A DNA stretch of 64,000 nt. It comes from Candidatus Polarisedimenticola svalbardensis (lineage in GTDB: Bacteria > Acidobacteriota > Polarisedimenticolia > Polarisedimenticolales > Polarisedimenticolaceae). A program made the translations under genes and the position numbers. Location: NCBI GenBank assembly GCA_014764515.1, contig JACXWD010000016.1, positions 1-64,000 of the forward strand, in the 5' to 3' direction. This document shows positions 1 through 64,000 of the stretch, piece after piece. Below the pieces are notes generated by a model. It was not told the DNA's origin. It was given only the letters and a program-made list of their open reading frames with translations, and ran no database searches. Position 1 is the first letter of the stretch; each line of letters starts with the position of its first letter.

Positions 1-1254
<1,254 letters not shown>

Positions 1255-1280
1255 GCCAACCGACAGAACGCTCGTTACTG

Positions 1281-1313
1281 AAAACGCCCGGTGGCAACAC
1301 CGGGCGTTTTTTT
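1281..1313 (+). terminator. Rho-independent terminator of groEL
   Basis: A perfect 9-bp GC stem (1285-1293 with 1298-1306) closes a GCAA tetraloop (GNRA type) and is followed by seven Ts (1307-1313). Four As precede the stem, so it could also act weakly on the minus strand. The stop codon of the converging 83-aa gene lies inside the T run. Confidence 0.93.
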
Positions 1314-1563
1314 ATGCCTCGAGACCGTTCATTCGCCGGAGCTTGTGCAGCGCCTTGAGGATCCTCCCGGGTCTCCTGAAGCGGTACTCCTCCACCTCCA
1401 CGGCAATGCCGTCATTCGGGCCGAACACATGCTGCAGGGCTGCAACCCTGCCGTTCCCTTCATAGGCCAAGAACGAGCCATCCCGATCCTTGAGGTCCAG
1501 CTGCTGCAGCTCGGAGCGTTTACCGAACAGGTAGGATATGAATTGGCGGAGTCGAGCCGGCAT
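1312..1563 (-). CDS. Small hypothetical protein, coupled to DoxX-like gene
   Basis: An 83-residue basic protein with no signal peptide or membrane helix and no family I recognise. Its ATG overlaps the stop of the upstream DoxX-like gene by one base (TAATG), which suggests translational coupling and is the main reason to believe it is real. The middle part (LDLKDRDGSFLAYEGNGRVAA in part) alternates charged and hydrophobic residues like a small beta structure. Its stop codon falls within the groEL terminator T run. A shadow ORF exists on the plus strand but has no ribosome site. Confidence 0.5.
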   Translation of the reverse strand: MPARLRQFISYLFGKRSELQQLDLKDRDGSFLAYEGNGRVAALQHVFGPNDGIAVEVEEYRFRRPGRILKALHKLRRMNGLEA

Positions 1564-2027
1564 TACGAATGACTGTCGTCACTGTTATTACGAACCGTCC
1601 CTCCGACCACCAGGGCTGCAGATATGATCATCAGGTTCTTGATGATGTACTGCCCTTCCATTGTGGGCCCATACGGGAAATGACCGGCCTGGAATGTGAC
1701 CTCCGGAAGGAACACCAGAGGCATGAAGGTCCCGACCATCTGCATCGCCAGCAAAGCAATGGCGATCCGGACCGTTTTTCGAAAGAGGAAGGCGACGCCG
1801 ATCAGAACTTCCCACCATCCGATGATGCCGACCCAGGTCCCACCATCGAACAACGGCAGCCAGGGCACCGTTGCCATGATGAGAGGTTCTGCCGACGACA
1901 GGCCGAACGGCTTGAGGATCCCGAACCAGATGAAGATGACCCCGAACGAAAGACGCAGGGCGAGCGTCCCCCACCGGCCCATGAACGTCGCTATCCTGCG
2001 ATCGATGGTGTCAATATTCATCTGCAC
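1563..2027 (-). CDS. DoxX-like / DUF417-type inner membrane protein
   Basis: A 154-residue protein with about four hydrophobic segments (residues 20-40, 62-82, 87-107, 128-145). The segment around FIWFGILKPFGLS, with a K-P-F following a W-F-G, resembles the DoxX/DUF417 (YkgB) group of small four-helix membrane proteins, whose function is mostly unknown and is sometimes linked to redox or stress. It sits between a SWIB gene upstream and a small unknown gene that overlaps its stop. No catalytic motif is visible, so the role is unassigned. Confidence 0.72.
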   Translation of the reverse strand: MQMNIDTIDRRIATFMGRWGTLALRLSFGVIFIWFGILKPFGLSSAEPLIMATVPWLPLFDGGTWVGIIGWWEVLIGVAFLFRKTVRIAIALLAMQMVGTFMPLVFLPEVTFQAGHFPYGPTMEGQYIIKNLMIISAALVVGGTVRNNSDDSHS

Positions 2028-2089
2028 TCACCTGCAAACCTTGGTCAGGCCGAAGCCCGGGCAATTGCTCGGAATGCTTGGTGTTCGTC

Positions 2090-2416
2090 CTATTCTACGT
2101 TGGCGCCGACAACGGCGGCCATCTGCATCATGTTGATGGTCTCGCCTTCCTTGAGGTTGGTGAGGTCGGTGAGCTTGCCTGATTTGCTGGTGGATTTCGT
2201 GTTCTTGAAGATCGACAGCAGCTTGGCGTCGGCGACGATGTACTTGCCTGCGTTCTCCGCTTTCCCGTTTTCGGTTTTGGTCTGAAGTTTGTTTTCCTTG
2301 ATGTAATCCCAAAGCTTCTTGGTGATCTCGGTTCTGGGAAGTTCGGACTTGCCCAGGAACGCCGCCAGATCGCTTTTCAGTTTTACGGGCTTATTCAGAC
2401 CTTTTGCTTCCGCCAT
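2090..2416 (-). CDS. SWIB/MDM2 domain protein
   Basis: A 108-residue lysine-rich protein that is a single SWIB domain. The pattern around PRTEITKKLWDYIKENKLQ, followed by ADAKLLSIF and a C-terminal MMQMAAVVGANV segment, matches the SWIB/MDM2 fold known from chromatin remodelling subunits (BAF60b) and from stand-alone proteins in Chlamydiae, plants and scattered bacteria. The bacterial role is unclear; nucleoid or topoisomerase partners have been suggested. It has its own AAGGAAAT ribosome site 5-6 bases before the ATG. An 80-base gap separates it from the DUF1028 gene upstream. Confidence 0.9.
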   Translation of the reverse strand: MAEAKGLNKPVKLKSDLAAFLGKSELPRTEITKKLWDYIKENKLQTKTENGKAENAGKYIVADAKLLSIFKNTKSTSKSGKLTDLTNLKEGETINMMQMAAVVGANVE

Positions 2417-2495
2417 GGTATTTCCTTTTTTGGTTTCGGGTTACAGAGACCTGTCTATCATGTTTTTCTGAATCGCACTAGATCGTAGCAGCATC

Positions 2496-3440
2496 CTAGT
2501 CGGCCAGCCCTTCCAGGTCCTTGTCCTCCTCCGCCTGCTGTTTCAGCTTCGGATTGAGGGTAATGGCTTTCTCAAGGGCTTTTCGGGCGCCGTTCCGGTC
2601 CCCTGCCGCCAGGCGGATCACCGCCAGATCGTACAAAACCCCGTCATCCTCCGGTGCGATCCTGGCCGTCCTTTCCATATGAGGGAGGGCGGCCTGGGGC
2701 TTTTTCTGTGTAAACAGGGTCCAGGCCTGGTTCCATGAAGCGTTCATCTGGGCGTAGTTCAGGAGCCGGCCCAGCTCCTTGAACGGTTCCTTGTGATCGT
2801 CCACCCGGATGTCGATGGCCCGGTCATTGAACCCGCCGTAGCCTCCTCCCTCACGGACGACGATCAGCGCCGCTGACTGCCGGCCCCGGGCGTCGCCCCC
2901 TTCGGCGTCCCCTGCATGGAGGGCGGCGTACATCCGATCCGCCAGGGTTCCCTCGGTTTCCAGGAACGCCTTCTCCATGGCCAGGACCACCGCCTCGCCG
3001 GTGAGGATGTTGCCCTGGACTGCGTAGTCCGGGCCATGCCTGCCGCCGGCCCAGGCCTGGCAGTTCTCGCCGGTATAGGTGGCGGAAGATCCGTCAGCCG
3101 AGACGATACCGAACTGCCTGCGGTCCGGCTGGGCATCGGTCTGGAGCAGGATCTTCACGATCTGCTCCGGTGTGGCGCCTGTGTCCAGCAGGTCGAGCCC
3201 CCGTGGACCGAAGCTGGTGTTGGCGAACGACTGGGTCGCCACCGCGCCTGAGGAGGCACGGGCCCATGGCACCACCGAACCTACGCTGAAGAATTTGGAA
3301 GCGACCGCTATGCCGACTTCTCCGGCTTCTCCATCCCGGGCGACGATGGAGAAGGTCGCCACCGGGCTCTCCTGTGCCGGCAAGGGAGCTGCCAGAGAAA
3401 GAACCAGAACCAGCAGGAGCAAGACACGCCTTGTTCTCAT
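2496..3440 (-). CDS. Secreted DUF1028 protein with C-terminal TPR
   Basis: A 314-residue protein. I chose the ATG at 3440 because it begins a clear signal peptide (MRTRRVLLLLVLVLSLAAP, Ala-rich cleavage site near residue 23); the frame is open further upstream to 3719, but that part is unlike protein. Residues 25-215 are DUF1028, an Ntn-hydrolase-like family that starts with the TFSIVARD motif; activity is not firmly known. Residues 235-310 form about two TPR units (ALPHMERTARIAPEDDGVLY and GARKALEKAITLNPK). It lies 19 bases after the M20 amidohydrolase, so the pair may handle related periplasmic amide substrates (inference). Confidence 0.88.
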   Translation of the reverse strand: MRTRRVLLLLVLVLSLAAPLPAQESPVATFSIVARDGEAGEVGIAVASKFFSVGSVVPWARASSGAVATQSFANTSFGPRGLDLLDTGATPEQIVKILLQTDAQPDRRQFGIVSADGSSATYTGENCQAWAGGRHGPDYAVQGNILTGEAVVLAMEKAFLETEGTLADRMYAALHAGDAEGGDARGRQSAALIVVREGGGYGGFNDRAIDIRVDDHKEPFKELGRLLNYAQMNASWNQAWTLFTQKKPQAALPHMERTARIAPEDDGVLYDLAVIRLAAGDRNGARKALEKAITLNPKLKQQAEEDKDLEGLAD

Positions 3441-3459
3441 GACCGATCCTCTCCTGTTC

Positions 3460-4617
3460 TTATTCCATCGCCAGTGCCGCCAGAAGTTCGGCTCCCTTAG
3501 GCAGGGCCGATTCGTCGATGTCGAACTGCGGTGAGTGGTGGGGTGCGGTGATGCCACGTTCCTCGTTGCCGGCTCCCAGGAGGATGAATGCGCCGGGAAC
3601 CTTCTGCAGGAAGTAGGCGAAGTCCTCCGATGCGGCCAGGGGCGGAGTTTCAAACACCTTCTCTTTTCCGAACAACCGGCCGGCCACCGACCCGGCGATA
3701 GTCGCCGATTCGGCGTCATTCACAACCGCCGGGTACCCGGGACGGACTTCGAACTCCAGTTCGCAGCCTGCCGAACGCGCGGCGCCGGCGAACGCTTCCT
3801 CCACCCGGTGCCGCAGCAGAAGACGAACGTCCGGGTCGAAGGACCTCAGGGTTCCGATCAGCTCGGTAACTTCAGGGATGATGTTGCAGGCGCTGCCGCC
3901 GTGCATGGAGCCGACGGTGGCCACTGCCGGACTGAGGGGATCGACGAATCTTGAAACCACGGTTTGCAGGGCGACCACACCCAGGGATGCGGCCACGATC
4001 GGGTCCCGGGCATTGTGGGGAGCGGCGCCGTGGCCTCCTCTCCCCCGGAACCAGGCGGTGAATTCGTCCTGGGCCGCCATGATCGGGCCGGGACGGGTAT
4101 GGACCGTGCCTGCCGGATACAGCGACCACAGGTGGATGGCGAAAGCACGTGAAACACCGGTCAGGTCCAGCTCACCGCCCTCGACCATCTCTCTTCCGCC
4201 ACCAGCCCCTTCCTCCGCCGGCTGGAAACAGAGAACCACATCCTGTTTGAGGCTGTCTTTTCTTTCGTGGAGGAGGGTGGCCGCTCCCAGGAGCATCGCC
4301 ATATGACCGTCGTGGCCGCAGGCATGCATCTTCCCCGGAGTCTCCGAGCCGTACTCACGACCCTCGACTTCCTGGACAGGGAGGGCGTCCATGTCGGCCC
4401 GCAGCAGCACGGCTCCGTCGTTGCCGCCTGCGCCTGCCCGAATGGTGGCGACCACTCCGGTTCTGGCGACGCCGGTGCGGATCTCGGTCAGACCGATCTC
4501 ACGCAGCCGGGACTCGACGAACGCCGAGGTCTGGTGCTCCTGGAATCCCAGTTCCGGAATCTTGTGCAGGGACCGGCGCCACCCGATTATCCGCTCGGTC
4601 AGCGCCTGGGCCGGCAC
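3460..4617 (-). CDS. M20 family metal-dependent amidohydrolase
   Basis: A 385-residue enzyme of the M20D group (N-acyl amino acid, hippurate or IAA-amino-acid hydrolases), normally using two Zn or Mn ions. Visible metal and catalytic motifs are MHACGHDGH (C100, H102, D103, H105) and PAEEGAGGG (E135, E136), with a C-terminal APHHSPQFD containing the last His ligand. No signal peptide, so cytosolic. The start is GTG, two bases after the PpiC stop, so the two genes are co-transcribed. The exact substrate cannot be read from the sequence. Confidence 0.93.
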   Translation of the reverse strand: MPAQALTERIIGWRRSLHKIPELGFQEHQTSAFVESRLREIGLTEIRTGVARTGVVATIRAGAGGNDGAVLLRADMDALPVQEVEGREYGSETPGKMHACGHDGHMAMLLGAATLLHERKDSLKQDVVLCFQPAEEGAGGGREMVEGGELDLTGVSRAFAIHLWSLYPAGTVHTRPGPIMAAQDEFTAWFRGRGGHGAAPHNARDPIVAASLGVVALQTVVSRFVDPLSPAVATVGSMHGGSACNIIPEVTELIGTLRSFDPDVRLLLRHRVEEAFAGAARSAGCELEFEVRPGYPAVVNDAESATIAGSVAGRLFGKEKVFETPPLAASEDFAYFLQKVPGAFILLGAGNEERGITAPHHSPQFDIDESALPKGAELLAALAME

Positions 4618-4619
4618 CG

Positions 4620-5069
4620 CTACTCCAGCCTCTTGATGATATGCCAGCCGAACGGACTCTTGCGGCCGTGCCAGGGGGCCATGCCGACCTCGCCGACTTC
4701 CAGGCTGAAGGAGACGTCGCCGAAACCGTCCACCATGTCGCTCCGGGACATCCCGCCCATCGGATCCACGCCGCGGTTGGCCATGGCGATGTAGCCCGGG
4801 TACTGATCATCCGTGAACTCCTTGACCAGTGCGTCGAAATCTTCGCCTTCCTCGATCCGTTTCATGAGCGATTCCGCCAGCAGCTGGGCCTCCCTCTTGG
4901 TCCGGGTGATCTTCTTGCCGGAGATGGACCTCTTGAACCCGATCAGGATGTGCTGAACAACCATCTTGTCCGGTCCCTCGATCTTGGGGGCGGACACCCC
5001 GGGCATCGGGAACAGGGCGATAATCAGGAAAAGTGTCGTCATTGCGGCAAATGCAATTCTAATTCGCAT
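4620..5069 (-). CDS. PpiC-type (parvulin) peptidyl-prolyl isomerase, exported
   Basis: A 149-residue protein: signal peptide at residues 1-26 (hydrophobic MTTLFLIIALFPM core, VSA cleavage), then one compact parvulin domain. Hallmarks are QHILIGFK, a lysine-rich loop, EEGEDFDALVKEFTDD, FSLEVGEVG and the closing SPFGWHIIKRLE. It catalyses cis-trans isomerisation at proline, probably in the periplasm. First gene of a minus-strand run that continues through the amidohydrolase, DUF1028 and SWIB genes, and divergent from the MqnA/D-like gene across 100 bases. Confidence 0.93.
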   Translation of the reverse strand: MRIRIAFAAMTTLFLIIALFPMPGVSAPKIEGPDKMVVQHILIGFKRSISGKKITRTKREAQLLAESLMKRIEEGEDFDALVKEFTDDQYPGYIAMANRGVDPMGGMSRSDMVDGFGDVSFSLEVGEVGMAPWHGRKSPFGWHIIKRLE

Positions 5070-5138
5070 CGGTATCTCCGTGGTGAAGTGTTTTACATTT
5101 TACAGGATTTTTCCCCTGTGGCGAAACGCGGGGTCCGC

Positions 5139-5144
5139 TATAAT
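5139..5144 (+). promoter_or_regulatory. Candidate -10 box for the MqnA/D-family gene
   Basis: A perfect TATAAT lies 25 bases before the GTG start, and a strong AGGAGG ribosome site follows at about 5158. At 17-bp spacing the -35 hexamer is CTGTGG, a poor match, so only the -10 is convincing. Confidence 0.5.
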
Positions 5145-5169
5145 CCCCCACCGTTCCCAGGAGGCAAAC

Positions 5170-6021
5170 GTGAGTGAATTGATCAAGGCAGCAAAGGTAG
5201 GCCACAGTCCGGATCCGGACGACGCCTTTATGTATTACGGCATCGCGTCGGAGAAGATCGATCTGGCCGGCTACCGTATCCAGCAGGTGCTGGAAGACAT
5301 CGAATCGCTGAACAAGCGTGCGGTCAAAGGGGAGCTGGAAGTGTCCGCCGTCAGCATCCACGCCTATGCCCATCTGGCCGACTCGTATGCCCTGATGCCC
5401 TGCGGCGCCAGCATGGGCGACGGCTACGGCCCGATCGTGGTAGCCAGGGAACCGATGGACGAGTCGAAGCTGGGAGGCAAGACCATCGCCATACCCGGCA
5501 CCATGACCTCGGCGTTCCTGGCCATGCAGCTGTACGTTGGCGGAAGCTTCGATTTCAAGGTCGTGCCTTTCGACCGCATCCTCGAAACGGTTCGGAACGG
5601 CGATGCCGACGCCGGCCTGGTCATCCACGAAGGCCAGCTGACCTACGCCGCCGAAGGACTGGAAAAGATCGTGGACCTGGGCCTGTGGTGGGCTGACCGC
5701 ACCGAAGGCCTGCCCCTCCCCCTGGGCGGCAACGTGGTCCGCAAAAACCTGGGAGACGAGGCGGTCAAGACCCTGACCCGTATCATCCGGGACAGCATCG
5801 TCTACGGCCTGGACAACCGGGAAGAGGCACTGGAGTACGCCATGGACTACGGCCGCGGCCTGGACAAAGGCATGGCCGACCGCTTCGTAGGCATGTACGT
5901 CAATGACCTGACCCGGGACTACGGCGACCGGGGCCGGAAGGCGATCGAACGTCTGCTGCATGAAGGGGCCGAGGCCGGCCTGGTGCCGAAGCTGCACAAC
6001 CTGGAGTTCGTCGAACTCTAG
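5170..6021 (+). CDS. MqnA/MqnD family (DUF178) solute-binding-like protein
   Basis: A 283-residue protein starting at GTG after CCAGGAGGCAAAC; the frame is open further upstream but without a start that fits. The N-terminal VGHSPDPDDAFMYYG motif and the periplasmic-binding-like fold (GKTIAIPGTMTSAF, ADAGLVIHEGQLTY, GGNVVRKN) place it in the family of MqnA/MqnD, the chorismate dehydratase and dihydroxynaphthoate synthase of the futalosine menaquinone route. MqnD usually reads SPCPNDTF; the changed residues (SPDPDDAF) suggest a paralogue, so I do not assign the mqnD reaction. Tail-to-tail 4-base overlap with the HDAC-like gene. No other menaquinone gene is nearby except perhaps the UbiA gene at 62.5 kb. 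Confidence 0.82.
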   Translation: MSELIKAAKVGHSPDPDDAFMYYGIASEKIDLAGYRIQQVLEDIESLNKRAVKGELEVSAVSIHAYAHLADSYALMPCGASMGDGYGPIVVAREPMDESKLGGKTIAIPGTMTSAFLAMQLYVGGSFDFKVVPFDRILETVRNGDADAGLVIHEGQLTYAAEGLEKIVDLGLWWADRTEGLPLPLGGNVVRKNLGDEAVKTLTRIIRDSIVYGLDNREEALEYAMDYGRGLDKGMADRFVGMYVNDLTRDYGDRGRKAIERLLHEGAEAGLVPKLHNLEFVEL

Positions 6022-6962
6022 TCTCGCAGCAGCGCCTCAAGGTGAGCGGCAACGGCCTGGGGCATCGCCTGCAGGTCGTACCCCCCTTCCAGCATGGAGA
6101 CCAGCCTCCCTCCCCCATTCCTTGCAGCAATGGAGAGGACGATTTCCGTTGCCCGTCCGAACCCTTCCGTGCTGACGTTCATCCCGGCCAGTGGATCGGC
6201 GATATGGGCGTCGAAACCGGCGGAGATCAGCACGAAGTCCGGTGAGAACATGTCTGCCGCCGGAGCGAGACCGTTCTCGAGGGCGTCCAGGAAAGGGCCG
6301 TCTCCGGACCCGGGCGGGAGGGGCCTGTTCAATGTGCAACCGACGCCCCGGCCTGTTCCGGTCTCCGTTGCGGCGCCGGTGCCCGGGTAGAGAGGCGATT
6401 GATGCACCGAAAAGTAGAACACCCGGTCATCGGACTCGAAAGTGTGCTGGGTGCCGTTGCCGTGATGGACGTCCCAGTCCACCACCAGGACCCTGTTCAC
6501 GTCCGGCCTCTCCAGCAGGGACGCCGCCGCCACCGCCACGTTGTTGTAGATGCAGAACCCCATGGCCCGGTCCCGTTCGGCGTGATGGCCCGGGGGCCGG
6601 ACCGCGGCGAATCCGGCATCCAGGTTGCCGTCGGCCACCTGGCTGGACAACGCCACCACCGAACCGGCCGCCATCCGTGCGATTTCCGGGCTCACCCGGC
6701 ACACGGCCGTATCCGCATCCAGCGAGACAACACCGGATGCGCAGGCCTGGTCCACATGTTTCAGGTAAGCGGCATCGTGGGCCAGGGCCAGGGTTGCCGG
6801 ATCGACGGCAACCGGGTCCAGCAGGTGGCAACGGCCGGCCAGGCCGCAGCTTTCAAGGTGTGAGCAGAGGGAGGTCAGTCGCTGGGGCGACTCCGGGTGA
6901 CCGTCGCCGGTGTCGTGCCGTTCGAATACCGGGTCGAGAACCAGGCCGACGCTACGATCCAT
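6018..6962 (-). CDS. Histone-deacetylase-fold (acetoin utilisation type) deacetylase
   Basis: A 314-residue zinc-dependent deacetylase of the HDAC/AcuC/acetylpolyamine amidohydrolase family. All landmarks are present: HPESPQRL near residue 22, RPPGHHAE (H126, H127), VDWDVHHGNGTQ (D164, H166 as zinc ligands and neighbours), SAGFDAH (D251) and the EGGYD loop near the C-terminus. Likely substrates are acetyl-lysine proteins or acetylated polyamines. It lies three bases after the LolA-like gene, so both share a transcript. Confidence 0.94.
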   Translation of the reverse strand: MDRSVGLVLDPVFERHDTGDGHPESPQRLTSLCSHLESCGLAGRCHLLDPVAVDPATLALAHDAAYLKHVDQACASGVVSLDADTAVCRVSPEIARMAAGSVVALSSQVADGNLDAGFAAVRPPGHHAERDRAMGFCIYNNVAVAAASLLERPDVNRVLVVDWDVHHGNGTQHTFESDDRVFYFSVHQSPLYPGTGAATETGTGRGVGCTLNRPLPPGSGDGPFLDALENGLAPAADMFSPDFVLISAGFDAHIADPLAGMNVSTEGFGRATEIVLSIAARNGGGRLVSMLEGGYDLQAMPQAVAAHLEALLRD

Positions 6963-6965
6963 GAC

Positions 6966-7733
6966 TTACTCGGCCGGACGGCTCCCGCCGTCGGCGCTGG
7001 ATCCGCCCAGACCACTGAACCCGTCTGTCACCGTCACGTCGGCCGGCAGCTTGACCTCGTAGAGGGAACCGGCCAGTTCTGGGTTCACCAAGGTGTTGCG
7101 GAACTCGATGATCCGGCGGCCGCCGGACGGGTCGGTGGAGACCACTTTCACCGGGAGACAGGAATCCTTGCCTACCCAGATCCGCAGGTCCTTGATTTTC
7201 TTCCTGGCCCTGTGTTTTTTCGGAACCAGTACCAGCAGATCGGCCTTGCCGGCCAGGTCCCCCGGGTCGCCCAGGCTGATGGTGTAGACCCTGGACAGTT
7301 CTTCCGAACCCTGCCCCAGTCCGAAGTACCGGAACACCCGCTCACTCCAGCGTTTGAAGTTCCGTTTTTCCGCCTTCTTGCGCTTTGGGAAGTACCCGAT
7401 GTATTCGTCGTGGGCGATCACGAACTCCATCGGTTCCGGGCTGGTGAAATCCCAGCGGATCGCACGAGGCTTGGTGAGGTAGAAGTTCCCCTCCGACACC
7501 ATCGGGGTCTTCAGGAGGGTGCTGTCGGTGGTCCAAGTGAACTCGGCGCTCAGGGTACGGATCGAATCCTGCACACGGTCGAAGCGGTCCAGGACCTCCC
7601 GGAGGGCCGGATCCACCGGGGCCGGCTTATGGGCCCTGTCGCCGGCAGACACTGTCGAGGTGAGCAGGATCAGCAGCAGTACGGCGATCGTCACCGCTAC
7701 CGGCCTTGGTCTCCAGTTCCAAACAGTCTGCAT
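6966..7733 (-). CDS. lolA: LolA-like outer membrane lipoprotein carrier
   Basis: A 255-residue protein with a signal peptide (PVAVTIAVLLLILLTSTVSAG). I chose the ATG at 7733 because a GGAG lies eight bases upstream; a longer frame begins at 7781. The mature part matches the LolA fold: LDRFDRVQDSIRTLSAEFTW, KPRAIRWDF, ISLGDPGDLAGKADLLVLVP. LolA carries lipoproteins across the periplasm to LolB. The C-terminal glycine/serine-rich tail is unusual. This copy may be a LolA-like paralogue rather than the housekeeping one. Confidence 0.82.
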   Translation of the reverse strand: MQTVWNWRPRPVAVTIAVLLLILLTSTVSAGDRAHKPAPVDPALREVLDRFDRVQDSIRTLSAEFTWTTDSTLLKTPMVSEGNFYLTKPRAIRWDFTSPEPMEFVIAHDEYIGYFPKRKKAEKRNFKRWSERVFRYFGLGQGSEELSRVYTISLGDPGDLAGKADLLVLVPKKHRARKKIKDLRIWVGKDSCLPVKVVSTDPSGGRRIIEFRNTLVNPELAGSLYEVKLPADVTVTDGFSGLGGSSADGGSRPAE

Positions 7734-7886
7734 CGGGTCACTCCAGGCCTTGTTGCGCCGCGCCTCGGGGCGAACAGGCATATCTGGACGGTAACAGCCT
7801 GCCTATGGTGCGTCAACTGAACGAACCTGCGGTGCAACCGGACCCGGCTCGATATATATTGATCCGGCACTTGCTCTGGAGGGTTT

Positions 7887-9962
7887 ATGCCCCAGCTGTC
7901 CAAATTTCAGTTTTTGACCCTGATCATCGTCCTGATGCTCGCCACAACCGCCTGCCTGAAACAGGATGTGGATCCGGTTCCGGCGCCTGGGGCGGAATCG
8001 CCGGAACTCCCCCTGGAACTCCGGGCAAAGATACTAATGGCCGAAGACCAGGGGGAGTTGGACGAACCGCTCCGCTCCGCCTGTTCCTCCGCCGACATGC
8101 AGGTCCGGGAAGAGGCTGCTCGCGCTCTTGGGAGAATCGGAGGCGTTGAGGCGATCCGGCTTGCCGGCGCCCTTCTGGATGATCCGTCCCATGGCGTCCG
8201 GGCCGAAGCGGTACTGGCCCTCGGTCTTTCCCGTGACGGTGGCGTACTGGACCGAATGCTCAAACTGGCCGGGGACGAGTCGCCTCGTGTACGGGCCAAC
8301 CTCGCCCTGGCGCTGAGCCTGGTCCCCGGGGACCGGCGCCGGCCGGTACTGCTTGCTCTGATCGGCGATCCGGATCCCCAGGTTGCCGAACAGGCCTGCC
8401 TGTCGGCAGCAACCCTCCAGCCATCAGAGGAGGTGGTGCAGAGACTGGCCGGGATGCTGGAAAACGAGAGCAGGCCGGTGCGTCGCGCAGCAGCTTACGC
8501 CCTGGCCCGGATCGGCCGGAAGTCGGTTGATTCCCCTGCCAACGCCCTGGCCCGCAGGAAGATTCAGGACCAGGCCCAGGCCCAGGACCCGGCGATCCGC
8601 CTCGAAGTTGCCCGCGGATTGCGCCTACCCAGGAACGGATCGGAGGAGGGGGTTCTCAAGCGCCTGATCACCGACGTGGAACGGCTGGTCCGGATCGAGG
8701 CCCTCATGTCCATTGCGTATCCGGGTGGGCCGCCGATCCAGCTTCTGGACGGTGCGGCGGACAAGGATTTTCACGTGGTTCAGGCCGCTCTGGAGGGCAT
8801 GGCCCTGAACGGGGACCCGTCGGTGATCAAGGCCCTGACGGAGATATCGATCAACGAGGGACCGGTACCGATCCGGATCGCAGCGATCCATTCCCTGCGA
8901 AGAGCCGGACCGGCACTGGCCGCCCAGATGTTGCCGATCCAGCTCTGGCGGTCCACGGACCCCAGGCTGCGGGAGGAAGCGGCGCGAACCGCAGGGATCT
9001 ACCCACTGGCGGTCAATGACCCGTTCATTGACGGCCTGTTGAAAGACAACATCCCGTCGGTACGCGGTGCAGCGATTCAGGCCGCCGGACACCGTCAGGG
9101 AGACCTGTCCGCGGTTTTGGGCGACTCCCTGTCGGAGAACCACCCGGATATCCGCTTTGCCCTGGCCCAGGCCGCCGGTGAGCGGGTCAAGTCCCGACGC
9201 AGCGGCCTGCGCCGGAATCCCAGGCAAACAGCCGAGGCGTTCGCCCTGCTGGACGACCTCTGGGACCGGGGCCAGGAAGACACCCAGGCCTTCCCCCGGC
9301 TGGCGGTTCTGGATGCTGTTGGAGAAGCGGAGCCGGACCCTTCCGGGAGGGCGATTCTTGTCAAAGCCGCCGGCCACGACGATTACCGCTTCCGGGCCAG
9401 GGCGATCCGGATCCTGGCCGAGTTGTACGGTGCATCGCCGGATCGGGAACCGGGGCCTGCCGCAACCCGGCCCCTTCAGGATTATGTCCGGATGCTGCGT
9501 TGGGCGGAGAAGAATTGGGACGCGGTGGTTACGGTGAAGCGTGCAGGGTTTGCCCCAGGCAGTTTCACAATACGGCTGGACACGGACCGGGCGCTACGGA
9601 CCAGCTGGAACTTCGCCCAACTGGCGGAAAACGGGTTTTATGACGGCCTCACCTTCCACCGCCTGGCTCCCAACTTCATCATTCAAGGAGGCGATCCCTG
9701 GCACGACGGCCTGGGCGATCCTGGATACACGCTGCTCCCGGAAATATCCAACGGTCCGTTCCACGCCGGCGCCGTCGGGATGAAACAGGGGGTGGAGACA
9801 GGCGCCGGCAGCCAGTTCTTCATCACCCTGGCCCCCCAGCGTCGGCTGGACGCCAGGAATGTCCGTTTCGGAACGATAACGGAAAACCTGCTGGGGGTGG
9901 CGATGTTGCTGATCCCGGAGGATCGCATCCTGTCCATCGACATCAGGGAAGCGGAACAGTAG
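7887..9962 (+). CDS. HEAT-repeat lipoprotein with C-terminal cyclophilin domain
   Basis: A 691-residue two-part protein. Residues 1-23 are a lipoprotein signal (LMLATTAC, Cys23 as lipid site). Residues 45-500 hold many HEAT-type helical repeats (VREEAARALGRIGG, VRAEAVLALGLSRDGG, VRRAAAYALARIG). Residues 540-690 form a cyclophilin-type peptidyl-prolyl isomerase with the catalytic-site FHRLAPNFIIQGGD and GSQFFITLAP motifs, arginine kept. It is probably anchored in the outer membrane facing the periplasm, with HEAT repeats giving client or partner binding. ATG preceded by GGAGGG. It converges with the HD-GYP regulator with a five-base gap. Confidence 0.92.
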   Translation: MPQLSKFQFLTLIIVLMLATTACLKQDVDPVPAPGAESPELPLELRAKILMAEDQGELDEPLRSACSSADMQVREEAARALGRIGGVEAIRLAGALLDDPSHGVRAEAVLALGLSRDGGVLDRMLKLAGDESPRVRANLALALSLVPGDRRRPVLLALIGDPDPQVAEQACLSAATLQPSEEVVQRLAGMLENESRPVRRAAAYALARIGRKSVDSPANALARRKIQDQAQAQDPAIRLEVARGLRLPRNGSEEGVLKRLITDVERLVRIEALMSIAYPGGPPIQLLDGAADKDFHVVQAALEGMALNGDPSVIKALTEISINEGPVPIRIAAIHSLRRAGPALAAQMLPIQLWRSTDPRLREEAARTAGIYPLAVNDPFIDGLLKDNIPSVRGAAIQAAGHRQGDLSAVLGDSLSENHPDIRFALAQAAGERVKSRRSGLRRNPRQTAEAFALLDDLWDRGQEDTQAFPRLAVLDAVGEAEPDPSGRAILVKAAGHDDYRFRARAIRILAELYGASPDREPGPAATRPLQDYVRMLRWAEKNWDAVVTVKRAGFAPGSFTIRLDTDRALRTSWNFAQLAENGFYDGLTFHRLAPNFIIQGGDPWHDGLGDPGYTLLPEISNGPFHAGAVGMKQGVETGAGSQFFITLAPQRRLDARNVRFGTITENLLGVAMLLIPEDRILSIDIREAEQ

Positions 9963-9967
9963 GGCGA

Positions 9968-11098
9968 TCAGACCGTCCCGAGTCGGCGTCCGGCGGCCAT
10001 GGCGGAAACTTCCCGGTGGACGTCCTCGCGGATCTGCTTCCAGACTCCGACCGGAACCTCCAGAAACGCTGCAGCGACCGTCGGATCGAACTGGCTCCCG
10101 GAATACCTGCGAATTTCGTCGCTGGCTTTCTCGATCGGCAGTGCAGCACGGTAGGGGCGGTTCGAGGTCATGGCGTCGAAACAATCCACCACCGCGAAAA
10201 TCCGGGCGCCCAGCGGGATGTCCCCCTCCTTCAGCCCCCGCGGGTAGCCGGATCCGTCGAAACGCTCCTGGTGGCAGAGAACGATGTCCAGGGCCGGAGC
10301 GAGGAATCGGATGTGGCGCAACATCTGGTAGCCGTGTTCCGGATGTTTGCGCATCTCCAGCCACTCGTCGTCGTCCAGCTTCCCGGGCTTGCGCAGGATT
10401 GCGTCCGGCACTCCGATTTTTCCGACATCGTGCAGCAGGGCGCCACGCCGGATCCACCCCAGTTCCGGCTCCACGATCCCCATGGACCGGGAGATCCGGA
10501 TGGTGTATTCCACCACCCTCAGGGAATGGCCCTGGGTCTCGTTGTCCCGGAAATCGAGAGCGGTCACCATCGCCTGCAAGGTGCTTTCGTACGACTCCTG
10601 AAGCTCAACGTACAGCCGTTCGACCTCGTCCGTCGTCTCTCTAAGAGCTGCAGTTCGCTCCTGGACCAGCTGCTCCAGGCCTTGCTGGTACGCCCTGTTT
10701 TCCCGGATCAGCCTGCGCTTTTCCAGGGTGCGCTGGACGACGATCCTGACTTCTTCCAGATTGAACGGTTTGGTGACGTAGTCACTGGCGCCATCCCGGA
10801 TCGCGTTCACGGCAGTATCCGTATCGATCACGCCGGTGACCATGACGACGTCGATTTCCCGGTCGCCGGCCTTGAGTTCCTTCAGTAGCTGGATGCCGGT
10901 CATTTCCGGCATCTCGATATCCGAAAGGACCAGATCGAACGAACCGGCGTGGAACAGTTTCAGTGCGGCTGCGGCCCCACCTGCGGTCACGGTTTCGAAC
11001 CCGTACACCTTGAGACCGTCGGCCAGGATCTCCCGGACGGAGACCTCATCATCGACAATGAGAATTCTGGGGCCTGTTGGTATGGTTTGTTCCGTCAT
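9968..11098 (-). CDS. Response regulator with HD-GYP phosphodiesterase domain
   Basis: A 376-residue RpfG-type protein. Residues 10-125 are a receiver domain with acidic pair VDDE, phospho-acceptor Asp60 (LVLSDIEMP), T in VMVTG and K in VTKPF. A coiled coil (130-165) leads to an HD-GYP domain with HDVGKIGVP, HPEHGYQ, CHQERFDGSGYP and DCFDAMTSNRPY. The domain hydrolyses cyclic di-GMP; all key residues look intact. No sensor kinase lies next to it. The polA stop is 29 bases upstream of its start, on the same strand. Confidence 0.95.
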   Translation of the reverse strand: MTEQTIPTGPRILIVDDEVSVREILADGLKVYGFETVTAGGAAAALKLFHAGSFDLVLSDIEMPEMTGIQLLKELKAGDREIDVVMVTGVIDTDTAVNAIRDGASDYVTKPFNLEEVRIVVQRTLEKRRLIRENRAYQQGLEQLVQERTAALRETTDEVERLYVELQESYESTLQAMVTALDFRDNETQGHSLRVVEYTIRISRSMGIVEPELGWIRRGALLHDVGKIGVPDAILRKPGKLDDDEWLEMRKHPEHGYQMLRHIRFLAPALDIVLCHQERFDGSGYPRGLKEGDIPLGARIFAVVDCFDAMTSNRPYRAALPIEKASDEIRRYSGSQFDPTVAAAFLEVPVGVWKQIREDVHREVSAMAAGRRLGTV

Positions 11099-11127
11099 GT
11101 CGGGCGCATTGTAGCCGTTCGGCGGAC

Positions 11128-14100
11128 TCAGGTCACTTCCTTCCAGTTGGAACCTGTTTTCTGATCCACCGCCAGCCGGACCTTGAGGCTGTGCACCCCT
11201 TCCATTTCGGTCCGGACCAGGAGGGAAACCGGCGCGATCTCATCCTGCGGCACTTCCAGAAGCAGCTCATCATGCACCTGCAGGAGCATCCGGCTGGCAA
11301 GGTCCGCCCGGCTGAGAGCGGCATGCACGCGGATCATGGCCATTTTCATTAAATCTGCTGCGGTTCCCTGGATCGTGGTGTTCACCGCCGCCCGGAGTGC
11401 CTGTTCCTTGATCCCTCTGCCGGCCTTCTCCCGAAGCACGGGGAAATACCGCACACGGCCGAACAGGGTGCGGACCGCCCCTTCGGTCAGGGCGGTCTCT
11501 CGGACCTGGTCGATATATTCACGGACCCTGCCGAAGCGCTGGAAATAGGTCTTGATGAACTCTTTGGCTTCCGTGCGGCTCATGCCCTGCTCCCGGGCCA
11601 GGCGGGACTCGGACATTCCGTAGAGAATCCCGAAATTGACAGCCTTGGCTCGCCTGCGCATCTCGGGGGTCACCATGCCGGGCAATACACTGAACACCTT
11701 GGAGGCGGTGTGGCTGTGGATATCCTCCCCGGCGTTGAAGGCGGCGATCAGCTCCGGGTCATCGCATAGATGGGCCAGAACCCGCAATTCCACCTGGGAG
11801 TAGTCCGATGCGAGGAAGATCGAGCCTTCCTGGGGCACGAACGCCTGCCGGATCCGCAGGCCGGTGGGGGTGCGGGCCGGAATGTTCTGAAGGTTCGGAT
11901 CCGAAGACGACAACCGTCCGGTGGCGGCTCCAGTCGGGTGATAGGAGGTGTGCACCCGGCCGGTCTCAGGGTGGATCAGCCGCGGGAGGGCATCGACATA
12001 GGTGCCCTTGAGCTTGGTCAGCTCCCGGTACTCCAGCAACAGGGCGGCAATCGGATCGGTATCCTTAAGGTCCAGGAGGGCCTGGGCATCGGTGGAAGCC
12101 AGTCCGCCCTTGGCTGTTTTCCGCTTTGTGGCCAGCCCGAGCTTTTCGTAGAGGATCACCCGGAGTTGCTTGGGCGAATCGATATTGAACGGCTCGCCTG
12201 CCGCCTCATGGATCGCCTTGCGCAACAGGTCGAGGGCGGTACTGATCTCGATGGACATGTCGTCCAGCTGGTCCCGGTCTATCCGGATGCCACGAGCCTC
12301 CATCTCCGCCAGGATCACCAGCAGCGGCCCGTCCAGATCGTGGTAAAGACCTGTGAGGCCGGCCCGCTCCAGCCTTTCCGTCAACACGGCGGCCAGCCGG
12401 AAAGTGATGTCGGCGTCTTCCGCCGCATAGCGGCTCACTGTTTCCACCTGGACCTGGTTCAGGGTTTTACGGTGACGGCCCTCGCCCGCCACCTCGGCAA
12501 ACGATATCGGCGTGTACGCCAGGAACTCTTCGGACAGTGCATCCATCTTGTAAGTCAGCCGGCCCGGATCCAGGATGAACGCTCCGACCATCGTATCCAG
12601 CCGCCAGCCGTGGACCGGCAGGCCGTGGCGGCGCAGGAGATGCAGGTCGTATTTCAGGTTCTGGCCATACTTGCCTACCGAGGGGTCCGCCAGCAGCGGG
12701 CCCAGATGCTCCGCCAGAGTTTCAAGTGAGAGCTGCTCCGGCGCCCCCAGGTAATCGTGGCCGGTGGGGATGTACCAACCCGATCCAGACCTGCACGACA
12801 GGCTGATGCCGACCAGGCGGGCGCGCATCGGATCGACGCCGTCGGTCTCGGTGTCCACGGCGAAGGCGCCGGCCCCAGCACAGGCGGCCACAGCTTCCTG
12901 CAGTCGTTCCACGGTCAGCACCGTCTTGTAAGCCGCCTGCGACTGTCCTTCATCCGCCGGTTGCGGCACCGGTTCCGGCTCGGAAACAACAGGCGTCTCG
13001 GACGCCGCCGGTTCCGGTTCCGGGTCGGAGAATTTCTCCGTCAGGGTCTTGAACCCCAGTCCCCGGAACAGGGCTGCCGCCTGCTTGCGGTCCGGCTCCG
13101 CCTTCACCATTTCTTCCAGCCCCACCGCCATCGGGGCGTCGGTATCCAGCGTGGCGAGTTCCATACACAGGAGGGCCAGTTCCCGGTTCTCCCAGGTTGC
13201 ATACCATTGCCGCCGGGCGCTCTTCGGATCCAGCGCCTTCAACGTCTTCTTCGCCTCCCGGGCCGCCTTCTTCGTATCGGTAGTCAGCGTTTGCCCGGGA
13301 AGCTTCGCCACCGCTTCCGCCGCAGCCCGGGCCGCGACCAGGCGATCCCGCATGTCACCTTCCGGCTCCAGTTCCAACAGATGATCCAGCGCCGAGCAGC
13401 ACAACGCGGCGGTTTCCGGTTCCACCGTTTCACCTTTGAGACCACGGTCGATCGCTTCCACAACCCGGTCCCTGGCATCCCATGCGGTCACGAACCGTTC
13501 GGCTCGATCAAGCACCTGGGACAGCGACCCGTACGTCCGGACCATGTGGAGGGCGGTCTTCTCCCCCACACCGGGAACGCCGGGGATGTTGTCCACCGTA
13601 TCTCCCATGAGGCCCTGAACGTCCCGCACCCGTTCCGGCGGCACACCGAACGTCTCTTCCACGCCGCCAGGGTCAAGGCGCTTGTTCTTCCCCGGGTTCA
13701 GGAAAGTGACCTGCTCATCCACCAACTGCATCATGTCCTTGTCCGACGCGACGATTACCACCTGGAGACCTGCTTCGGACCCCACCCGCGCCGCGGTGGC
13801 GATCAGGTCGTCGGCCTCGAACAGCTCCTCTTCCAGGATCGGGATGTTCAGCACCCGGCAGACGTCTCGGGCATAGGGGAACTGGCGGTTGAGGTCTTCC
13901 GGAGGTTCGGGGCGGTTGGCCTTGTAGTCCGGGAAGCGATGGTGGCGAAACGTCTTTCCGGGAAGGTCGAAAGCAACGGCCAGATAGTCCGGCTCCTCTT
14001 CACGGATCAGTTTCAGCAGCATGGCGGCGAAGCCGTACACCGCGTTGGTAGGCAACCCATCTGCGTTGGACAGCCCCCGGATAGCGAAAAAGGCCCGGAA

Positions 14101-14157
14101 CACCTGCGCGGTGCCGTCAACGAGGTACAAGGTCCTGGGTTTTTGCGATCCGACCAT
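11128..14157 (-). CDS. polA: DNA polymerase I
   Basis: A 1009-residue enzyme with all three activities: 5'-3' flap exonuclease (residues 8-290, YLVDGTAQVFRAFFAIRG, FPDYKANRPEPPEDL), 3'-5' proofreading exonuclease (about 430-610, FAVDTETDG, GQNLKYDLHLL, YAAEDADITFRL, so acidic residues retained) and family A polymerase (620-1009, SDYSQVELRVLAH, RRAKAVNFGILYGMS, LLQVHDELLLEVP). It is longer than the usual ~930 residues because of a Glu/Pro-rich linker before the proofreading domain (around residues 380-420). The ATG has no clear ribosome site and is directly preceded by a stem-loop. Confidence 0.98.
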   Translation of the reverse strand: MVGSQKPRTLYLVDGTAQVFRAFFAIRGLSNADGLPTNAVYGFAAMLLKLIREEEPDYLAVAFDLPGKTFRHHRFPDYKANRPEPPEDLNRQFPYARDVCRVLNIPILEEELFEADDLIATAARVGSEAGLQVVIVASDKDMMQLVDEQVTFLNPGKNKRLDPGGVEETFGVPPERVRDVQGLMGDTVDNIPGVPGVGEKTALHMVRTYGSLSQVLDRAERFVTAWDARDRVVEAIDRGLKGETVEPETAALCCSALDHLLELEPEGDMRDRLVAARAAAEAVAKLPGQTLTTDTKKAAREAKKTLKALDPKSARRQWYATWENRELALLCMELATLDTDAPMAVGLEEMVKAEPDRKQAAALFRGLGFKTLTEKFSDPEPEPAASETPVVSEPEPVPQPADEGQSQAAYKTVLTVERLQEAVAACAGAGAFAVDTETDGVDPMRARLVGISLSCRSGSGWYIPTGHDYLGAPEQLSLETLAEHLGPLLADPSVGKYGQNLKYDLHLLRRHGLPVHGWRLDTMVGAFILDPGRLTYKMDALSEEFLAYTPISFAEVAGEGRHRKTLNQVQVETVSRYAAEDADITFRLAAVLTERLERAGLTGLYHDLDGPLLVILAEMEARGIRIDRDQLDDMSIEISTALDLLRKAIHEAAGEPFNIDSPKQLRVILYEKLGLATKRKTAKGGLASTDAQALLDLKDTDPIAALLLEYRELTKLKGTYVDALPRLIHPETGRVHTSYHPTGAATGRLSSSDPNLQNIPARTPTGLRIRQAFVPQEGSIFLASDYSQVELRVLAHLCDDPELIAAFNAGEDIHSHTASKVFSVLPGMVTPEMRRRAKAVNFGILYGMSESRLAREQGMSRTEAKEFIKTYFQRFGRVREYIDQVRETALTEGAVRTLFGRVRYFPVLREKAGRGIKEQALRAAVNTTIQGTAADLMKMAMIRVHAALSRADLASRMLLQVHDELLLEVPQDEIAPVSLLVRTEMEGVHSLKVRLAVDQKTGSNWKEVT

Positions 14158-14186
14158 GGGGCGAGGATCGTAACACGATCAGCCCC
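14158..14186 (-). promoter_or_regulatory. Stem-loop directly upstream of the polA start codon
   Basis: Two nested inverted repeats, 14158-14162 with 14182-14186 (GGGGC/GCCCC) and 14166-14171 with 14175-14180 (GATCGT/ACGATC, 3-nt loop), fill the space between the DUF3179 stop and the polA ATG. No T run follows on the minus strand, so it is not a standard terminator. It would cover the ribosome-binding region of polA. Confidence 0.5.
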
Positions 14187-14189
14187 GGA

Positions 14190-15221
14190 CTATTTCACCA
14201 CCACCGTTTCAGGATGGAATCCGGCCCAGACAAACCAGAATATTTTCCGGGCGTCCAGTCTGGGGAGAGTCTCCCCCTCCATCAGCCCGGCAACCGCCTT
14301 GCCGGCGGCGGGATCCCAGCGACTGCCGGTTTCCCGGTCGATCAGTTGGCCATCTTCCAGGGTGAAGTGCAGCCGCATGCCGTCCGCAACCGGCCTGTAG
14401 GCGAATCCATCGCCTCCCGGTGATCGGATCGCCACTACAGGCCCATCGGCATCCAGTTCCAGAACGCCCTTTTTCTCCAGACGGCGGAGGGGAACCGCCG
14501 CATACGAACTCCCGGCCTCGATCCCCAGGACAAGAGTTTTGCCCGGCAGGCGTTTGTCCGGATTCTTCGTTCCCAGCACGCCCATCTTGTCCGGATCCTC
14601 AAAATAGTGCGCGTAAGGGCTGCCCGTTCTGGAGCGGGTATCCGGCTTCAGCACCAGGGTATCCGGATGCATCTTCTTCCATTCACCCCAACTGGTCTGC
14701 ACCGAGGGGTACTTGACGAGGCGCTTGCCCTTGTGGTCGCCGGTAAGGGAGCGGCCGTCAATCTGGCTCCAGTAACTCTCCGTATCCCGATCAAAGAAGA
14801 TCAACGCGTCCCGCCATAGGGCGCCGCTGACTCCGAACGTGGTTTCCTTGCCTTCGATTTCGCGGACGTACACGACGCCCGTAGATGCAAGCGGTCACCA
14901 GGTGGCCGCAACCGGCAACTGGCCGATGCGGTCGTTGACGATCTCGTGACCATCCAGGTACCAGGTCGGGTAGGCTCTTGCGTTGGTGCCGTCGAAAATC
15001 CCGATCACAGGCTCGTCGTCCTTCATGATCGAGCCGGCCTCCGCCGCCGGGATCATCTCGGGATCGTCGATGGCCGGGATGCCGTCTTTCGGCAGGAGGC
15101 GGATCAGGGGATCGCCTTCGATGGTGGCCTCTACCGTGCCCCGGCCCTGGGCCGACACAGGCAGGACGGCCAGCAGGAGGACCAGGATGGTGATGGGGCC
15201 AGGACCTCTGCGGGTTCTCAT
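14190..15221 (-). CDS. DUF3179 protein, probable selenoprotein (TGA = Sec109)
   Basis: Read through one in-frame TGA (14895-14897), this is a 343-residue exported protein. The ATG at 15221 has AAAGGAGA ten bases upstream and opens a signal peptide (MRTRRGPGPITILVLLLAVL). DUF3179 hallmarks occur on both sides of the TGA in the same frame: PVIGIFDGTNARAYP, HEIVNDRIGQLPVAATW before it; PLASTGVVY, FGVSGALW, DRDTESYWSQIDG, TSWGEWKKMHPDT after it. In the family the residue at the TGA is the conserved Cys of a T-[YF]-C-P-L motif. No ribosome site precedes the downstream GTG at 14873, so an independent second gene is unlikely. Last gene of the RND efflux operon. Function of DUF3179 is unknown; Sec suggests thiol redox or metal chemistry. 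Alternative: a nonsense-mutated gene. Confidence 0.82.
14863..14881 (-). promoter_or_regulatory. Candidate bacterial SECIS element in the DUF3179 gene
   Basis: On the minus strand a 7-bp stem (CGGGCGU with ACGUCCG, one G-U pair) closes a 5-nt loop CGUGU. The loop begins 20 nt after the TGA, and G is its second base. This fits the published bacterial SECIS rules: apical loop of 3-14 nt, upper stem of 4-16 bp, loop 16-37 nt after UGA, G among the first two loop bases. Not tested by folding software. Confidence 0.7.
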
Positions 15222-15264
15222 TGCTGCGAATCTCCTTTCGTATCCGGAGACCTTACAACAAGGG

Positions 15265-15432
15265 TCAGGCCCGGGGTATTCCGGTCTCTTCAGGAGGATC
15301 AGGTTCGTCGTCCCGCACGGGGACTTCATGGGGCGCCGCCATTCACGTCTGAACACCCATGCGGGGCAGGATCCAGCGCTGCAACGCGAAGTAACCGGCC
15401 ACCAGCCCCACTATCAGAAGAAAATCGTTCAA
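15265..15432 (-). CDS. Small one-helix membrane protein, possible selenoprotein
   Basis: Starts on TTG inside the RND stop codon (TTGA overlap) with GGAAGG upstream. The first 29 residues are a membrane helix and a basic turn (LLIVGLVAGYFALQRW, then ILPRMGVQT), followed by an in-frame TGA at 15343-15345. Reading on gives 25 more acidic, Pro-rich residues to a TGA at 15265-15267, 55 in all. If the first TGA is a stop, the gene ends at 15343. A hairpin like the one in the next gene follows the TGA. Too short for normal gene callers. It lies between the RND pump and the DUF3179 gene, so it may be a small partner of the pump. I cannot confirm homologues. Confidence 0.55.
15310..15324 (-). promoter_or_regulatory. 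Candidate bacterial SECIS element in the small membrane ORF
   Basis: On the minus strand GUCCC pairs with GGGAC around the loop CGUGC. The loop starts 23 nt after the TGA at 15343-15345 and has G as its second base. Loop size, loop sequence and distance almost repeat those of the hairpin in the DUF3179 gene. The five-bp stem is short, and such hairpins are common by chance in GC-rich DNA. Confidence 0.45.
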
Positions 15433-18400
15433 TTCTTGCCTTCCTTTTTTGTCAGCCATTCCGCCGGCAGCGGCGCCTCATGGTTGCCTCGCTCCACGAT
15501 GTAGTAGACCAGCGGCACCACCACCAGGGTCAACACGGTGGAGGCGATCGCCCCTCCCATCAGGGCGATGGCCAGGCCCTGAAAGATCGGGTCGAACAGT
15601 ATCACCACCGCCCCGGCCACTACCGTACCGGCGGTTAGCAGGATCGGACGGAACCGCACCGCCCCTGCTTCCACCACCGCCTCTCCCAGGCTTTTCCCTT
15701 CGGCCAGGGAGAGATGTACGAAGTCAATCAACAACACGGCGTTCCGCACCATAATTCCCGCCAGGGCGATAAACCCGATCATGGAGGTTGCGGTAAAGAA
15801 CGCGCCGAACAACCAGTGCCCCGGGAGAACGCCGACCAGGGACAGTGGGATGGAGATCATCATGACCAGCGGAACCTTGAACGACTTGAACCAGGCGATG
15901 ATCAGCATGTAGATCAGGATCATGACCACGCCGAAGGCAGCGCCCATGTCACGGAAAACCTCGTAGGTGATGTGCCACTCCCCGTCCCACTTCATGGCGA
16001 CGTCTTCGTCGGTAGGAGGCGCATCGGTGTAGTACTGCTCCACCGTGGTTCCTGCAGGACTCTTCAGCTCTTCGATTTTTTCGGCCAGGGCCATGATGGC
16101 GTATACCGGGCTTTCCTCAGTACCGGCCACATCACCGGTTACGTAGACCACCGGACGGAGATTCTTGCGATGGCGGCTGACCTGCTGTTCGGTCTTACGA
16201 ACCGATACCAGTTCGGAGAGAGGGACCAGGGCGCCATTCATGGAGACAACCCGCACCGTCTGAAGCCGGTCTACCGATGAGCGCTCGGCCCGGGGCATCC
16301 GGAGCTGGATAGACACCGGCTCGGTGGCGGCAGGGTCATGGAGCACACCGACCTGCTCCCCTGCCAGGGCCAGGCGGAGGGTTCTGGCTACCTGCGCCGC
16401 CGCCACACCGTGGAGCGCCGCCTTCTCACGGTCGACCTCGAACACGGTCTTCGGCTGTCTTTCCTCCACGAACCAGTCCACATCGACCACACCTTCAGTC
16501 GACTTGAAAATGTTCAGGATCTCCCGGGCGGTGCCGATCCGGCTGTCCTGATCCGGGCCGTACACTTCCGCCACCAGGGTGGAAAGCACAGGCGGACCTG
16601 GCGGGATCTCCAGGACCTTGACCGCTGCGCCGTAACGGTCGCCGATCTCCACAATCCCCGGCCGGATACGTTTCGCGATCGGGTGGCTCTGATCCTCCCG
16701 GTCATGCTTCGGCAGCAGGTTGACCTGAAGGTCGGCCACGTTGGCTCCCTGCCGCAGATCGTAGTGCCGCACCAGGCCGTTGAAATTGTACGGCGCCGAA
16801 GCCCCGGCGTAGATCTGGAGATCGGTCACTTCCGGCACTGTTCGAAGGTACTCGCCGATCTCCTGGGCTACGGCGGTCGTCCGTTCCAGGGCGGTCCCTT
16901 CAGGCATGTCAATGACGATCTGCAGCTCACTCTTGTTGTCGAACGGCAGCATCTTCACGGTAACCATCTTTGCGGGGACCATCAGGATCGACAGCACCAG
17001 CAGTACGGTCACGGCGCCAAGGAACAACAGTCCCTTCCAGGGCGCAACCACCATCGGTACGAGAATCCTGTGATAGATGCGGTAGATCCACGTCTTTTGC
17101 AGGGCGTCGTCTTCCGCTTCCTGACCGTGAGCGTGGCCGCCTTTCAACAGGCGGTAGGCCAGCCACGGCGCGGCGGAGAGGGCGATCCCCAGGGAGAACA
17201 TCATCGCAAGGGATGCGCCGATCGGCATCGGCAGCATGTACGGCCCCATCAGCCCCCTCACAAACGCCAGCGGAAGCACCGCGGCGATGACGGTGAAGGT
17301 GGCCAGGATCGTCGGGTTCCCGACTTCGCTGACGGCGAACACCGCTGCGTCCAGGGCGGGCCGTTTCTTCATGGCGAAGTGCCGGACGATGTTCTCCACA
17401 ACGATAATGGAATCGTCAACCACGATGCCGGTGACGAATATCAGGGCGAACAGAGTCACCCGGTTCAGGGTGAAATCGAACAGGTAGTAGACGAACAGGG
17501 TCAGGGCGAAGGTGACCGGCACCGAGACGAACACCACCAGGCCGCCTCGCCACCCGAGGAACAGGGCGATGACCAGTGTCACCGTCAGGATAGCAAGGAT
17601 CAGGTGGGTCAACAGTTCCCTGGCCTTTTCCGAGGAAGTCGCACCGTAGTCCCTTGTGACGGTGACCTGCACATCGGAGGGGATCAGCCGCTCCTGCAGG
17701 TCCTCCACCCGTTGCATCGCCCGCCGTACTACTTTTTCGGCGTCGGAGCCCTTGCGCTTTGAGACGGCGATGGTCACCGCCGAAGTCATCAGGTCCTGTC
17801 CCGGCTGGACCTCGATTCCCCGGGCGCCGGCAGCCGGCCCCGGCATGAACATCACATAAGTCGTCGCCTCTTCCGGGCCGTCACGCACCTGGGCTACATC
17901 GGTCAGGTAAACCGGCCTGCCGCCATGGACGCCGACCACGATATTCCGCACCGATTCCACATCGGTGAGGAATGCGCCGGTCTCCACCAACAGCTCCCGG
18001 TTCCCTTCTTCAAGCGAACCGGCCGGCATGGTTGCGTTCTGGACGGTAAGAGCGAACGCCACAGCCGCCGGATCGACACCGAACGCCGCCATCCGGCCTG
18101 GGTCCAGGAGAACCTGCACCTGCCTGCGCTGCCCGCCGGTCAGCCGGATGTCGGAAACGTCTTCCAGCTTGGCGATCTCCTTCGCCAGTTCCGCAGCGAT
18201 CTGCCGGAGTTGGAAAGAGTCGTAGTTCTGGCCCCACAAGGTCAGGGCCAGCACCGGGACATCGTCGATGGTACGTAGTTTCACAAGGGGCAGAGTCGCC
18301 CCGGCCGGCATCTGGTTCATGTTGCCGGCGATTTTGTCGTACAGCTTCACCAGGGATCGTTCCTGGTCCTCTCCAACCAGGAACCGGACGGTGATCATGC

Positions 18401-18686
18401 TCAGACCGGGCATGGAGGCGGAGTAGACGTACTCGACCCCCGGGATCTCCCACATCTTCTTCTCGAGGGGGATGGTGATCCGGCTCTCCACTTCCTCAGG
18501 CGATGCGCCGGGCATCCCGACAAACAGGTCGACCATGGGAACCACGATCTGCGGTTCTTCCTCCCGCGGGGTGTTCATTACGGCGAACACTCCCAGGATC
18601 ATCGCGGCAACGACGATCAGAGGGGTGAGCTTGGACTCGATGAAGAAATGGGCGATCCGACCGGCCGGTCCCATGGAGGAGGTCAT
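15429..18686 (-). CDS. RND efflux transporter, inner membrane pump subunit
   Basis: A 1085-residue RND permease with two six-helix-like halves and two large periplasmic loops. The first helix follows MTSSMGPAGRIAHFFIESKL; the porter domain starts with NTPREEEPQIVVPMVDLF. The TM4 motif FVTGIVVDDSIIVVENI carries the two aspartates of the proton relay. The C-terminal half has a repeat of the same pattern (GFIALAGIMVRNAVLLIDFV), without the DD as usual. It pumps substrates across the envelope with the adaptor and TolC-like gene upstream. Substrate class (drug, lipid, metal) is not clear from the sequence. The stop overlaps the start of the small membrane ORF. Confidence 0.95.
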   Translation of the reverse strand: MTSSMGPAGRIAHFFIESKLTPLIVVAAMILGVFAVMNTPREEEPQIVVPMVDLFVGMPGASPEEVESRITIPLEKKMWEIPGVEYVYSASMPGLSMITVRFLVGEDQERSLVKLYDKIAGNMNQMPAGATLPLVKLRTIDDVPVLALTLWGQNYDSFQLRQIAAELAKEIAKLEDVSDIRLTGGQRRQVQVLLDPGRMAAFGVDPAAVAFALTVQNATMPAGSLEEGNRELLVETGAFLTDVESVRNIVVGVHGGRPVYLTDVAQVRDGPEEATTYVMFMPGPAAGARGIEVQPGQDLMTSAVTIAVSKRKGSDAEKVVRRAMQRVEDLQERLIPSDVQVTVTRDYGATSSEKARELLTHLILAILTVTLVIALFLGWRGGLVVFVSVPVTFALTLFVYYLFDFTLNRVTLFALIFVTGIVVDDSIIVVENIVRHFAMKKRPALDAAVFAVSEVGNPTILATFTVIAAVLPLAFVRGLMGPYMLPMPIGASLAMMFSLGIALSAAPWLAYRLLKGGHAHGQEAEDDALQKTWIYRIYHRILVPMVVAPWKGLLFLGAVTVLLVLSILMVPAKMVTVKMLPFDNKSELQIVIDMPEGTALERTTAVAQEIGEYLRTVPEVTDLQIYAGASAPYNFNGLVRHYDLRQGANVADLQVNLLPKHDREDQSHPIAKRIRPGIVEIGDRYGAAVKVLEIPPGPPVLSTLVAEVYGPDQDSRIGTAREILNIFKSTEGVVDVDWFVEERQPKTVFEVDREKAALHGVAAAQVARTLRLALAGEQVGVLHDPAATEPVSIQLRMPRAERSSVDRLQTVRVVSMNGALVPLSELVSVRKTEQQVSRHRKNLRPVVYVTGDVAGTEESPVYAIMALAEKIEELKSPAGTTVEQYYTDAPPTDEDVAMKWDGEWHITYEVFRDMGAAFGVVMILIYMLIIAWFKSFKVPLVMMISIPLSLVGVLPGHWLFGAFFTATSMIGFIALAGIMVRNAVLLIDFVHLSLAEGKSLGEAVVEAGAVRFRPILLTAGTVVAGAVVILFDPIFQGLAIALMGGAIASTVLTLVVVPLVYYIVERGNHEAPLPAEWLTKKEGKN

Positions 18687-18688
18687 CG

Positions 18689-19780
18689 CTATCGCTCCTG
18701 CACCCTGGCGCCGTCCACCAGCCTGGCCGGCGGCTCCGGCACGTACCGTTCGCCTTCGGACAGACCGGACAGTATCTCGATGCTTCCGGCGTTGGCGTCA
18801 AGCCTGCCGGTGCGCACCCAGCGCAGGCGGGCCATGCCGTTCTCGGCGACCGCAAAGATGCCGGTGAGCTGGCCACGGTTCACTACGGCCGATGCGGGAA
18901 CCAGCAGGGCATCACGGCTTTCACCCTGGAACTTCGTCCGGACGAACATCCCGGATTTGATCTCCCCGGAACCGTTGTCTACAACCACCTGGACCTGGTA
19001 GGTCCGGCTGGCCGGATCGCCTGTAGGCACCACCCGGTCCACCACCGCTTCCAGATCGAGATCCAGGACATCGATCCTGACTTCCACCGGATCCCCTGCC
19101 GTTATCCCGACAACGTCTCCTTCGGGAACCTGCATGGTGACTTTGATCCGGGACAGGTCTTCCACTACGAACATCGGCGCGCCAGGCGTTGCCATGTTTC
19201 CGGCCTCCACCGACCGGGAGGTGATCCAGCCTGCGACAGGGCTGCGAATAACGGCGTAATCCAGCATGACCTCGGCTGCAGACAGGTTGGCCCGGGCCTG
19301 CTCAACGCCTGCCTTCGCCACCCGGGCGCCGGCAGTGCCGTCTTCCAGGTTCTTGTCGGTGACCGAGCCTCGAGAGTGCAGATCGACCAGCCGCTCGTGA
19401 TGCACCCTGGCGTTCTCATGGCTTGCCTCCGCCATGGCCAGCGCGGCTCGGGCCTGTTCCACTGCAGCGTTCAGATCGCGAGCGTCCAGGCGGGCGAGCA
19501 ACTGTCCTTTCCGGACCCGGTCCCCTTCCCTGACCGGGACCTCGGCGATCCGGCCCATGAGCTTGGTGCCGGGGGCGACCTTCCTCCACGGTTCGGCCGA
19601 ACCGGTGACCTCGAAGCGGGACTGTACCGGGCCGGCCTCTGCGACGGAAACCGCAGCCTCGACGGTGACATCCGGGCCGTTGGCGACGGCAGCCGCATCG
19701 TGGCCCCCACCGCAGCCGGCCACTCCAATGAGCGCCGTCAGAAGCAGCGCCGCGTTCGTGATCTTCGTCGTCATCATCAC
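18689..19780 (-). CDS. RND periplasmic adaptor (membrane fusion) lipoprotein
   Basis: A 363-residue HlyD/AcrA-type adaptor. The signal ends in LIGVAGC, a lipobox, so the mature protein is lipid-anchored in the inner membrane. The lipoyl half-motifs (KVAPGTKLMGRIAEVPVREG and VIRSPVAGWITSRSVEAGN) flank an Ala-rich helical hairpin (residues 110-170), followed by a beta-barrel with VPEGDVVGITAGDPVEV. It bridges the RND pump and the outer membrane channel. Its ATG overlaps the stop of the TolC-like gene by four bases, and its stop is two bases from the RND start, so the three are one operon. Confidence 0.95.
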   Translation of the reverse strand: MMMTTKITNAALLLTALIGVAGCGGGHDAAAVANGPDVTVEAAVSVAEAGPVQSRFEVTGSAEPWRKVAPGTKLMGRIAEVPVREGDRVRKGQLLARLDARDLNAAVEQARAALAMAEASHENARVHHERLVDLHSRGSVTDKNLEDGTAGARVAKAGVEQARANLSAAEVMLDYAVIRSPVAGWITSRSVEAGNMATPGAPMFVVEDLSRIKVTMQVPEGDVVGITAGDPVEVRIDVLDLDLEAVVDRVVPTGDPASRTYQVQVVVDNGSGEIKSGMFVRTKFQGESRDALLVPASAVVNRGQLTGIFAVAENGMARLRWVRTGRLDANAGSIEILSGLSEGERYVPEPPARLVDGARVQER

Positions 19781-21123
19781 AACCTTCCGATCGCCAGCTT
19801 CAGCGTGGCGTCCGCTAGGAGGAGATCCCTCCTGGCCTGCACTTCACGGGTCCGTGCGGAGGTCAGCGCCGTCTCCGCCTCCATCAGTTCCACCAGTGTG
19901 GTCAACCCTTCCCTGTAGCGGTCCTCGACCATGACCAGGCTTGCGCCGGCCAGGCCGACCGCCATGCCGGCCTGCTCGATCCGCTTCCGGGCCGCCTTCA
20001 GCTCGTGGAACGCGGTGCGCACTTCAAGTTCCACCGACTGGCCCATGAGCTCGGACGCGGACAGGGCCATGCGGTGTTCGGCCTCGGAGCGAGCAACTTT
20101 CGCCCGGACCTCCTTCCCTCCGAACAGCCGCAGGCGGGCGTGGGCCATCACCGACCAGTTGGTGCCGTCGGCTCCGATGAAGTCCTCGGCGTTGGCCTCG
20201 TAGATCCCGCTGACCCCGACCTCCGGCCGGCCGCCGGAGCGGGCTTCCCTGATCATCAGGGAGGCTGCCTCCGCCTTGAGGGCCGATGCCTTCAGGTCCG
20301 GCCGGCCGGCCCTGGCTTCATTTACCAGAACCTCCAGGGCCTCCTCATCTTCGACTTTGCAGGCGCCGGAGTCACACAGGGCGGACAGGGCGTAGACCTT
20401 GCCCATCGGCTCGCCCATGACCATGTTGAGCCCGGCCATGGAAACCGCCGCCGCGCTCTCGGCGCGGATGACCATCTCCTCGATCTCGGTTCTACGGACC
20501 TGGACCTGCAGCAGGTCCGACTCCACCACCAGCCCGGCCTGGTACATATCGGCTACCAGCTTTTCGTGGGCCTGCGAGGTCTTGAGCGACTCCCCGGCCA
20601 CCTCCCGGTATCGCTCCGCCAGCACTGCGCCGGTATAGGCATCCAGCACCTGGTGAACCACCTGCTGCCGTGTCCGTTCACGATCCGACTCGGCGGCATC
20701 ACGACCGGCTCTGGCCGCATCCACTCCGCTCCGGATCTTGCCGCCGGTGTACACCGGCTGGCTGACCATGACCTGGGTCCGGAAATTGGTCAGGGAGTCG
20801 GGCTGGTTCAGGAAACCGATATCGAAATTGGCGGCGGTGAACGATTCCTGTCCCAGGAGGTTTCCGAAGACGTAGACCGGGTTGGTGGTCCAGGAGAAGT
20901 CCTCGATCAGATCCACCCGGGGAACAAGGTGGGATCGAGCCTCCACGGAGGACTGTTCCGCCGCGTCCGCCGAGGCGGAGGCGATATCCAACTGCCGGTT
21001 CCCTTCCATGGCGATCTGAATCGCCTCTTCCAGGGTCAGCGGTTCGAGAGCCTCACCGCCGGCCCCGGTAACCGGAGCCGCCGCCAGCGCCAACAGAAGC
21101 AGTCCAATGATCCAACCTCTCAT
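19777..21123 (-). CDS. TolC-type outer membrane efflux protein
   Basis: A 448-residue outer membrane factor. The ATG at 21123 has GAGGTG six bases upstream; a GTG nine bases earlier is also possible. Signal peptide (WIIGLLLLALAAAPVTGAG), then the duplicated coiled-coil layout of the family: LTLEEAIQIAMEGN near the start and GLTTLVELMEAETAL near the end. An unusual Cys pair (CDSGAC, residues 250 and 255) sits between the two halves and could form a disulfide or bind metal. First gene of the efflux operon. Confidence 0.94.
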   Translation of the reverse strand: MRGWIIGLLLLALAAAPVTGAGGEALEPLTLEEAIQIAMEGNRQLDIASASADAAEQSSVEARSHLVPRVDLIEDFSWTTNPVYVFGNLLGQESFTAANFDIGFLNQPDSLTNFRTQVMVSQPVYTGGKIRSGVDAARAGRDAAESDRERTRQQVVHQVLDAYTGAVLAERYREVAGESLKTSQAHEKLVADMYQAGLVVESDLLQVQVRRTEIEEMVIRAESAAAVSMAGLNMVMGEPMGKVYALSALCDSGACKVEDEEALEVLVNEARAGRPDLKASALKAEAASLMIREARSGGRPEVGVSGIYEANAEDFIGADGTNWSVMAHARLRLFGGKEVRAKVARSEAEHRMALSASELMGQSVELEVRTAFHELKAARKRIEQAGMAVGLAGASLVMVEDRYREGLTTLVELMEAETALTSARTREVQARRDLLLADATLKLAIGRL

Positions 21124-21259
21124 CTCGTGCACCTCGCGGGACAGCCTTCACCGCCGTCATAAACGGAGATGCCGGCCGCCGGAATCGGTCACGGATGAGA
21201 TTCTTGCATTTTCAGGCGTTTCTAGAAAGGCGGAACGGTTCCTGCCTCGAAGGCCGATA

Positions 21260-23356
21260 TCATCGGATTTCGACTGTTTTTCCCGGCTCCCGGACCGACT
21301 CGAAGTACATCCCGTCCTCCCCGCTCCGGAGAAGGGTGTCCGGATCGGCCCAGTTGGTATAGAACCGGCCGCTGATATAGCCAGCGTATTCGGTCTCCAT
21401 CGGGACGACCCGCCCGGACCCGGCCTCATACAACCAGGTGCCGGTACGCTTGCCCGGGCCATGTGGTACTTCAGGATCGTCCAACCTTTCGTAGCCGGTG
21501 ATCAGCGCTGTCTGCCCATTCGGAGATGTATCCAGGCCAAGGCGATCGGAACCTCCATCGAATACGACGTTCAGGCCAGCCTCCGGCCTCCAGGAGTGAA
21601 GCTGTACATGATCCGACTTATCTCGCTGCACCCAGACCAGTTCGTCCCCTGCCATCCAGTTCGGCCAGAACACTCCGATGCGGCTACCTAGGTCGACTTC
21701 CTCCCCACGAACCAGATCGAACAGCAGGAGCCCCCGAACTTGTTCCGGCCCAACCTTGGGAACGACAGTCCAGAAGTAGCGCCCGGAGCGGGACAGCGTG
21801 TAATTGCCGCCGGACAAACCATGGGGAACTTCAACGGTCGGCACGGATGCCAACCGGTTCCCTTCAAGGCGGACCTTGTGGAGGATGACCGAGCGGTCCC
21901 TGTCCACATCACTTGCCTTGTCGTAGTTAAGTCCGATCGGATCCTTGGCGATGGCGAGTACGATCTCCTCTACCCCGGCTGCCGGTGTGTAGATCCTCCA
22001 GTCGTACCAGCCCGGGCCGGGAATCGGAAGGTCATGGCTCAGCTGCTGCAAATAACCGGACCCTTCCTTCATGCCTCGCTTCAGCATGAAAAATCGGACC
22101 ATCTCTCCTGCCTTATCGGGCTTCTGGTCCCATTCCCAGGCCACGTGGTCGATGGTGACGATTATCAGTTCCTCACCGATCCAGACCAGATCACGGATCC
22201 ATTCATTCTCCGACAGCGGCAGGGAGGCCATGGTCTCTCCGGTTTCAGCCTCCACGAGATCGATCCTGGGCGCCCAGGAGCTGCTCCAGCGGATCGAGTT
22301 TCCGTGAGTGACAGCCGCTACGAACCTCCCGTCGGCGCTCCATGTGACCATGTCGGTCGGCACTCCGAAGAACCTTAGTTTCTCCCCGGTCTCCGTATCC
22401 ACCAGCCAGCCCCCGGAAGCCATGTAGCCGCCGGTAAGGATGGTGCGACTGGAATCAGGCGAAGGGTAGATGCGTCCGTTGTCCATATAGGCGTTGACGT
22501 TGGCCCGGACAGCCAGCGGCGCCATGATCAGGAACAGGACCAGCACGCCGAAGATGGAAGGAACCAGGACCTTGGCGCCACGGGCCCGGCTCCCACGGCC
22601 GGCCGGTTCACCGCGACAGAGAGCGAACCATGAGACGGCGACGTAGACCGGGTACAGCAGCACCGGCAGGATCATCCCCACCGGAAGCCGGCTCAGGGTG
22701 ATCAGCGGCGACGGGAACGTGTCGTAATCAATGCGGAACAGGACGGCGTAGGGTGACAGGCCACCCAGGAATACAGCCGCCCCAGCCGGCAGGGCCGCAA
22801 GAAGAAGGCCGCCCAGGACACCGATCATCGGTGAGTCCAGGAACGCCGTGGCGGCCATACCGCCGCAGATCGATGCAAGCATAACGGCCAGACCAACCCC
22901 CAGAAGCAGGCCGGACAGTTTCAGATAGGTTCCCTCGATCGGATCGCCCAGGTACAGGAAGTACCCGAGCCAGATCAGCCAGCCTCCTAACAGAACGATC
23001 AGGCCGTTGGCCGTAACCGCCGCCAGCCGGGCCCTCCAGGTCAGGGACCTGAGTACCGGCCGCTCCAGGAGGAACGATTCGTTTCCTGTGGAGCGGTCCC
23101 CGGCGAACGCCTGGGCGGTGAACAGTGCGGCGAAGAACGCCCAACCCAGGACCAGGATCATCGGCACCGCATCCATGAACAGCTGGGTGACGTCGTAGGA
23201 TTTGATGGAGAACATCGGGACCCAGCCCCGGCTGGCCGATTCGGCCACCATCATGACGAACGGCGGCAGAAGGACCGTCAGAAGGATCGCCACACGGCGC
23301 AGGACCGAGGACTGCTTCCATTCCTTGCGGAAAATCGCCTTGAACGGACTATGCAT
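21260..23356 (-). CDS. ABC exporter permease fused to a beta-propeller-like domain
   Basis: A 698-residue protein. The ATG at 23356 is nine bases after GGAGG and overlaps the end of the ABC ATPase gene by eight bases. Residues 1-250 hold about six membrane helices of an ABC-2-like permease (FAALFTAQAFAGDRSTGNES is the family's first cytosolic loop). After a further helix near 280-300, residues 305-690 show repeated beta-strand blades (GGWLVDTETGEKLRFF, MVTWSADGRFVAAVT, LSRSGRYFWTVV) like a WD40/TolB-type propeller, predicted outside the membrane. The ATPase and a GntR regulator precede it. Substrate unknown. Confidence 0.85.
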   Translation of the reverse strand: MHSPFKAIFRKEWKQSSVLRRVAILLTVLLPPFVMMVAESASRGWVPMFSIKSYDVTQLFMDAVPMILVLGWAFFAALFTAQAFAGDRSTGNESFLLERPVLRSLTWRARLAAVTANGLIVLLGGWLIWLGYFLYLGDPIEGTYLKLSGLLLGVGLAVMLASICGGMAATAFLDSPMIGVLGGLLLAALPAGAAVFLGGLSPYAVLFRIDYDTFPSPLITLSRLPVGMILPVLLYPVYVAVSWFALCRGEPAGRGSRARGAKVLVPSIFGVLVLFLIMAPLAVRANVNAYMDNGRIYPSPDSSRTILTGGYMASGGWLVDTETGEKLRFFGVPTDMVTWSADGRFVAAVTHGNSIRWSSSWAPRIDLVEAETGETMASLPLSENEWIRDLVWIGEELIIVTIDHVAWEWDQKPDKAGEMVRFFMLKRGMKEGSGYLQQLSHDLPIPGPGWYDWRIYTPAAGVEEIVLAIAKDPIGLNYDKASDVDRDRSVILHKVRLEGNRLASVPTVEVPHGLSGGNYTLSRSGRYFWTVVPKVGPEQVRGLLLFDLVRGEEVDLGSRIGVFWPNWMAGDELVWVQRDKSDHVQLHSWRPEAGLNVVFDGGSDRLGLDTSPNGQTALITGYERLDDPEVPHGPGKRTGTWLYEAGSGRVVPMETEYAGYISGRFYTNWADPDTLLRSGEDGMYFESVREPGKTVEIR

Positions 23357-24260
23357 GATCGTCATCCTCCGTGAGGCCACTGCCCTTGAGGCATGCCACC
23401 AGGATCTCTTCCAGAGGAAGCGGTTCCACGGTGACGTTCACGGCGCCTGCGTTCTGCAGCGCCTGCTCCAGCTCCCCGTTGGCGCCGTCGGCCACCACCA
23501 GGAGCGTGCGGTTTTCCCGTTCCACGGAAACCAGCCCCGGGAGAGTGAGCTGTTCCGGGGGCTCGTTCTCGAAAACAGCCCTCACCCGGCGGACTCTTGC
23601 CTTGATCTTTTCAAGGTCCCCTTCCAGGATCGATTTCCCTTCGTCCAGGACCGTGACCTGGTCGGCGATCCGCTCCACGTCGTGGATCAGGTGGGAGGCG
23701 TACACCACCGCCCCACCTTCCGCCGGCACCGATTCCAGGACCCCTTCCAGAACCTCCCGGCGGACCAGCGGGTCCAGTCCGGAAGTAGGATCGTCCAGGA
23801 GGAGCAGGCGCGGCCTTACTGCAACCGCCAGCACCAGGGAGACCTTGGCCTTGTTGCCCCGGGAGAGATCCTTGATCTTTCTTTTCGGATCCAGGTCCAG
23901 CCGTTTCCGGAACGACTCGGCGAAGGCCGGATCCCAGTTGGGATGAAGGCCGGCGGCGAAGGTCATGATTTCCCGCACCGTCATCCAGCCGTACAGGCTG
24001 GCCTCTTCCGACATCAGTCCGACCTGCTCCCGAACCTTGATCCCCTCGGTCACCGGATCGTGACCCAGCACGCGGATGTCGCCGGCGTCAGGATGGAGAT
24101 GACCCAGGGCCAGCCTCAGGGATGTGGACTTGCCGGCGCCGTTGCGCCCGATCAGGCCCAGCACCGTACCCGGCTCCACGTTCAGATCCAGGCCGTCCAG
24201 CGCAACCGTGCTGCCGAACCGGCGGGAAACCTTGCGGAAAGTCAGTACCTGCCCGCTCAT
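23349..24260 (-). CDS. ABC transporter ATP-binding protein
   Basis: A 303-residue ATPase with Walker A GRNGAGKST, Q-loop region VGLMSEEASLYGWMTV, signature DLSRGNKAKVSLV, Walker B LLLLDDPTSGLDP and a switch His (YASHLIHDVE). The C-terminal 80 residues form the regulatory extension seen in EcsA/YtrB-type exporters. It powers the permease gene that overlaps its 3' end. Its ATG overlaps the GntR stop by four bases (ATGA), so the three genes form one operon. Confidence 0.96.
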   Translation of the reverse strand: MSGQVLTFRKVSRRFGSTVALDGLDLNVEPGTVLGLIGRNGAGKSTSLRLALGHLHPDAGDIRVLGHDPVTEGIKVREQVGLMSEEASLYGWMTVREIMTFAAGLHPNWDPAFAESFRKRLDLDPKRKIKDLSRGNKAKVSLVLAVAVRPRLLLLDDPTSGLDPLVRREVLEGVLESVPAEGGAVVYASHLIHDVERIADQVTVLDEGKSILEGDLEKIKARVRRVRAVFENEPPEQLTLPGLVSVERENRTLLVVADGANGELEQALQNAGAVNVTVEPLPLEEILVACLKGSGLTEDDDHA

Positions 24261-24661
24261 GAGGCACCTCCTTCTAGCCTGATTGTTCGGAACGCTTCAA
24301 CCCTGCGGGAAAATCTCCATCCCAGTTCTTCAAGTGGAACTCCCAGGGTGGCCGCCTCCCGGACCACCCGGTCCATGAGGTCGTCAACCGCCTGGTCCCG
24401 GACCTGGGGGTCAATCTGCCCCGGTCTGTCCAGGATGTAGGTGCCCTGGCCGACCCGGGCCTGCACCAGGCCGTCCTGCTCCAGTCTCTGGACTGCACGG
24501 GCGGCGGTGTTGCGGTTTACCCGGGCCCTGGCCGCCAGGTCACGAACCGGCGGCAGCCGGTCTCCCGGCCTCAGCGATCCGATGGCGATCAGGTTCCGGA
24601 CCTGTTCCACCATCTGGAGGTACAGCGGCACCGGGCTGGTTGGATCGAGGTTCAGTTCCAT
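24257..24661 (-). CDS. GntR family (YtrA-like) repressor
   Basis: A 134-residue regulator. I chose the ATG at 24661, six bases after GGAG, over the longer frame from 24724 that would start inside the promoter. The N-terminal winged helix-turn-helix is typical (PLYLQMVEQVRNLIAIGSL, LPPVRDLAARARVNRNTAAR, GLVQARVGQGTYI). The short C-terminal part (about 60 residues) is of the YtrA subfamily, which lacks a large ligand domain and commonly represses an adjacent ABC exporter operon, as expected here. Probably autoregulated through the repeats at 24691-24752. Confidence 0.93.
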   Translation of the reverse strand: MELNLDPTSPVPLYLQMVEQVRNLIAIGSLRPGDRLPPVRDLAARARVNRNTAARAVQRLEQDGLVQARVGQGTYILDRPGQIDPQVRDQAVDDLMDRVVREAATLGVPLEELGWRFSRRVEAFRTIRLEGGAS

Positions 24662-24690
24662 GGCCGTCTCCATGATTGTCATGATGTCAT

Positions 24691-24752
24691 AGGACAATAT
24701 AGGACAATAAATGCGACGGGTCAAGAACTTTGACCTAGGCTCTTAGGACAAT
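24691..24752. repeat. Three AGGACAAT copies, likely GntR operator sites
   Basis: AGGACAAT occurs at 24691-24698, 24701-24708 and 24745-24752, all in the same orientation. The first two are exactly 10 bp apart, one helical turn, and flank and overlap the gntR -10 box. The third sits between gntR and the AI-2E gene. Regulator binding is inferred from position. Confidence 0.55.
24696..24724 (-). promoter_or_regulatory. Sigma-70-type promoter of the gntR-ABC operon
   Basis: On the minus strand TTGACC (24719-24724), 17-bp spacer and TATATT (24696-24701), about 35 bases before the gntR ATG. Five of six bases match at both boxes, and the spacing is ideal. The -10 box lies between two AGGACAAT copies, so a bound regulator would block it. 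Confidence 0.75.
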
Positions 24753-24806
24753 GTACGGATATTGAATTTTCTCGGGATTTCCTGCCGTTCACATTAGAAT
24801 GTGGCC

Positions 24807-25871
24807 ATGGAACAGAAACAGACGGAAAATCGTGGGATCCGTTTCCTTTTCGGGGCCGCCAGCGTCGTCGTCCTCATTGCAGGTCTGAAAATGGCCAGCG
24901 ACCTGATCCTGCCGATACTCACCGGGTTCTTTCTGGCGATGGTGTCCCTCCCCCTCCTGAACCGGCTGCAGCGCTGGAAGGTGTCCACCCCGCTGGCGGT
25001 AATCGCCACCGTATTCGTGGAGGTCGGGGTGATCGCCGGGATCGTCACCCTGGTCGGAGGCTCCTTCGCCGGTTTCCGGGAGTCGGCGCCGGTCTACAAG
25101 GCCCGGCTGGACACCCTGTTCCAGCAGCTCCTGACCTGGCTGGACGGCATGGGGATCGAACTCTCCAGGGAACTGGTAGCCGACCTGTTCGATCCGGGGA
25201 TGGCGTTCGACATGGTCGGCGTCGCCCTCAAGGGGATCACCGGCGTTCTGTCCCAGGTCCTCCTGGTGCTGCTCCTGGTCGTGTTCACCCTGTTCGAGGC
25301 CACAGGGGTGCCGGACAAGCTGCAGGCGGCATTCGGCGGCGTCGCCGGCTCGGAACGTTACGACCGCATCCGGACCGAGGTCCAGCGCTACCTGTCCATC
25401 AAGACCCTGATCAGCCTGTTCACCGGAGCGGTGGTGGCAGTCGGCCTGGCCCTGTTGGGGGTCGACTACGCGGTTCTGTGGGGCCTCCTGGCCTTCATGC
25501 TGAACTACATCCCGAACCTGGGCTCGATCCTGGCGGCGATCCCGCCGGTGCTGCTGGCCCTGGTCCAGTTCGGCCCCGGTCGCGCCCTGGCGGTCGCCCT
25601 GCTGTTCGTGGCGATCAACGTCGGCCTGGGGAACTTCGTGGAGCCGTATTTCATGGGGAGGCGGCTCGGCCTTTCCACCCTGGTGGTGTTCATCTCCCTG
25701 CTGTTCTGGGGGTGGATGTGGGGCCCGGTCGGCATGCTCCTTTCGGTCCCCCTGACCATGATTGTGAAGATCATGCTGGAGAACACCCGGGACCTGAAAT
25801 GGATCGCCATCCTGCTGGATGCCAAGCCGCCCAAGGCCACCCCGAACACCTCGGGCAACGGACCGAAATAG
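24807..25871 (+). CDS. AI-2E family transporter (PerM/YhhT-like)
   Basis: A 354-residue membrane protein with about eight hydrophobic segments. It starts MEQKQTENRGIRFLFGAA; a GTG six bases earlier is also in frame. The C-terminal core (YLSIKTLISLFTGAVVAVGL, LAFMLNYIPNLGSILAAIPP, EPYFMGRRLGLSTLVVFISL) is the family signature. Members export or leak small molecules, for example autoinducer-2, or act as Na+/H+ antiporters; the substrate here is unknown. Monocistronic by position, sharing an upstream region with the gntR operon. Confidence 0.93.
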   Translation: MEQKQTENRGIRFLFGAASVVVLIAGLKMASDLILPILTGFFLAMVSLPLLNRLQRWKVSTPLAVIATVFVEVGVIAGIVTLVGGSFAGFRESAPVYKARLDTLFQQLLTWLDGMGIELSRELVADLFDPGMAFDMVGVALKGITGVLSQVLLVLLLVVFTLFEATGVPDKLQAAFGGVAGSERYDRIRTEVQRYLSIKTLISLFTGAVVAVGLALLGVDYAVLWGLLAFMLNYIPNLGSILAAIPPVLLALVQFGPGRALAVALLFVAINVGLGNFVEPYFMGRRLGLSTLVVFISLLFWGWMWGPVGMLLSVPLTMIVKIMLENTRDLKWIAILLDAKPPKATPNTSGNGPK

Positions 25872-25878
25872 GCCCTAA

Positions 25879-27333
<1,455 letters not shown>

Positions 27334-27364
27334 TCGTACGATCGACAGAACCCCTGTAGAATAG

Positions 27365-27404
27365 GGCGGCAGGAACGGCGTGGGCCGGCCTGCCGCCTTT
27401 TTTT
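27365..27404 (+). terminator. Rho-independent terminator of gdhA
   Basis: A perfect 9-bp stem, GGCGGCAGG (27365-27373) with CCTGCCGCC (27389-27397), is followed by seven Ts. It ends only 24 bases before the next gene's ATG, so that gene either starts from a promoter within gdhA's tail by readthrough or has very little 5' leader. Confidence 0.93.
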
Positions 27405-27428
27405 GATCCCCGATTGCCGGGAGGACCG

Positions 27429-30400
27429 ATGCCCGAAGGCCGAGCACAACGCCCGCGACGATCCCTGGAAGCCGTCGAGGTCCATGGGGCCGGGCAACTC
27501 ATGCCCCATCATGTTCATGAAATCCTGCTGGTCTCCAGCCTGTACGACTCCTTCACCCTCTCGGAGGACGGCAAGCTCAGCGACCTGATCATGAGCGAAT
27601 TCCTGGACATGAACCTGAGGCACACCCCCGGTGTGACCCAGGTGTCCACCGGCCGGGAGGCTCTGCAGCTGGCCCGGGCGAACCCCCGGTTCAACCTGAT
27701 CATTACCAGCCTGCAGGTCGGCGATATGGACAGCCTGGAACTGGCGCGGCGTGTAAAAGAACTGCGCCTGAACATCCCGGTCATCCTGCTGGCCTACGAC
27801 AACCGGGAACTGACCCAGTTCATGGCGGCCAACGACACGTCCGATCTGGAGCGGGCGTTCCTGTGGCAAGGGAACGCCAAGATCCTGCTGGGCATCGTCA
27901 AGTACGTCGAGGACCGGCTGAACCTGTCCCACGACACCGGCGAGATCGGTGTCCCGGCCATCATCGTGGTAGAGGACAACGTCCGGTACTACTCGGCCTT
28001 CCTGCCGATGCTGTTCACCGAGCTGATGAACCACGCCCGGGACCTGATCCCCGACGGCCTGAACCTGGCCCACAAGATCCGCAGGATCAGGGCCCGCCCC
28101 AAGATCCTGCTGTGCTCCACCTACGAAGAGGCAGTCTCGTTTTTTGACCGTTACCCGGATGACATCCTGGGAGTGATTTCCGACATCGAGTTTCCCCGTA
28201 ACGGCAAGCTGTCGCATACGGCCGGGGGCGATCTGGCCCGGCATGTCCGCTCCATCCGCGAGGACGTCCCGGTGATCCTGCAATCCTCCCTGACGAAAAA
28301 CCAGGAACTGGCCGACGAGGTCGGATCCTCGTTCCTGCTCAAGGGGTCACCCCTGATGCTGAATCAACTGCGCCGGACGCTGCAGCATGATCTCGGCTTC
28401 GGCGATTTCAGCTTCCGCATGCCGGACGGCAGGGAGATCGGCAGGGCCGGTAACCTGCGCAGCCTGGCCCAACAGATACGGGAAGCTCCCGACGACAGCA
28501 TGGTGTTCCACGGCGAGCACAACCACTTCTCGCGCTGGCTGAAGGTCAGGACGGAGTTCGCGCTGGCTGAGCAACTGCGCGCCGTGAGGATCAGCGACTT
28601 CCCGTCGGTAGGCGCCATGCGGGACTACCTGGCCGGTGTCATCGATGTCTACCGCCGGGAACGGAACCAGGGCGTCGTGGTGGATTTCAAGAGGGAGAAC
28701 TACGACGCCAGCGCTCAGTTCTACCGCATCGGCGGCGGATCCCTGGGCGGCAAGGCCCGGGGCCTGGCGTTCATCAACCACCTGCTGGCCGAGTTCAAGG
28801 CTGCCGACCGGTTCCCGGGGGTCACCATCACGGTGCCGGACACGGTGGTTCTCGGCAGCGACGTCTTCGACACCTTCCTGGATCGCAATAACCTGAGAGA
28901 CTTCGCCATCTCCTGCGACGACCAGGACGAAATCATGGAGACGTTCCATCGCTCGCCGTTCCCCGAGGACACCCTGCTGGACCTGGCCACCTACCTGAAG
29001 GCCGCCGACTATCCGCTGGCGGTACGGTCCTCCAGCCTCCTGGAAGACTCCCAGTACCAGCCGTTCGCCGGGGTGTACGAAACCTACATGTTGCCCAACC
29101 GGGGAACCGACCTGAACCATCGCCTTGAGCAACTCGTGTCGGCCATCAAGCGTGTGTACGCTTCGACCTACTCCATCCATACCAAGCGGTACATCAAGGC
29201 TACGCCGTACCGTCTTGAGGAAGAGAAAATGGCGGTGGCGATCCAGCGCATCATCGGCGACCATCACGGCTCCCGGTTCTACCCGCACTTTTCCGGTGTG
29301 GCCCGCTCCCACAATTACTACCCGGCGGAACCGTGCACTACCGAAGACGGCGTGGCGGCTGTCGCTCTCGGCCTGGGCGAGACGGTGGTCTCGGGAGAAA
29401 ACTGCGTGCGGTTTTCACCGCGCTACCCGAAACATCTCATGCAGTTCGCCACAACGGAAGACCTTCTGGAACACAGCCAGAAAACGTTCTGGGCCCTGGA
29501 ACTGGAGGAGGACCACATCTCCATTTCCGGCGTCCCGGCCCTGTCCGAGGGCGGCCCGGAAACGAACATACGGCTTGCCAAATTCGGCCTGGAACAGGCC
29601 GAGAAGGACGGCACCCTGGCGTCCGTAGGGTCTACATGGTCGGCGGAAAATGACGTAGTTTACGATGGGACATCCCGGCCGGGGATGCGCATGGTCACCT
29701 TCGCGCCGATCCTCAAGCACCAGCTGTTCCCCCTGGCGGAGATCCTGGACTACCTTCTGGAGATAGGCAAAAAAGGAACCAGCAGCCCGGTGGAAATCGA
29801 GTTCGCCGTGAACATGAATACCGTGGATGGTGGTTCCCGGGAGTTCGGCTTCCTCCAGATTCGCCCCCTGGCGCTGGCGCCGGAAGTCGAGGAGGTGGAC
29901 GTGGACTCCATCCCCAGAAGCGACCAGGTATGCCAGAGCACCAGTGTCCTGGGCCATGGCCTGGTGGAAGGCATACGGGATCTGGTGGTGGTGGACTACC
30001 ACCGCTTCGATCGCTCCAAGAGTCTTCCCGCCGCCCGCAGAGTGGGTCAACTCAACAGCATGCTGGTGAAGGAAGACCGCCCCTACATTCTGATCGGTGT
30101 CGGACGATGGGGCTCCGCCGATCCGTGGCTGGGCATCCCGGTGGCCTGGGACGAAATTTCCGGGGTCCGTGTGATCGTGGAGGCCGGATTCAAGGATTTC
30201 AAGGTCACCCCTTCCCAGGGCACCCACTTCTTCCAGAACCTCAGTTCCTGCAATGTCGGCTACTTCACCGTCAATCCGGATGCGGGAGACGGCTACATCG
30301 ACTGGGACTGGCTGTCTTCCACACCGGCGGTGGACGAGACCGATTCGGTCCGCCATCTCAGGTTCGAAGAGCCGCTTCTGGTCGGAATGAACGGGAAGAA

Positions 30401-30434
30401 GAGCGCCGGATTCATCTGCAAGCCGAAGCGCTGA
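27429..30434 (+). CDS. Two receiver-like domains fused to PPDK-type ATP-grasp domain
   Basis: A 1001-residue protein; the ATG follows GGGAGGACCG. Residues 30-165 resemble a receiver but lack the phospho-Asp (LIITSLQ where D is expected), so a pseudo-receiver. Residues 180-325 form a second receiver with VVEDN, the acceptor Asp in LGVISDIEFP and a Lys in FLLKGS. Residues 430-1000 are a pyruvate phosphate dikinase/PEP synthase N-terminal domain (GGGSLGGKARGLAFIN, YPLAVRSSSLLEDSQYQPFAG). The phospho-His and PEP-binding domains of those enzymes are absent, so it cannot make PEP alone. Such proteins may phosphorylate another target; here unknown. It converges on the hydrogenase operon with a 23-base overlap. 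Confidence 0.88.
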   Translation: MPEGRAQRPRRSLEAVEVHGAGQLMPHHVHEILLVSSLYDSFTLSEDGKLSDLIMSEFLDMNLRHTPGVTQVSTGREALQLARANPRFNLIITSLQVGDMDSLELARRVKELRLNIPVILLAYDNRELTQFMAANDTSDLERAFLWQGNAKILLGIVKYVEDRLNLSHDTGEIGVPAIIVVEDNVRYYSAFLPMLFTELMNHARDLIPDGLNLAHKIRRIRARPKILLCSTYEEAVSFFDRYPDDILGVISDIEFPRNGKLSHTAGGDLARHVRSIREDVPVILQSSLTKNQELADEVGSSFLLKGSPLMLNQLRRTLQHDLGFGDFSFRMPDGREIGRAGNLRSLAQQIREAPDDSMVFHGEHNHFSRWLKVRTEFALAEQLRAVRISDFPSVGAMRDYLAGVIDVYRRERNQGVVVDFKRENYDASAQFYRIGGGSLGGKARGLAFINHLLAEFKAADRFPGVTITVPDTVVLGSDVFDTFLDRNNLRDFAISCDDQDEIMETFHRSPFPEDTLLDLATYLKAADYPLAVRSSSLLEDSQYQPFAGVYETYMLPNRGTDLNHRLEQLVSAIKRVYASTYSIHTKRYIKATPYRLEEEKMAVAIQRIIGDHHGSRFYPHFSGVARSHNYYPAEPCTTEDGVAAVALGLGETVVSGENCVRFSPRYPKHLMQFATTEDLLEHSQKTFWALELEEDHISISGVPALSEGGPETNIRLAKFGLEQAEKDGTLASVGSTWSAENDVVYDGTSRPGMRMVTFAPILKHQLFPLAEILDYLLEIGKKGTSSPVEIEFAVNMNTVDGGSREFGFLQIRPLALAPEVEEVDVDSIPRSDQVCQSTSVLGHGLVEGIRDLVVVDYHRFDRSKSLPAARRVGQLNSMLVKEDRPYILIGVGRWGSADPWLGIPVAWDEISGVRVIVEAGFKDFKVTPSQGTHFFQNLSSCNVGYFTVNPDAGDGYIDWDWLSSTPAVDETDSVRHLRFEEPLLVGMNGKKSAGFICKPKR

Positions 30435-30873
30435 TCTCCCCCTGTATGCAGTCGGCTACCTCTTCCACCCGCTCCTGGATCGCTGTGCTCAAGCCGATGC
30501 CGTGGTCGAACCGTTCCCCTTCAACGCCGAAGACCACCACCACAGGTGGGAGACGGTCCAGGATCCTGGCCATTTCCAGCGCTTCCGCCACGGCGAAATC
30601 GTGACTGGAGTAGTGGAAGAAGGAGCAGGGAATCGTTTCGGAACCTGCGTCCAGGCGGTGCAATTCACCCGGATCGGCCCCGGAATGAACGGCATCCACC
30701 AGGTAGACCTGCTCCCGGCCCTCCAGTGCCGCCAGGATCGACCCGCCTTCGCCGCTGAGTTCGAGGACCTCCACACCATCCAGGCTCCGGGACGCCAATG
30801 CACGGGCGACGGCGATCCCGAAACCGTCGTCCTGCCGGCAGTCATTGCCGGCGCCGATGACCAGTACGCTCAA
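30412..30873 (-). CDS. NiFe hydrogenase maturation protease (HycI/HybD type)
   Basis: A 153-residue endopeptidase that trims the C-terminus of the large subunit after nickel insertion. I chose the TTG at 30873, which overlaps the hydA stop as TTGA and gives the expected N-terminus ([18 protein letters not shown]); an ATG at 30921 would add a 16-residue overlapping extension. Nickel-contacting acidic residues are visible in QDDGFG (Asp) and [10 protein letters not shown] (Asp), and the His in [10 protein letters not shown]. Last gene of the hydrogenase operon. Confidence 0.88.
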
Positions 30874-32189
30874 CCCCGATCCACCGTCAGCTTGAGGAAA
30901 TGTGTGGCGCAAGAGATGCACGGATCGTAATTCCGGACCGCCTGCTCACACTGCCACTGCAGCTTGTCGTCCGACAGCGACGTGCGGCCCTTCACATACT
31001 CCCTGAGGTCACTCTCGATGGTGCGCTGGTTCTGTGATGTGGGCGGAACGATCTTGGCGTCGATGATCAACCCGTCGTCGTCGATGGAGTAGCGGTGCCA
31101 GCAGATCCCCCGGGGAGCTTCACTGCACCCGAATCCGGTGCCTCGGCGAGGCGGCGTCTCCACAAACGGCTTCTCCGGAGGCTCATACGAATCCACAATC
31201 CGCAATGCCTCTTCGTACGCCCAGAACATCTCCACCGCTCTCACGATAATGCTTTTGAACGGATTCCGGACCACCGGGTCCAGGCCCCCTTTCACCGCCA
31301 GCTCCCGGGCAGCCGGCGACAACCGGTCATAGTTCAGCGCATAACGCGCCAAGGGTCCGACGAAGTAGTTGCCCCGCTCCCGGTGGACACAGTGCAAGGC
31401 GTTGGAGTGTTCCACCTGCTGTTCCTCGAACTCGTTCTCGAACTCGGACAGGTCGATATCCAGGCCTCGACTGGAGACAAGCCTGCCCTCGGTCAGCGGG
31501 TATTCGTCCGGATGGCGCATCGCAACGAACTCGTAGTCCTGCTCGAAGTCCGGAAACTCCAGGCCGGCGACCAGGGCAACCGCCTTGCGCGACGCCTCCA
31601 TGCCCCAGATCAGCTTGTCCCGGAATCCGCGAACCTCGTCCCTTGCCGGCGCCTTGTAGAATCCCCCGACCCTCACGTTGATCGGGTGGATCTCACGACC
31701 GCCGACCAGGGCCATGAGCTCATTGCCGTATTTCTTCAACGTCAAAGCCATTTCGACTTCGGCCTTGAAGTCCGGAGCCATGTGGATCGCGGACTCGTAT
31801 CCCAGAAAATCGGGCAGGTGCAGCATGAAGATATGCAGTGCATGGCTCTCGATCCATTCCCCGCAATAAAGCAGGCGGCGCAGATCCCGGATCGGTCCGT
31901 CCACGGTGACACCGGCGATCTGCTCCATGGCGTGAACGCTGCTCATCTGGTACGCCACCGGGCAGATGCCGCAGATCCTGGCGGTCATGTCCGGCGCCTC
32001 CAGATAGCTGCGGCCACGGAGGAACCCCTCGAAGAATCTGGGAGGTTCGAATATCTTCAATTTAACCTCCCGGACCTCGTCGCCCTTGAGACGGATGTAC
32101 ATTGCCCCTTCACCTTCAACACGAGCCAGGTAGTCGGCGCGGATGGTGCGGGACATGGTGGTTTTTTTCTCGGCGATCTTAGCTTTCAT
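30870..32189 (-). CDS. hydA: NiFe hydrogenase large (alpha) subunit, group 3b type
   Basis: A 439-residue catalytic subunit. Nickel and iron are bound by two CxxC pairs: [10 protein letters not shown] (C73, C76) and the C-terminal DPCISCATH (C424, C427). Nine residues after the final His are the peptide removed by the maturation protease encoded downstream. The order beta-gamma-delta-alpha is that of sulfhydrogenase I of Pyrococcus, a cytosolic NAD(P)-linked enzyme. C424, where some hydrogenases use Sec, is a normal Cys codon. An internal ATG at 32156 lacks a ribosome site, so the longer form is kept. It overlaps the small subunit gene by 11 bases. Confidence 0.96.
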
Positions 32190-32964
32190 GACGCAGGCTC
32201 TCTCTGCGGAACGGGTCCGCGTTGGCGTTGATGCCCCGGAACAGCCGGATCACTTCTTCCGGCGTCTGACCGCACTGGTCCAGGTACCAGGTCGCCAGGT
32301 GGGCCGTATTCGGGTTCTCGCGGGGACCGAAACAACCAAAGCAGCCACGGTTATACCGGGGGCACAGGGCGTCGCAGCCGGCCTGGGTCACCGGACCCAA
32401 ACAGGGTGTGCCGTGGGCCGCCATGACGCAGACCACTCCGGCCCGCTTGCATTCGACACAGACGGCGTGGTTCGGCAGGTTCGGCTTGCGGCCGTTGAGG
32501 AAGGCGCTGAGAACCTCGACCAGGTGGGCCTTGTCCACCGGGCAGCCGCGAAGCTCGTGATCCACGAAAATGTGGTCACCGATCGGCGTGGAATTGTTCA
32601 GGCTCTCGATATATTCCGGATGGGCGTAGACCAGCCGGGACAGCTCGTCCACATCCTGGAAATTTCGCAAGGCCTGGAGGCCGCCTGAAGTGGCGCAGGC
32701 GCCGATGGCGACCACGATCCTTGAGTTCCGCCGGATCTTGTGAATCCGCTCCGCTTCCTCAGGCGTGGTAATCGAACCTTCCACCAGGGATACGTTGTAA
32801 GGTCCCCGCACTACGGCCCGGGAGGCTTCAGGGAAGTTGGCGATTTCGATCGCCCCGGCCACCGCAAGGAGTTCGTCCTCGCAGTCGAGCAGGCTGAGTT
32901 GGCAGCCGTCACAGGATGAGAATTTCCAGACTGCAAGCTTCGGCTTCGTGGTCCGCAGAGGCAT
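32179..32964 (-). CDS. hydD: NiFe hydrogenase small (delta) subunit
   Basis: A 261-residue FeS subunit. The ATG at 32964 follows GGGAGGT five bases upstream. Cys motifs for the clusters are [29 protein letters not shown] and a C-terminal [14 protein letters not shown]. It passes electrons between the NiFe site in HydA and the flavin subunit HydG. The start is one base after the hydG stop, so tight co-translation is expected. Confidence 0.96.
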
Positions 32965-32965
32965 A

Positions 32966-33841
32966 TCAGACCTCCCTTCTGCCGAGCAGCGACTCGATAT
33001 CGTCATAGCGGTAAACCGGTCCGTCCTTGCAGATGATCTTGGCGCCGTACTGACAGTGACCGCACAGGCCGACCCCGCATTTCATGTTCCGCTCCATTGA
33101 AACGTAGATACGGTCTTTGTCCATACCCCGACGGAGCAGTTCCTGGGCTGAGAACCGCATCATGATTTCCGGTCCGCAGATCAGGGCGATTGCGCCGCTA
33201 CGGTCCAGGGGCGCACGCCGGATCAGGCCGGTGACCACACCGATTTCGCCGTTCCAGCCTCGCTCCCCACGATCCACCGTCACGTGGACGTCCATGTCGA
33301 ATGAGCCGCCCCACGCCTTGAGCTGGCGCTGGTACAGGATCTCCTTGGGAGCCCTGGCTCCGTACAGGAGAACCATGCGGCCGTAACGACTGCGATTGCC
33401 CGTCACCTGGTAAATGACCGGACGCAACGGAGCCAGGCCGATCCCGCCTGCCACGATGACCACGTCGGTGCCCACCGCCAATTCCACCGGCCAGTGGGAC
33501 CCGAACGGCCCGCGAACTCCGATGGAGTCTCCCGGCTTGAGACGGGCCATCGCCCGGGTGACGGTTCCGACCTCGCGGATCGTATGCATCAGCGGTCCGT
33601 CCTGAACCGGGTCGCCGCTGATGGATACCGGGATCTCGCCAACGCCGAAGATGTACAGCATGTTGAACTGTCCTGCGGAGAACGGCTCGGGGTTGCCGCC
33701 GTCCGCCGGATTCAGTTCCATGGTGAACGTGTCATGGTTGTTTCGCCGGATCCGCTCCACGTTGTAGATCCGGGGAACCATCGGATCCACGCCGCCTCGT
33801 ATCCGGTCGGTCAAGTTAATCGATCCGGGTTCTGGCGACAT
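32966..33841 (-). CDS. hydG: Hydrogenase FAD/NAD(P)-binding (gamma) subunit
   Basis: A 291-residue ferredoxin-NADP reductase-like subunit. The ATG at 33841 follows GGAGGAGG by six bases. FAD-binding region 30-110 ([25 protein letters not shown]), NAD(P)-binding [12 protein letters not shown], and a 2Fe-2S cluster motif at the C-terminus ([15 protein letters not shown] with a later Cys). It links hydrogenase electrons to pyridine nucleotide. It overlaps the cNMP-binding gene by 26 bases. Confidence 0.96.
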
Positions 33842-34322
33842 GTCTGCCCTCCTCCGGGTTGCCGTACAGGTCCAGCAGTTGCAGACGGGCGGCGTCCAGC
33901 CGTTCGGCCTTGACCTGGGCGATCCGCTCCACCATGGCGTAACCGAAGGTCGGATCGGCCTTGCAGTGCTCTCGGAGTACGGCTGCATCCATGGAGACGA
34001 GACGGCACTCCTCAAGCACCCTGGCGTCGAACCGCCAGATACAGGGCGGGATCAGCCAGGACGATCCGACGACGTCACCGGCGTCGCATGTCTGGATGCT
34101 CAGGCCACCCCGATTGGGGCAGTTCAGTTCCAGCCCGACCCTGCCGGAGACGATGATGTAGAAGTAATCGGCTGCAGCTCCCTCGTGGAACAGGAATCGC
34201 CCCTTGGGCATGCGTTCCTCGTGGGCGCACGCCAGCAGAACTTCGAGATGAGTGTCCTCGAGTCCCTCGCAGAACGGCGCCGCAAACAGATCCGATTTCA
34301 GGGTTTCAAGTGTATCGCCCAT
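33816..34322 (-). CDS. Cyclic nucleotide-binding domain protein within hyd operon
   Basis: A 168-residue protein that is a Crp-type cNMP-binding beta-roll and its capping helix, without a DNA-binding helix-turn-helix. Motifs include KGRFLFHEGAAADYFYIIVS, SGRVGLEL and GDVVGSSWLIPP. The ATG at 34322 follows GGTGAGG. It sits between the beta and gamma subunits, six bases after hydB and overlapping hydG, so it is part of the operon. It may gate the hydrogenase by cyclic nucleotide or another ligand; that is inference. Confidence 0.9.
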   Translation of the reverse strand: MGDTLETLKSDLFAAPFCEGLEDTHLEVLLACAHEERMPKGRFLFHEGAAADYFYIIVSGRVGLELNCPNRGGLSIQTCDAGDVVGSSWLIPPCIWRFDARVLEECRLVSMDAAVLREHCKADPTFGYAMVERIAQVKAERLDAARLQLLDLYGNPEEGRHVARTRID

Positions 34323-34327
34323 GATCC

Positions 34328-35434
34328 TCACCCCCTGGCGGTCCCGCGGACCGCCTGAGCTTCTTCCGTTATATCGATACCGACCGGGCACCAGGTGATG
34401 CAGCGGCCGCATCCGGTGCAACCGGAGCCCCCGAACTGATCGTGCCATGACGACAGCTTGTGGGTGAGCCACTGGCGGTAGCGCGCGCCACGGGTTTCCC
34501 GGACACTGCCGCCGTGGAGATAGGAATGATCCGCCGTGAAACAGGAGTCCCACACTCTTGTCCGGTCCGCCACGGAACCGGTCAGATCGGTGCTGTCCTC
34601 AACGGTATGGCAGTAACAGGTCGGACAAGCCATGGTGCAATTGGTGCAGGCCTGGCAACGCTCGGCCACCTCCTCCCATCGAGGATGATCGCCGGACTCG
34701 GCCAGGGCGGCGGCCAGCCCCTCCACATCCAGGGAACGGCCCATGTTCCCTGCGGCGGCCTCCAGCAATTCGGCCTCCAGCTGTAGGTCGCTCTCTCCTG
34801 CCTTGCCGCTGGATGCCGCCGCCAGCAGTTCCTCCCCGTGGGGTGAACCGGCCCTGGCCACGAACCGGGTGGCGCCGTTCGAACCGAGCTCGGTCAGGGA
34901 GATGTCGTACCCTCTGTCGGCCACGGGCCCGGTTCCCATGGAGACGCAGAAACAGGTTCCACCCGGAACAGTACAGTTGACTGCAACGATGAAAGTGCCC
35001 TTCCGGCTCGCCACGTAATGCCGGTCAACGAACTCCCCTTCCGCCAGAACCTTGTCCTGAATGGCCAGGGCCTGCAGCTCGCATGGCCGCACTCCGATGA
35101 GCGCCTTGAGACCTTCCCGGGGTGGCTCCGGTTCGATCTGGAGAAGTCCTCCGTCCCGTGTCGTTTTGAACAGCGGCTTGATCGGATGGAAAAACAGCTT
35201 CTTCCAGGAATCGGAACCGAGTGTGTACGAGAACCAGCTGTCGTCGCCGGTCTCCTCGAGGCGGTACCGCCCCGGCCCTTGATGATCCCGGACACCCCGG
35301 GGCAGGCTTGCTGCGGAGTCGATGGTGTCCAGCACGATCGCTCCATCACGCAGTTTGGGACCTGTGATCCGGTAACCCTTCTCGCGAAGGGAATCCAGTA
35401 TCTTCTCGAATCCGTCTGGCTCCAGGATAAACAT
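34328..35434 (-). CDS. hydB: Hydrogenase 4Fe-4S (beta) subunit
   Basis: A 368-residue electron-transfer subunit of group 3b hydrogenases. The C-terminal part carries two ferredoxin-type clusters: CQACTNCTMACPTCYC and GCTGCGRCITWCPVG. The N-terminal part includes the GVRPCELQAL and DRHYVASRKG motifs of the HydB/CooF-like family, and other Cys (GGTCFC). First gene of the operon, with about 200 bases of upstream DNA. It feeds electrons between an external carrier and HydA. Confidence 0.95.
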   Translation of the reverse strand: MFILEPDGFEKILDSLREKGYRITGPKLRDGAIVLDTIDSAASLPRGVRDHQGPGRYRLEETGDDSWFSYTLGSDSWKKLFFHPIKPLFKTTRDGGLLQIEPEPPREGLKALIGVRPCELQALAIQDKVLAEGEFVDRHYVASRKGTFIVAVNCTVPGGTCFCVSMGTGPVADRGYDISLTELGSNGATRFVARAGSPHGEELLAAASSGKAGESDLQLEAELLEAAAGNMGRSLDVEGLAAALAESGDHPRWEEVAERCQACTNCTMACPTCYCHTVEDSTDLTGSVADRTRVWDSCFTADHSYLHGGSVRETRGARYRQWLTHKLSSWHDQFGGSGCTGCGRCITWCPVGIDITEEAQAVRGTARG

Positions 35435-35466
35435 GCCGGCTCCACCTCGTCACGTGATCTGACAGG

Positions 35467-35500
35467 CGGGCGGCAGACTCAGGTGCGTTTTTGCCGCCCG
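35467..35500 (-). promoter_or_regulatory. Nine-bp inverted repeat in the hydB leader
   Basis: A perfect 9-bp inverted repeat, CGGGCGGCA (35467-35475) and TGCCGCCCG (35492-35500), with a 16-nt loop, ends 33 bases before the hydB ATG. No T run follows on the minus strand. It may be a leader structure. Confidence 0.45.
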
Positions 35501-35550
35501 GTTCAGATCCGGTTACGACTCCATACGACCTCGACCGACTCCATCGTCGG

Positions 35551-35571
35551 AAGGTGATCATAGATCTCCTT
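35551..35571. promoter_or_regulatory. Near-palindromic operator upstream of hydB
   Basis: A 21-bp near-palindrome, AAGGxGATC and its partner GATCxCCTT, with eight of nine pairs matched around a central three bases. It lies about 117 bases before the hydB ATG in a 200-base gap that otherwise holds no gene. Likely binding site of a dimeric regulator (inference). Confidence 0.4.
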
Positions 35572-35634
35572 CCCTACTGTTCCCATAGTTATTCTGGACT
35601 GTGCCGGTTGGGTTGTGGAGATGGCTGCGGAGAC

Positions 35635-36546
35635 TCAGGTGGCGCCGATCCCCGACAGCAACGCCACGCCCAGAACGGCGATGATGGTGCCGAGGATCTT
35701 CCGTGGCGCAATCGATTCCCGGTTGGATCGGGCATCGATGAACAGGCTGAACACCGGTGTGGTGGACAGCAATGTTGCCGAAACCGCCGGCGGCGCCAGC
35801 CAGACTCCGGCCATCATGCACATCATAGCCAGGTAGGTTCCCAGGAAACTGGCCCCGGTCATACGGGCCAGGGATTTCCTGTCACGCATCGCCTGCAGCA
35901 CGCGGTTCAAACGACCGCTGGCCAGGGTGAGGATCACCAGTCCGATCGCCGCAAACACCAGTCGGATGAACGTCGCCGGGACAATCGGGATCGTCTCCAT
36001 GCCGTCCTTGGCCAGAACGATGCCGACGCCCTGGCCAAGGGCCGACAGGATGCCGAACAGGTAACCGGCTTTCAGGGAGCCTCCTCCCACTGCCGGCTTC
36101 GACACCGTCCCGCGAGCCGGCGTAATCACCATCATCACGCCGGTCAGGATAACAGCCGCCCCCAGCAGTTCCCGGCCGGTGGGGATCGTATCCAGCCAGA
36201 ACACGGCGAACACCGCCGTGAACACCGGGGCCAGAGTCTGGAACAGCATGGTGCGGTACGGCCCGATGCGGCCGACTGCTGCGAACAGTGCCGTATCTCC
36301 CAGGGTCAAACCGATCAGGCCGGACGCGGCGATGAGCCCCAGCGGCCCTGCTCCCGCTGCTGCAAGGGCGTTGCCCTGCCCGGTGGCCAGAACCGTCAGG
36401 CCGAGGAGCACGGTGGCCACAACCGACTTCACCAGGTTCACCGCCGGAGCGCCGAACTGCTGGATCGGCCGACGGAAGATCGCCACGGCAACCGCCCACA
36501 TTCCTGCCGCCAGGAGGCAGGCCAGTTCGCCGGAGAACTCACCCAT
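35635..36546 (-). CDS. EamA/DMT family transporter
   Basis: A 303-residue protein with ten predicted membrane helices in two EamA repeats (residues 5-135 and 155-295). Motifs are FSGELACLLAAGMWAVAVAIF and, in the second half, GYLFGILSALGQGVGIVLAK. Family members export metabolites or amino acids; the substrate is unknown. The start overlaps the helicase stop by eight bases. It is 200 bases from the hydrogenase operon. Confidence 0.92.
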   Translation of the reverse strand: MGEFSGELACLLAAGMWAVAVAIFRRPIQQFGAPAVNLVKSVVATVLLGLTVLATGQGNALAAAGAGPLGLIAASGLIGLTLGDTALFAAVGRIGPYRTMLFQTLAPVFTAVFAVFWLDTIPTGRELLGAAVILTGVMMVITPARGTVSKPAVGGGSLKAGYLFGILSALGQGVGIVLAKDGMETIPIVPATFIRLVFAAIGLVILTLASGRLNRVLQAMRDRKSLARMTGASFLGTYLAMMCMMAGVWLAPPAVSATLLSTTPVFSLFIDARSNRESIAPRKILGTIIAVLGVALLSGIGAT

Positions 36547-38446
36547 GGAAGAACTCCCGGCAGCGTTCGATTTCGCGCACGACCGGCCAGGGCGGAAGGG
36601 AACGCAGGAATGTCTTGCCGTAGGACCTGGTCGTCAACCGTGGATCCAGCACCGCCAGGAGGCCCCGGTCCGACCGGCTCCGGATCAGGCGCCCCAGGCC
36701 CTGCTTCAGTTCCAGCACAGCCATGGGAGTCTGATACTCCCGGAACGGATTGCCGCCGTGTTCCTTGATGCGATCGATCCGGGCGGACACCAGCGGGTCC
36801 CCGGGAACGCCGAATGGGAGCTTGTCGATCACCACCAGTGAGAGCGCTTCTCCGGGAACGTCCACTCCCTGCCAGAACGAGGTGGTTCCCAGGAGGACCG
36901 CATCCTCGGTGTTCCGAAACTCCTCCACCAGGGCGACCTTGCTGCCGTCTCCCTGGACGAACAGGTTCCAGCGCCCTTCCAGCTCCAGTCCGTCCCGGAC
37001 CCGGTCCATCATGGCGTAGGAAGTGAACAGCAGGAACGCCCGGCCGGTAGTGATTTCAAGCAGCTGCTCGATCTCCTCCAGGGCACGGGCGGTAAAACCG
37101 GCTTCCCGCGGCTCCGGCATCCGGGTCGGCAGGTACAACAGCCCCTGGCTGGTGTGATCGAAGGACGATTCCACGGTCAGGCTGTCGGCGCCGTCAAGGC
37201 CGAGCCGGCTCTTGAAGAAGTCGAACGAACGATCCACCGTCAGGGTCGCCGACGTCAGCACTGCCGCAGTCAACGGCTCGAACAGCTTTTCGCGGAGGAT
37301 GGACGACACCTCGATCGGCGCCGCCGACAGGATGACGTTATTCCTTCCCCGCTGTTCCATTCCGTATACAAAGTCCTGATCGGTACGGACCAGAACCGTG
37401 CCGGCAGCTTCCTGGAGGGCGGCGATCCGATCCCGGATCATCTCTCCGGCATCATCCCCCGGCGCCGACCTGCCGACTTCATCAAGCGCGGCCGACAGCA
37501 CCTCCCATTCCGGCTCAATATCTGGCCCTCCCCGGTCGGCAGGCTGGAACCGCAAGCGGCCGACCTGGTTGCGGAGAAGATCACGGACCGGATCGAAGAA
37601 ATCTGCCGCAGCCGCCCTTAACGTGGCAGCTCCGCCTCCACCTTTACGAGGCCCACCCTGCTGCCTGGCCAGGGTTTCCGTCTCCCGGGCCAGGTCTTCC
37701 AACATACCGGCGGAAACCTGTTCGCCAAAGTAGAGAGTGACCACATCCTCCAGAAGGTGGGCTTCGTCGAAGACGACGGTGTCGTAGTCCGGGAGAACCG
37801 ATCCGAAGGCGGAGCGCAGGGCGAGATCGGCGAAGAACAGATGATGGTTGACTACCACAATGGAGGAACGTCCCGCCGCCCGTTTCATCTTCGTAAGCCA
37901 GCACTCTTCATATTCGGGACATTTGCGTCCGGTGCAGGTTTCGGCTTTGGCGTTGATGTCGTTCCACAGGCGCAAACGGTCGGGGAGTTCACCGATTTCG
38001 GCCCGGTCGCCGGTTTCGGTTTCCAGGCTCCAGTCCCGTATGGTGTCGATCCAGCGCGCCTCGTCCCGCACCTCAAGGAGCGGCTGGGCGTCGAATTCGG
38101 CGAAGCGGTAGCGGCACAGATAATTCTGCCGGCCCTTCATCAAGGTGGCGTCGAACTCCATGCCGGCTTCCTCCGCCAGGAAAGGCAGATCCTTGCCGAA
38201 TATCTGGTCCTGGAGGTTCTTGGTGCCGGTGGAGATGATTACCCGCCGGCCTGATTCGATGGCGGGCACGAGATAGGCCAGTGTCTTGCCGGTGCCGGTG
38301 CCGGCCTCCACCATGAGGACGCCACCTTCCAGGGTGCGGCCTACCGCCTCCGACATCGCCTCCTGCCCGGCGCGGTGCTCGAACCTTTCCCGCAATTGAG
38401 AGAACAGGCCGTGCGGCGCGAAAAACGAACCGCCGGCCGAACTCAT
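36539..38446 (-). CDS. dinG: DinG/XPD-type ATP-dependent DNA helicase
   Basis: A 635-residue superfamily 2 helicase. Walker A is AGTGTGKT near residue 50, the DEAH box is [11 protein letters not shown], and motif VI is LIRSRSDRG. Four Cys (LCRYRF near 112, then ETC, RKCPEY and EEC near 170-183) are the FeS cluster seen in XPD and DinG. It unwinds 5'-3' and resolves R-loops or D-loops. No exonuclease domain, unlike some DinG. The ATG overlaps the glyA stop by four bases. Confidence 0.95.
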
Positions 38447-39726
38447 TCGGAGAGGGAGGCCGCCTGCCGCGACGGATACAGGGGGAACCGTCCCGCCAGC
38501 TCGGCAACCTCGCCACGGATCGCCGCCAGGGAGGCCGGGTCTTCACGGGAGTCCAGCGCCCTGGCGATCAGATCGGCGATCGCCTGCATTTCGGTTTCAC
38601 CCATGCCACGGGTGGTTACCGCCGGCGTTCCGACCCTGAGGCCACTGGCCACCATCGGAGGGTTCTTGTCGAACGGGATCGTGTTCTTGTTGGTGGTGAT
38701 CCCCGCCTCTTCCAGCGCTTCTTCCGCCGCCTTGCCGGTGATGCCCTTGGAAAACACGTCCACCATCAGCATATGGTTGTCGGTTCCACCGGAGACGATG
38801 CGATATCCGTGACCTGCCAGCCGCTCGGAAAGGACCTTGGCGTTGTCCAGGATCCGCCTCATGTATTCCCGGTATTCCGGCTGCAACGCCTCCTGGAACG
38901 CCACAGCCTTGGCCGCAATGATGTGAACGAACGGGCCGCCCTGCAGCCCGGGGAACACGGTTCGGTTCAGATCCTTTCGGTACTTCTTCTTGCAGAGAAT
39001 CAGGCCGCCCCGAGGCCCTCTCAGGGTCTTGTGGGTCGTAGAGGTCACGAAATCGCAATGGGGTACCGGGCTGGGGTGGAGGCCGGCTGCGATCGGGCCG
39101 GCAATGTGGGCGATATCCGCCATGGTCTTCGCTTCGACCTTGGCGGCGATAGCTGCGATACGCTCGAAATCGATAACCCGCGTATACGCCGAGGCGCCGC
39201 ATACGATCAGCTTCGGCCGATGTTCCACGGCCAGCTTTTCCAGACCATCGTAGTCCAGGCGTTCGTCTTCCTCCGAAACGCCGTAGGCGACGAAGTTGAA
39301 CAGCTTTCCTGAAATGTTCAGGGGATGGCCGTGGGTCAGGTGACCGCCGTGGGACAGGTCCATGCCCATGACGGTGTCGCCGGGGGAGAGCAGGGTGAAG
39401 TAGACGCCCTGGTTGGCCTGGCTGCCGGAATGCGCCTGGACGTTGGCATGCTCGGCTTCGAACAGTTCCTTGGCCCGCCGGATCGCCAGACGTTCCACAT
39501 CGTCGGAAAATTCACAGCCGCCGTAATACCGTCTGCCTGGGTACCCTTCGGCATACTTGTTGGTAAATACCGAACCCATCGCTTCCAGCACCGCTTCACT
39601 GACGAAGTTTTCCGAAGCGATCAGTTCCAGCCCGGTGGCCTGCCGATTGACCTCGCGGTCGATCGCCTCTGCGACCTCCGGGTCTACCTGGCGAAGGGGC
39701 CGTTCCATCCGGTTCCCGCTGCTCAT
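38443..39726 (-). CDS. glyA: Serine hydroxymethyltransferase
   Basis: A 427-residue PLP enzyme converting serine and THF to glycine and methylene-THF. The PLP lysine is in [14 protein letters not shown]; other hallmarks are [24 protein letters not shown] and [21 protein letters not shown] lies six bases before the ATG. It follows rpiB by 18 bases and is coupled to the helicase downstream, so the dgt-rpiB-glyA-dinG genes are one operon. Confidence 0.98.
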
Positions 39727-39744
39727 GCTTCCATCTCCTGTTTT

Positions 39745-40179
39745 TCAATCAAGATCGTTCATCTTATCGACCCGGCGCTGGTGGCGCCCGCCTTCAAAGG
39801 TCGTTTCGAAAAAGACTCGAACCAGCTCCTCCAGAACGCTGTAGCCGGTAATGCGCGCGCCGACGCAAAGAACGTTGGCATCGTTGTGCTGCCGGCTGAG
39901 CCGCGCCGTGGTCTCACAGAAACAGAGCGCGGCCCGGACACCGGCCACCTTGTTGGCGGCGATGCTCATGCCGATCCCGCTGCCGCACACCAGCAGGCCG
40001 TAGTCAGCCTCCCCGGACCCGACCCTTCCGGCTACCTCCTCGGCGTAGTCCGGGTAGTCCACCGAATCCGAACCATCGGTGCCGGCGTCCAGCACGGTGT
40101 GCCCCCAGCTGCGAAGCAGCTCCGCCAGCCGGTCCTTGACTTCGAATCCTGCGTGGTCCGCACCAATTGCGATCTTCAA
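39745..40179 (-). CDS. rpiB: Ribose-5-phosphate isomerase B
   Basis: A 144-residue RpiB/LacAB family enzyme. Typical features are MKIAIGADHAGFEVK at the start, the catalytic Cys and anion loop in LLVCGSGIGMSIAANK, and the NDANVLCVGARI motif. It interconverts ribose 5-phosphate and ribulose 5-phosphate. Its ATG overlaps the dgt stop by four bases. Confidence 0.97.
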   Translation of the reverse strand: MKIAIGADHAGFEVKDRLAELLRSWGHTVLDAGTDGSDSVDYPDYAEEVAGRVGSGEADYGLLVCGSGIGMSIAANKVAGVRAALCFCETTARLSRQHNDANVLCVGARITGYSVLEELVRVFFETTFEGGRHQRRVDKMNDLD

Positions 40180-41498
40180 CGGTCTTCCTCCCTGCGGAGT
40201 TGCTCGACGCTGGGGATCGGGACAGCTCCCATCTCCATGAGCCGGGCATGTTCCATCATGGCGTAGGCGTCGGTCATTCCCGCCAGGTAATCGGACAGCA
40301 CCCTGGCGAACCTGGGATCTCCCCGGTAATGCCCGGCCGTTTCCGCCGCCGTTTCGTCCCGAGACAAATCCCGGAGATACGGCCTTCCCGTCAGGGTTCG
40401 GAAACGGAACAGGACATGGTCCTCCAGGAGACCCGGGTCCCCATGATACGCGGCGAACAGCCCCAGCAACACCCTGCGGCCCCGCCCGTCCACCCGGTCC
40501 GGGCCGAACCCCCTGTGGACCCTGACGGAGAGGAACCTTTCCAGGTCGGCCAGAAGCCGCTCCGCCGCGCCGGACATGCCGATCTCGGTCCCGGCCAGCT
40601 CCCCTGCCAGGAGTCTGTCCGACCGGGATGTGAGCCGCTTGCGGCTGTTCAGGATTGTGGTCGTCACCAGCAGGTGGGTCAGGCCGCGGTGGATGGCGTT
40701 GGCCTTGATGAACCGGCCGGCCCGGGTGCGGTAGCGATCCCCCAGTTTGCGGCGCAGTTCCCGGACCACCGGGAGCCTCTCCACCTGGGCGATATCAACA
40801 GTACCGGATTGCAGCGCATCGTCCAGATCGCTGACGGCGCCGGCGACCCGGTCGGCGCACAAAACCGTCTGGGCTTCCAGGAACGGTGGATCGGAGTGCT
40901 GCACCTGATCGGGAGGAGCTTCAGGCAGCCTGGAAGAACAGCCTGATTTGTAGATGCCCTCCCGGACCTGGTCGGTCAGGTTCAGTCCCGGGTGGTCGTA
41001 GCGCTTCTCCAGGAGATCCACAACCCGCAGGGACTGCCAGGGACGGCCGAACCCTCCCAGGTCTCCGAGGCCCGGGCCTCCACGGCCGTCCAGGCGGCCG
41101 GACATCAGGTCGTCCAGCGCCCGCTCCCCCGCCGGTCCGAATGGCGGCTGCCCCAGGTCGTGGCCCAGGGCGATCGCCTCGGTGAGGTCTTCATTCAGAC
41201 CAAGGGATCGGGAAACGGTACGTGCCAGCTGGACGACTTCCAGAGTGTGGGTCAGACGATTGCGGCGATGATCCTCGTACTCCGGAAGAAAACCGGCCTG
41301 TGCTTTCTGCCGCAGCCGGCGGAAGGCGCGGCTGTACACGATCCGGTCCCGGTCGCGCTGAAATGCCGTCCGATAGTCGAACGCCCGGCCATCCTCCCCT
41401 ACCGGAAACCGGCGGGTGGCGTCGGCGGATCGGCAGGCGTAGGGCGCGAGGGACTGTTCCTCGATCTCCTCCATACCTTTCCGCATCGACTTGGCCAT
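40176..41498 (-). CDS. dgt: dGTP triphosphohydrolase-like HD protein
   Basis: A 440-residue HD-domain dNTPase. The SRAFRRLRQKAQ motif, RNRLTHTLEVVQLA and the metal-site ALGHDLGQPPFGPAGE are those of the dGTPase family, which removes triphosphate from dGTP. First gene of the rpiB-glyA-dinG operon. A GGGAG lies 14 bases before the ATG, a little far. Preceding it on the same strand is the SnoaL-like gene. Confidence 0.94.
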   Translation of the reverse strand: MAKSMRKGMEEIEEQSLAPYACRSADATRRFPVGEDGRAFDYRTAFQRDRDRIVYSRAFRRLRQKAQAGFLPEYEDHRRNRLTHTLEVVQLARTVSRSLGLNEDLTEAIALGHDLGQPPFGPAGERALDDLMSGRLDGRGGPGLGDLGGFGRPWQSLRVVDLLEKRYDHPGLNLTDQVREGIYKSGCSSRLPEAPPDQVQHSDPPFLEAQTVLCADRVAGAVSDLDDALQSGTVDIAQVERLPVVRELRRKLGDRYRTRAGRFIKANAIHRGLTHLLVTTTILNSRKRLTSRSDRLLAGELAGTEIGMSGAAERLLADLERFLSVRVHRGFGPDRVDGRGRRVLLGLFAAYHGDPGLLEDHVLFRFRTLTGRPYLRDLSRDETAAETAGHYRGDPRFARVLSDYLAGMTDAYAMMEHARLMEMGAVPIPSVEQLRREEDR

Positions 41499-41520
41499 GG
41501 CGCACTCAACTCCCGGAAAC

Positions 41521-42075
41521 TCAGGGGTCCGATTCTAACGTATCCGGTGAACTTCCTGCGGCCATCTCTTCTGGAGTCGGGAACAGTCCCAGTTGCTGCA
41601 GCATGGTGACGTTATCCCACGTGACCCAGGTCTCCACGATCTTGCCGTCCACCAGGCGATGGACGCCGCCGAAATCGGAATCGACCTTCTGCCCTGTGGC
41701 GGGGATATCTCCCATCGGACCGGTATGGGTGCCCAGGTACTTACCCCAAATGGCGACCAGGTCTCCCTCGGCGACGAGGAATTCCAGTTTCATTTCGGCA
41801 TCGGGGAACGCATTCTCGTAGCCGCGCATCAGGTTCTTGAAATCCTCCAGGGACTCCACTTTGGCGTCGGGTGTCGCCTGGCAGTGCCGTTTGTAATCCT
41901 CGGCCATGTACCGGTCCAACGTATCGTAGTCGTAGGCCATGATCGCCGCGGCGACCTGCTCAACGACTTCCTTGTTTCGCTCGGCCTCCTCACGCGGCGA
42001 ACAGCACGCCGCCGCCATCAAAAAGAAGGCTGCGATCAGGGTGATTGGAATTGCTGAATAATTGCCGTGCCTCAT
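41521..42075 (-). CDS. SnoaL/NTF2-like lipoprotein
   Basis: A 184-residue protein whose start at 42075 follows AAAGGAG by seven bases. The signal ends LMAAACC, a lipobox. The mature domain is an NTF2-like cone (NKEVVEQVAAAIMAYDYDTL, YMAEDYKRHCQATPD, DLVAIWGKYLGTHTG, GKIVETWVTWDNVTM) of the SnoaL-type polyketide cyclase/ester cyclase group, which often lacks known activity outside biosynthesis. It follows the MFS gene by 34 bases, so they may be co-transcribed. Confidence 0.85.
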   Translation of the reverse strand: MRHGNYSAIPITLIAAFFLMAAACCSPREEAERNKEVVEQVAAAIMAYDYDTLDRYMAEDYKRHCQATPDAKVESLEDFKNLMRGYENAFPDAEMKLEFLVAEGDLVAIWGKYLGTHTGPMGDIPATGQKVDSDFGGVHRLVDGKIVETWVTWDNVTMLQQLGLFPTPEEMAAGSSPDTLESDP

Positions 42076-42109
42076 GGTCCAACTCCTTTCGGTCACGATC
42101 CCGGGACGA

Positions 42110-43513
42110 TCAGGTACTGAAGCTCTTCTTCATCCAGCGGGTGGCGAGGATGAGCAGGATCGGAGTGATGATGGCGACGACCCCGTGCCAGAACCACATG
42201 GTCCCGGTGTCCAGCACGCCGTCATCGGGGCAATAGCGCATCAGGAACCATCCGGCGTACAGCCCGGTGATCATCTTGGTCATGAACCAGGGCAGCCGGG
42301 CTACACCCAGGTACGCACCGGTCTTCCCTTCCGGGGCGATCTCAGCTGCGTACTGCAGGAAGCGGGGCTGCCAGATCGCCTCCCCGAAGCTCATTATGAG
42401 GAGATAGGCGCCCAGCATCGGCACACTAGGACCGAACGCCAGCAGGAAAGTCGGGGCCGCCATGATCGCAGTACCGACCACCATCAGCCGGTAGATATTG
42501 GTCTTGTAGGTCAACGCCGCCACGATCGGCACGAGGAGGAAGATCAGGAATGGGTTGATATTGACGGCAACCTCAAAGTTGTCGCCCAACCATGTCCCTT
42601 CGTAACCCCGTTTGACGTACAGAGGCATTGTCAAATAATTATGAGCAAAAAGGGTCTGCACCGGCATCAACACGAAAATGAAGAACGAAAACCTGAGATC
42701 CGCCATCGGGTGTTCCCGTAAATACCGGAGCACCTTCTTCGGCAAGGAGAGCGGTGGGCCGGTCGGTTGATCCGGTTTCTCGACGTCGTCCGGCTCTACC
42801 GGTGCATCACCCCTGGCCAGCTTGGCGGAAGCGATCGCATCACTCATGGTCTTGCGGGTCAGGATGGCTGCCGTAATCAGCAGTGTGAACAGGGTCAGAG
42901 CTGTGAACACCCAGTACAGGCCGTTGATTCCGATTGCGCGGCGGGCTGGACCCAGGAACATGAGCAAAGCGCCCCCCAGGTTCATGAGGGCGTACAACAT
43001 GGCATAGCCCATGGCTGCGGTCTTCGGCGTGGTCACCTGGCGGACGAGAGTATAAGCGGCCGGCTCGTACAGACCGTAGCCCAGCAAGACGATAACGACT
43101 CCGGTCAACAGGGTCAGGAGGGCCGGAGAGAACGTACCCGCTGTTGACAGGCCAAGCGATCCGGCAGACGAGAGAATGATCCGGCCCAAGAGGAGAACCG
43201 TCAGCGCAATCAGCAGACCGCGACGAGCACCCCAGCGGTCCACCAGGCCCCCCAGCAGGAACTGGGAAAAAGTGATTCCCATGGCAAGGAGGGTGACCAC
43301 CCATCCGGCATGGAGCTCGTTGAGACCGATGTTCTCGACGCCGTAAATAACAAGATAGTTAAGAAAGCCCCAGTACAGGAAGCCTTCAAGGAGGTACTGC
43401 AGGTTATTGCCCCACAGAACACGGGGAGCACGGGCAGCATCTACGAACGGCCGGACGATCTCCCGTAACGGGTGGGGCTTTGCCTCGATCGGGGTGTTTT
43501 CCGGGTCGCCCAT
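42110..43513 (-). CDS. MFS transporter, 12 helices
   Basis: A 467-residue transporter with about twelve hydrophobic segments and an acidic cytoplasmic loop near residues 225-255. The loop after helix 2 reads GGLVDRWGARRG, the MFS motif A-like pattern. A larger N-terminal cytosolic stretch (30 residues) precedes helix 1. Substrate not deducible. Followed by the lipoprotein gene. Confidence 0.9.
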   Translation of the reverse strand: MGDPENTPIEAKPHPLREIVRPFVDAARAPRVLWGNNLQYLLEGFLYWGFLNYLVIYGVENIGLNELHAGWVVTLLAMGITFSQFLLGGLVDRWGARRGLLIALTVLLLGRIILSSAGSLGLSTAGTFSPALLTLLTGVVIVLLGYGLYEPAAYTLVRQVTTPKTAAMGYAMLYALMNLGGALLMFLGPARRAIGINGLYWVFTALTLFTLLITAAILTRKTMSDAIASAKLARGDAPVEPDDVEKPDQPTGPPLSLPKKVLRYLREHPMADLRFSFFIFVLMPVQTLFAHNYLTMPLYVKRGYEGTWLGDNFEVAVNINPFLIFLLVPIVAALTYKTNIYRLMVVGTAIMAAPTFLLAFGPSVPMLGAYLLIMSFGEAIWQPRFLQYAAEIAPEGKTGAYLGVARLPWFMTKMITGLYAGWFLMRYCPDDGVLDTGTMWFWHGVVAIITPILLILATRWMKKSFST

Positions 43514-43678
43514 GCAGTTCTCCTTCAGGTCCGGGTGGCGAACGCCGATATTACACGATTCGGTAGAGCCTGTGTTCGAGCTGAGTCATGGTCCTTACGA
43601 ATCAGCCACGCAAATCGTACCGCGTGACCGCACTGCTTCCTTTCAATCTTCAGGATCCTGTGAAAAGATGCCGATGAA

Positions 43679-44434
43679 ATGAGTGAGCAGCATGAGTTGA
43701 AAAACCGAGTCGCCCTGGTCACCGGCGCTTCGTCCGGAATCGGCCGGGCCGTCTGCCTGGCGCTGGCAAAAAAGGGAGCACGCCTCGCAATCGTCGGCAG
43801 ACGTCTCGACTCCCTCACCGCCCTCAAGGCAACCATCGAAGAGCTTGGGGGTGAAGCCTTTCCCCTCGCGGTCGATCTGCGGGACGAATCCGGGATCAAG
43901 TCTGCATTCGACGCTGTATCCCGCAAATGGAACGGGGTCGACATTCTCGTCAACAGCGCCGGGCTCGGGCGTGCAGCCCCTCTTTCAAGCGGCAAGGACG
44001 AGGATTTCAGAGAGATGCTCGAAGTCAACGCCCTGGCGCTGGCCATCGTTACCAGGGAAGCGATCACAAGCATGCAGCGCAGGAACGTTGCAGGCCACAT
44101 TGTTCACGTATCCTCGATGTCGGCCTATCGGGTTCAGGGAGATACCGGCATGTACGCCGCGACAAAACATGCCGTACGCGCCATGACCGAAGGGCTGCGC
44201 CAGGAACTCCGCCAGGCAGGAAGCCCGATCCGCATCTCCTCGGTCAGTCCGGCGAACACGGATACCGAGTTTATGGACAGAATGCTCGGTAAGGCGAAGG
44301 CGAAGGAAAACAGGCCCGAATACCGGCAGCTCGAACCGGAGGATGTGGCGGATGCGGTGCTCTACCTGCTGTCCACCCCATCCCACGTCGAGATCAACGA
44401 CATCCTCATGCGCCCGACCAACCAGCCTGACTGA
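43679..44434 (+). CDS. Short-chain dehydrogenase/reductase (SDR)
   Basis: A 251-residue classical SDR. It has the TGASSGIGRA cofactor loop, VNSAG, the catalytic Ser in HVSSMSAYR and the YAATK active-site Tyr and Lys. An Arg in VGRRLDSL near the end of the second strand suggests NADP(H). Substrate unknown. It faces thrC tail to tail with a five-base gap, and a 165-base divergent region separates it from the MFS gene. Confidence 0.95.
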   Translation: MSEQHELKNRVALVTGASSGIGRAVCLALAKKGARLAIVGRRLDSLTALKATIEELGGEAFPLAVDLRDESGIKSAFDAVSRKWNGVDILVNSAGLGRAAPLSSGKDEDFREMLEVNALALAIVTREAITSMQRRNVAGHIVHVSSMSAYRVQGDTGMYAATKHAVRAMTEGLRQELRQAGSPIRISSVSPANTDTEFMDRMLGKAKAKENRPEYRQLEPEDVADAVLYLLSTPSHVEINDILMRPTNQPD

Positions 44435-44439
44435 GCGGT

Positions 44440-45813
44440 TCAGCGCGTCGAGTAGCGATCCAGCAACAGGTCCCGGAGGGGTTCATAGTCGGTTTTCATG
44501 ACCGGGTATTCCTCCAGGCGATCTTCCAGCCCCACCAGGCTCGGAGGCGGTTCAGGGTTGACCCCGGTGAGCGCTTCGACCTCCTCCGGGAATTTCGCGG
44601 GATGGGCGGTCTCGAGGGAAACGGACAGCCTGTCTTCCGGAACCTGGTTTTCCTCGAGGTACCGTTCAAGGCCCGCCCACCCGACGGCGCCATGGGGTTC
44701 GAGGATGATGCCGTATTTCTCGTAGGCACCGCGGATCGTCGCCCTGGTTTCCTCGTCCGAGATGCTTACGGCATAGAGGTGTTTCCGCATTAGGTCCATG
44801 TCCGGCGGCTCACAAAGCTTACCGGTCTCGTCCATCCGGCCGCCATAGACATCGACCAGCCGCGCCAGGTTGGACGGATGCCCGACGTTCATGGCGTTGG
44901 AGATACACACCCGGGATGGGGATATTTTCGCATAGCGCCCGGTCTCGAGAAATACGGGCACCTCGTCGTTGGCGTTGGTGGCTATCACCAGTCGTTCGCT
45001 GGGGAGCCCGATGCGCCTTGCGATGACCGCGCCCATCATGTCGCCGAAGTTTCCGGAAGGGATGGAGAACACGATCGGTTCCCGCCGGGCGGCGTCCGCC
45101 AGCTTCGAGTACGCATAGAAGTAATAGACGGTTTGGGGCAGCAGTCGCCCAATGTTGATTGAGTTGGCCGATGTCAGCCTGACCGCCGACAGGTCCGGGT
45201 CGGAGAACGCTCTCTTGACCAGCGCCTGGCAATCGTCGAACTGCCCTTCCATGCCGATGGTGGTTACATTCCCGCCGATCGTGGTCATCTGCATACGCTG
45301 CCGCGGCGAGACCTCCTGGATCGGAAAAAGCACGACAACGTGCACGCGGTCCAGGCCGCTGTAGGCATGGGCGACGGCGCTTCCGGTATCTCCCGAAGTT
45401 GCAGTCAGGATAACCAGCTCCCCTTCCTGGCTCTCCATCAGACGGCCCATCCAGCGGGCCATCATGCGTGCGGCGAAATCCTTGAACGAAGCGGTCGGCC
45501 CCTGGTCGAGGCGCATGATATGTCGCCGGCCGGTGACTTGTTCAAGAGGCACTTCGTAGCCGTAGGCGTCTTCGCACATCGCCCTGAGGTCGCTATCTTC
45601 GAAAACGCCGGACGTGAACCTGCGGAGGACGTTGCCGGCGATCTCCGGGTAGCTGAGTCCTGCCCAGGACGCGATCTCATCCGGCGAAATGGCCGGGTAG
45701 TTCTCGGGCAGAAACAGGCCTTTGTCCCCGGCCTGGCCCTGCAGGAGAGCTTCGGGCAGTGTGGCGACGGGGACCGTTCGGTTGGTGCTGTAATATTTAA
45801 ATTGATCGTTCAT
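44440..45813 (-). CDS. thrC: Threonine synthase
   Basis: A 457-residue PLP enzyme converting O-phosphohomoserine to threonine. The PLP lysine is in PTASFKDFAARMMARW, with TATSGDTGSAVAH and IPSGNFGDMMGAVIA for phosphate and cofactor contacts. Full-length and of the long ThrC class. It diverges from a Cys/Met-type PLP gene, and an ApgM-type phosphomutase lies beyond, a neighbourhood of aspartate-family amino acid genes. Confidence 0.97.
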   Translation of the reverse strand: MNDQFKYYSTNRTVPVATLPEALLQGQAGDKGLFLPENYPAISPDEIASWAGLSYPEIAGNVLRRFTSGVFEDSDLRAMCEDAYGYEVPLEQVTGRRHIMRLDQGPTASFKDFAARMMARWMGRLMESQEGELVILTATSGDTGSAVAHAYSGLDRVHVVVLFPIQEVSPRQRMQMTTIGGNVTTIGMEGQFDDCQALVKRAFSDPDLSAVRLTSANSINIGRLLPQTVYYFYAYSKLADAARREPIVFSIPSGNFGDMMGAVIARRIGLPSERLVIATNANDEVPVFLETGRYAKISPSRVCISNAMNVGHPSNLARLVDVYGGRMDETGKLCEPPDMDLMRKHLYAVSISDEETRATIRGAYEKYGIILEPHGAVGWAGLERYLEENQVPEDRLSVSLETAHPAKFPEEVEALTGVNPEPPPSLVGLEDRLEEYPVMKTDYEPLRDLLLDRYSTR

Positions 45814-45911
45814 ATCGCGCGTTTCCGGGTTTGGAGAATGACTCAGAGAGTACGCTCACGGACACCGGCTTGCAACCCCCTGCCGGCATGGTCCCGGGCA
45901 GCCTACTTAGG

Positions 45912-45917
45912 TATACT
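45912..45917 (+). promoter_or_regulatory. Candidate -10 box for the Cys/Met PLP gene
   Basis: TATACT, 32 bases before the ATG at 45950. The -35 hexamer at 17-bp spacing (TGGTCC) is weak, so activator help or another start may be involved. Confidence 0.35.
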
Positions 45918-45949
45918 TGGGCCGTTCGGCAAGCAACTGGAGGAACACC

Positions 45950-47362
45950 ATGAGCGACGGGACCATGACCCCTGGGATGCGCAAGTACGTTGAGGTCAAC
46001 AACAAGTACCTGGCCGAACGGGACAGGTACATCCGTGACGTCGTGAAGAAATGGAAGTTCGACACGATTGCGGTCCATGGCCTCTACTCGGTCCAGGATG
46101 CTATCGAGGATTACCAGGGCGCCATCATCGAACCGGTATTCATGAGTACGTCCCAGGCCTACAGGGACTCCGACGAGATGGCGGCGGCGCTGGAGTACCG
46201 CATCCCCACATGGTGCTATTCCAGGATCGCCAACCCGTCGACGTATTACTACGAGTGGGCCCTGGCTCTTCTCGAAGGGTACGGCTTCGATGGTGTGACG
46301 GAGTGTTGCTCAACTTCGTCGGGGATGGCGGCAATCATGACCGCAATCCAACCATTCCTCGTACACAAGTTCCACAACAAGCTGGAGCCCAGGAATTTCC
46401 TGGCCACCGCGCAGTGCTACGGCGGAACCTTCCAGCAGTTCAACGTGCGCATGACGGAGGAACGGGACATTGAGTGCCGCTGGATCAAGGATGCGACGAA
46501 TATCGACGAGTGGGCCTCCAAGATCGACAAGAATACCCGCTTCCTCTACGGCGAGTTGCCGAGCAACCCCGGGCTGGGGTTCTTTGACATCAAGGCCGTC
46601 GCCGACCTGGCCCACTCTCACAATCTTCCACTGATCGTTGACTCCACCGTGGCCACCCCCGCCCTCCTCCGACCGATCTGCCACGGCGCCGATATTGTCG
46701 TCCAGTCTGTGACCAAGACCCTGACTTCCAGTGGTTTCGGCATCTGCGGAGCGGTCATCGCGCGCAAGGGATTGATCACCAACATCGACAATGACGATCT
46801 GAAGAACAACTTCTCGATCTACGTCAAGTACCTCCCCAACCGTGATTACGGTCCCAACCTGCATCCGATGCAGGCGATCATGAGCCTCAACGACATGCGG
46901 ACCCTTCGCAGCAAGATCGACATGATGAGCCGGAGCACCATGGAGGTGGCCGAGTTCCTCGAGAAGCACCCGGCGGTGGAAAGCGTGCAGTACCTCGGTC
47001 TTCCCAACCACCCGCTGCACGACCTGGCATCCAGGTATATGTGGCTGGTCGATGCCGAGCATGACACGCAGTATGGAAAACCTGTAAACCGGTACGGGCA
47101 CCTGATGAGCTTCTGCATCAAGGGAGGGCCCGAACCGACGCGCAAGTTCTTCGACAACCTGCAGAGGATATGGCGAGCCACCGACCTGGGACGCATCAAG
47201 AGCGTCGCCACCATCCCGGCGATCTCAACCCATCAGCAACAGGGCGAGGCCGGGCGCCAGTTGGCCAACATCCCGCCGAACATGGTCCGCCTCTGTGTGG
47301 GAGGTGAACACCCGGACGACACCATCGCCGATCTCGATCAGGCCTTGAACACGCTGAGGTAG
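45950..47362 (+). CDS. Cys/Met metabolism PLP-dependent enzyme
   Basis: A 470-residue enzyme of the cystathionine gamma-synthase/O-acetylhomoserine sulfhydrylase/methionine gamma-lyase family. The ATG follows GGAGG. The PLP lysine is in VQSVTKTLTSSG; other hallmarks are STSSGMAAI, IVDSTVATP and GYGFDGV. It is somewhat longer than the usual 400-430 residues, with an N-terminal extension of 50 residues. The family members differ in substrate and cannot be told apart here. It lies next to thrC, so a homoserine-derived substrate is plausible. Confidence 0.9.
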   Translation: MSDGTMTPGMRKYVEVNNKYLAERDRYIRDVVKKWKFDTIAVHGLYSVQDAIEDYQGAIIEPVFMSTSQAYRDSDEMAAALEYRIPTWCYSRIANPSTYYYEWALALLEGYGFDGVTECCSTSSGMAAIMTAIQPFLVHKFHNKLEPRNFLATAQCYGGTFQQFNVRMTEERDIECRWIKDATNIDEWASKIDKNTRFLYGELPSNPGLGFFDIKAVADLAHSHNLPLIVDSTVATPALLRPICHGADIVVQSVTKTLTSSGFGICGAVIARKGLITNIDNDDLKNNFSIYVKYLPNRDYGPNLHPMQAIMSLNDMRTLRSKIDMMSRSTMEVAEFLEKHPAVESVQYLGLPNHPLHDLASRYMWLVDAEHDTQYGKPVNRYGHLMSFCIKGGPEPTRKFFDNLQRIWRATDLGRIKSVATIPAISTHQQQGEAGRQLANIPPNMVRLCVGGEHPDDTIADLDQALNTLR

Positions 47363-47372
47363 TACTCGGGCA

Positions 47373-48560
47373 CTACCGGTGCATGAACCGCCGGATCATG
47401 GAATGGCCGGGGTTGACGAACAGGCCTGCAGCCTCGGCCGCCGGTTCGGAAAACGGCAGGCCGGCGGCGGCCTCGATGCCGGAGCCGGCGTAACAAAACT
47501 GCGGCGGAACCGAAGAGTGGGCCTTCGTCGAGACCGGTGTCGGGTGGTCTGCGGCGACGAGGATTCTCCACTCGTCATGCCGGCGAACAGCATCGAGGAG
47601 CGGCCCGGTAATATGCCGGTCGATACGCTCCAGCGCCAGTACCTTTTCGTCGGCGTCACCCATATGGCCGGCTTCGTCGGCAGCCTCCACGTGCACGACC
47701 ACCATGTCGTACTCATCCAGCGCCGCCAGCGCCGCCTCGCCCTTGCCTTGGTAATTGGTGTCTATGTACCCGGTAGCGCCAGGCACGTCGATCAGCTTCA
47801 TCCCCATGGAAACAGCGAGCCCGCGAATGATGTCGACGCCGGTAATGACCGCTCCCCTGCAGCCGTAGAGTTCCTGGAACGGGACCAGTTCGGTAGGCCG
47901 CCCCTGCCCCCACAGCCAGATGCCGGTGACCGGGTTGATCCCCTTGCTTCGCCGAACACGATTGATTTCATGGCCTTCCATCAATCGGGCAGCCCGGGTC
48001 ATGACCGATTCGATGCGCTCCGCCGCACCGCCCCGCGGGCGGTGTTGGGCCACAGGTTGGTCCGGTATGTCGTGGGGCGGCTGGCAGACCAGGTCCGCGC
48101 CGTCGCAATTCTCCATGATCAACAGGTTGCGGTAGGAAACACCTGCGTGGAAGGTCATTTTGTCATCGGCGAAAAGAGAGTTCAGGTCGGCTATAAGCCG
48201 GTCCGATTCTTCCTGGGCTATATGCCCGGCGGTAAAGTCGGTCATGCAGCCATCGAGAACGGTCACGAAATTGCACCGGAAGATGATCCCGTCGTCGCTG
48301 CAATCCAGGCCCTGGGCTGCAGCCTCCAGAGGCGCGCGGCCGGAATAATACCTGGCAGGATCGTACCCGAACAACGACAAGGTTCCGACGTCGGTAGCTG
48401 GCGTGAACCCTTCAGGGATTGTGACCAGCCGCCCCAGCGCACCGTTCCTGGATACCCAGTCGGCGTTGGGGATATCGGCCGCTTCAAGCGGGGTGCGACC
48501 GTTCAGCTGTTCCAGCGGTTCGTCGGAGGCGCCATCAGGCAATATGACCACGTATTTCAT
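47373..48560 (-). CDS. apgM: ApgM-type phosphomutase (cofactor-independent PGM or homoserine kinase)
   Basis: A 395-residue alkaline-phosphatase-superfamily protein of the archaeal-type phosphoglycerate mutase group. It starts MKYVVILPDGASDEP with metal-site Asp; TLSLFGYDPARYYSGRAP, VHVEAADEAGHMGD and LVAADHPTPVSTKAHS are the other metal-site motifs. An in-frame GTG at 48575 with AGGAG four bases upstream could add five residues. Some relatives are thought to act as homoserine kinases, and thrC is close by while no thrB is in the window, so that role is possible. Confidence 0.88.
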   Translation of the reverse strand: MKYVVILPDGASDEPLEQLNGRTPLEAADIPNADWVSRNGALGRLVTIPEGFTPATDVGTLSLFGYDPARYYSGRAPLEAAAQGLDCSDDGIIFRCNFVTVLDGCMTDFTAGHIAQEESDRLIADLNSLFADDKMTFHAGVSYRNLLIMENCDGADLVCQPPHDIPDQPVAQHRPRGGAAERIESVMTRAARLMEGHEINRVRRSKGINPVTGIWLWGQGRPTELVPFQELYGCRGAVITGVDIIRGLAVSMGMKLIDVPGATGYIDTNYQGKGEAALAALDEYDMVVVHVEAADEAGHMGDADEKVLALERIDRHITGPLLDAVRRHDEWRILVAADHPTPVSTKAHSSVPPQFCYAGSGIEAAAGLPFSEPAAEAAGLFVNPGHSMIRRFMHR

Positions 48561-48625
48561 CCCAGAAGTATACACAGGGCTCCTGCGCTTGTGTTCCCTC
48601 CCGGGAGCCGCTACTGTCAGAAACC

Positions 48626-50113
48626 ATGATCCGTGAACTGGAACCTCTCACCGGTCTTGCCGCCGAACTGATCCGCCGGGCGGAGCGGGCCGGCGTCTCC
48701 CTGATATGGCGGGCCCAGGCCCGCTTTGCCTGCCAGACCCTTGTGCGAAACGGCAGTGTGGAATCGGCCACCGCCAGCAGTTCAACCGGCCATGGAATCC
48801 AGCTGTTCACCTCCCGGGGGCACACGATCCTTGGGAGCCGGGACGATTTTCTGCCGCAGCCGGCGACCACCCTCCTGGACCACTTGGCAGGGGCTGTCGG
48901 CAGAGCGGACAGGCTCGCTTTGGAGCCGGCGGAGATCTGCCCGCTGACACCGTTGAACGCCCGTGCCATTCCAGATGTCGTGCCGGAGTTCGACAGTATC
49001 GACCTGCCTCGGGCAGGACGCCGCCTGATCGAACTGGAACGGGAGCTTCGCGGCGCCGTTCCCGGAGCCGGGATCAAACTGTCGTACCGCACCGACCTTG
49101 ATTGCTGGCGGGTGTTCCGGTCCGACGGCACCGACGTTCTGTTTGCCATGCCCCGATGCGGGCTGACCATGATCGCCTCCAGCAATGGCGGAGAAGGTCG
49201 GAACACCGTCGGGGCCTCCCTGCACTCCCCCAGTCCCGGTTGTGCCTGGGACGATGAGTACCTGGTCCGTTTCATGGCCAGGGCCAAGGCTGCCGCCAGG
49301 CTGGCCCTGGCGCTTCCGGATGCTCCGGCCCACCCGGCGGGGAGCTACCCGGTGGTGATCGACTACGCCCTGGCCAAGGGGCTGGCCCACGAGGCGTTCG
49401 GCCATGCCGCCGAGGCCGACGGCTACCGTTCCTCGGTGCTGGCAAAAGACGGCAGGTTCGAACATGGACGGAAGGTCGGCGCCGACCATGTCACCATCGT
49501 GGACGAACCGGTGGAAAACGACCACGCCTGGCAGCCGTTCTCCGCCAACGGCGTCCGACGTGAACGGACGGTGATCGTGGACCACGGCCGTCTCGCCGGC
49601 GGGCTGTCCGACCCGTGGTCCGCAGGTCCTGGAGGTGTTGCACTCTCCGGCGCCGGCCGGGCCGAATCGTTCCGCAATGGTCCGGTCCCCAGAATGACCA
49701 ATATCCGGATCGAGGTGGACGATCCCCTGCCGGCTCCCGGACGTTTTGAAGATTACGGCCCGGAGCAGGTCCGCGACCTGCTTGCGAATGCCGGTGTGTT
49801 CCGCCGCCATCCGGTTGTCAGTTTCCTTTCCGGCTACAGTGGCGGGCAAGTCAACACGTCCAGCGGTGATTTCGTGTTCAACTGCAAGGCGATTTACAGA
49901 CTGAGTGAAGGCGGCGTGGAGTTTTTCAAACCGGCGATCTTCTCCGGTTCCATGTTCGGCGCTCTCCATTCGATCCGGGAAGCGTTCGGCCCACTGGAAC
50001 TGGACGCCCTGGGGTATTGCGGCAAGTGGGGCCAGTCGGTGCCGTCCAGCGGCGGCAGCCATCGCTTCCTGGTCCTGGACGACCATCCCACCGTGCGGCT
50101 GGGAGGTGGTTGA
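48626..50113 (+). CDS. tldD: TldD-like metalloprotease subunit
   Basis: A 495-residue TldD family protein. The zinc site HExxxH is in GLAHEAFGHAAEAD. The C-terminal domain contains LSGYSGGQVNTSSGDFVFNC, typical of this family. With TldE it forms a protease that cuts unfolded or modified peptides. Its stop TGA is three bases before the GTG start of the partner gene, so the two are one operon. Confidence 0.95.
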   Translation: MIRELEPLTGLAAELIRRAERAGVSLIWRAQARFACQTLVRNGSVESATASSSTGHGIQLFTSRGHTILGSRDDFLPQPATTLLDHLAGAVGRADRLALEPAEICPLTPLNARAIPDVVPEFDSIDLPRAGRRLIELERELRGAVPGAGIKLSYRTDLDCWRVFRSDGTDVLFAMPRCGLTMIASSNGGEGRNTVGASLHSPSPGCAWDDEYLVRFMARAKAAARLALALPDAPAHPAGSYPVVIDYALAKGLAHEAFGHAAEADGYRSSVLAKDGRFEHGRKVGADHVTIVDEPVENDHAWQPFSANGVRRERTVIVDHGRLAGGLSDPWSAGPGGVALSGAGRAESFRNGPVPRMTNIRIEVDDPLPAPGRFEDYGPEQVRDLLANAGVFRRHPVVSFLSGYSGGQVNTSSGDFVFNCKAIYRLSEGGVEFFKPAIFSGSMFGALHSIREAFGPLELDALGYCGKWGQSVPSSGGSHRFLVLDDHPTVRLGGG

Positions 50114-50115
50114 CG

Positions 50116-51420
50116 GTGCTGGACCGGTTCATTGAGAAGCTGCAGGCGTTCCGGTGCGATGGCCAATCTATCCGGGACTGGTCGGTGTATCAGTCCGAAT
50201 CCCGGCGATTGTCCCTGGGCACCAAGGACCGCCAGACCGGGGTGGTCCACGCCCCCTTGACGGTGAGCGAAGGATGCGGAGCCCGGTACCTCCTGGTCTG
50301 GTCCGACGGCCGCATCAGCCGGGGGAGCCTGGAGCGCAGGCAACTGGACCAGGACGCCGACTCCGCCCTGGCCCAGGCCCGAGCCGTCTCCTTTGAAGAT
50401 CCGGATTCGGACCAGGTGCAGGGACCGGGGGACTTCCCTGAAGTCGACCTTCACGACGGCGGGGTAGCCCGTCTGGCCGGCGGCGAGGTGGAGCCTCTGG
50501 CCGGGCGACTGGCGGCGATCCGCCAGGTCGTAGAGAGCGGTAGATTCAGGACATGGTCCGGCTCGTTCGGCGGATCGGAGGCTACCGCCAGGCTCCGGAC
50601 TTCCAGGGGGCTGGATCTGGGCGGCCGCGGGACTTCCTTCGGATGGCACGCCACCCTGAACGGCGAGATCGGTGACGGCTTCGGCGCCCGGGCCATGGAC
50701 ACCGATCAAGAGTTTGAGGCCCGGCTGGAACGGCTCAGCGACCTGGCATCGAGGCTGTCCCTACCGGGAGACCCACCGCAGGCCGGCGTCATGCCGGTCC
50801 TGCTGCACCCGAACGTGGTGGAGAACTTTGTGCTGGGAACCTTGCTCGGTAACCTGGAAGGGTCCGGCGTGGTGAACGGCGAGGGTTTTTTCCGGAAGGA
50901 GCAATTCGGCTCGCAAGATCCGGTCCTGCGGACCGACCTGAACCTCCGCCTGGACCCTCTGGTGCCGATGAAATCCGGGTCGTACCGCTTCACCGCAGAA
51001 GGGGTTCCGGCCAACCGCTGTCACTTCATCGAAAACGGTCGATTGGTCCAACCGGTACTGAACCTGAAATATGCACGGCGGTTCGGCAGTTCCCCCACAC
51101 CGGTGCCGACCAGCCTGGATACTGTGCACCTTGAAGGGCCGCCGGAGCTGACGGAAAAGCAGGGATTCGAGGCGGCGGCCGGTGGGGCCATGGTTCTTTC
51201 GGTTCTCGGCGCCCACACCCAGGACGCGTCAAGCGGAGATTTCTCGCTCTCCTCACCCCAGGCTCTGGGCATTGCCGGGAGTGAAGCAGCAGGCCGCCTG
51301 CGAGGAACCATCTCGGGCAACCTGTTCGAGCTGCTGCAGTCGGACCACCTCACCCTGGTGCGGTTCGAAGGCGAGCACACTCCAGGCCTTCTGGTCCGCT
51401 GCCGCTTCGACCCGAAGTAA
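50116..51420 (+). CDS. tldE: TldE/PmbA-like partner subunit
   Basis: A 434-residue PmbA family protein. The GTG start at 50116 is nine bases after GGGAGG; a TTG at 50110 would overlap the tldD stop. It lacks the HExxxH of TldD, as expected for the non-catalytic partner, and has the family's DASSGDFSLSSPQALGI motif near the C-terminus. It pairs with the upstream tldD. Confidence 0.93.
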   Translation: MLDRFIEKLQAFRCDGQSIRDWSVYQSESRRLSLGTKDRQTGVVHAPLTVSEGCGARYLLVWSDGRISRGSLERRQLDQDADSALAQARAVSFEDPDSDQVQGPGDFPEVDLHDGGVARLAGGEVEPLAGRLAAIRQVVESGRFRTWSGSFGGSEATARLRTSRGLDLGGRGTSFGWHATLNGEIGDGFGARAMDTDQEFEARLERLSDLASRLSLPGDPPQAGVMPVLLHPNVVENFVLGTLLGNLEGSGVVNGEGFFRKEQFGSQDPVLRTDLNLRLDPLVPMKSGSYRFTAEGVPANRCHFIENGRLVQPVLNLKYARRFGSSPTPVPTSLDTVHLEGPPELTEKQGFEAAAGGAMVLSVLGAHTQDASSGDFSLSSPQALGIAGSEAAGRLRGTISGNLFELLQSDHLTLVRFEGEHTPGLLVRCRFDPK

Positions 51421-51428
51421 ATTCGGGC

Positions 51429-53687
51429 TCAGCCTTCCTTGCGGATCAGACGGCCCAGAGCTTCGCGATCCGGCTCCAGCAGTTCTTCAATGCGCGGGTG
51501 GTGCACCTCGGCCACGATGATCTGACCGACCTCGGTATTGACGTCGGTATAGATGCCGTGGGACTGCATCTTCGAGGTCTGGTAGCGATTATCGTCCGTC
51601 GGGCTGACGTAATGCACAGAATCGACCTTGTAGCGATGCACCAGGTAAAGATGGATAAGGGTCATCAAACGCTTCTTGCGTAGAAGCGGTTCGAAAGTGT
51701 TCTGATCCCGCACCGACATGATGTTCCGGCCCTTGCGGTCCTGGATCGGCGCAAATACCACGTTGGCCAGCTTCTCGCCGACCGCGTCGAGAATGCCGAG
51801 TTCCAGCAGTTCCGAGCCTGCCCGGTGGGGCCGCAGATCGACCCTGAGGTCCTGCGGCAACTCATTGTGCTTGCTCCAGAGCGCCAGCCAGCCCTCCAGC
51901 AGCTTTTTCGGAACCTCGGTCTGGATGAGGTGCTGGTGCTGGGTCGAACCTTTCCCCATCGCCTTCGTTGTCGCGGTGCGCCCCGAAGATGCGACCAGGG
52001 CGCCGTCCAGGCGGGGGCCGCCCACCAGGGTCTGGGGCGTCTTGTAAGGTGATTCGACGAGACGGAACTTCCGCTGAAGCCGGGCCAGCGCCAGCATACC
52101 GTCCTGCTGCAACGCGGTGGTGAATTCTTCTGCCGCAAGTCCGTCGATTTGATGGCCGCCGTAGGTGATGAAATTGAATACGAATCCCATCTTGCCCAAT
52201 TCCTCAGGGAAGCGACGCATGTCGTCGTCGCTCATGCCGGTGCTGTCCCAGTTGAATGAAGGCGAAAGGTTGTAGGCCAGCATCTGGTCCGGATACACGG
52301 CATGGATCGCCTCGGCGAATTTGCGGGCGTCAGCCAGGTCCGCCGACTTCGTCTCCATCCAGAGAATATCGCAGAACGGTGCGGCGGCCAGCGACTTGGC
52401 GATGGCGCACGGGATTCCGCCGCGCATCTGGTAGTACCCTTCCGGCGTCTGGGCGCGATCGCAGTCCCAGATGATCTGTATCCCCAGAGAACGCGCTTTG
52501 TCCTTGGAAGCCTGCAGGGACGCCGTCGCGGCGAACTCCCGCCATTCCTCCACGCTCATCCCGGCGACTTCGCCTTCGGAGGCGCGGAACTCCAGCACTT
52601 CGGCTACCGCGTCACCGTAGGTCTCAAGGCCTGCGTCTTCTTCCCAGCATTCCAGGAGGCGGCCGGCGACGGCATCGAACCGGGAGTCAACCCGGACCTC
52701 GCCGGAATCGAGATAGGCACGCGCTGCATCGTCCGCCAGCTTCGTGATCCCCTTGCGCTCCAACCACGTCTCCGCCGCCTGGTATTCGCTGTCGGCAAGC
52801 TGGTACAGCAGGTGGCCGTTGAGCTCCGTGACGCCGAGTCCATTGAAATAGCGGATCAGCGCCAGGTACGCCGCCTTGTACGGAGGCACCTGAACGCTGG
52901 TCGCACCGAGGACGAACGGCTGATCGCGTTCGTCACTGCGGTCCTCGAGAAGCGTCGCCGCCTCGGCATCGGTACGTGCGACGATGATGCCGCCGACGTT
53001 CATGACATCGAGCTGGAACCGGGCCGCGTTCAACCGTTTGATCTGCTCGCCTGAAGACACAAGAACCTTGCCGCCCTGATGACCGCACTTCTTGGTGCCG
53101 GGCCGCTGGTCCTCGATGTGATAGCCGGGCACCCCGGCTTCTACAAAACGGCGGATCAGGTTGCGCACGTGAGGGTCGCCCCCATGCCCGGTATCGGCAT
53201 CGGCGATGATGAACGGACGGAAATCGTGAACCGGAGCCGCCTTCCGTTCCGCTTCGCTCATCCGGGAACGGAGGTAGTGCTGATTGCGGTCGGCGGTAAG
53301 CAGGGCGCGAACCAGGACCGCCGCTTCGTTGGGCACCTGGCTTAGCGGATAGCTGGCGAGATCAGGCCCCGGCGCTTCCCCGGATGAGCCCTTGGCCGAT
53401 GTCGCCCAGCCACCGAGGTAGATACCCTCAAGCCCCAGCCGCTTCATGGTGACCGCCTGGCCAGGGGAATACGGCCCGAAGGTGGTAATGCTCTCGCGAG
53501 CCTCGAACAGCTCCCGCAGGCGATCATGGAACCCTATAGCCGCCTCCCGGGCCACCTGGTGATCATTACCGATAGTGCCCCGTTGCTCGGCTACCTGCCG
53601 GGCCGTGAACAGGCGGACGATGCCTCGAAACCGGGGGCTGGCGAACCACTCCTCGGTTTGTGCCACTTGCTGCTCGAAAGAATCCAT
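51429..53687 (-). CDS. aceA: Isocitrate lyase, long form
   Basis: A 752-residue enzyme. The start at 53687 (MDSFEQQ) follows AGGAG by eight bases. The catalytic KKCGH motif is in [10 protein letters not shown], with [12 protein letters not shown] for metal binding. The length is like Icl2 of Mycobacterium rather than the common 430 residues, with an insert and a C-terminal extension. It splits isocitrate into glyoxylate and succinate, the first step of the glyoxylate shunt. It lies 16 bases after aceB, so the two are an operon. Confidence 0.95.
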
Positions 53688-53703
53688 GGTGCTGCTCCTG
53701 TTC

Positions 53704-55587
53704 CTATTCTTCAAAGTCCAGGTTTTCGGTAATACGCGTGCCGTCCTTTGAAAAGGCGGCGAAATAGTCTGTGATGCGCCGTTCGGCTTCAGCCAGATCG
53801 TCCAGATTAAGGTTGACGTTCAGCAGGTCGATGTACCACGGCGCCTTGACCTCGCTTGCTACCAGAGCGCTGAGAATGGCGCGGGCGATCGGCAGTGTGG
53901 TCGCCTTGGAATCATCGTGGACGTCCCGGGAATCGGCAATCTTCAGCTTCGCATATTCCTCATCGAGGAGGCGTTCGAACAGATCGCCGGTAAAGAGATC
54001 ACCGGCACTCACCCCGGTTTCGGTATCGGCGGCGGTGAACGGCGCACTCTTGTGGAGCCACTCCCAGAGGATGCTGACCCGGATCTCGCCGGTAGCCATG
54101 TCCTCCATGAGGTACAGCACGTCGTCATCGCCGAAGAAATCCGCCGGCTTGAGGGCTGCCGCCTGGAAACCCCGGAGGAACGCGTTTCCATACTGGAGTG
54201 CGACGCTCAGGAGATCCCTGGCGCCCCGGATGGTGCGCGGCGCATCTTCAAGCAGCATCAGACCCGCCGCCTCGTCCGGGCCGTATGTCAGCGGCTCGAA
54301 CCGCCGGCCGAGCTGATTGTCTTCGCCGATTTTCTCCCAGACCGGCCGGACGATATGGACCATCTTCCAGTGCGCCACCCATTTGCCGCTGGCGCCCTCG
54401 CGCTGCTCCCGCTGGGCGCCGGCCGTCGCCTTCTGCATTCCTGATTTAACTCCAGCCGCCGAGCCGACGGGGATGTTCGGCTCCATCCCTCCCTGCCACA
54501 GGGCACAGTTGCCGTTACGATCCGGGGTATTCACGGCCCGGCGAACACGATCTTCGTAGTGCCGCATGTATGCATAGGTCATCCCGATGGCGTCGATATT
54601 CGGATTGACGAAACCCGGGTCCCAGGCCAGGGCGTCGGCGACGCTGTTGATGTAGTCCCAGCGCCCCGTGTTGTACCCGACGAAGTGCCGGCCCAAAGCT
54701 GCGCGTATTTCCATCAACTGGAACGACGCCTCGATCTGCTCCACGAGTACGTACACCTTGACGGCGCCGCACGGCAGGCCCAAATGCTCCTCAAGCAGCG
54801 TGATCATCTTGTTCCAGAGCGCCGCCTCCCCTGCCGTCTGAATCTTCGGCAGGTACAGCACGATGGATGAACCGGCCGCCTGCAATGGCCCGTGGTTGTT
54901 GACCACGTAGAGCGCCAGGTCGACGATGGAGGCCGAGAACCCCGATCCGTCGGCTTCTCGGACATGCCGGTCGTCCAGATGCAGGCCTCGAGCCCTGAAG
55001 ATCCGGGTAGTAAATTCAAGCTGGGTGCGCCAGTCCTCAACAATGGCGCGTCCGAAGAACGCTTCGGACCAGGCGTTCATCTCCCCCGCCACCTGCCCGG
55101 CGACTTCGAGGAAAACCGGGTCGCGGGCAATAGCCAGTTTGAGATTGCGGTGGTTGTCCAGGGACATGGTATCGACCTGGCCCAGCGCATCCTCTCCATC
55201 GAACATCCAGCCGTCGGCGCCGGACAGAAGCGCGTAGGCCACATTCCGCAAGCCGCTGGCTGTCGAGGACCGGGGTTTGGTTGCCGGGCCGGTTCCCTGG
55301 ATCCATTGGCGCTGCAGGTCGTCCGGGATGTCGGCTCCATCGAAATTCCCGTCGCGAGCATCCTGAACCCGGATGGCGGTACCTAGAATCAAGGCCTCAC
55401 GATCCAGAAAGTCGATACGTTGACTCGATTCGGCGCGATTTTTACGGCGTTCGAGCCTTGCCGCCATCAGGCCTCGCCGTTCCAGGTTCAGCGGGGCCAG
55501 CGCCGAGAGGGCCGCAAGAACCTCCGGTGTGAATATGTCCTGATAATCCTTCAGAACCCGGTCACGGGTCGTGAGGGCGAACGACAT
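53704..55587 (-). CDS. aceB: Malate synthase
   Basis: A 627-residue malate synthase of the A type. Conserved features are [45 protein letters not shown] and [13 protein letters not shown]. It joins glyoxylate and acetyl-CoA to malate. First gene of the glyoxylate shunt operon with aceA. GGGGAGG lies six bases before the ATG. It is longer than AceB of E. coli (533). The 84-base upstream region has two TTGAC boxes and a GTATAC palindrome but no clear promoter. Confidence 0.94.
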
Positions 55588-55670
55588 GGCGATCCTCCCC
55601 TTGAACAGCCCAGTCCGGCAAGCTTCCCGTAACGCCTCGTTGATGTCAACCGATGTATACGGTCAAGTCG

Positions 55671-56963
55671 CTACAGTTGCCCGCGAACAAACGGCAGGAT
55701 CAAACGCACCAGGCGGACCTTGACCCTCTTCCAGAACCCGACGCCGGGGTATCGCTCCTGGTACCCCTCAGGCCGACCGTTGCCATCGATCCGCCAGGCG
55801 CTGGTCAGGTGATCGTCCATCGAACTGACCAGGTCGGCGGCAAGGAAAGGGTCCTCTATTGCAATGGCGATCTCCGTGTTGAGTCGTTCGGACCTGGGGT
55901 CCAGGTTGTAGCTGCCGATGACGATAGTCTCTCCGTCGATTACCGCCGACTTGGCGTGCATGCTCTCCGGCCCGGTGTACTCCCACAACTCGATCCCCAT
56001 CCGGACCAGTTCCTTCTTTTTACCTACATAACCTGCCTGGGGCCAGACGTTGTCGGTAGACTGCAGCGAGTTGGTCAACAGGCGGACCCGGACCCCTCGA
56101 TCCAGGAGTTCACGAAAAAGTTTCCTCATCCGCCGGGTTACGACCAGGTAGGGCGTTTCGATGAAAACCGAACTCTCGGCGCCGGCCAGCAGTTCCACCA
56201 GGTCCTTGCGGATGCCCGGGCGTTTGCGGATCGGCGTGACCTCATCGCGTAGAAAGCGGGCCGAACCGACCTGGATGGTTGAGGCCAGAAGCCGGCCATT
56301 GGTTTCCATGGAGACAATCGGTGACCTGTCCAGATACCCGCCTCCCTTGTCCACCGACAGGGCCGCCTGCTCCAGCCACTCCCTTGTTAATACCAGCGAC
56401 GGCGGGTCCTCCACATGGCCACTGTTCCACAGCGCCTCGAAATAGTCCGAAGCCTCCCCGGCCACCGCCCCCTGAACGTAAATGTCCCGATCCACATAAT
56501 TCAGTTCCGGGTCCAGCCCGAAATACGGGTCTTCTATATTTCTCCCTCCGGCAATCAGGTGCTCCCGGTCCACAACCACCAGCTTGTCGTGCATGCGCCT
56601 TGTCCACCAGAACGGCTTGCAGAGACTGAAGCGGTGATAGAGGCGAACCTCCACACCTTCCTCGGCGAGGTGGAAAATGATGGAACCGGACACCTTGTTC
56701 CACTGTGAGTCCACCAGCAGACGGACCTGGACACCGCGGCGCGCCGCTTCCCGTAACAGGTACAGCCCGGCCAGGCCCGAATAATCGTCCTCGTAGATGA
56801 AGTAGGCCGCATCGATGGTTGTGGTGGCGGCCAGCACCAGGTCGACCCGGGCCTGGGCCGCATCGGAGTGGCTGTCCAGGATGAGGACCTGTTCGGCGAG
56901 GACAACCGTGCCGAAGAGAAGAAGCCAAAGAAGAGGCGCCAGGCGGAATAGCTGTTTGGTCAT
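55671..56963 (-). CDS. Phospholipase D-like protein (cardiolipin synthase family)
   Basis: A 430-residue exported protein with a signal peptide (LLWLLLFGTVVLAEQ) and two HKD motifs: RMHDKLVVVDREHLIAGGRN and SMHAKSAVIDGETIVIGSYN. This is the layout of PLD-type cardiolipin synthases and of related periplasmic PLD proteins. The catalytic His, Lys and Asp are all present. Its ATG overlaps the stop of the Lcl-domain gene by four bases. Confidence 0.92.
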   Translation of the reverse strand: MTKQLFRLAPLLWLLLFGTVVLAEQVLILDSHSDAAQARVDLVLAATTTIDAAYFIYEDDYSGLAGLYLLREAARRGVQVRLLVDSQWNKVSGSIIFHLAEEGVEVRLYHRFSLCKPFWWTRRMHDKLVVVDREHLIAGGRNIEDPYFGLDPELNYVDRDIYVQGAVAGEASDYFEALWNSGHVEDPPSLVLTREWLEQAALSVDKGGGYLDRSPIVSMETNGRLLASTIQVGSARFLRDEVTPIRKRPGIRKDLVELLAGAESSVFIETPYLVVTRRMRKLFRELLDRGVRVRLLTNSLQSTDNVWPQAGYVGKKKELVRMGIELWEYTGPESMHAKSAVIDGETIVIGSYNLDPRSERLNTEIAIAIEDPFLAADLVSSMDDHLTSAWRIDGNGRPEGYQERYPGVGFWKRVKVRLVRLILPFVRGQL

Positions 56964-57427
56964 TCAGCCTTTTCATCCGAGTCGCGAACGCACAGCGCTC
57001 GCAGGTCGCCCGACAATTCGAGGACAGAAGTGCCCTGTGATCCGTAATTGAAGTCGAAGTAGAGAGCGGATGAGGAGCCATCTCTGGTCGAACTCCACGA
57101 GCTTGAACGCGATATCTTCACACTCAATGGTCCCCGGTACCCTCTCTCGTCGAAAATAGCCTCGAGTTCTTCGATAGTCGGCAGACGCCAGTTGGAAGAC
57201 CTATCGAGCACGAGTTCATGGCAGTAGGTGGTCGCCTTGTGCCAATCGATATCCTCCTGGTTGTCCTTCGTCGTCCAGTGCAGTCCGGTCTCCGCGTCAC
57301 TAACCGATCCCTCACCTGAAACCTGGAAACGCATCTCGGCAGCACCATCCTCAGCCACTACGAACTGAATGGTCATACAAACCGCCAAAATGATCATGAC
57401 TGCAGTCACATGGTTCCGCTTCATCAT
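56960..57427 (-). CDS. Exported Lcl-domain (DUF1566) protein
   Basis: A 155-residue protein starting MMKRNHVTAVMII, six bases after GGGAGG. Signal peptide to VVAED. The mature domain is the Lcl C-terminal type: DAETGLHWTTKDNQEDIDW, HELVLDRSSNWRLPTIEEL, SSSWSSTRDGSSSALYFDF and LRALCVRDS. The domain is a surface or periplasmic module of unknown function, at times collagen-like-protein-linked. It is coupled to the PLD gene. Confidence 0.85.
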   Translation of the reverse strand: MMKRNHVTAVMIILAVCMTIQFVVAEDGAAEMRFQVSGEGSVSDAETGLHWTTKDNQEDIDWHKATTYCHELVLDRSSNWRLPTIEELEAIFDERGYRGPLSVKISRSSSWSSTRDGSSSALYFDFNYGSQGTSVLELSGDLRALCVRDSDEKAE

Positions 57428-57782
57428 CTGCATCCTCCCCTCATCCCGTCGTTTTTCGATATCCCGCGGTAATAATAACCCTACTGTTCCCACCAACCTG
57501 GAAGCCTTGACACAGACCCTCTGCGATCACCTAGAAAACATGTAACTTAGCGTTTCGCCCTGGCGAAGCAGGACGAAGGGATCGCACGGCCGGTGCCGGC
57601 CCGCCTGGGTGCCGACTTCGGTCAGTCCTCGTCAGGTCAGTTCGGACAGCCCTATCCGAGCCAGCGTCCAACATCGATTTCATTTTTGTTATTATAGATA
57701 CATAAATAACATAAATTTCTATTGTATTTAGAATTACATAACTCATATTGAGTAAGGAGGACAACACAACCGGAGACTTCAG
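57428..57782. other. Divergent intergenic region with an AT-rich tract
   Basis: A 355-base gap between the Lcl gene and the cytochrome gene. The part 57676-57745 is strongly AT-rich in an otherwise GC-rich window, with repeated ACATAA. An AAGGAGG lies at about 57755 without a start codon nearby, while the true cytochrome start uses a GGAG closer to the ATG. A minus-strand ORF across it looks like chance. The tract is probably a promoter/UP-like region; no convincing -35/-10 pair stands out. Confidence 0.6.
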
Positions 57783-58553
57783 ATGCACCTACCGCTGAAA
57801 ATCACCGTCCTGATACTGGCACTCACGCTGGTGGCCATCCCGGTGGCGGCTGAAGAAGATTTCCCCAGACCGGGCCGACAATGGTTCAGCGGTGATCATG
57901 GCAGTTGTGTCGCATGTCATGAACCCGGAAATACGGGAGATGACAGCCGGCCCGGGGCCGCCACCTGTCTCGGCTGTCACGAAAATATCGGCCTGTCCGA
58001 AACGACAGGGACCACGCCGGCTTCCTACCAGGACGAATTCCTCAGCGGCCATGTCATGCCTGCGGCGATGTATAAGGCCAGGCTGCCCCAGGGCGGAAAA
58101 ATCGTCCAGGAAAGACTGGATTGCCTGACCTGCCACGACCCCCATGGAGGCGACGGACATTCGACTGCCCTTCGAGACAAACAAGGGCCGGCCATTCTCT
58201 CCGCCAACGCGAGGGTGGACCAGGTCAGTAGGTTTTGCGTCGGATGCCATGAGGACATGAGCCGGTTCAACGGCACGGCTCTGGCCTACTCCCGGCACCC
58301 GATCGGCCTCACCGCCGTGGTGGTCCATGAATCCTACCTCCCGGTTCTCCCGTTGGCCGATATTAACGGCACCGAGGACCCGTCGGACGACGTCGTCGCC
58401 TGCACCACCTGCCATTTCGTCCACAACGGGCCGAACAAATACCTGCTGCGCTGGGATCGCTCCATCGAGGGGCGTGTCTGCGGTCAGTGCCACGTCCAGG
58501 GCCGACCGAAAGACGGCGGTGGCGACCGACATCGTATGGCCGGGTTGCGCTGA
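57783..58553 (+). CDS. Hexaheme c-type cytochrome
   Basis: A 256-residue periplasmic protein: signal peptide (ITVLILALTLVAIPVAA) and six CxxCH heme sites at residues 42, 62, 114, 152, 207 and 233 (CVACH, CLGCH, CLTCH, CVGCH, CTTCH, CGQCH). The doubled-motif layout resembles multiheme electron carriers of respiratory chains. It may serve extracellular or periplasmic electron transfer. It is a single gene with an AT-rich upstream region. Partner enzymes are not adjacent. Confidence 0.92.
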   Translation: MHLPLKITVLILALTLVAIPVAAEEDFPRPGRQWFSGDHGSCVACHEPGNTGDDSRPGAATCLGCHENIGLSETTGTTPASYQDEFLSGHVMPAAMYKARLPQGGKIVQERLDCLTCHDPHGGDGHSTALRDKQGPAILSANARVDQVSRFCVGCHEDMSRFNGTALAYSRHPIGLTAVVVHESYLPVLPLADINGTEDPSDDVVACTTCHFVHNGPNKYLLRWDRSIEGRVCGQCHVQGRPKDGGGDRHRMAGLR

Positions 58554-58574
58554 CCTCTCCAAACCGCTCCCCTG

Positions 58575-58604
58575 CTTGACATTCCAGCCTCCCGATCCCA
58601 ATAA
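58575..58604 (+). promoter_or_regulatory. Candidate heat-shock (sigma-32-like) promoter of clpB
   Basis: CTTGACA (58575-58581), a 15-bp spacer and CCCAATAA (58597-58604), 43 bases before the clpB ATG. This resembles the CTTGAAA / CCCCATNT heat-shock pattern. No CIRCE repeat is seen. Confidence 0.4.
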
Positions 58605-58647
58605 ACAGGGTGCCGGTGCGCCACAGCGCGTCGACGGGAGGACAGCC

Positions 58648-61269
58648 ATGCAGGCAGAAAAATTCACGCTGAAGGCCAGGGAAGCCCTGGAGAATTCTCG
58701 CACAGTGGCGGAATCATCCGGATATTCGGAGATCCGGCCGCTGCACCTTCTCAATGCCCTCGTGGCCCAGGAGGAAGGGATCGTAGGCCCGGTTCTGAAC
58801 AGGCTCGGAGCCGACCCGCGGGCTGTTGCCACCGCCGTTCAGGAACGGCTCGATGCCGGATCCAGGGTCAAGGGCCAGACAGCGGTCCAGGCCTCCCGTT
58901 CGCTGATCGAACTGCTGGATGCTGCAGAGAAAATCTCCGGTGAGTTCCAGGATGAGTACGTCTCAACCGAGCACCTGCTTCTGGCCATATCCCGGGGTGG
59001 TGGCGAGGGGGCGGAAATTCTTCAACGTTTCGGAGCTACTTCCGATGGGCTGCTTCAGGCTCTCAGGGAAGTGCGCGGCACCAGCCGGGTCACCGATGAG
59101 AACCCCGAAGACAAGGTCCAGGCGTTGAAGAAGTTCACCCGGGACCTGACGGAGATGGCGAGGGCGGGCAAGATCGACCCGGTGATCGGCAGGGACGAAG
59201 AGATCCGCCGGACCATGCAGGTCCTGAGCCGGCGTCGCAAGAACAACCCTGTCCTCATCGGAGAACCGGGGGTGGGAAAGACCGCAATCGCCGAGGGTCT
59301 GGCCGGTCGCATAGCAGACGGTGACGTACCGGAGCCGCTCAAGGATAGAAAGCTTCTGGCGCTGGACCTGGGAGCGCTGATCGCCGGCTCCAAGTACCGG
59401 GGCGAATTCGAAGATCGACTGAAGGCGGTGCTCCGGGAAATCGAAGATTCCAACGGCCGGATCATACTGTTCATCGACGAGCTTCACACCCTGATCGGTG
59501 CAGGGGCCGCCGAGGGAGCTGTGGATGCCGCCAACCTGTTGAAACCGGCGCTTGCCAGGGGCGAACTGCGCTGCATCGGCGCCACCACCCTGAACGAATA
59601 CCGCAAGCATATCGAAAAGGACGCCGCCCTGGAACGAAGGTTTCAGCCGGTTCGGGTCGGTGAGCCCTCGATTGAGGATGCGATCTCGATACTGCGGGGG
59701 TTGAAGGAGCGCTACGAGGTGCACCATGGTGTTCGCATTCAGGACGCCGCACTGGTGGCGGCGGTTACGTTGTCCCAACGCTACATCAGCGACCGTTTTC
59801 TCCCGGACAAGGCGATCGACCTCATTGACGAGTCGGCGGCGGAACTTCGACTGGTCATCGACTCGGTGCCGGCGGAAGTAGATGAAGCCGAGCGTCGGGT
59901 CACCCAGCTCGAGATCGAACGCCAGGCCCTGAAACGGGAGAAGGACGCAGCCTCCAGAGACCGCCTGGACAGGATCGAGGAAGAGCTGGCCAACCTCCGT
60001 GAACAGCTCTCCGGCATGAAGAGCCGCTGGTCTGCCGAGAAAGAGACCATCGCGGCGATCCGGGAACTCAAGGAGAATATCGAAAACACACGCATGGAGC
60101 TGGAACGGGCCGAGAGGGCCGCAGCACTTGAACAGGCCGCCAGGCTGCAGTACGGCACCATACCGGCCCTTGAAAGTGAACTGCAGGAGCGCAACACCGA
60201 GCTGGCCAGGCTGCAAAAGGACGGCGCCATGCTCCACGAGGAGGTTACCGAGGAGAACATCGCACGGATCGTCTCCCAATGGACCGGTGTGCCGCTATCC
60301 AAACTGCTGGAAGGCGAAGCCCTGAAACTGGTGAGCCTGGAGGACAAACTTCATGAACGGGTCATCGGCCAGGATGCGGCGGTAACCGCGACGGCGACCG
60401 CTGTCCGCAGGGCCAGGGCAGGGCTGAAGGACCCGGACCGGCCTATCGGATCGTTCCTGTTCATGGGGCCCACCGGTGTGGGTAAAACCGAACTGGCGCG
60501 GACCCTGGCGGCCAATCTGTTCGACGACGACAAGGCGATGATCCGCCTGGACATGTCCGAATACATGGAACGCCACGCGGTCGCCCGCATGATCGGCGCC
60601 CCTCCCGGCTATATCGGTCACGATGAAGGCGGCCAACTGACCGAAGCGGTGCGGCGACGGCCTTACGCCGTAGTCCTCCTGGACGAGATCGAGAAGGCCC
60701 ACCCTGACGTTTTCAACGTGCTGCTGCAGGTCCTGGATGAGGGCAGGCTGACCGACAGCAAGGGTCGGACGGTGGACTTCAGGAACGTCATCCTGATCAT
60801 GACCTCCAACCTGGCCTCGGATGCGATCCTGGACGCCGCCGGCGGTGACCCGAAAGAACTGGAAGACCGGGTGCACCTCGCATTGAAACAGGCATTCCGG
60901 CCAGAGTTCCTGAACCGGGTGGATGACACCATCATCTTCCGGTCCCTGTCCCGGGACGACCTGCAACAGATCCTGGGCATCCAGATTCAGAGACTGCAGA
61001 AGGTCCTGGCCGGGAAAGGCATCGGCCTGGTGGTCACGGAACAGGCCGCAAGGCATCTGGCGGATGAGGGTTACGACCCTGCATTCGGAGCCCGCCCTCT
61101 GAAGCGTACGCTGCAGCGCAGGATCGAAGACCGGTTGGCGCTGGAACTGCTGGAGGGACGCTTTGCCGCAGGCGATACGGTCCGGGTCGCCTTGCTGGAC
61201 GGCGAGATCGTCCTCGAACAGGCGGAAACTGCCGCCATCACGGAAAACCCGGTGGGACACCCGGCCTAA
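58648..61269 (+). CDS. clpB: ClpB disaggregase
   Basis: An 873-residue Hsp100 ATPase. The ATG follows GGGAGGA by five bases. Order: N-terminal repeat domain (1-145, [20 protein letters not shown]), first ATPase with GEPGVGKT, middle coiled coil (about 410-530, [15 protein letters not shown]), second ATPase with [15 protein letters not shown], and C-terminal domain. With DnaK it pulls proteins out of aggregates. The following hsp20 and grpE genes are in the same direction, a heat-shock cluster without dnaK in the window. Confidence 0.97.
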
Positions 61270-61356
61270 ACTCCGTGTGTGACAGGCGATTGCACCGTAT
61301 AAGGATTAAAATAGGCCCTCGCAATTCTTCCGCCACGCCGGCGGCAGAGGTATGTA

Positions 61357-61812
61357 ATGGCGATCCGGAAGATCGATCCACTAAGAGACCTGGCCCGGCT
61401 CCAGGAACAGATGAACCGTCTGTTCGACGAGACCTCTGCCCGGACCCTCGGGCCGGTCGGCAGCGCGGACGAGGTCCACGGCTGGAAACCGCCTGTAGAC
61501 CTTGTGGAGGAGCCGGACCGCTATCTGCTGCTGGCGGATATCCCCGGTGTAGCCGCCGCCGAGCTCAAGATTCATGTGGAAAAGGGTGTATTGCGCGTAG
61601 AAGGGGTACGGATTGCGCCGAGCCGCAACCATCCGGACAGCTTCCTGAGGGTCGAACGACGCCACGGCCCGTTCTCTCTGGCGATCTACCTGCCGCCGTC
61701 CGCAGATCCGGCGGCAATCAAAGCGGCCTACCGGGCCGGTGTGCTGGAGATCTCCCTGCCGAAAAAAGCCAACGGAGCCGGCAGTCGCCTCGAAATCAGC
61801 CTGGAAGAATAA
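61357..61812 (+). CDS. Small heat shock protein (Hsp20)
   Basis: A 151-residue alpha-crystallin family holdase. The conserved domain is residues 45-140 (WKPPVDLVEEPDRYLLLADI, GVLEISLPKKA near the C-terminus), with a short amphipathic N-terminus (DPLRDLARLQEQMNRLF). It binds unfolding proteins and passes them to ClpB/DnaK. GAGGT lies five bases before the ATG. Confidence 0.96.
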   Translation: MAIRKIDPLRDLARLQEQMNRLFDETSARTLGPVGSADEVHGWKPPVDLVEEPDRYLLLADIPGVAAAELKIHVEKGVLRVEGVRIAPSRNHPDSFLRVERRHGPFSLAIYLPPSADPAAIKAAYRAGVLEISLPKKANGAGSRLEISLEE

Positions 61813-61879
61813 TCGGAAATCATCATAATGATCCGTGGCGGCCGGCGATCCGGCCCGTCCGCTAGGAGTGCAAGCAGCT

Positions 61880-62524
61880 ATGAGCATCGGGGAACGACAA
61901 CCGCAGCCGGGAGATGAGCCGGATCTCGGCTCGGACCTGAACGGGGATGAAGAAGAACCTGCCATCAAGGTGGAGGACCGGCGGCACTGGGCCAGGGACG
62001 AGTCGGAGGATGACGATTCCGAACCGGAGGTCCCGGACACACGGCCCACGATCATCGATGAATACCGCCAACGTGCGGAACAGGCCGAAGCCCAGCTGCA
62101 GGAATACATCGCCGCCTTCAAGAAAGTAAAATCGGAACAGGAGCAGTTCCGCTCCAGGCTGCAGAACGATATCGACCGCAAAGTGGACCTGCAGTTCGGC
62201 GGTGTTGTGGAAGAGTTGCTTGAAGGGATGGATGAGCTGGATCTGGCGTTGTCCCATGTCGCCGATGTCCCGGAGGCCAGGGAACTGGCAACCGGCGTGA
62301 AGCTGGTTCGGGACCGTTTCCTGGCCACGCTGATGAAACATGGCGTGGAGCGGATCGACCCTGCCGGCGAGCCGTTCGATCCGAACCTGGCCGAGGCGAT
62401 CGGAGTGGAACCGGTAGAAGACGAGGCCATGGACGGCAAGGTCACTCGCACCTACCGCGCCGGATATGTCCTGGGGGAGCGGGTTCTTCGCCCGGCCCGG
62501 GTCGCCGTCGGCAAGAAATCCTGA
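61880..62524 (+). CDS. grpE: GrpE nucleotide exchange factor
   Basis: A 214-residue cochaperone of DnaK. The ATG at 61880 is preceded by TAGGAG; a GTG 45 bases earlier would add an unlikely stretch. Acidic N-terminus, long coiled coil (60-125, RQRAEQAEAQLQEYIAAF) and a beta-domain with VRDRFLATLMKHGVERIDPA and GYVLGERVLRPARVAV. Its stop is one base before the start of the UbiA gene. Confidence 0.96.
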   Translation: MSIGERQPQPGDEPDLGSDLNGDEEEPAIKVEDRRHWARDESEDDDSEPEVPDTRPTIIDEYRQRAEQAEAQLQEYIAAFKKVKSEQEQFRSRLQNDIDRKVDLQFGGVVEELLEGMDELDLALSHVADVPEARELATGVKLVRDRFLATLMKHGVERIDPAGEPFDPNLAEAIGVEPVEDEAMDGKVTRTYRAGYVLGERVLRPARVAVGKKS

Positions 62525-62525
62525 G

Positions 62526-63524
62526 ATGGGAGCCGTAAGAAAGTACGTCCGTTTTACGCGGCCGTTCACCCTTCTTCCCCCCCTGCTGGGTGTGGTCTCC
62601 GGCGCCATCACCGCCTGGGGTTCCGCCAGCAACCCGCATGTCCTGGCCGGCCTGCCGCGGCAATGGACGCCAGGCATCCTGTGGACAATCCTCCTCGGAT
62701 CCGCCTGTGCAGCCCTTTTGAACGCCGCATCCAATACACTGAACCAGATCTACGACCTTGAGAACGACCGGCTGAACAAGCCGAATCGGGCGCTGTGCAC
62801 AGGGGCGATCTCCATCCGGAATGCCGGCTGGTTCACGGTGGTGATCTATCTCTTTGCCGTGCTCCCGACCTGGCTGGTTGTGATATTCCCGGCAGTGAGC
62901 GTCTCGGAGAAATTTTTCGCACCTCTCTCGATGCACCAGTGCTTTTTCATCTACATCGCCGGGATGCTGCTGACACTGGTGTACAGCATGCCCCAGCTGG
63001 GCCGGACCAAGGCGAACACCTTCGGCGCCAACCTGACTATCGCAATCCCCCGAGGCTGCCTACTGAAGGTCGCCGGGTGGTCCATGGTCGCTTCGGTGTT
63101 CCATGTCGAACCGTGGTTTATCGGCTCGATTTTCATGCTGTTCCTTCTGGGCGCCGCAACGACCAAGGATTTCTCGGACATGAGAGGCGACGAGGCCGCA
63201 GGCTGCCGCACACTGCCGATCGTTTACGGCGTCGGCAAGGCGGCGAAGATGATCTCGCCGTTCTTCATCCTGCCCTGGCTGTTGATCCCGGTGGGAGCCT
63301 GGCTCCCGGATCCGTTCCACCCGGATCGCACCATCCTAACCGGCAACACCGTCCTGCTGACGATCCTGGGAATCGCCCTGGCCCTGTGGGGCGCTTACAC
63401 CGTGCACCTGCTCCTCAAAAACCCCGAGGATCTGGCCAAGGTGGAGAATCATCCGTCCTGGACCCACATGTACCTGATGATGATGTTCGCCCAGGTCGGG
63501 TTCGCAGTGGCCTACCTGGTTTAG
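62526..63524 (+). CDS. UbiA family prenyltransferase
   Basis: A 332-residue membrane enzyme with about nine helices. Both Asp-rich motifs are present: NQIYDLENDRLNKPNRAL and TKDFSDMRGDEAAGCRTLP. Members attach prenyl chains to aromatic or other acceptors, including quinone precursors. The acceptor is uncertain: menaquinone, ubiquinone or another. No start other than the ATG one base after grpE fits. Confidence 0.9.
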   Translation: MGAVRKYVRFTRPFTLLPPLLGVVSGAITAWGSASNPHVLAGLPRQWTPGILWTILLGSACAALLNAASNTLNQIYDLENDRLNKPNRALCTGAISIRNAGWFTVVIYLFAVLPTWLVVIFPAVSVSEKFFAPLSMHQCFFIYIAGMLLTLVYSMPQLGRTKANTFGANLTIAIPRGCLLKVAGWSMVASVFHVEPWFIGSIFMLFLLGAATTKDFSDMRGDEAAGCRTLPIVYGVGKAAKMISPFFILPWLLIPVGAWLPDPFHPDRTILTGNTVLLTILGIALALWGAYTVHLLLKNPEDLAKVENHPSWTHMYLMMMFAQVGFAVAYLV

Positions 63525-63583
63525 CGAGGCAGACTGCTACAATATGAGGTGACGGACTGAACAATACCGCTAGGGAGACAGCC

Positions 63584-63955
63584 ATGAAGGAAACCGTCGC
63601 AGTCCTCGGCGCCAGCAGCAAACCGGACCGTTACTCTCACAAGGCGATGCTTCTCCTGCAGCAAAACGGGCACACACCGATCCCGGTCCATCCCAAAGAG
63701 AAGAGCATCCTGGATCGGAAGGTGTTCAGCGACCTGTCCGAGCTGGACGTACAGGTAGACACGGTGACCATCTATGTTCGGCCTGAACTCCTTCGGAAAC
63801 AGCTGGACGACCTGATCAACCTTCACCCCCATCGGGTCATCATGAACCCGGGAACCGAGGATGAGGGCGTCGCGACCGAACTTACGAATCGCGGCATTGC
63901 GGTCGTGCAGGCCTGCACGCTGGTGATGCTGAACACCGGGCAGTTCGAGAGCTGA
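63584..63955 (+). CDS. CoA-binding domain protein (YccU-like)
   Basis: A 123-residue single-domain protein with a Rossmann-like CoA-binding fold: VAVLGASSKPDRYSHKAMLL at the start, PVHPKEKSILDRKVF, and the end region VQACTLVMLN with a conserved Cys. GGGAGA lies before the ATG. Such proteins are probably involved in protein or metabolite acylation, but no reaction is known. A TACAAT -10-like box lies at 63538-63543. Confidence 0.92.
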   Translation: MKETVAVLGASSKPDRYSHKAMLLLQQNGHTPIPVHPKEKSILDRKVFSDLSELDVQVDTVTIYVRPELLRKQLDDLINLHPHRVIMNPGTEDEGVATELTNRGIAVVQACTLVMLNTGQFES

Positions 63956-64000
63956 GTAGTCCGGATGAATGATCCGGTCCTTGGCCGAATGCACAGGCCT

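Follow-up and report, generated by a model that had tools for sequence, protein, structure and literature searches.

A Cysteine-free DUF3179 Gene with an In-frame UGA That Is Very Probably Read as Selenocysteine

RESULTS

The DUF3179 gene and its reading frame

The window, a stretch of 64,000 nucleotides, carries a DUF3179 gene of 343 codons on its minus strand (15221..14190), running from an ATG at 15221 to a TAG at 14190–14192. In frame translation the sole interruption is a TGA at 14897–14895, which is codon 109 of the 343 and stands in the context UGAC. The initial annotation had given the same gene coordinates, leaving the strand unstated, and had described a frame intact on either side of a single TGA. 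This is borne out by the translation and by the match of the read-through product to the Pfam family DUF3179 (PF11376; E = 3.8e-81, 273.1 bits against a gathering cut-off of 27), which spans profile positions 1–292 of 292 across the TGA. The four motifs it had named (HEIVND, LPVAATW, PLASTGVVY, and FGVSGALW) are all present in the translation. Its expectation that a gene finder would split the gene is also matched by the plain ORF list, in which the frame is broken into a piece of 153 residues (14895..15356) and a piece of 227 residues with a GTG start (14190..14873).

A Shine-Dalgarno-like AAGGAGA lies 9 nt 5' of the ATG (15231..15237, minus strand). The internal GTG at 14873, which sits within the hairpin described below, has no comparable site ahead of it, in agreement with the earlier statement that a downstream restart has no ribosome site. 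The N terminus reads as a probable signal peptide (15150..15221, minus strand), MRTRRGPGPITILVLLLAVLPVSA/QG, in which a basic start, a hydrophobic core, and V-S-A ahead of Q can be recognized by eye, and the protein is therefore probably exported. Profile comparison divides the remainder into a first half, residues 28–210, that includes the putative Sec-109 (14592..15140, minus strand), and a second half, residues 211–343, that is a repeat without Sec or Cys (14193..14591, minus strand).

The gene is flanked on one side by the RND gene of an RND-efflux operon (18686..15429) and on the other by a polA-like gene (14157..11128), both on the minus strand and named from sequence alone. A possible membrane-like ORF of 29 codons with a TTG start (15342–15431, minus strand) lies immediately before DUF3179 and overlaps the RND gene at its end. 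A gene-neighborhood comparison of 40 loci revealed no conserved partner gene, and most of the shared neighbor clusters resemble chance out-of-frame ORFs. Because the neighbors are not conserved, gene context gives no hint of function.

The TGA column in homologues

Homologues were collected by searching 41 genomes of the class with the DUF3179 profile and 396 genomes of the phylum with the read-through protein. At the column of codon 109 (14895..14897, minus strand), there are 43 or 44 distinct genes with TGA, the count depending on the length used for calling duplicates; Cys occupies the column in 16 others, and Asn, Ser, or His in 11. The TGA form occurs in many families across the phylum. 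When named genome contigs were scanned with the single protein, only one distant Cys relative was returned. The initial annotation had proposed looking for Cys at this column, and the direct homologues indeed have either TGA or Cys there. The Cys-containing proteins are homologous to the window protein over the full length and share the conserved column (CSIA in L033, CPLC in L067), but they have a Cys codon in place of TGA, and their hairpin is degraded.

In the phylogeny the window gene groups with L031 and L032, which both have UPLA and TGA (SH-aLRT 95). The ratio dN/dS 3' of the TGA is 0.21–0.25 in the pairs L031/L032, window/L031, L060/L063, and L027/L034, although dS is high in every pair except L031/L032, so that the other ratios are rough. 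The low values after the TGA are unlike those of a pseudogene or of a sequence behind a true stop.

A residue other than Cys or Sec in the column had been named as evidence that would count against selenocysteine, and formally the Asn/Ser/His proteins are of this kind. They form a separate clade of paralogues (L018, L038, L041, L044–L047, and L049–L052; SH-aLRT 100), to which the host's own second DUF3179 copy belongs (L018, G000:C76:24698-25189; Asn in the column). Like the window gene, the members of this clade score above the PF11376 cut-off. Unlike it, they have neither Cys nor Sec in the column in 10 of 11 rows, the remaining row having Cys, and they have no SECIS. They do not refute selenocysteine, because they constitute a different subfamily.

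A hairpin that co-varies with the TGA

Downstream of the UGA lies a candidate bacterial SECIS hairpin (14863..14881, minus strand), which was found exactly where the initial annotation had placed it. Its stem, CGGGCGU/ACGUCCG, has 7 bp with one G-U pair, and it carries a 5-nt loop, CGUGU (14870–14874). The hairpin starts 13 nt downstream of the UGA, and the distance from the UGA to the loop is 20 nt. The published bSECIS model describes a loop of 3–9 nt, a stem of 4–16 bp, a G within the first two loop positions, and a distance of 16–37 nt from the UGA (PMC13188914). With a 5-nt loop whose second position is G, 7 bp, and 20 nt, the hairpin agrees with this model, as had been claimed.

RNA folding had been suggested as a check. 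The window hairpin folded alone is not significant (z = +0.82), and 9.5% of synonymous shuffles yield a hairpin equal to or better than it; comparative evidence was therefore used, and it decides the matter, lying well outside what chance would give. In an alignment of 38 Sec homologues, 95.9% of the cells in the stem columns (17–23/29–35 after the TGA) are paired. Compensatory changes occur at 6 of the 7 stem pairs, with 29 two-sided-change cells against 4.5 expected, and the covariation score is 0.405 compared with 0.128 after shuffling. When the partner strand is slid by 1–3 columns, pairing falls to 24–45%, and RNAalifold, unprompted, returns the same structure. In the Cys homologues, 42% of the same cells are paired. 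L033 and L067 are Cys forms nested among Sec forms in which the TGA and the stem have both been lost, providing natural examples of a change from Sec to Cys. In a Sec subgroup with the motif UTLC (L035, L036, L040, L042, and L043), the hairpin, CCACACC-GGUCU-GGUGUGG, sits elsewhere than in the UPLx group, and these genes were excluded from the 38-sequence alignment. Rfam gave no match within the window at curated thresholds, nor over the gene region at relaxed thresholds.

Selenocysteine machinery of the host genome

The initial annotation had proposed a search of the genome for selA, selB, selC, and selD, and all four were found in the host. The matches to selA (484.6 bits), selB (326 bits), and tRNA-Sec (73.3 bits; anticodon TCA according to ARAGORN) are over their cut-offs, and selD is matched with 365.8 bits. 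The host selD has an in-frame TGA of its own close to the start, giving SYAACAGUASKMG, and UGA therefore appears to be used for Sec elsewhere in this genome. The host assembly consists of 180 contigs with 4.86% contamination, so that in principle the Sec genes and the DUF3179 contig could come from different organisms. This concern is immaterial, because TGA is present in the same column in other genomes. tRNA-Sec is over the cut-off in 46 of the 50 genomes with a TGA form, compared with 272 of the 396 genomes as a whole (Fisher p = 6e-5). The other 4 genomes all have a selB match, which is over the cut-off in 3 and partial in 1 (a 65% complete genome).

Motif and cysteine content

DUF3179 (pfam11376) has already been catalogued as a selenoprotein family with the motif UxxC/T (PMC9312934 Table; PMC13188914 Table 1). 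The window protein belongs to the same Pfam family, has its Sec position in a motif of the T-[YFW]-U-P-L type, and has Cys homologues at the column, as the catalogued members do. It differs from them in having UPLA (UxxA) in place of UxxC/T and in containing no Cys anywhere. The initial annotation had remarked as odd that Ala leaves no second thiol adjacent to Sec; UPLA is confirmed, and the absence of Cys extends to the whole protein. Among 43 distinct Sec members from the phylum, Ala occupies position +3 in 17, Cys in 15, and Thr in 7, with another residue in 4. The oddity is therefore real and common and does not indicate a defect of the window gene. Because UxxC/T is a description and not a criterion of PF11376, we read the motif as broader rather than as excluding the protein from the family. 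No Cys occurs in the region examined in 20 of the 43 Sec members, some of which are partial. NCBIfam has no model matching the window protein, and the literature found on DUF3179 gives no function.

Predicted fold and internal duplication

The two halves of DUF3179 are homologous (hhalign probability 99.6%, E=8.2e-25), with Sec in the first half only. Judged from this profile comparison, DUF3179 is an internal tandem duplication. By sequence, no solved structure was found for the window protein. An AlphaFold2 model calculated from the family alignment has a pLDDT of 91.9 and a pTM of 0.88. Among the conserved residues, H92, D97, W151, and W181 are candidates for the surroundings of Sec-109. 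When this model was compared with the Protein Data Bank using Foldseek, the best matches were Rieske domains (probability ~1.0, target TM ~0.6), although their E-values, 0.015 or worse, are not significant. Matches to haemoglobin-type structures were rejected as chance. The model also matches an uncharacterised protein of the giant virus Indivirus ILV1 (BFVD A0A1V0SD44; Foldseek E=6e-9, TMt 0.61).

Rieske [2Fe-2S] domains may resemble the DUF3179 model in predicted fold topology, and they show a weak sequence register with the second half. They differ from it in their cluster ligands, C-x-H and C-x-x-H, which are absent from the Cys-free window protein. A Rieske origin is unsupported in sequence, since the hhalign probability is at most 3% and not significant, and the window protein has no sequence match to Rieske proteins at E up to 10. 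The Rieske-like topology of the predicted fold is thus a weak lead. If the weak register of the second half is moved to the first half, Sec would lie on a hairpin before the Rieske cluster motifs and would not be a cluster ligand; this too serves as a lead only.

DISCUSSION

The UGA at codon 109 is, by comparison with its homologues, almost certainly read as Sec and not as a stop. Support comes from the continuous frame, the occupancy of the homologous column by UGA or Cys, a hairpin that co-evolves with the UGA, the host's Sec machinery, and the apparent purifying selection after the UGA. The earlier proposal of a probable selenoprotein is upheld by the machinery, the column, and a covariation that is limited to the TGA homologues. 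In the proposed mechanism, a ribosome arriving at the UGA would meet SelB with Sec-tRNA-Sec bound to the hairpin 13 nt downstream, and Sec would be inserted instead of termination, yielding a single protein of 343 residues.

If the UGA were instead a true stop, the N-terminal part would be made as a short exported protein and the C-terminal part separately, starting at the GTG at 14873, or else regulated leakage would give little full-length product. Both fragments are open frames and the GTG is just downstream of the TGA, but this GTG lacks a ribosome-binding site and lies inside the hairpin. The fragments would also cut one fold that is predicted with high confidence, and both parts are in a single frame in the Cys homologues. 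We regard a true stop as very improbable.

Even less credit can be given to an ordinary Cys gene in which a TGC or TGT codon was turned into TGA by nonsense mutation or by an error in sequencing, the gene then being a pseudogene or misread. The TGA is one base away from the Cys codons and the assembly is a draft, but a chance event of this kind is opposed by the TGA in the same column of 43–44 distinct genes from many independent genomes, by the co-evolving hairpin that is tied to the TGA, and by the low dN/dS downstream.

Low-level read-through of UGA as Trp or Cys is generally known, and apart from Asn, Ser, or His in the paralogue clade the column shows nothing but Sec or Cys; decoding as some other amino acid, such as Cys or Trp, through near-cognate read-through or an altered code, independent of SelB, is nevertheless scarcely credible, since it would leave the hairpin and the Sec machinery unexplained, and since the neighboring window genes and the frames of the selA and selB matches are uninterrupted by TGA, which is therefore not a general sense codon.

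Selenocysteine thus being the preferred reading, the locus holds a genuine DUF3179 selenoprotein gene. It represents no new family or kind, because the catalogues already include the family as a selenoprotein. As to its role, our best and still tentative suggestion is that the protein could act in the cell envelope as a single-selenol redox catalyst or as a selenol ligand, resolved from outside the polypeptide, although the odds are somewhat against this. Because the protein has no other Sec or Cys with which to form an internal bond, turnover would need an external thiol or another molecule. The combined picture of a Cys-free exported selenoprotein with a lone Sec, built on a duplicated Rieske-like fold without Fe-S ligands and needing no resolving thiol of its own, is more speculative and, in our estimation, unlikely.

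Gene finders break genes of this kind into two pieces, and selenoproteins are consequently lost from annotations. The collected genes show that DUF3179 selenoproteins occur commonly within one phylum and that UxxC/T, as published, describes them too narrowly, since many of the Sec members have Ala or another residue at +3. About half of the Sec members examined are Cys-free, which argues against an intramolecular selenenylsulfide as the general mechanism of the family. These Cys-free members pose a concrete and testable question, namely what role a lone exported selenol may play.

Follow-up and report, generated by a model that had tools for sequence, protein, structure and literature searches.

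A predicted single-helix selenoprotein family, apparently uncatalogued, and its association with an RND efflux operon in Candidatus Polarisedimenticola svalbardensis

Downstream of an RND efflux pump gene of Candidatus Polarisedimenticola svalbardensis lie a very small ORF and a DUF3179 gene, each interrupted by an in-frame TGA. Do these genes encode selenoproteins, and do they belong with the pump in one conserved system, as an earlier note on this DNA had proposed? We examined both questions in the window (the whole 64,000-nucleotide stretch of DNA analysed) and in related genomes. Sequence and profile matches place five genes on the minus strand in the order TolC, adaptor, RND pump, small ORF and DUF3179 (Table 1), the first three forming a tripartite efflux system with a TolC-type channel, an adaptor and an ACR_tran pump in one operon. 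The TolC and adaptor genes overlap by 4 nt, 2 nt separate adaptor and pump, and the TTG start of the small ORF overlaps the TGA stop of the pump. The final TGA of the small ORF (15265-15267) is followed, after 43 nt, by the DUF3179 ATG. These coordinates bear out the gene order and spacing described in the earlier note. It had also named a terminator or separate promoter between pump and tail genes as evidence that would refute its reading; a consensus scan found no promoter-like or terminator-like site between pump and DUF3179. We suggest that transcription of the small gene with the TolC-adaptor-RND pump operon, and its translational coupling to that operon, are probable in this lineage, and that DUF3179 may share the transcript. 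The pump reaches the cut-off of no named NCBIfam RND subfamily (best NF033617, 470 bits versus 1250) and has orthologues in 51 of 120 relatives. An Rfam scan of the window returned no family at its cut-off.

Table 1. Positions of the operon genes, predicted Sec codons and candidate SECIS elements in the window.
Feature	Position	Strand	Evidence
TolC-family outer-membrane channel (PF02321)	19777..21132	-	Pfam E 1.9e-55
RND periplasmic adaptor (TIGR01730)	18689..19780	-	NCBIfam E 1.2e-65, above cut-off
RND pump, ACR_tran	15429..18686	-	Pfam E 6.3e-169
Predicted small one-helix selenoprotein, 55 aa, Sec = residue 30	15265..15432	-	Translation with TGA=U; family
Predicted Sec codon TGA of small selenoprotein (codon 30)	15343..15345	-	Invariant TGA/TGC/TGT column in family
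Candidate bacterial SECIS of small ORF, GUCCC-CGUGC-GGGAC	15310..15324	-	Apical loop 23 nt after TGA
DUF3179 selenoprotein, UPLA variant, signal-like N-terminus	14190..15221	-	PF11376 full length; alignment
Sec codon TGA of DUF3179 (codon 109, sole in-frame TGA)	14895..14897	-	Invariant Cys/Sec column
Candidate SECIS of DUF3179, CGGGCGU-CGUGU-ACGUCCG	14863..14881	-	Hairpin search

The small ORF has at least 119 relatives in about ten bacterial phyla; the family set comprises at least 119 named loci that match the pattern in GTDB contigs, plus relatives. Its members consist of an N-terminal helix of about 20 residues, a junction, Sec-Met, usually a Cys at Sec+5 (missing from the window copy) and a short polar tail. 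The motif reads W-x-L-P-x-x-G-V-x-T-U-M, with junction variants W-[IVL]-L-P-x-x-G-[VI]-x-T before Sec-Met. All 119 matches listed have a hydrophobic helix and a start codon 14-29 codons (mostly 19) upstream, and their Sec column holds 113 TGA and six TGC/TGT codons, a Sec to Cys ratio of about 19 to 1. Searches of 51 members against Pfam and NCBIfam gave one stray match per library (E 0.003-0.004, unrelated families), and we found the family neither in these libraries nor in the table of 119 selenoprotein families given by a 2026 review (PMC13188914). A literature search for a single-pass bacterial selenoprotein likewise returned none.

Small proteins are often designed as a helix that runs into a stop codon, and Sec in the small protein is predicted from sequence only. 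The TGA could be read as an ordinary stop that ends a 29-residue membrane peptide, with the downstream hairpin acting as a regulatory RNA element. However, the six Cys-encoding relatives continue past this codon and share the C-x4-C pattern. Residues after the TGA are constrained as protein, since the conserved Ser at +2 and Cys at +5 use differing synonymous codons (TCN 47 and AGY 34; TGC 55 and TGT 41). The TGA form also tracks tRNA-Sec and the Cys form its absence: clear tRNA-Sec scores were obtained for 36-37 of the 40 genomes with the TGA form and for none of the six with the Cys form (Fisher about 1e-5), the latter giving a background of 47-52 bits only. No tRNA-Sec was detected in three TGA-form genomes, nor in three relatives that carry the small gene. 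Tabulating tRNA-Sec against the small gene across 120 relatives was uninformative, because tRNA-Sec is common there, and this Sec-form/Cys-form comparison was used in its place. The window's own genome has tRNA-Sec, SelB and SelA, all above cut-offs. Since both TGAs are conserved in relatives and the genome has this machinery, they go beyond chance, and both tail genes, in each of which the earlier note had marked a candidate Sec, very likely encode selenoproteins. We give almost no credence to the ordinary-stop reading and regard the small ORF as a strongly predicted member of a large selenoprotein family, apparently uncatalogued.

The hairpins downstream of the TGA codons point the same way at family level. 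Bacterial SECIS elements lie 16-37 nt downstream (PMC13188914), a range that the candidate of the small ORF fits, and hairpins of this kind, with a G in the apical loop, are enriched family-wide; the signal is weaker in the window copy, whose stem has only 5 bp. The mean SECIS score of the family is 16.1, versus 8.5 for shuffles and control TGAs, with p<=0.05 in 83 of 112 sequences among the matches listed. In one geometry the five apical pairs form in 23 of 23 sequences, and base changes compensate for one another (C-G/G-C/U-A, for example). Taken by themselves, the post-TGA stretches of the window fold no better than shuffles, and the case for a SECIS therefore rests on the family.

What surrounds the small gene suggests a link with sulfur and thiol chemistry. 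We scored matches to thioredoxin, rhodanese, CoA-disulfide reductase, TauE and DUF302 and persulfide-dioxygenase-like matches; of 49 cases, 37 lie within 1 kb, where 25% would be expected (p 2e-13); Pfam scans of the immediate neighbours agree with this enrichment. In six relatives trxA lies immediately downstream. A recognised sulfur/thiol gene occurs within 2.5 kb in just 33 of the 119 loci among the matches listed, so that many neighbourhoods are unexplained. Of 31 relatives that carry the small gene, 12 have the pump upstream of it on the same strand, and the pairing also occurs in several families within this phylum as well as in further phyla. The pump loci themselves (30 loci) have no thioredoxin, rhodanese, TauE or DUF302 gene within 1.5 kb; YgaP-like TM genes adjoin 11 of these 30, versus 0 of 20 control loci.

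DUF3179 (PF11376) is a known family, listed as UxxC/T selenoproteins (PMC9312934, PMC13188914). Read through its TGA, the window protein matches model positions 1-292 of 292 with 273 bits against a cut-off of 27 (E 3.8e-81); a fold comparison covered mainly residues 237-335, and the rest may have other folds. It departs from the listed UxxC/T motif in reading U-P-L-A, with the second Cys lost, a UxxA/V form that also occurs in several relatives, and its Pfam family membership stands despite this. Tight spacing on one strand in the window, together with the lack of a terminator-like site in the consensus scan, would suit the module of the earlier note, in which pump, small protein and DUF3179 make up one conserved selenol-export system. 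The neighbourhood survey that it called for gives a different picture: neither the pump nor the small gene occurs at any of the 20 DUF3179 loci in relatives, and no small-gene locus examined other than the window has DUF3179. In a sister genome, whose pump is 94% identical, pump and small gene are followed by an oppositely oriented PilZ gene, in the place of DUF3179, and by polA. Thus the pairing of pump and small protein recurs as proposed, the triple with DUF3179 does not, and we consider the three-part system very improbable. DUF3179 is placed beside the small gene in this lineage only and is not a conserved partner.

The direct coupling of small gene and pump gene, in the window and in the sister genome, and the recurrence of this pairing in several families of the phylum and beyond it are consistent with a structural or regulatory accessory subunit whose Sec senses redox state and gates the pump. 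Most family members, however, have no pump nearby, and many adjoin thioredoxin, DUF302 or CoA-disulfide reductase genes, which makes such a subunit rather unlikely. Alternatively, the pump could export a metal or metalloid (Hg, As, Se) bound by the selenol: Sec coordinates soft metals well, and the literature links several transporter selenoproteins to metal resistance (PMC13188914). Yet no metal-resistance gene family recurs among the neighbours. ArsR-type regulators do recur, but such repressors respond to sulfide or sulfane sulfur as well (PMC5823870, PMC12423496). We therefore view metal binding as quite improbable. Of the candidate pump substrates that the earlier note had named as speculation, metals and metalloids found no support; the neighbours point to sulfur and thiol chemistry. 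Our preferred reading, in which we have reasonably good confidence, is that the small ORF is a real selenoprotein of an apparently uncatalogued family, which would provide a membrane-anchored selenol in sulfane-sulfur/thiol redox stress and is often coupled to this pump.

We infer the biochemical role of the small protein and the substrate of the pump from gene neighbourhood. The mean charge of the small family is -0.7 at the N-terminus and +1.5 at the junction, a pattern suggesting an N-out/C-in orientation, and the selenol is thus probably on the cytoplasmic face. DUF3179 is here probably periplasmic; because it has a signal-like N-terminus and the charges of the small protein suggest N-out/C-in, the two predicted selenols probably lie on opposite sides of the inner membrane. 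We propose that the helix would tether a reactive selenol to the inner membrane on its cytoplasmic side; there the selenol may accept sulfane sulfur or reduce oxidised or electrophilic thiol species. Its recycling could fall to the +5 Cys, where present, and to thioredoxin or CoA-disulfide-reductase systems, and the RND pump would expel a related toxic compound. More tentatively, and with rather more doubt than belief, the Sec-dominated family might serve many environmental bacteria as a general persulfide/thiol reductant on the cytoplasmic face and directly feed an RND pump with reducing or acceptor chemistry, having been missed because the ORF resembles a peptide of 29 codons and its Cys homologues are few.

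With DUF3179 a known kind of selenoprotein, the novelty apparently lies in the small one-helix family, which has 119 members or more spread over about ten phyla and is apparently absent from family databases and from the latest review examined. It escapes standard gene callers because of the UGA at codon 29-30. Its excess of Sec over Cys among the matches listed is unusual, for almost all known bacterial selenoproteins have Cys homologues in far greater number. The family provides a small and workable system in which to ask why selenium is retained, and its neighbourhoods link it to sulfane-sulfur/thiol stress and to one RND pump subfamily.

Like the 119 catalogued bacterial families in Table 1 of PMC13188914, the small family combines a UGA, a downstream bacterial SECIS and Cys homologues, and no motif or family in that table corresponds to it. 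The tabulated families are mostly thioredoxin-like or larger enzymes, and in catalogued families Cys forms usually outnumber Sec forms (PMC13188914), the reverse of what we find here. We also considered GOS_A of the 2008 marine survey, which has 2 Sec and 155 Cys forms and was set aside on this opposite ratio, the one property compared. YgaP-like TM proteins (PF11127) are likewise tiny membrane proteins encoded beside the same pumps, and a W...LGV junction close to a Cys, present in some of them, resembles the small family. The latter differs in having one helix and Sec for Cys, and none of 51 members matches PF11127; the likeness is one of motif and context. In eukaryotes, SELENOK and SELENOS are also small, span the membrane once and carry Sec in a cytosolic tail. 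They differ in that their Sec is near the C-terminus and the eukaryotic SECIS is in the 3' UTR, and no sequence similarity to them is expected. Compared by description, the small bacterial family resembles these two proteins in general design.

By searching 120 relatives with the N-terminal 36 residues of the small ORF, we identified about 25 additional matches at E < 0.1, and almost every one of them has a single TGA, in the same place. A DNA pattern for W-x-L-P-x-x-G-x-x-T-(U or C)-M, written to accept TGA and TGC/TGT alike, was scanned across GTDB contigs and matched at least 119 stretches. Each of the 119 matches listed encodes a hydrophobic helix and has a start codon 14–29 codons upstream, most often 19. 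Among them the Sec/Cys codon is TGA in 113 and TGC or TGT in 6, 100 of the 113 TGA forms have Sec at position 29 or 30, the median length is 58 residues, and a Cys follows the Sec/Cys position by five residues in 96. Named carriers among these matches belong to Acidobacteriota, deltaproteobacterial lineages, Planctomycetes, Spirochaetes, Obscuribacterales, Verrucomicrobia, Gemmatimonadetes, Zixibacteria and Armatimonadetes, and include an actinomycete. A profile of the family found 73 carriers in 297 relatives, nearly always with TGA.

The codons beyond the TGA are constrained as protein: among the family loci listed the Ser at +2 is written as TCN (47 times) or AGY (34 times) and the Cys at +5 as TGC (55) or TGT (41). 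A hairpin with a G in its apical loop follows the TGA at the distance set by the rule for bacterial SECIS elements (PMC13188914). Its mean score was 16.1, compared to 8.5 both for dinucleotide shuffles and for control TGAs (n=2371), with p<=0.05 in 83 of 112 members among the matches listed. In the commonest geometry five apical pairs are kept in 23/23 sequences, with C-G, G-C and U-A alternating at one pair. A clear tRNA-Sec (>52 bits) was found in 36–37 of 40 TGA-form genomes, whereas in the six Cys-form genomes its scores were at background (47–52 bits) or absent (Fisher p about 1e-5). The Cys-form members have the helix, the junction and C-x4-C in common. Given the codon constraint, the SECIS-like hairpin, the co-occurrence with tRNA-Sec and the likeness of the Cys forms, we read the TGA as Sec rather than as a stop; judged from these sequences, the small proteins are almost certainly selenoproteins.

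In the window, the positions given in the earlier note for the five minus-strand genes and their two in-frame TGAs were borne out. TolC, adaptor and pump are joined by overlaps or a 2-nt gap. The small ORF starts at a TTG overlapping the pump stop codon and has TGA as its codon 30; its stop codon, again TGA, lies 43 nt before the DUF3179 ATG. A consensus scan found no promoter- or terminator-like site from pump to DUF3179. The genome encodes tRNA-Sec (UCA anticodon), SelB and SelA. ABC transporter genes lie immediately upstream of the efflux operon.

It had also been proposed that pump, small membrane protein and DUF3179 form a recurring module. Among all small-gene loci examined DUF3179 occurs only in the window, and neither the pump nor the small gene was found at 20 DUF3179 loci of relatives. 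In the sister genome (G001), whose pump is 94% identical, an opposite-strand PilZ gene takes the place of DUF3179, with polA next in both. The three-part module therefore does not recur at the loci examined, but the pump-small pair does: 12 of 31 small-gene carriers in the 120 relatives, from six families, have a same-strand pump upstream within about 2.5 kb, and pump genes are also near the small gene at loci L153, L184, L194, L197 and L239. Pump and small gene are often separated by the gene for a protein of about 97 residues that matches no Pfam family, for a YgaP-like membrane protein or for one that by eye is UspA-like; in one relative (G006) the first of these is present in two tandem copies. 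YgaP-like genes stand beside 11 of 30 pump loci and beside none of the DUF3179 loci.

Coordinates of the features discussed (L numbers, individual loci compared; G000, window genome)
Feature	Location	Strand	Remarks
ABC transporter permease and ATPase genes	window 21260-24260	minus	
DUF3179 gene	window 14190-15221	minus	
DUF3179 Sec form, second Cys replaced (U-P-L-A or U-P-L-V)	window 14886-14897; L010, L011, L012, L013, L021, L024		
Second DUF3179 gene	G000:C76:24725-25195		no in-frame TGA
PilZ-domain gene	L119 5502-6245	minus	between small gene and polA, sister genome
~97-residue protein (MKQLTxxCS...PCLR)	L120 3223-3561; L128 9642-9983; L124 119-770		between pump and small gene

We clustered the ORFs around the 119 loci and scanned the immediate neighbours with Pfam. 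Among the matches listed, thioredoxin is near the small gene at 17 loci (same strand in 16) and a CoA-disulfide reductase/rhodanese at 17; RND adaptor, pump, TolC, DUF302, TauE/SafE, ArsR-type regulators and ECF sigma factors also recur. Thioredoxin and rhodanese rank top in Pfam upstream and thioredoxin downstream, and the immediate neighbours include metallo-beta-lactamase plus rhodanese proteins of the persulfide-dioxygenase type. In six relatives the trxA start lies immediately behind the small gene. At the loci listed, 37 of 49 sulfur/thiol-family matches fall within 1 kb, versus 25% expected from available sequence (p 2e-13). Two reports describe similar gene sets in sulfide and sulfane-sulfur operons (PMC5823870, PMC12423496). 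ECF sigma factors adjoin the small gene at L143, L188, L212, L224, L235 and L251, some with zinc-finger anti-sigma-like proteins, and their recurrence possibly reflects a thiol- or selenol-sensing regulon.

The mean charge among the matches listed is slightly acidic at the N-terminus (−0.7) and basic at the junction (+1.5), which by the positive-inside rule would place Sec on the cytoplasmic face. Since thioredoxin works there, we suggest a membrane-anchored selenol that would act near the membrane on persulfides or oxidised thiols, either reducing them or accepting their sulfur. Its recycling would involve the +5 Cys together with thioredoxin or CoA-disulfide reductase; in the window copy, which has no such Cys, a partner thiol would be needed. 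The pump might export a compound belonging to the same stress. We lean slightly towards a sulfur/thiol redox role for the family; any particular pump substrate is improbable.

None of 51 small-family members had a meaningful match in Pfam or NCBIfam, no entry in the 119-family table of a 2026 selenoprotein review corresponds by motif, and no similar protein was found in open-access papers. DUF3179, unlike the small family, is already a listed selenoprotein family, and with its TGA read through the window gene product matches PF11376 end to end. The window genome has a second DUF3179 gene. In structure comparison of an AlphaFold2 model (pLDDT 91), the C-terminal half resembles Rieske-type ferredoxin domains (Z 9.9, 90 residues, 2.5 A), as does the N-terminal half more weakly; this domain of unknown function may possibly be assigned a fold of tandem Rieske-type domains, with the Sec/Cys motif perhaps taking the place of the cluster-binding residues. 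Ala replaces the second motif Cys in the window and several relatives, and the Sec forms reading U-P-L-A or U-P-L-V fall outside the UxxC/T motif of the reviews.
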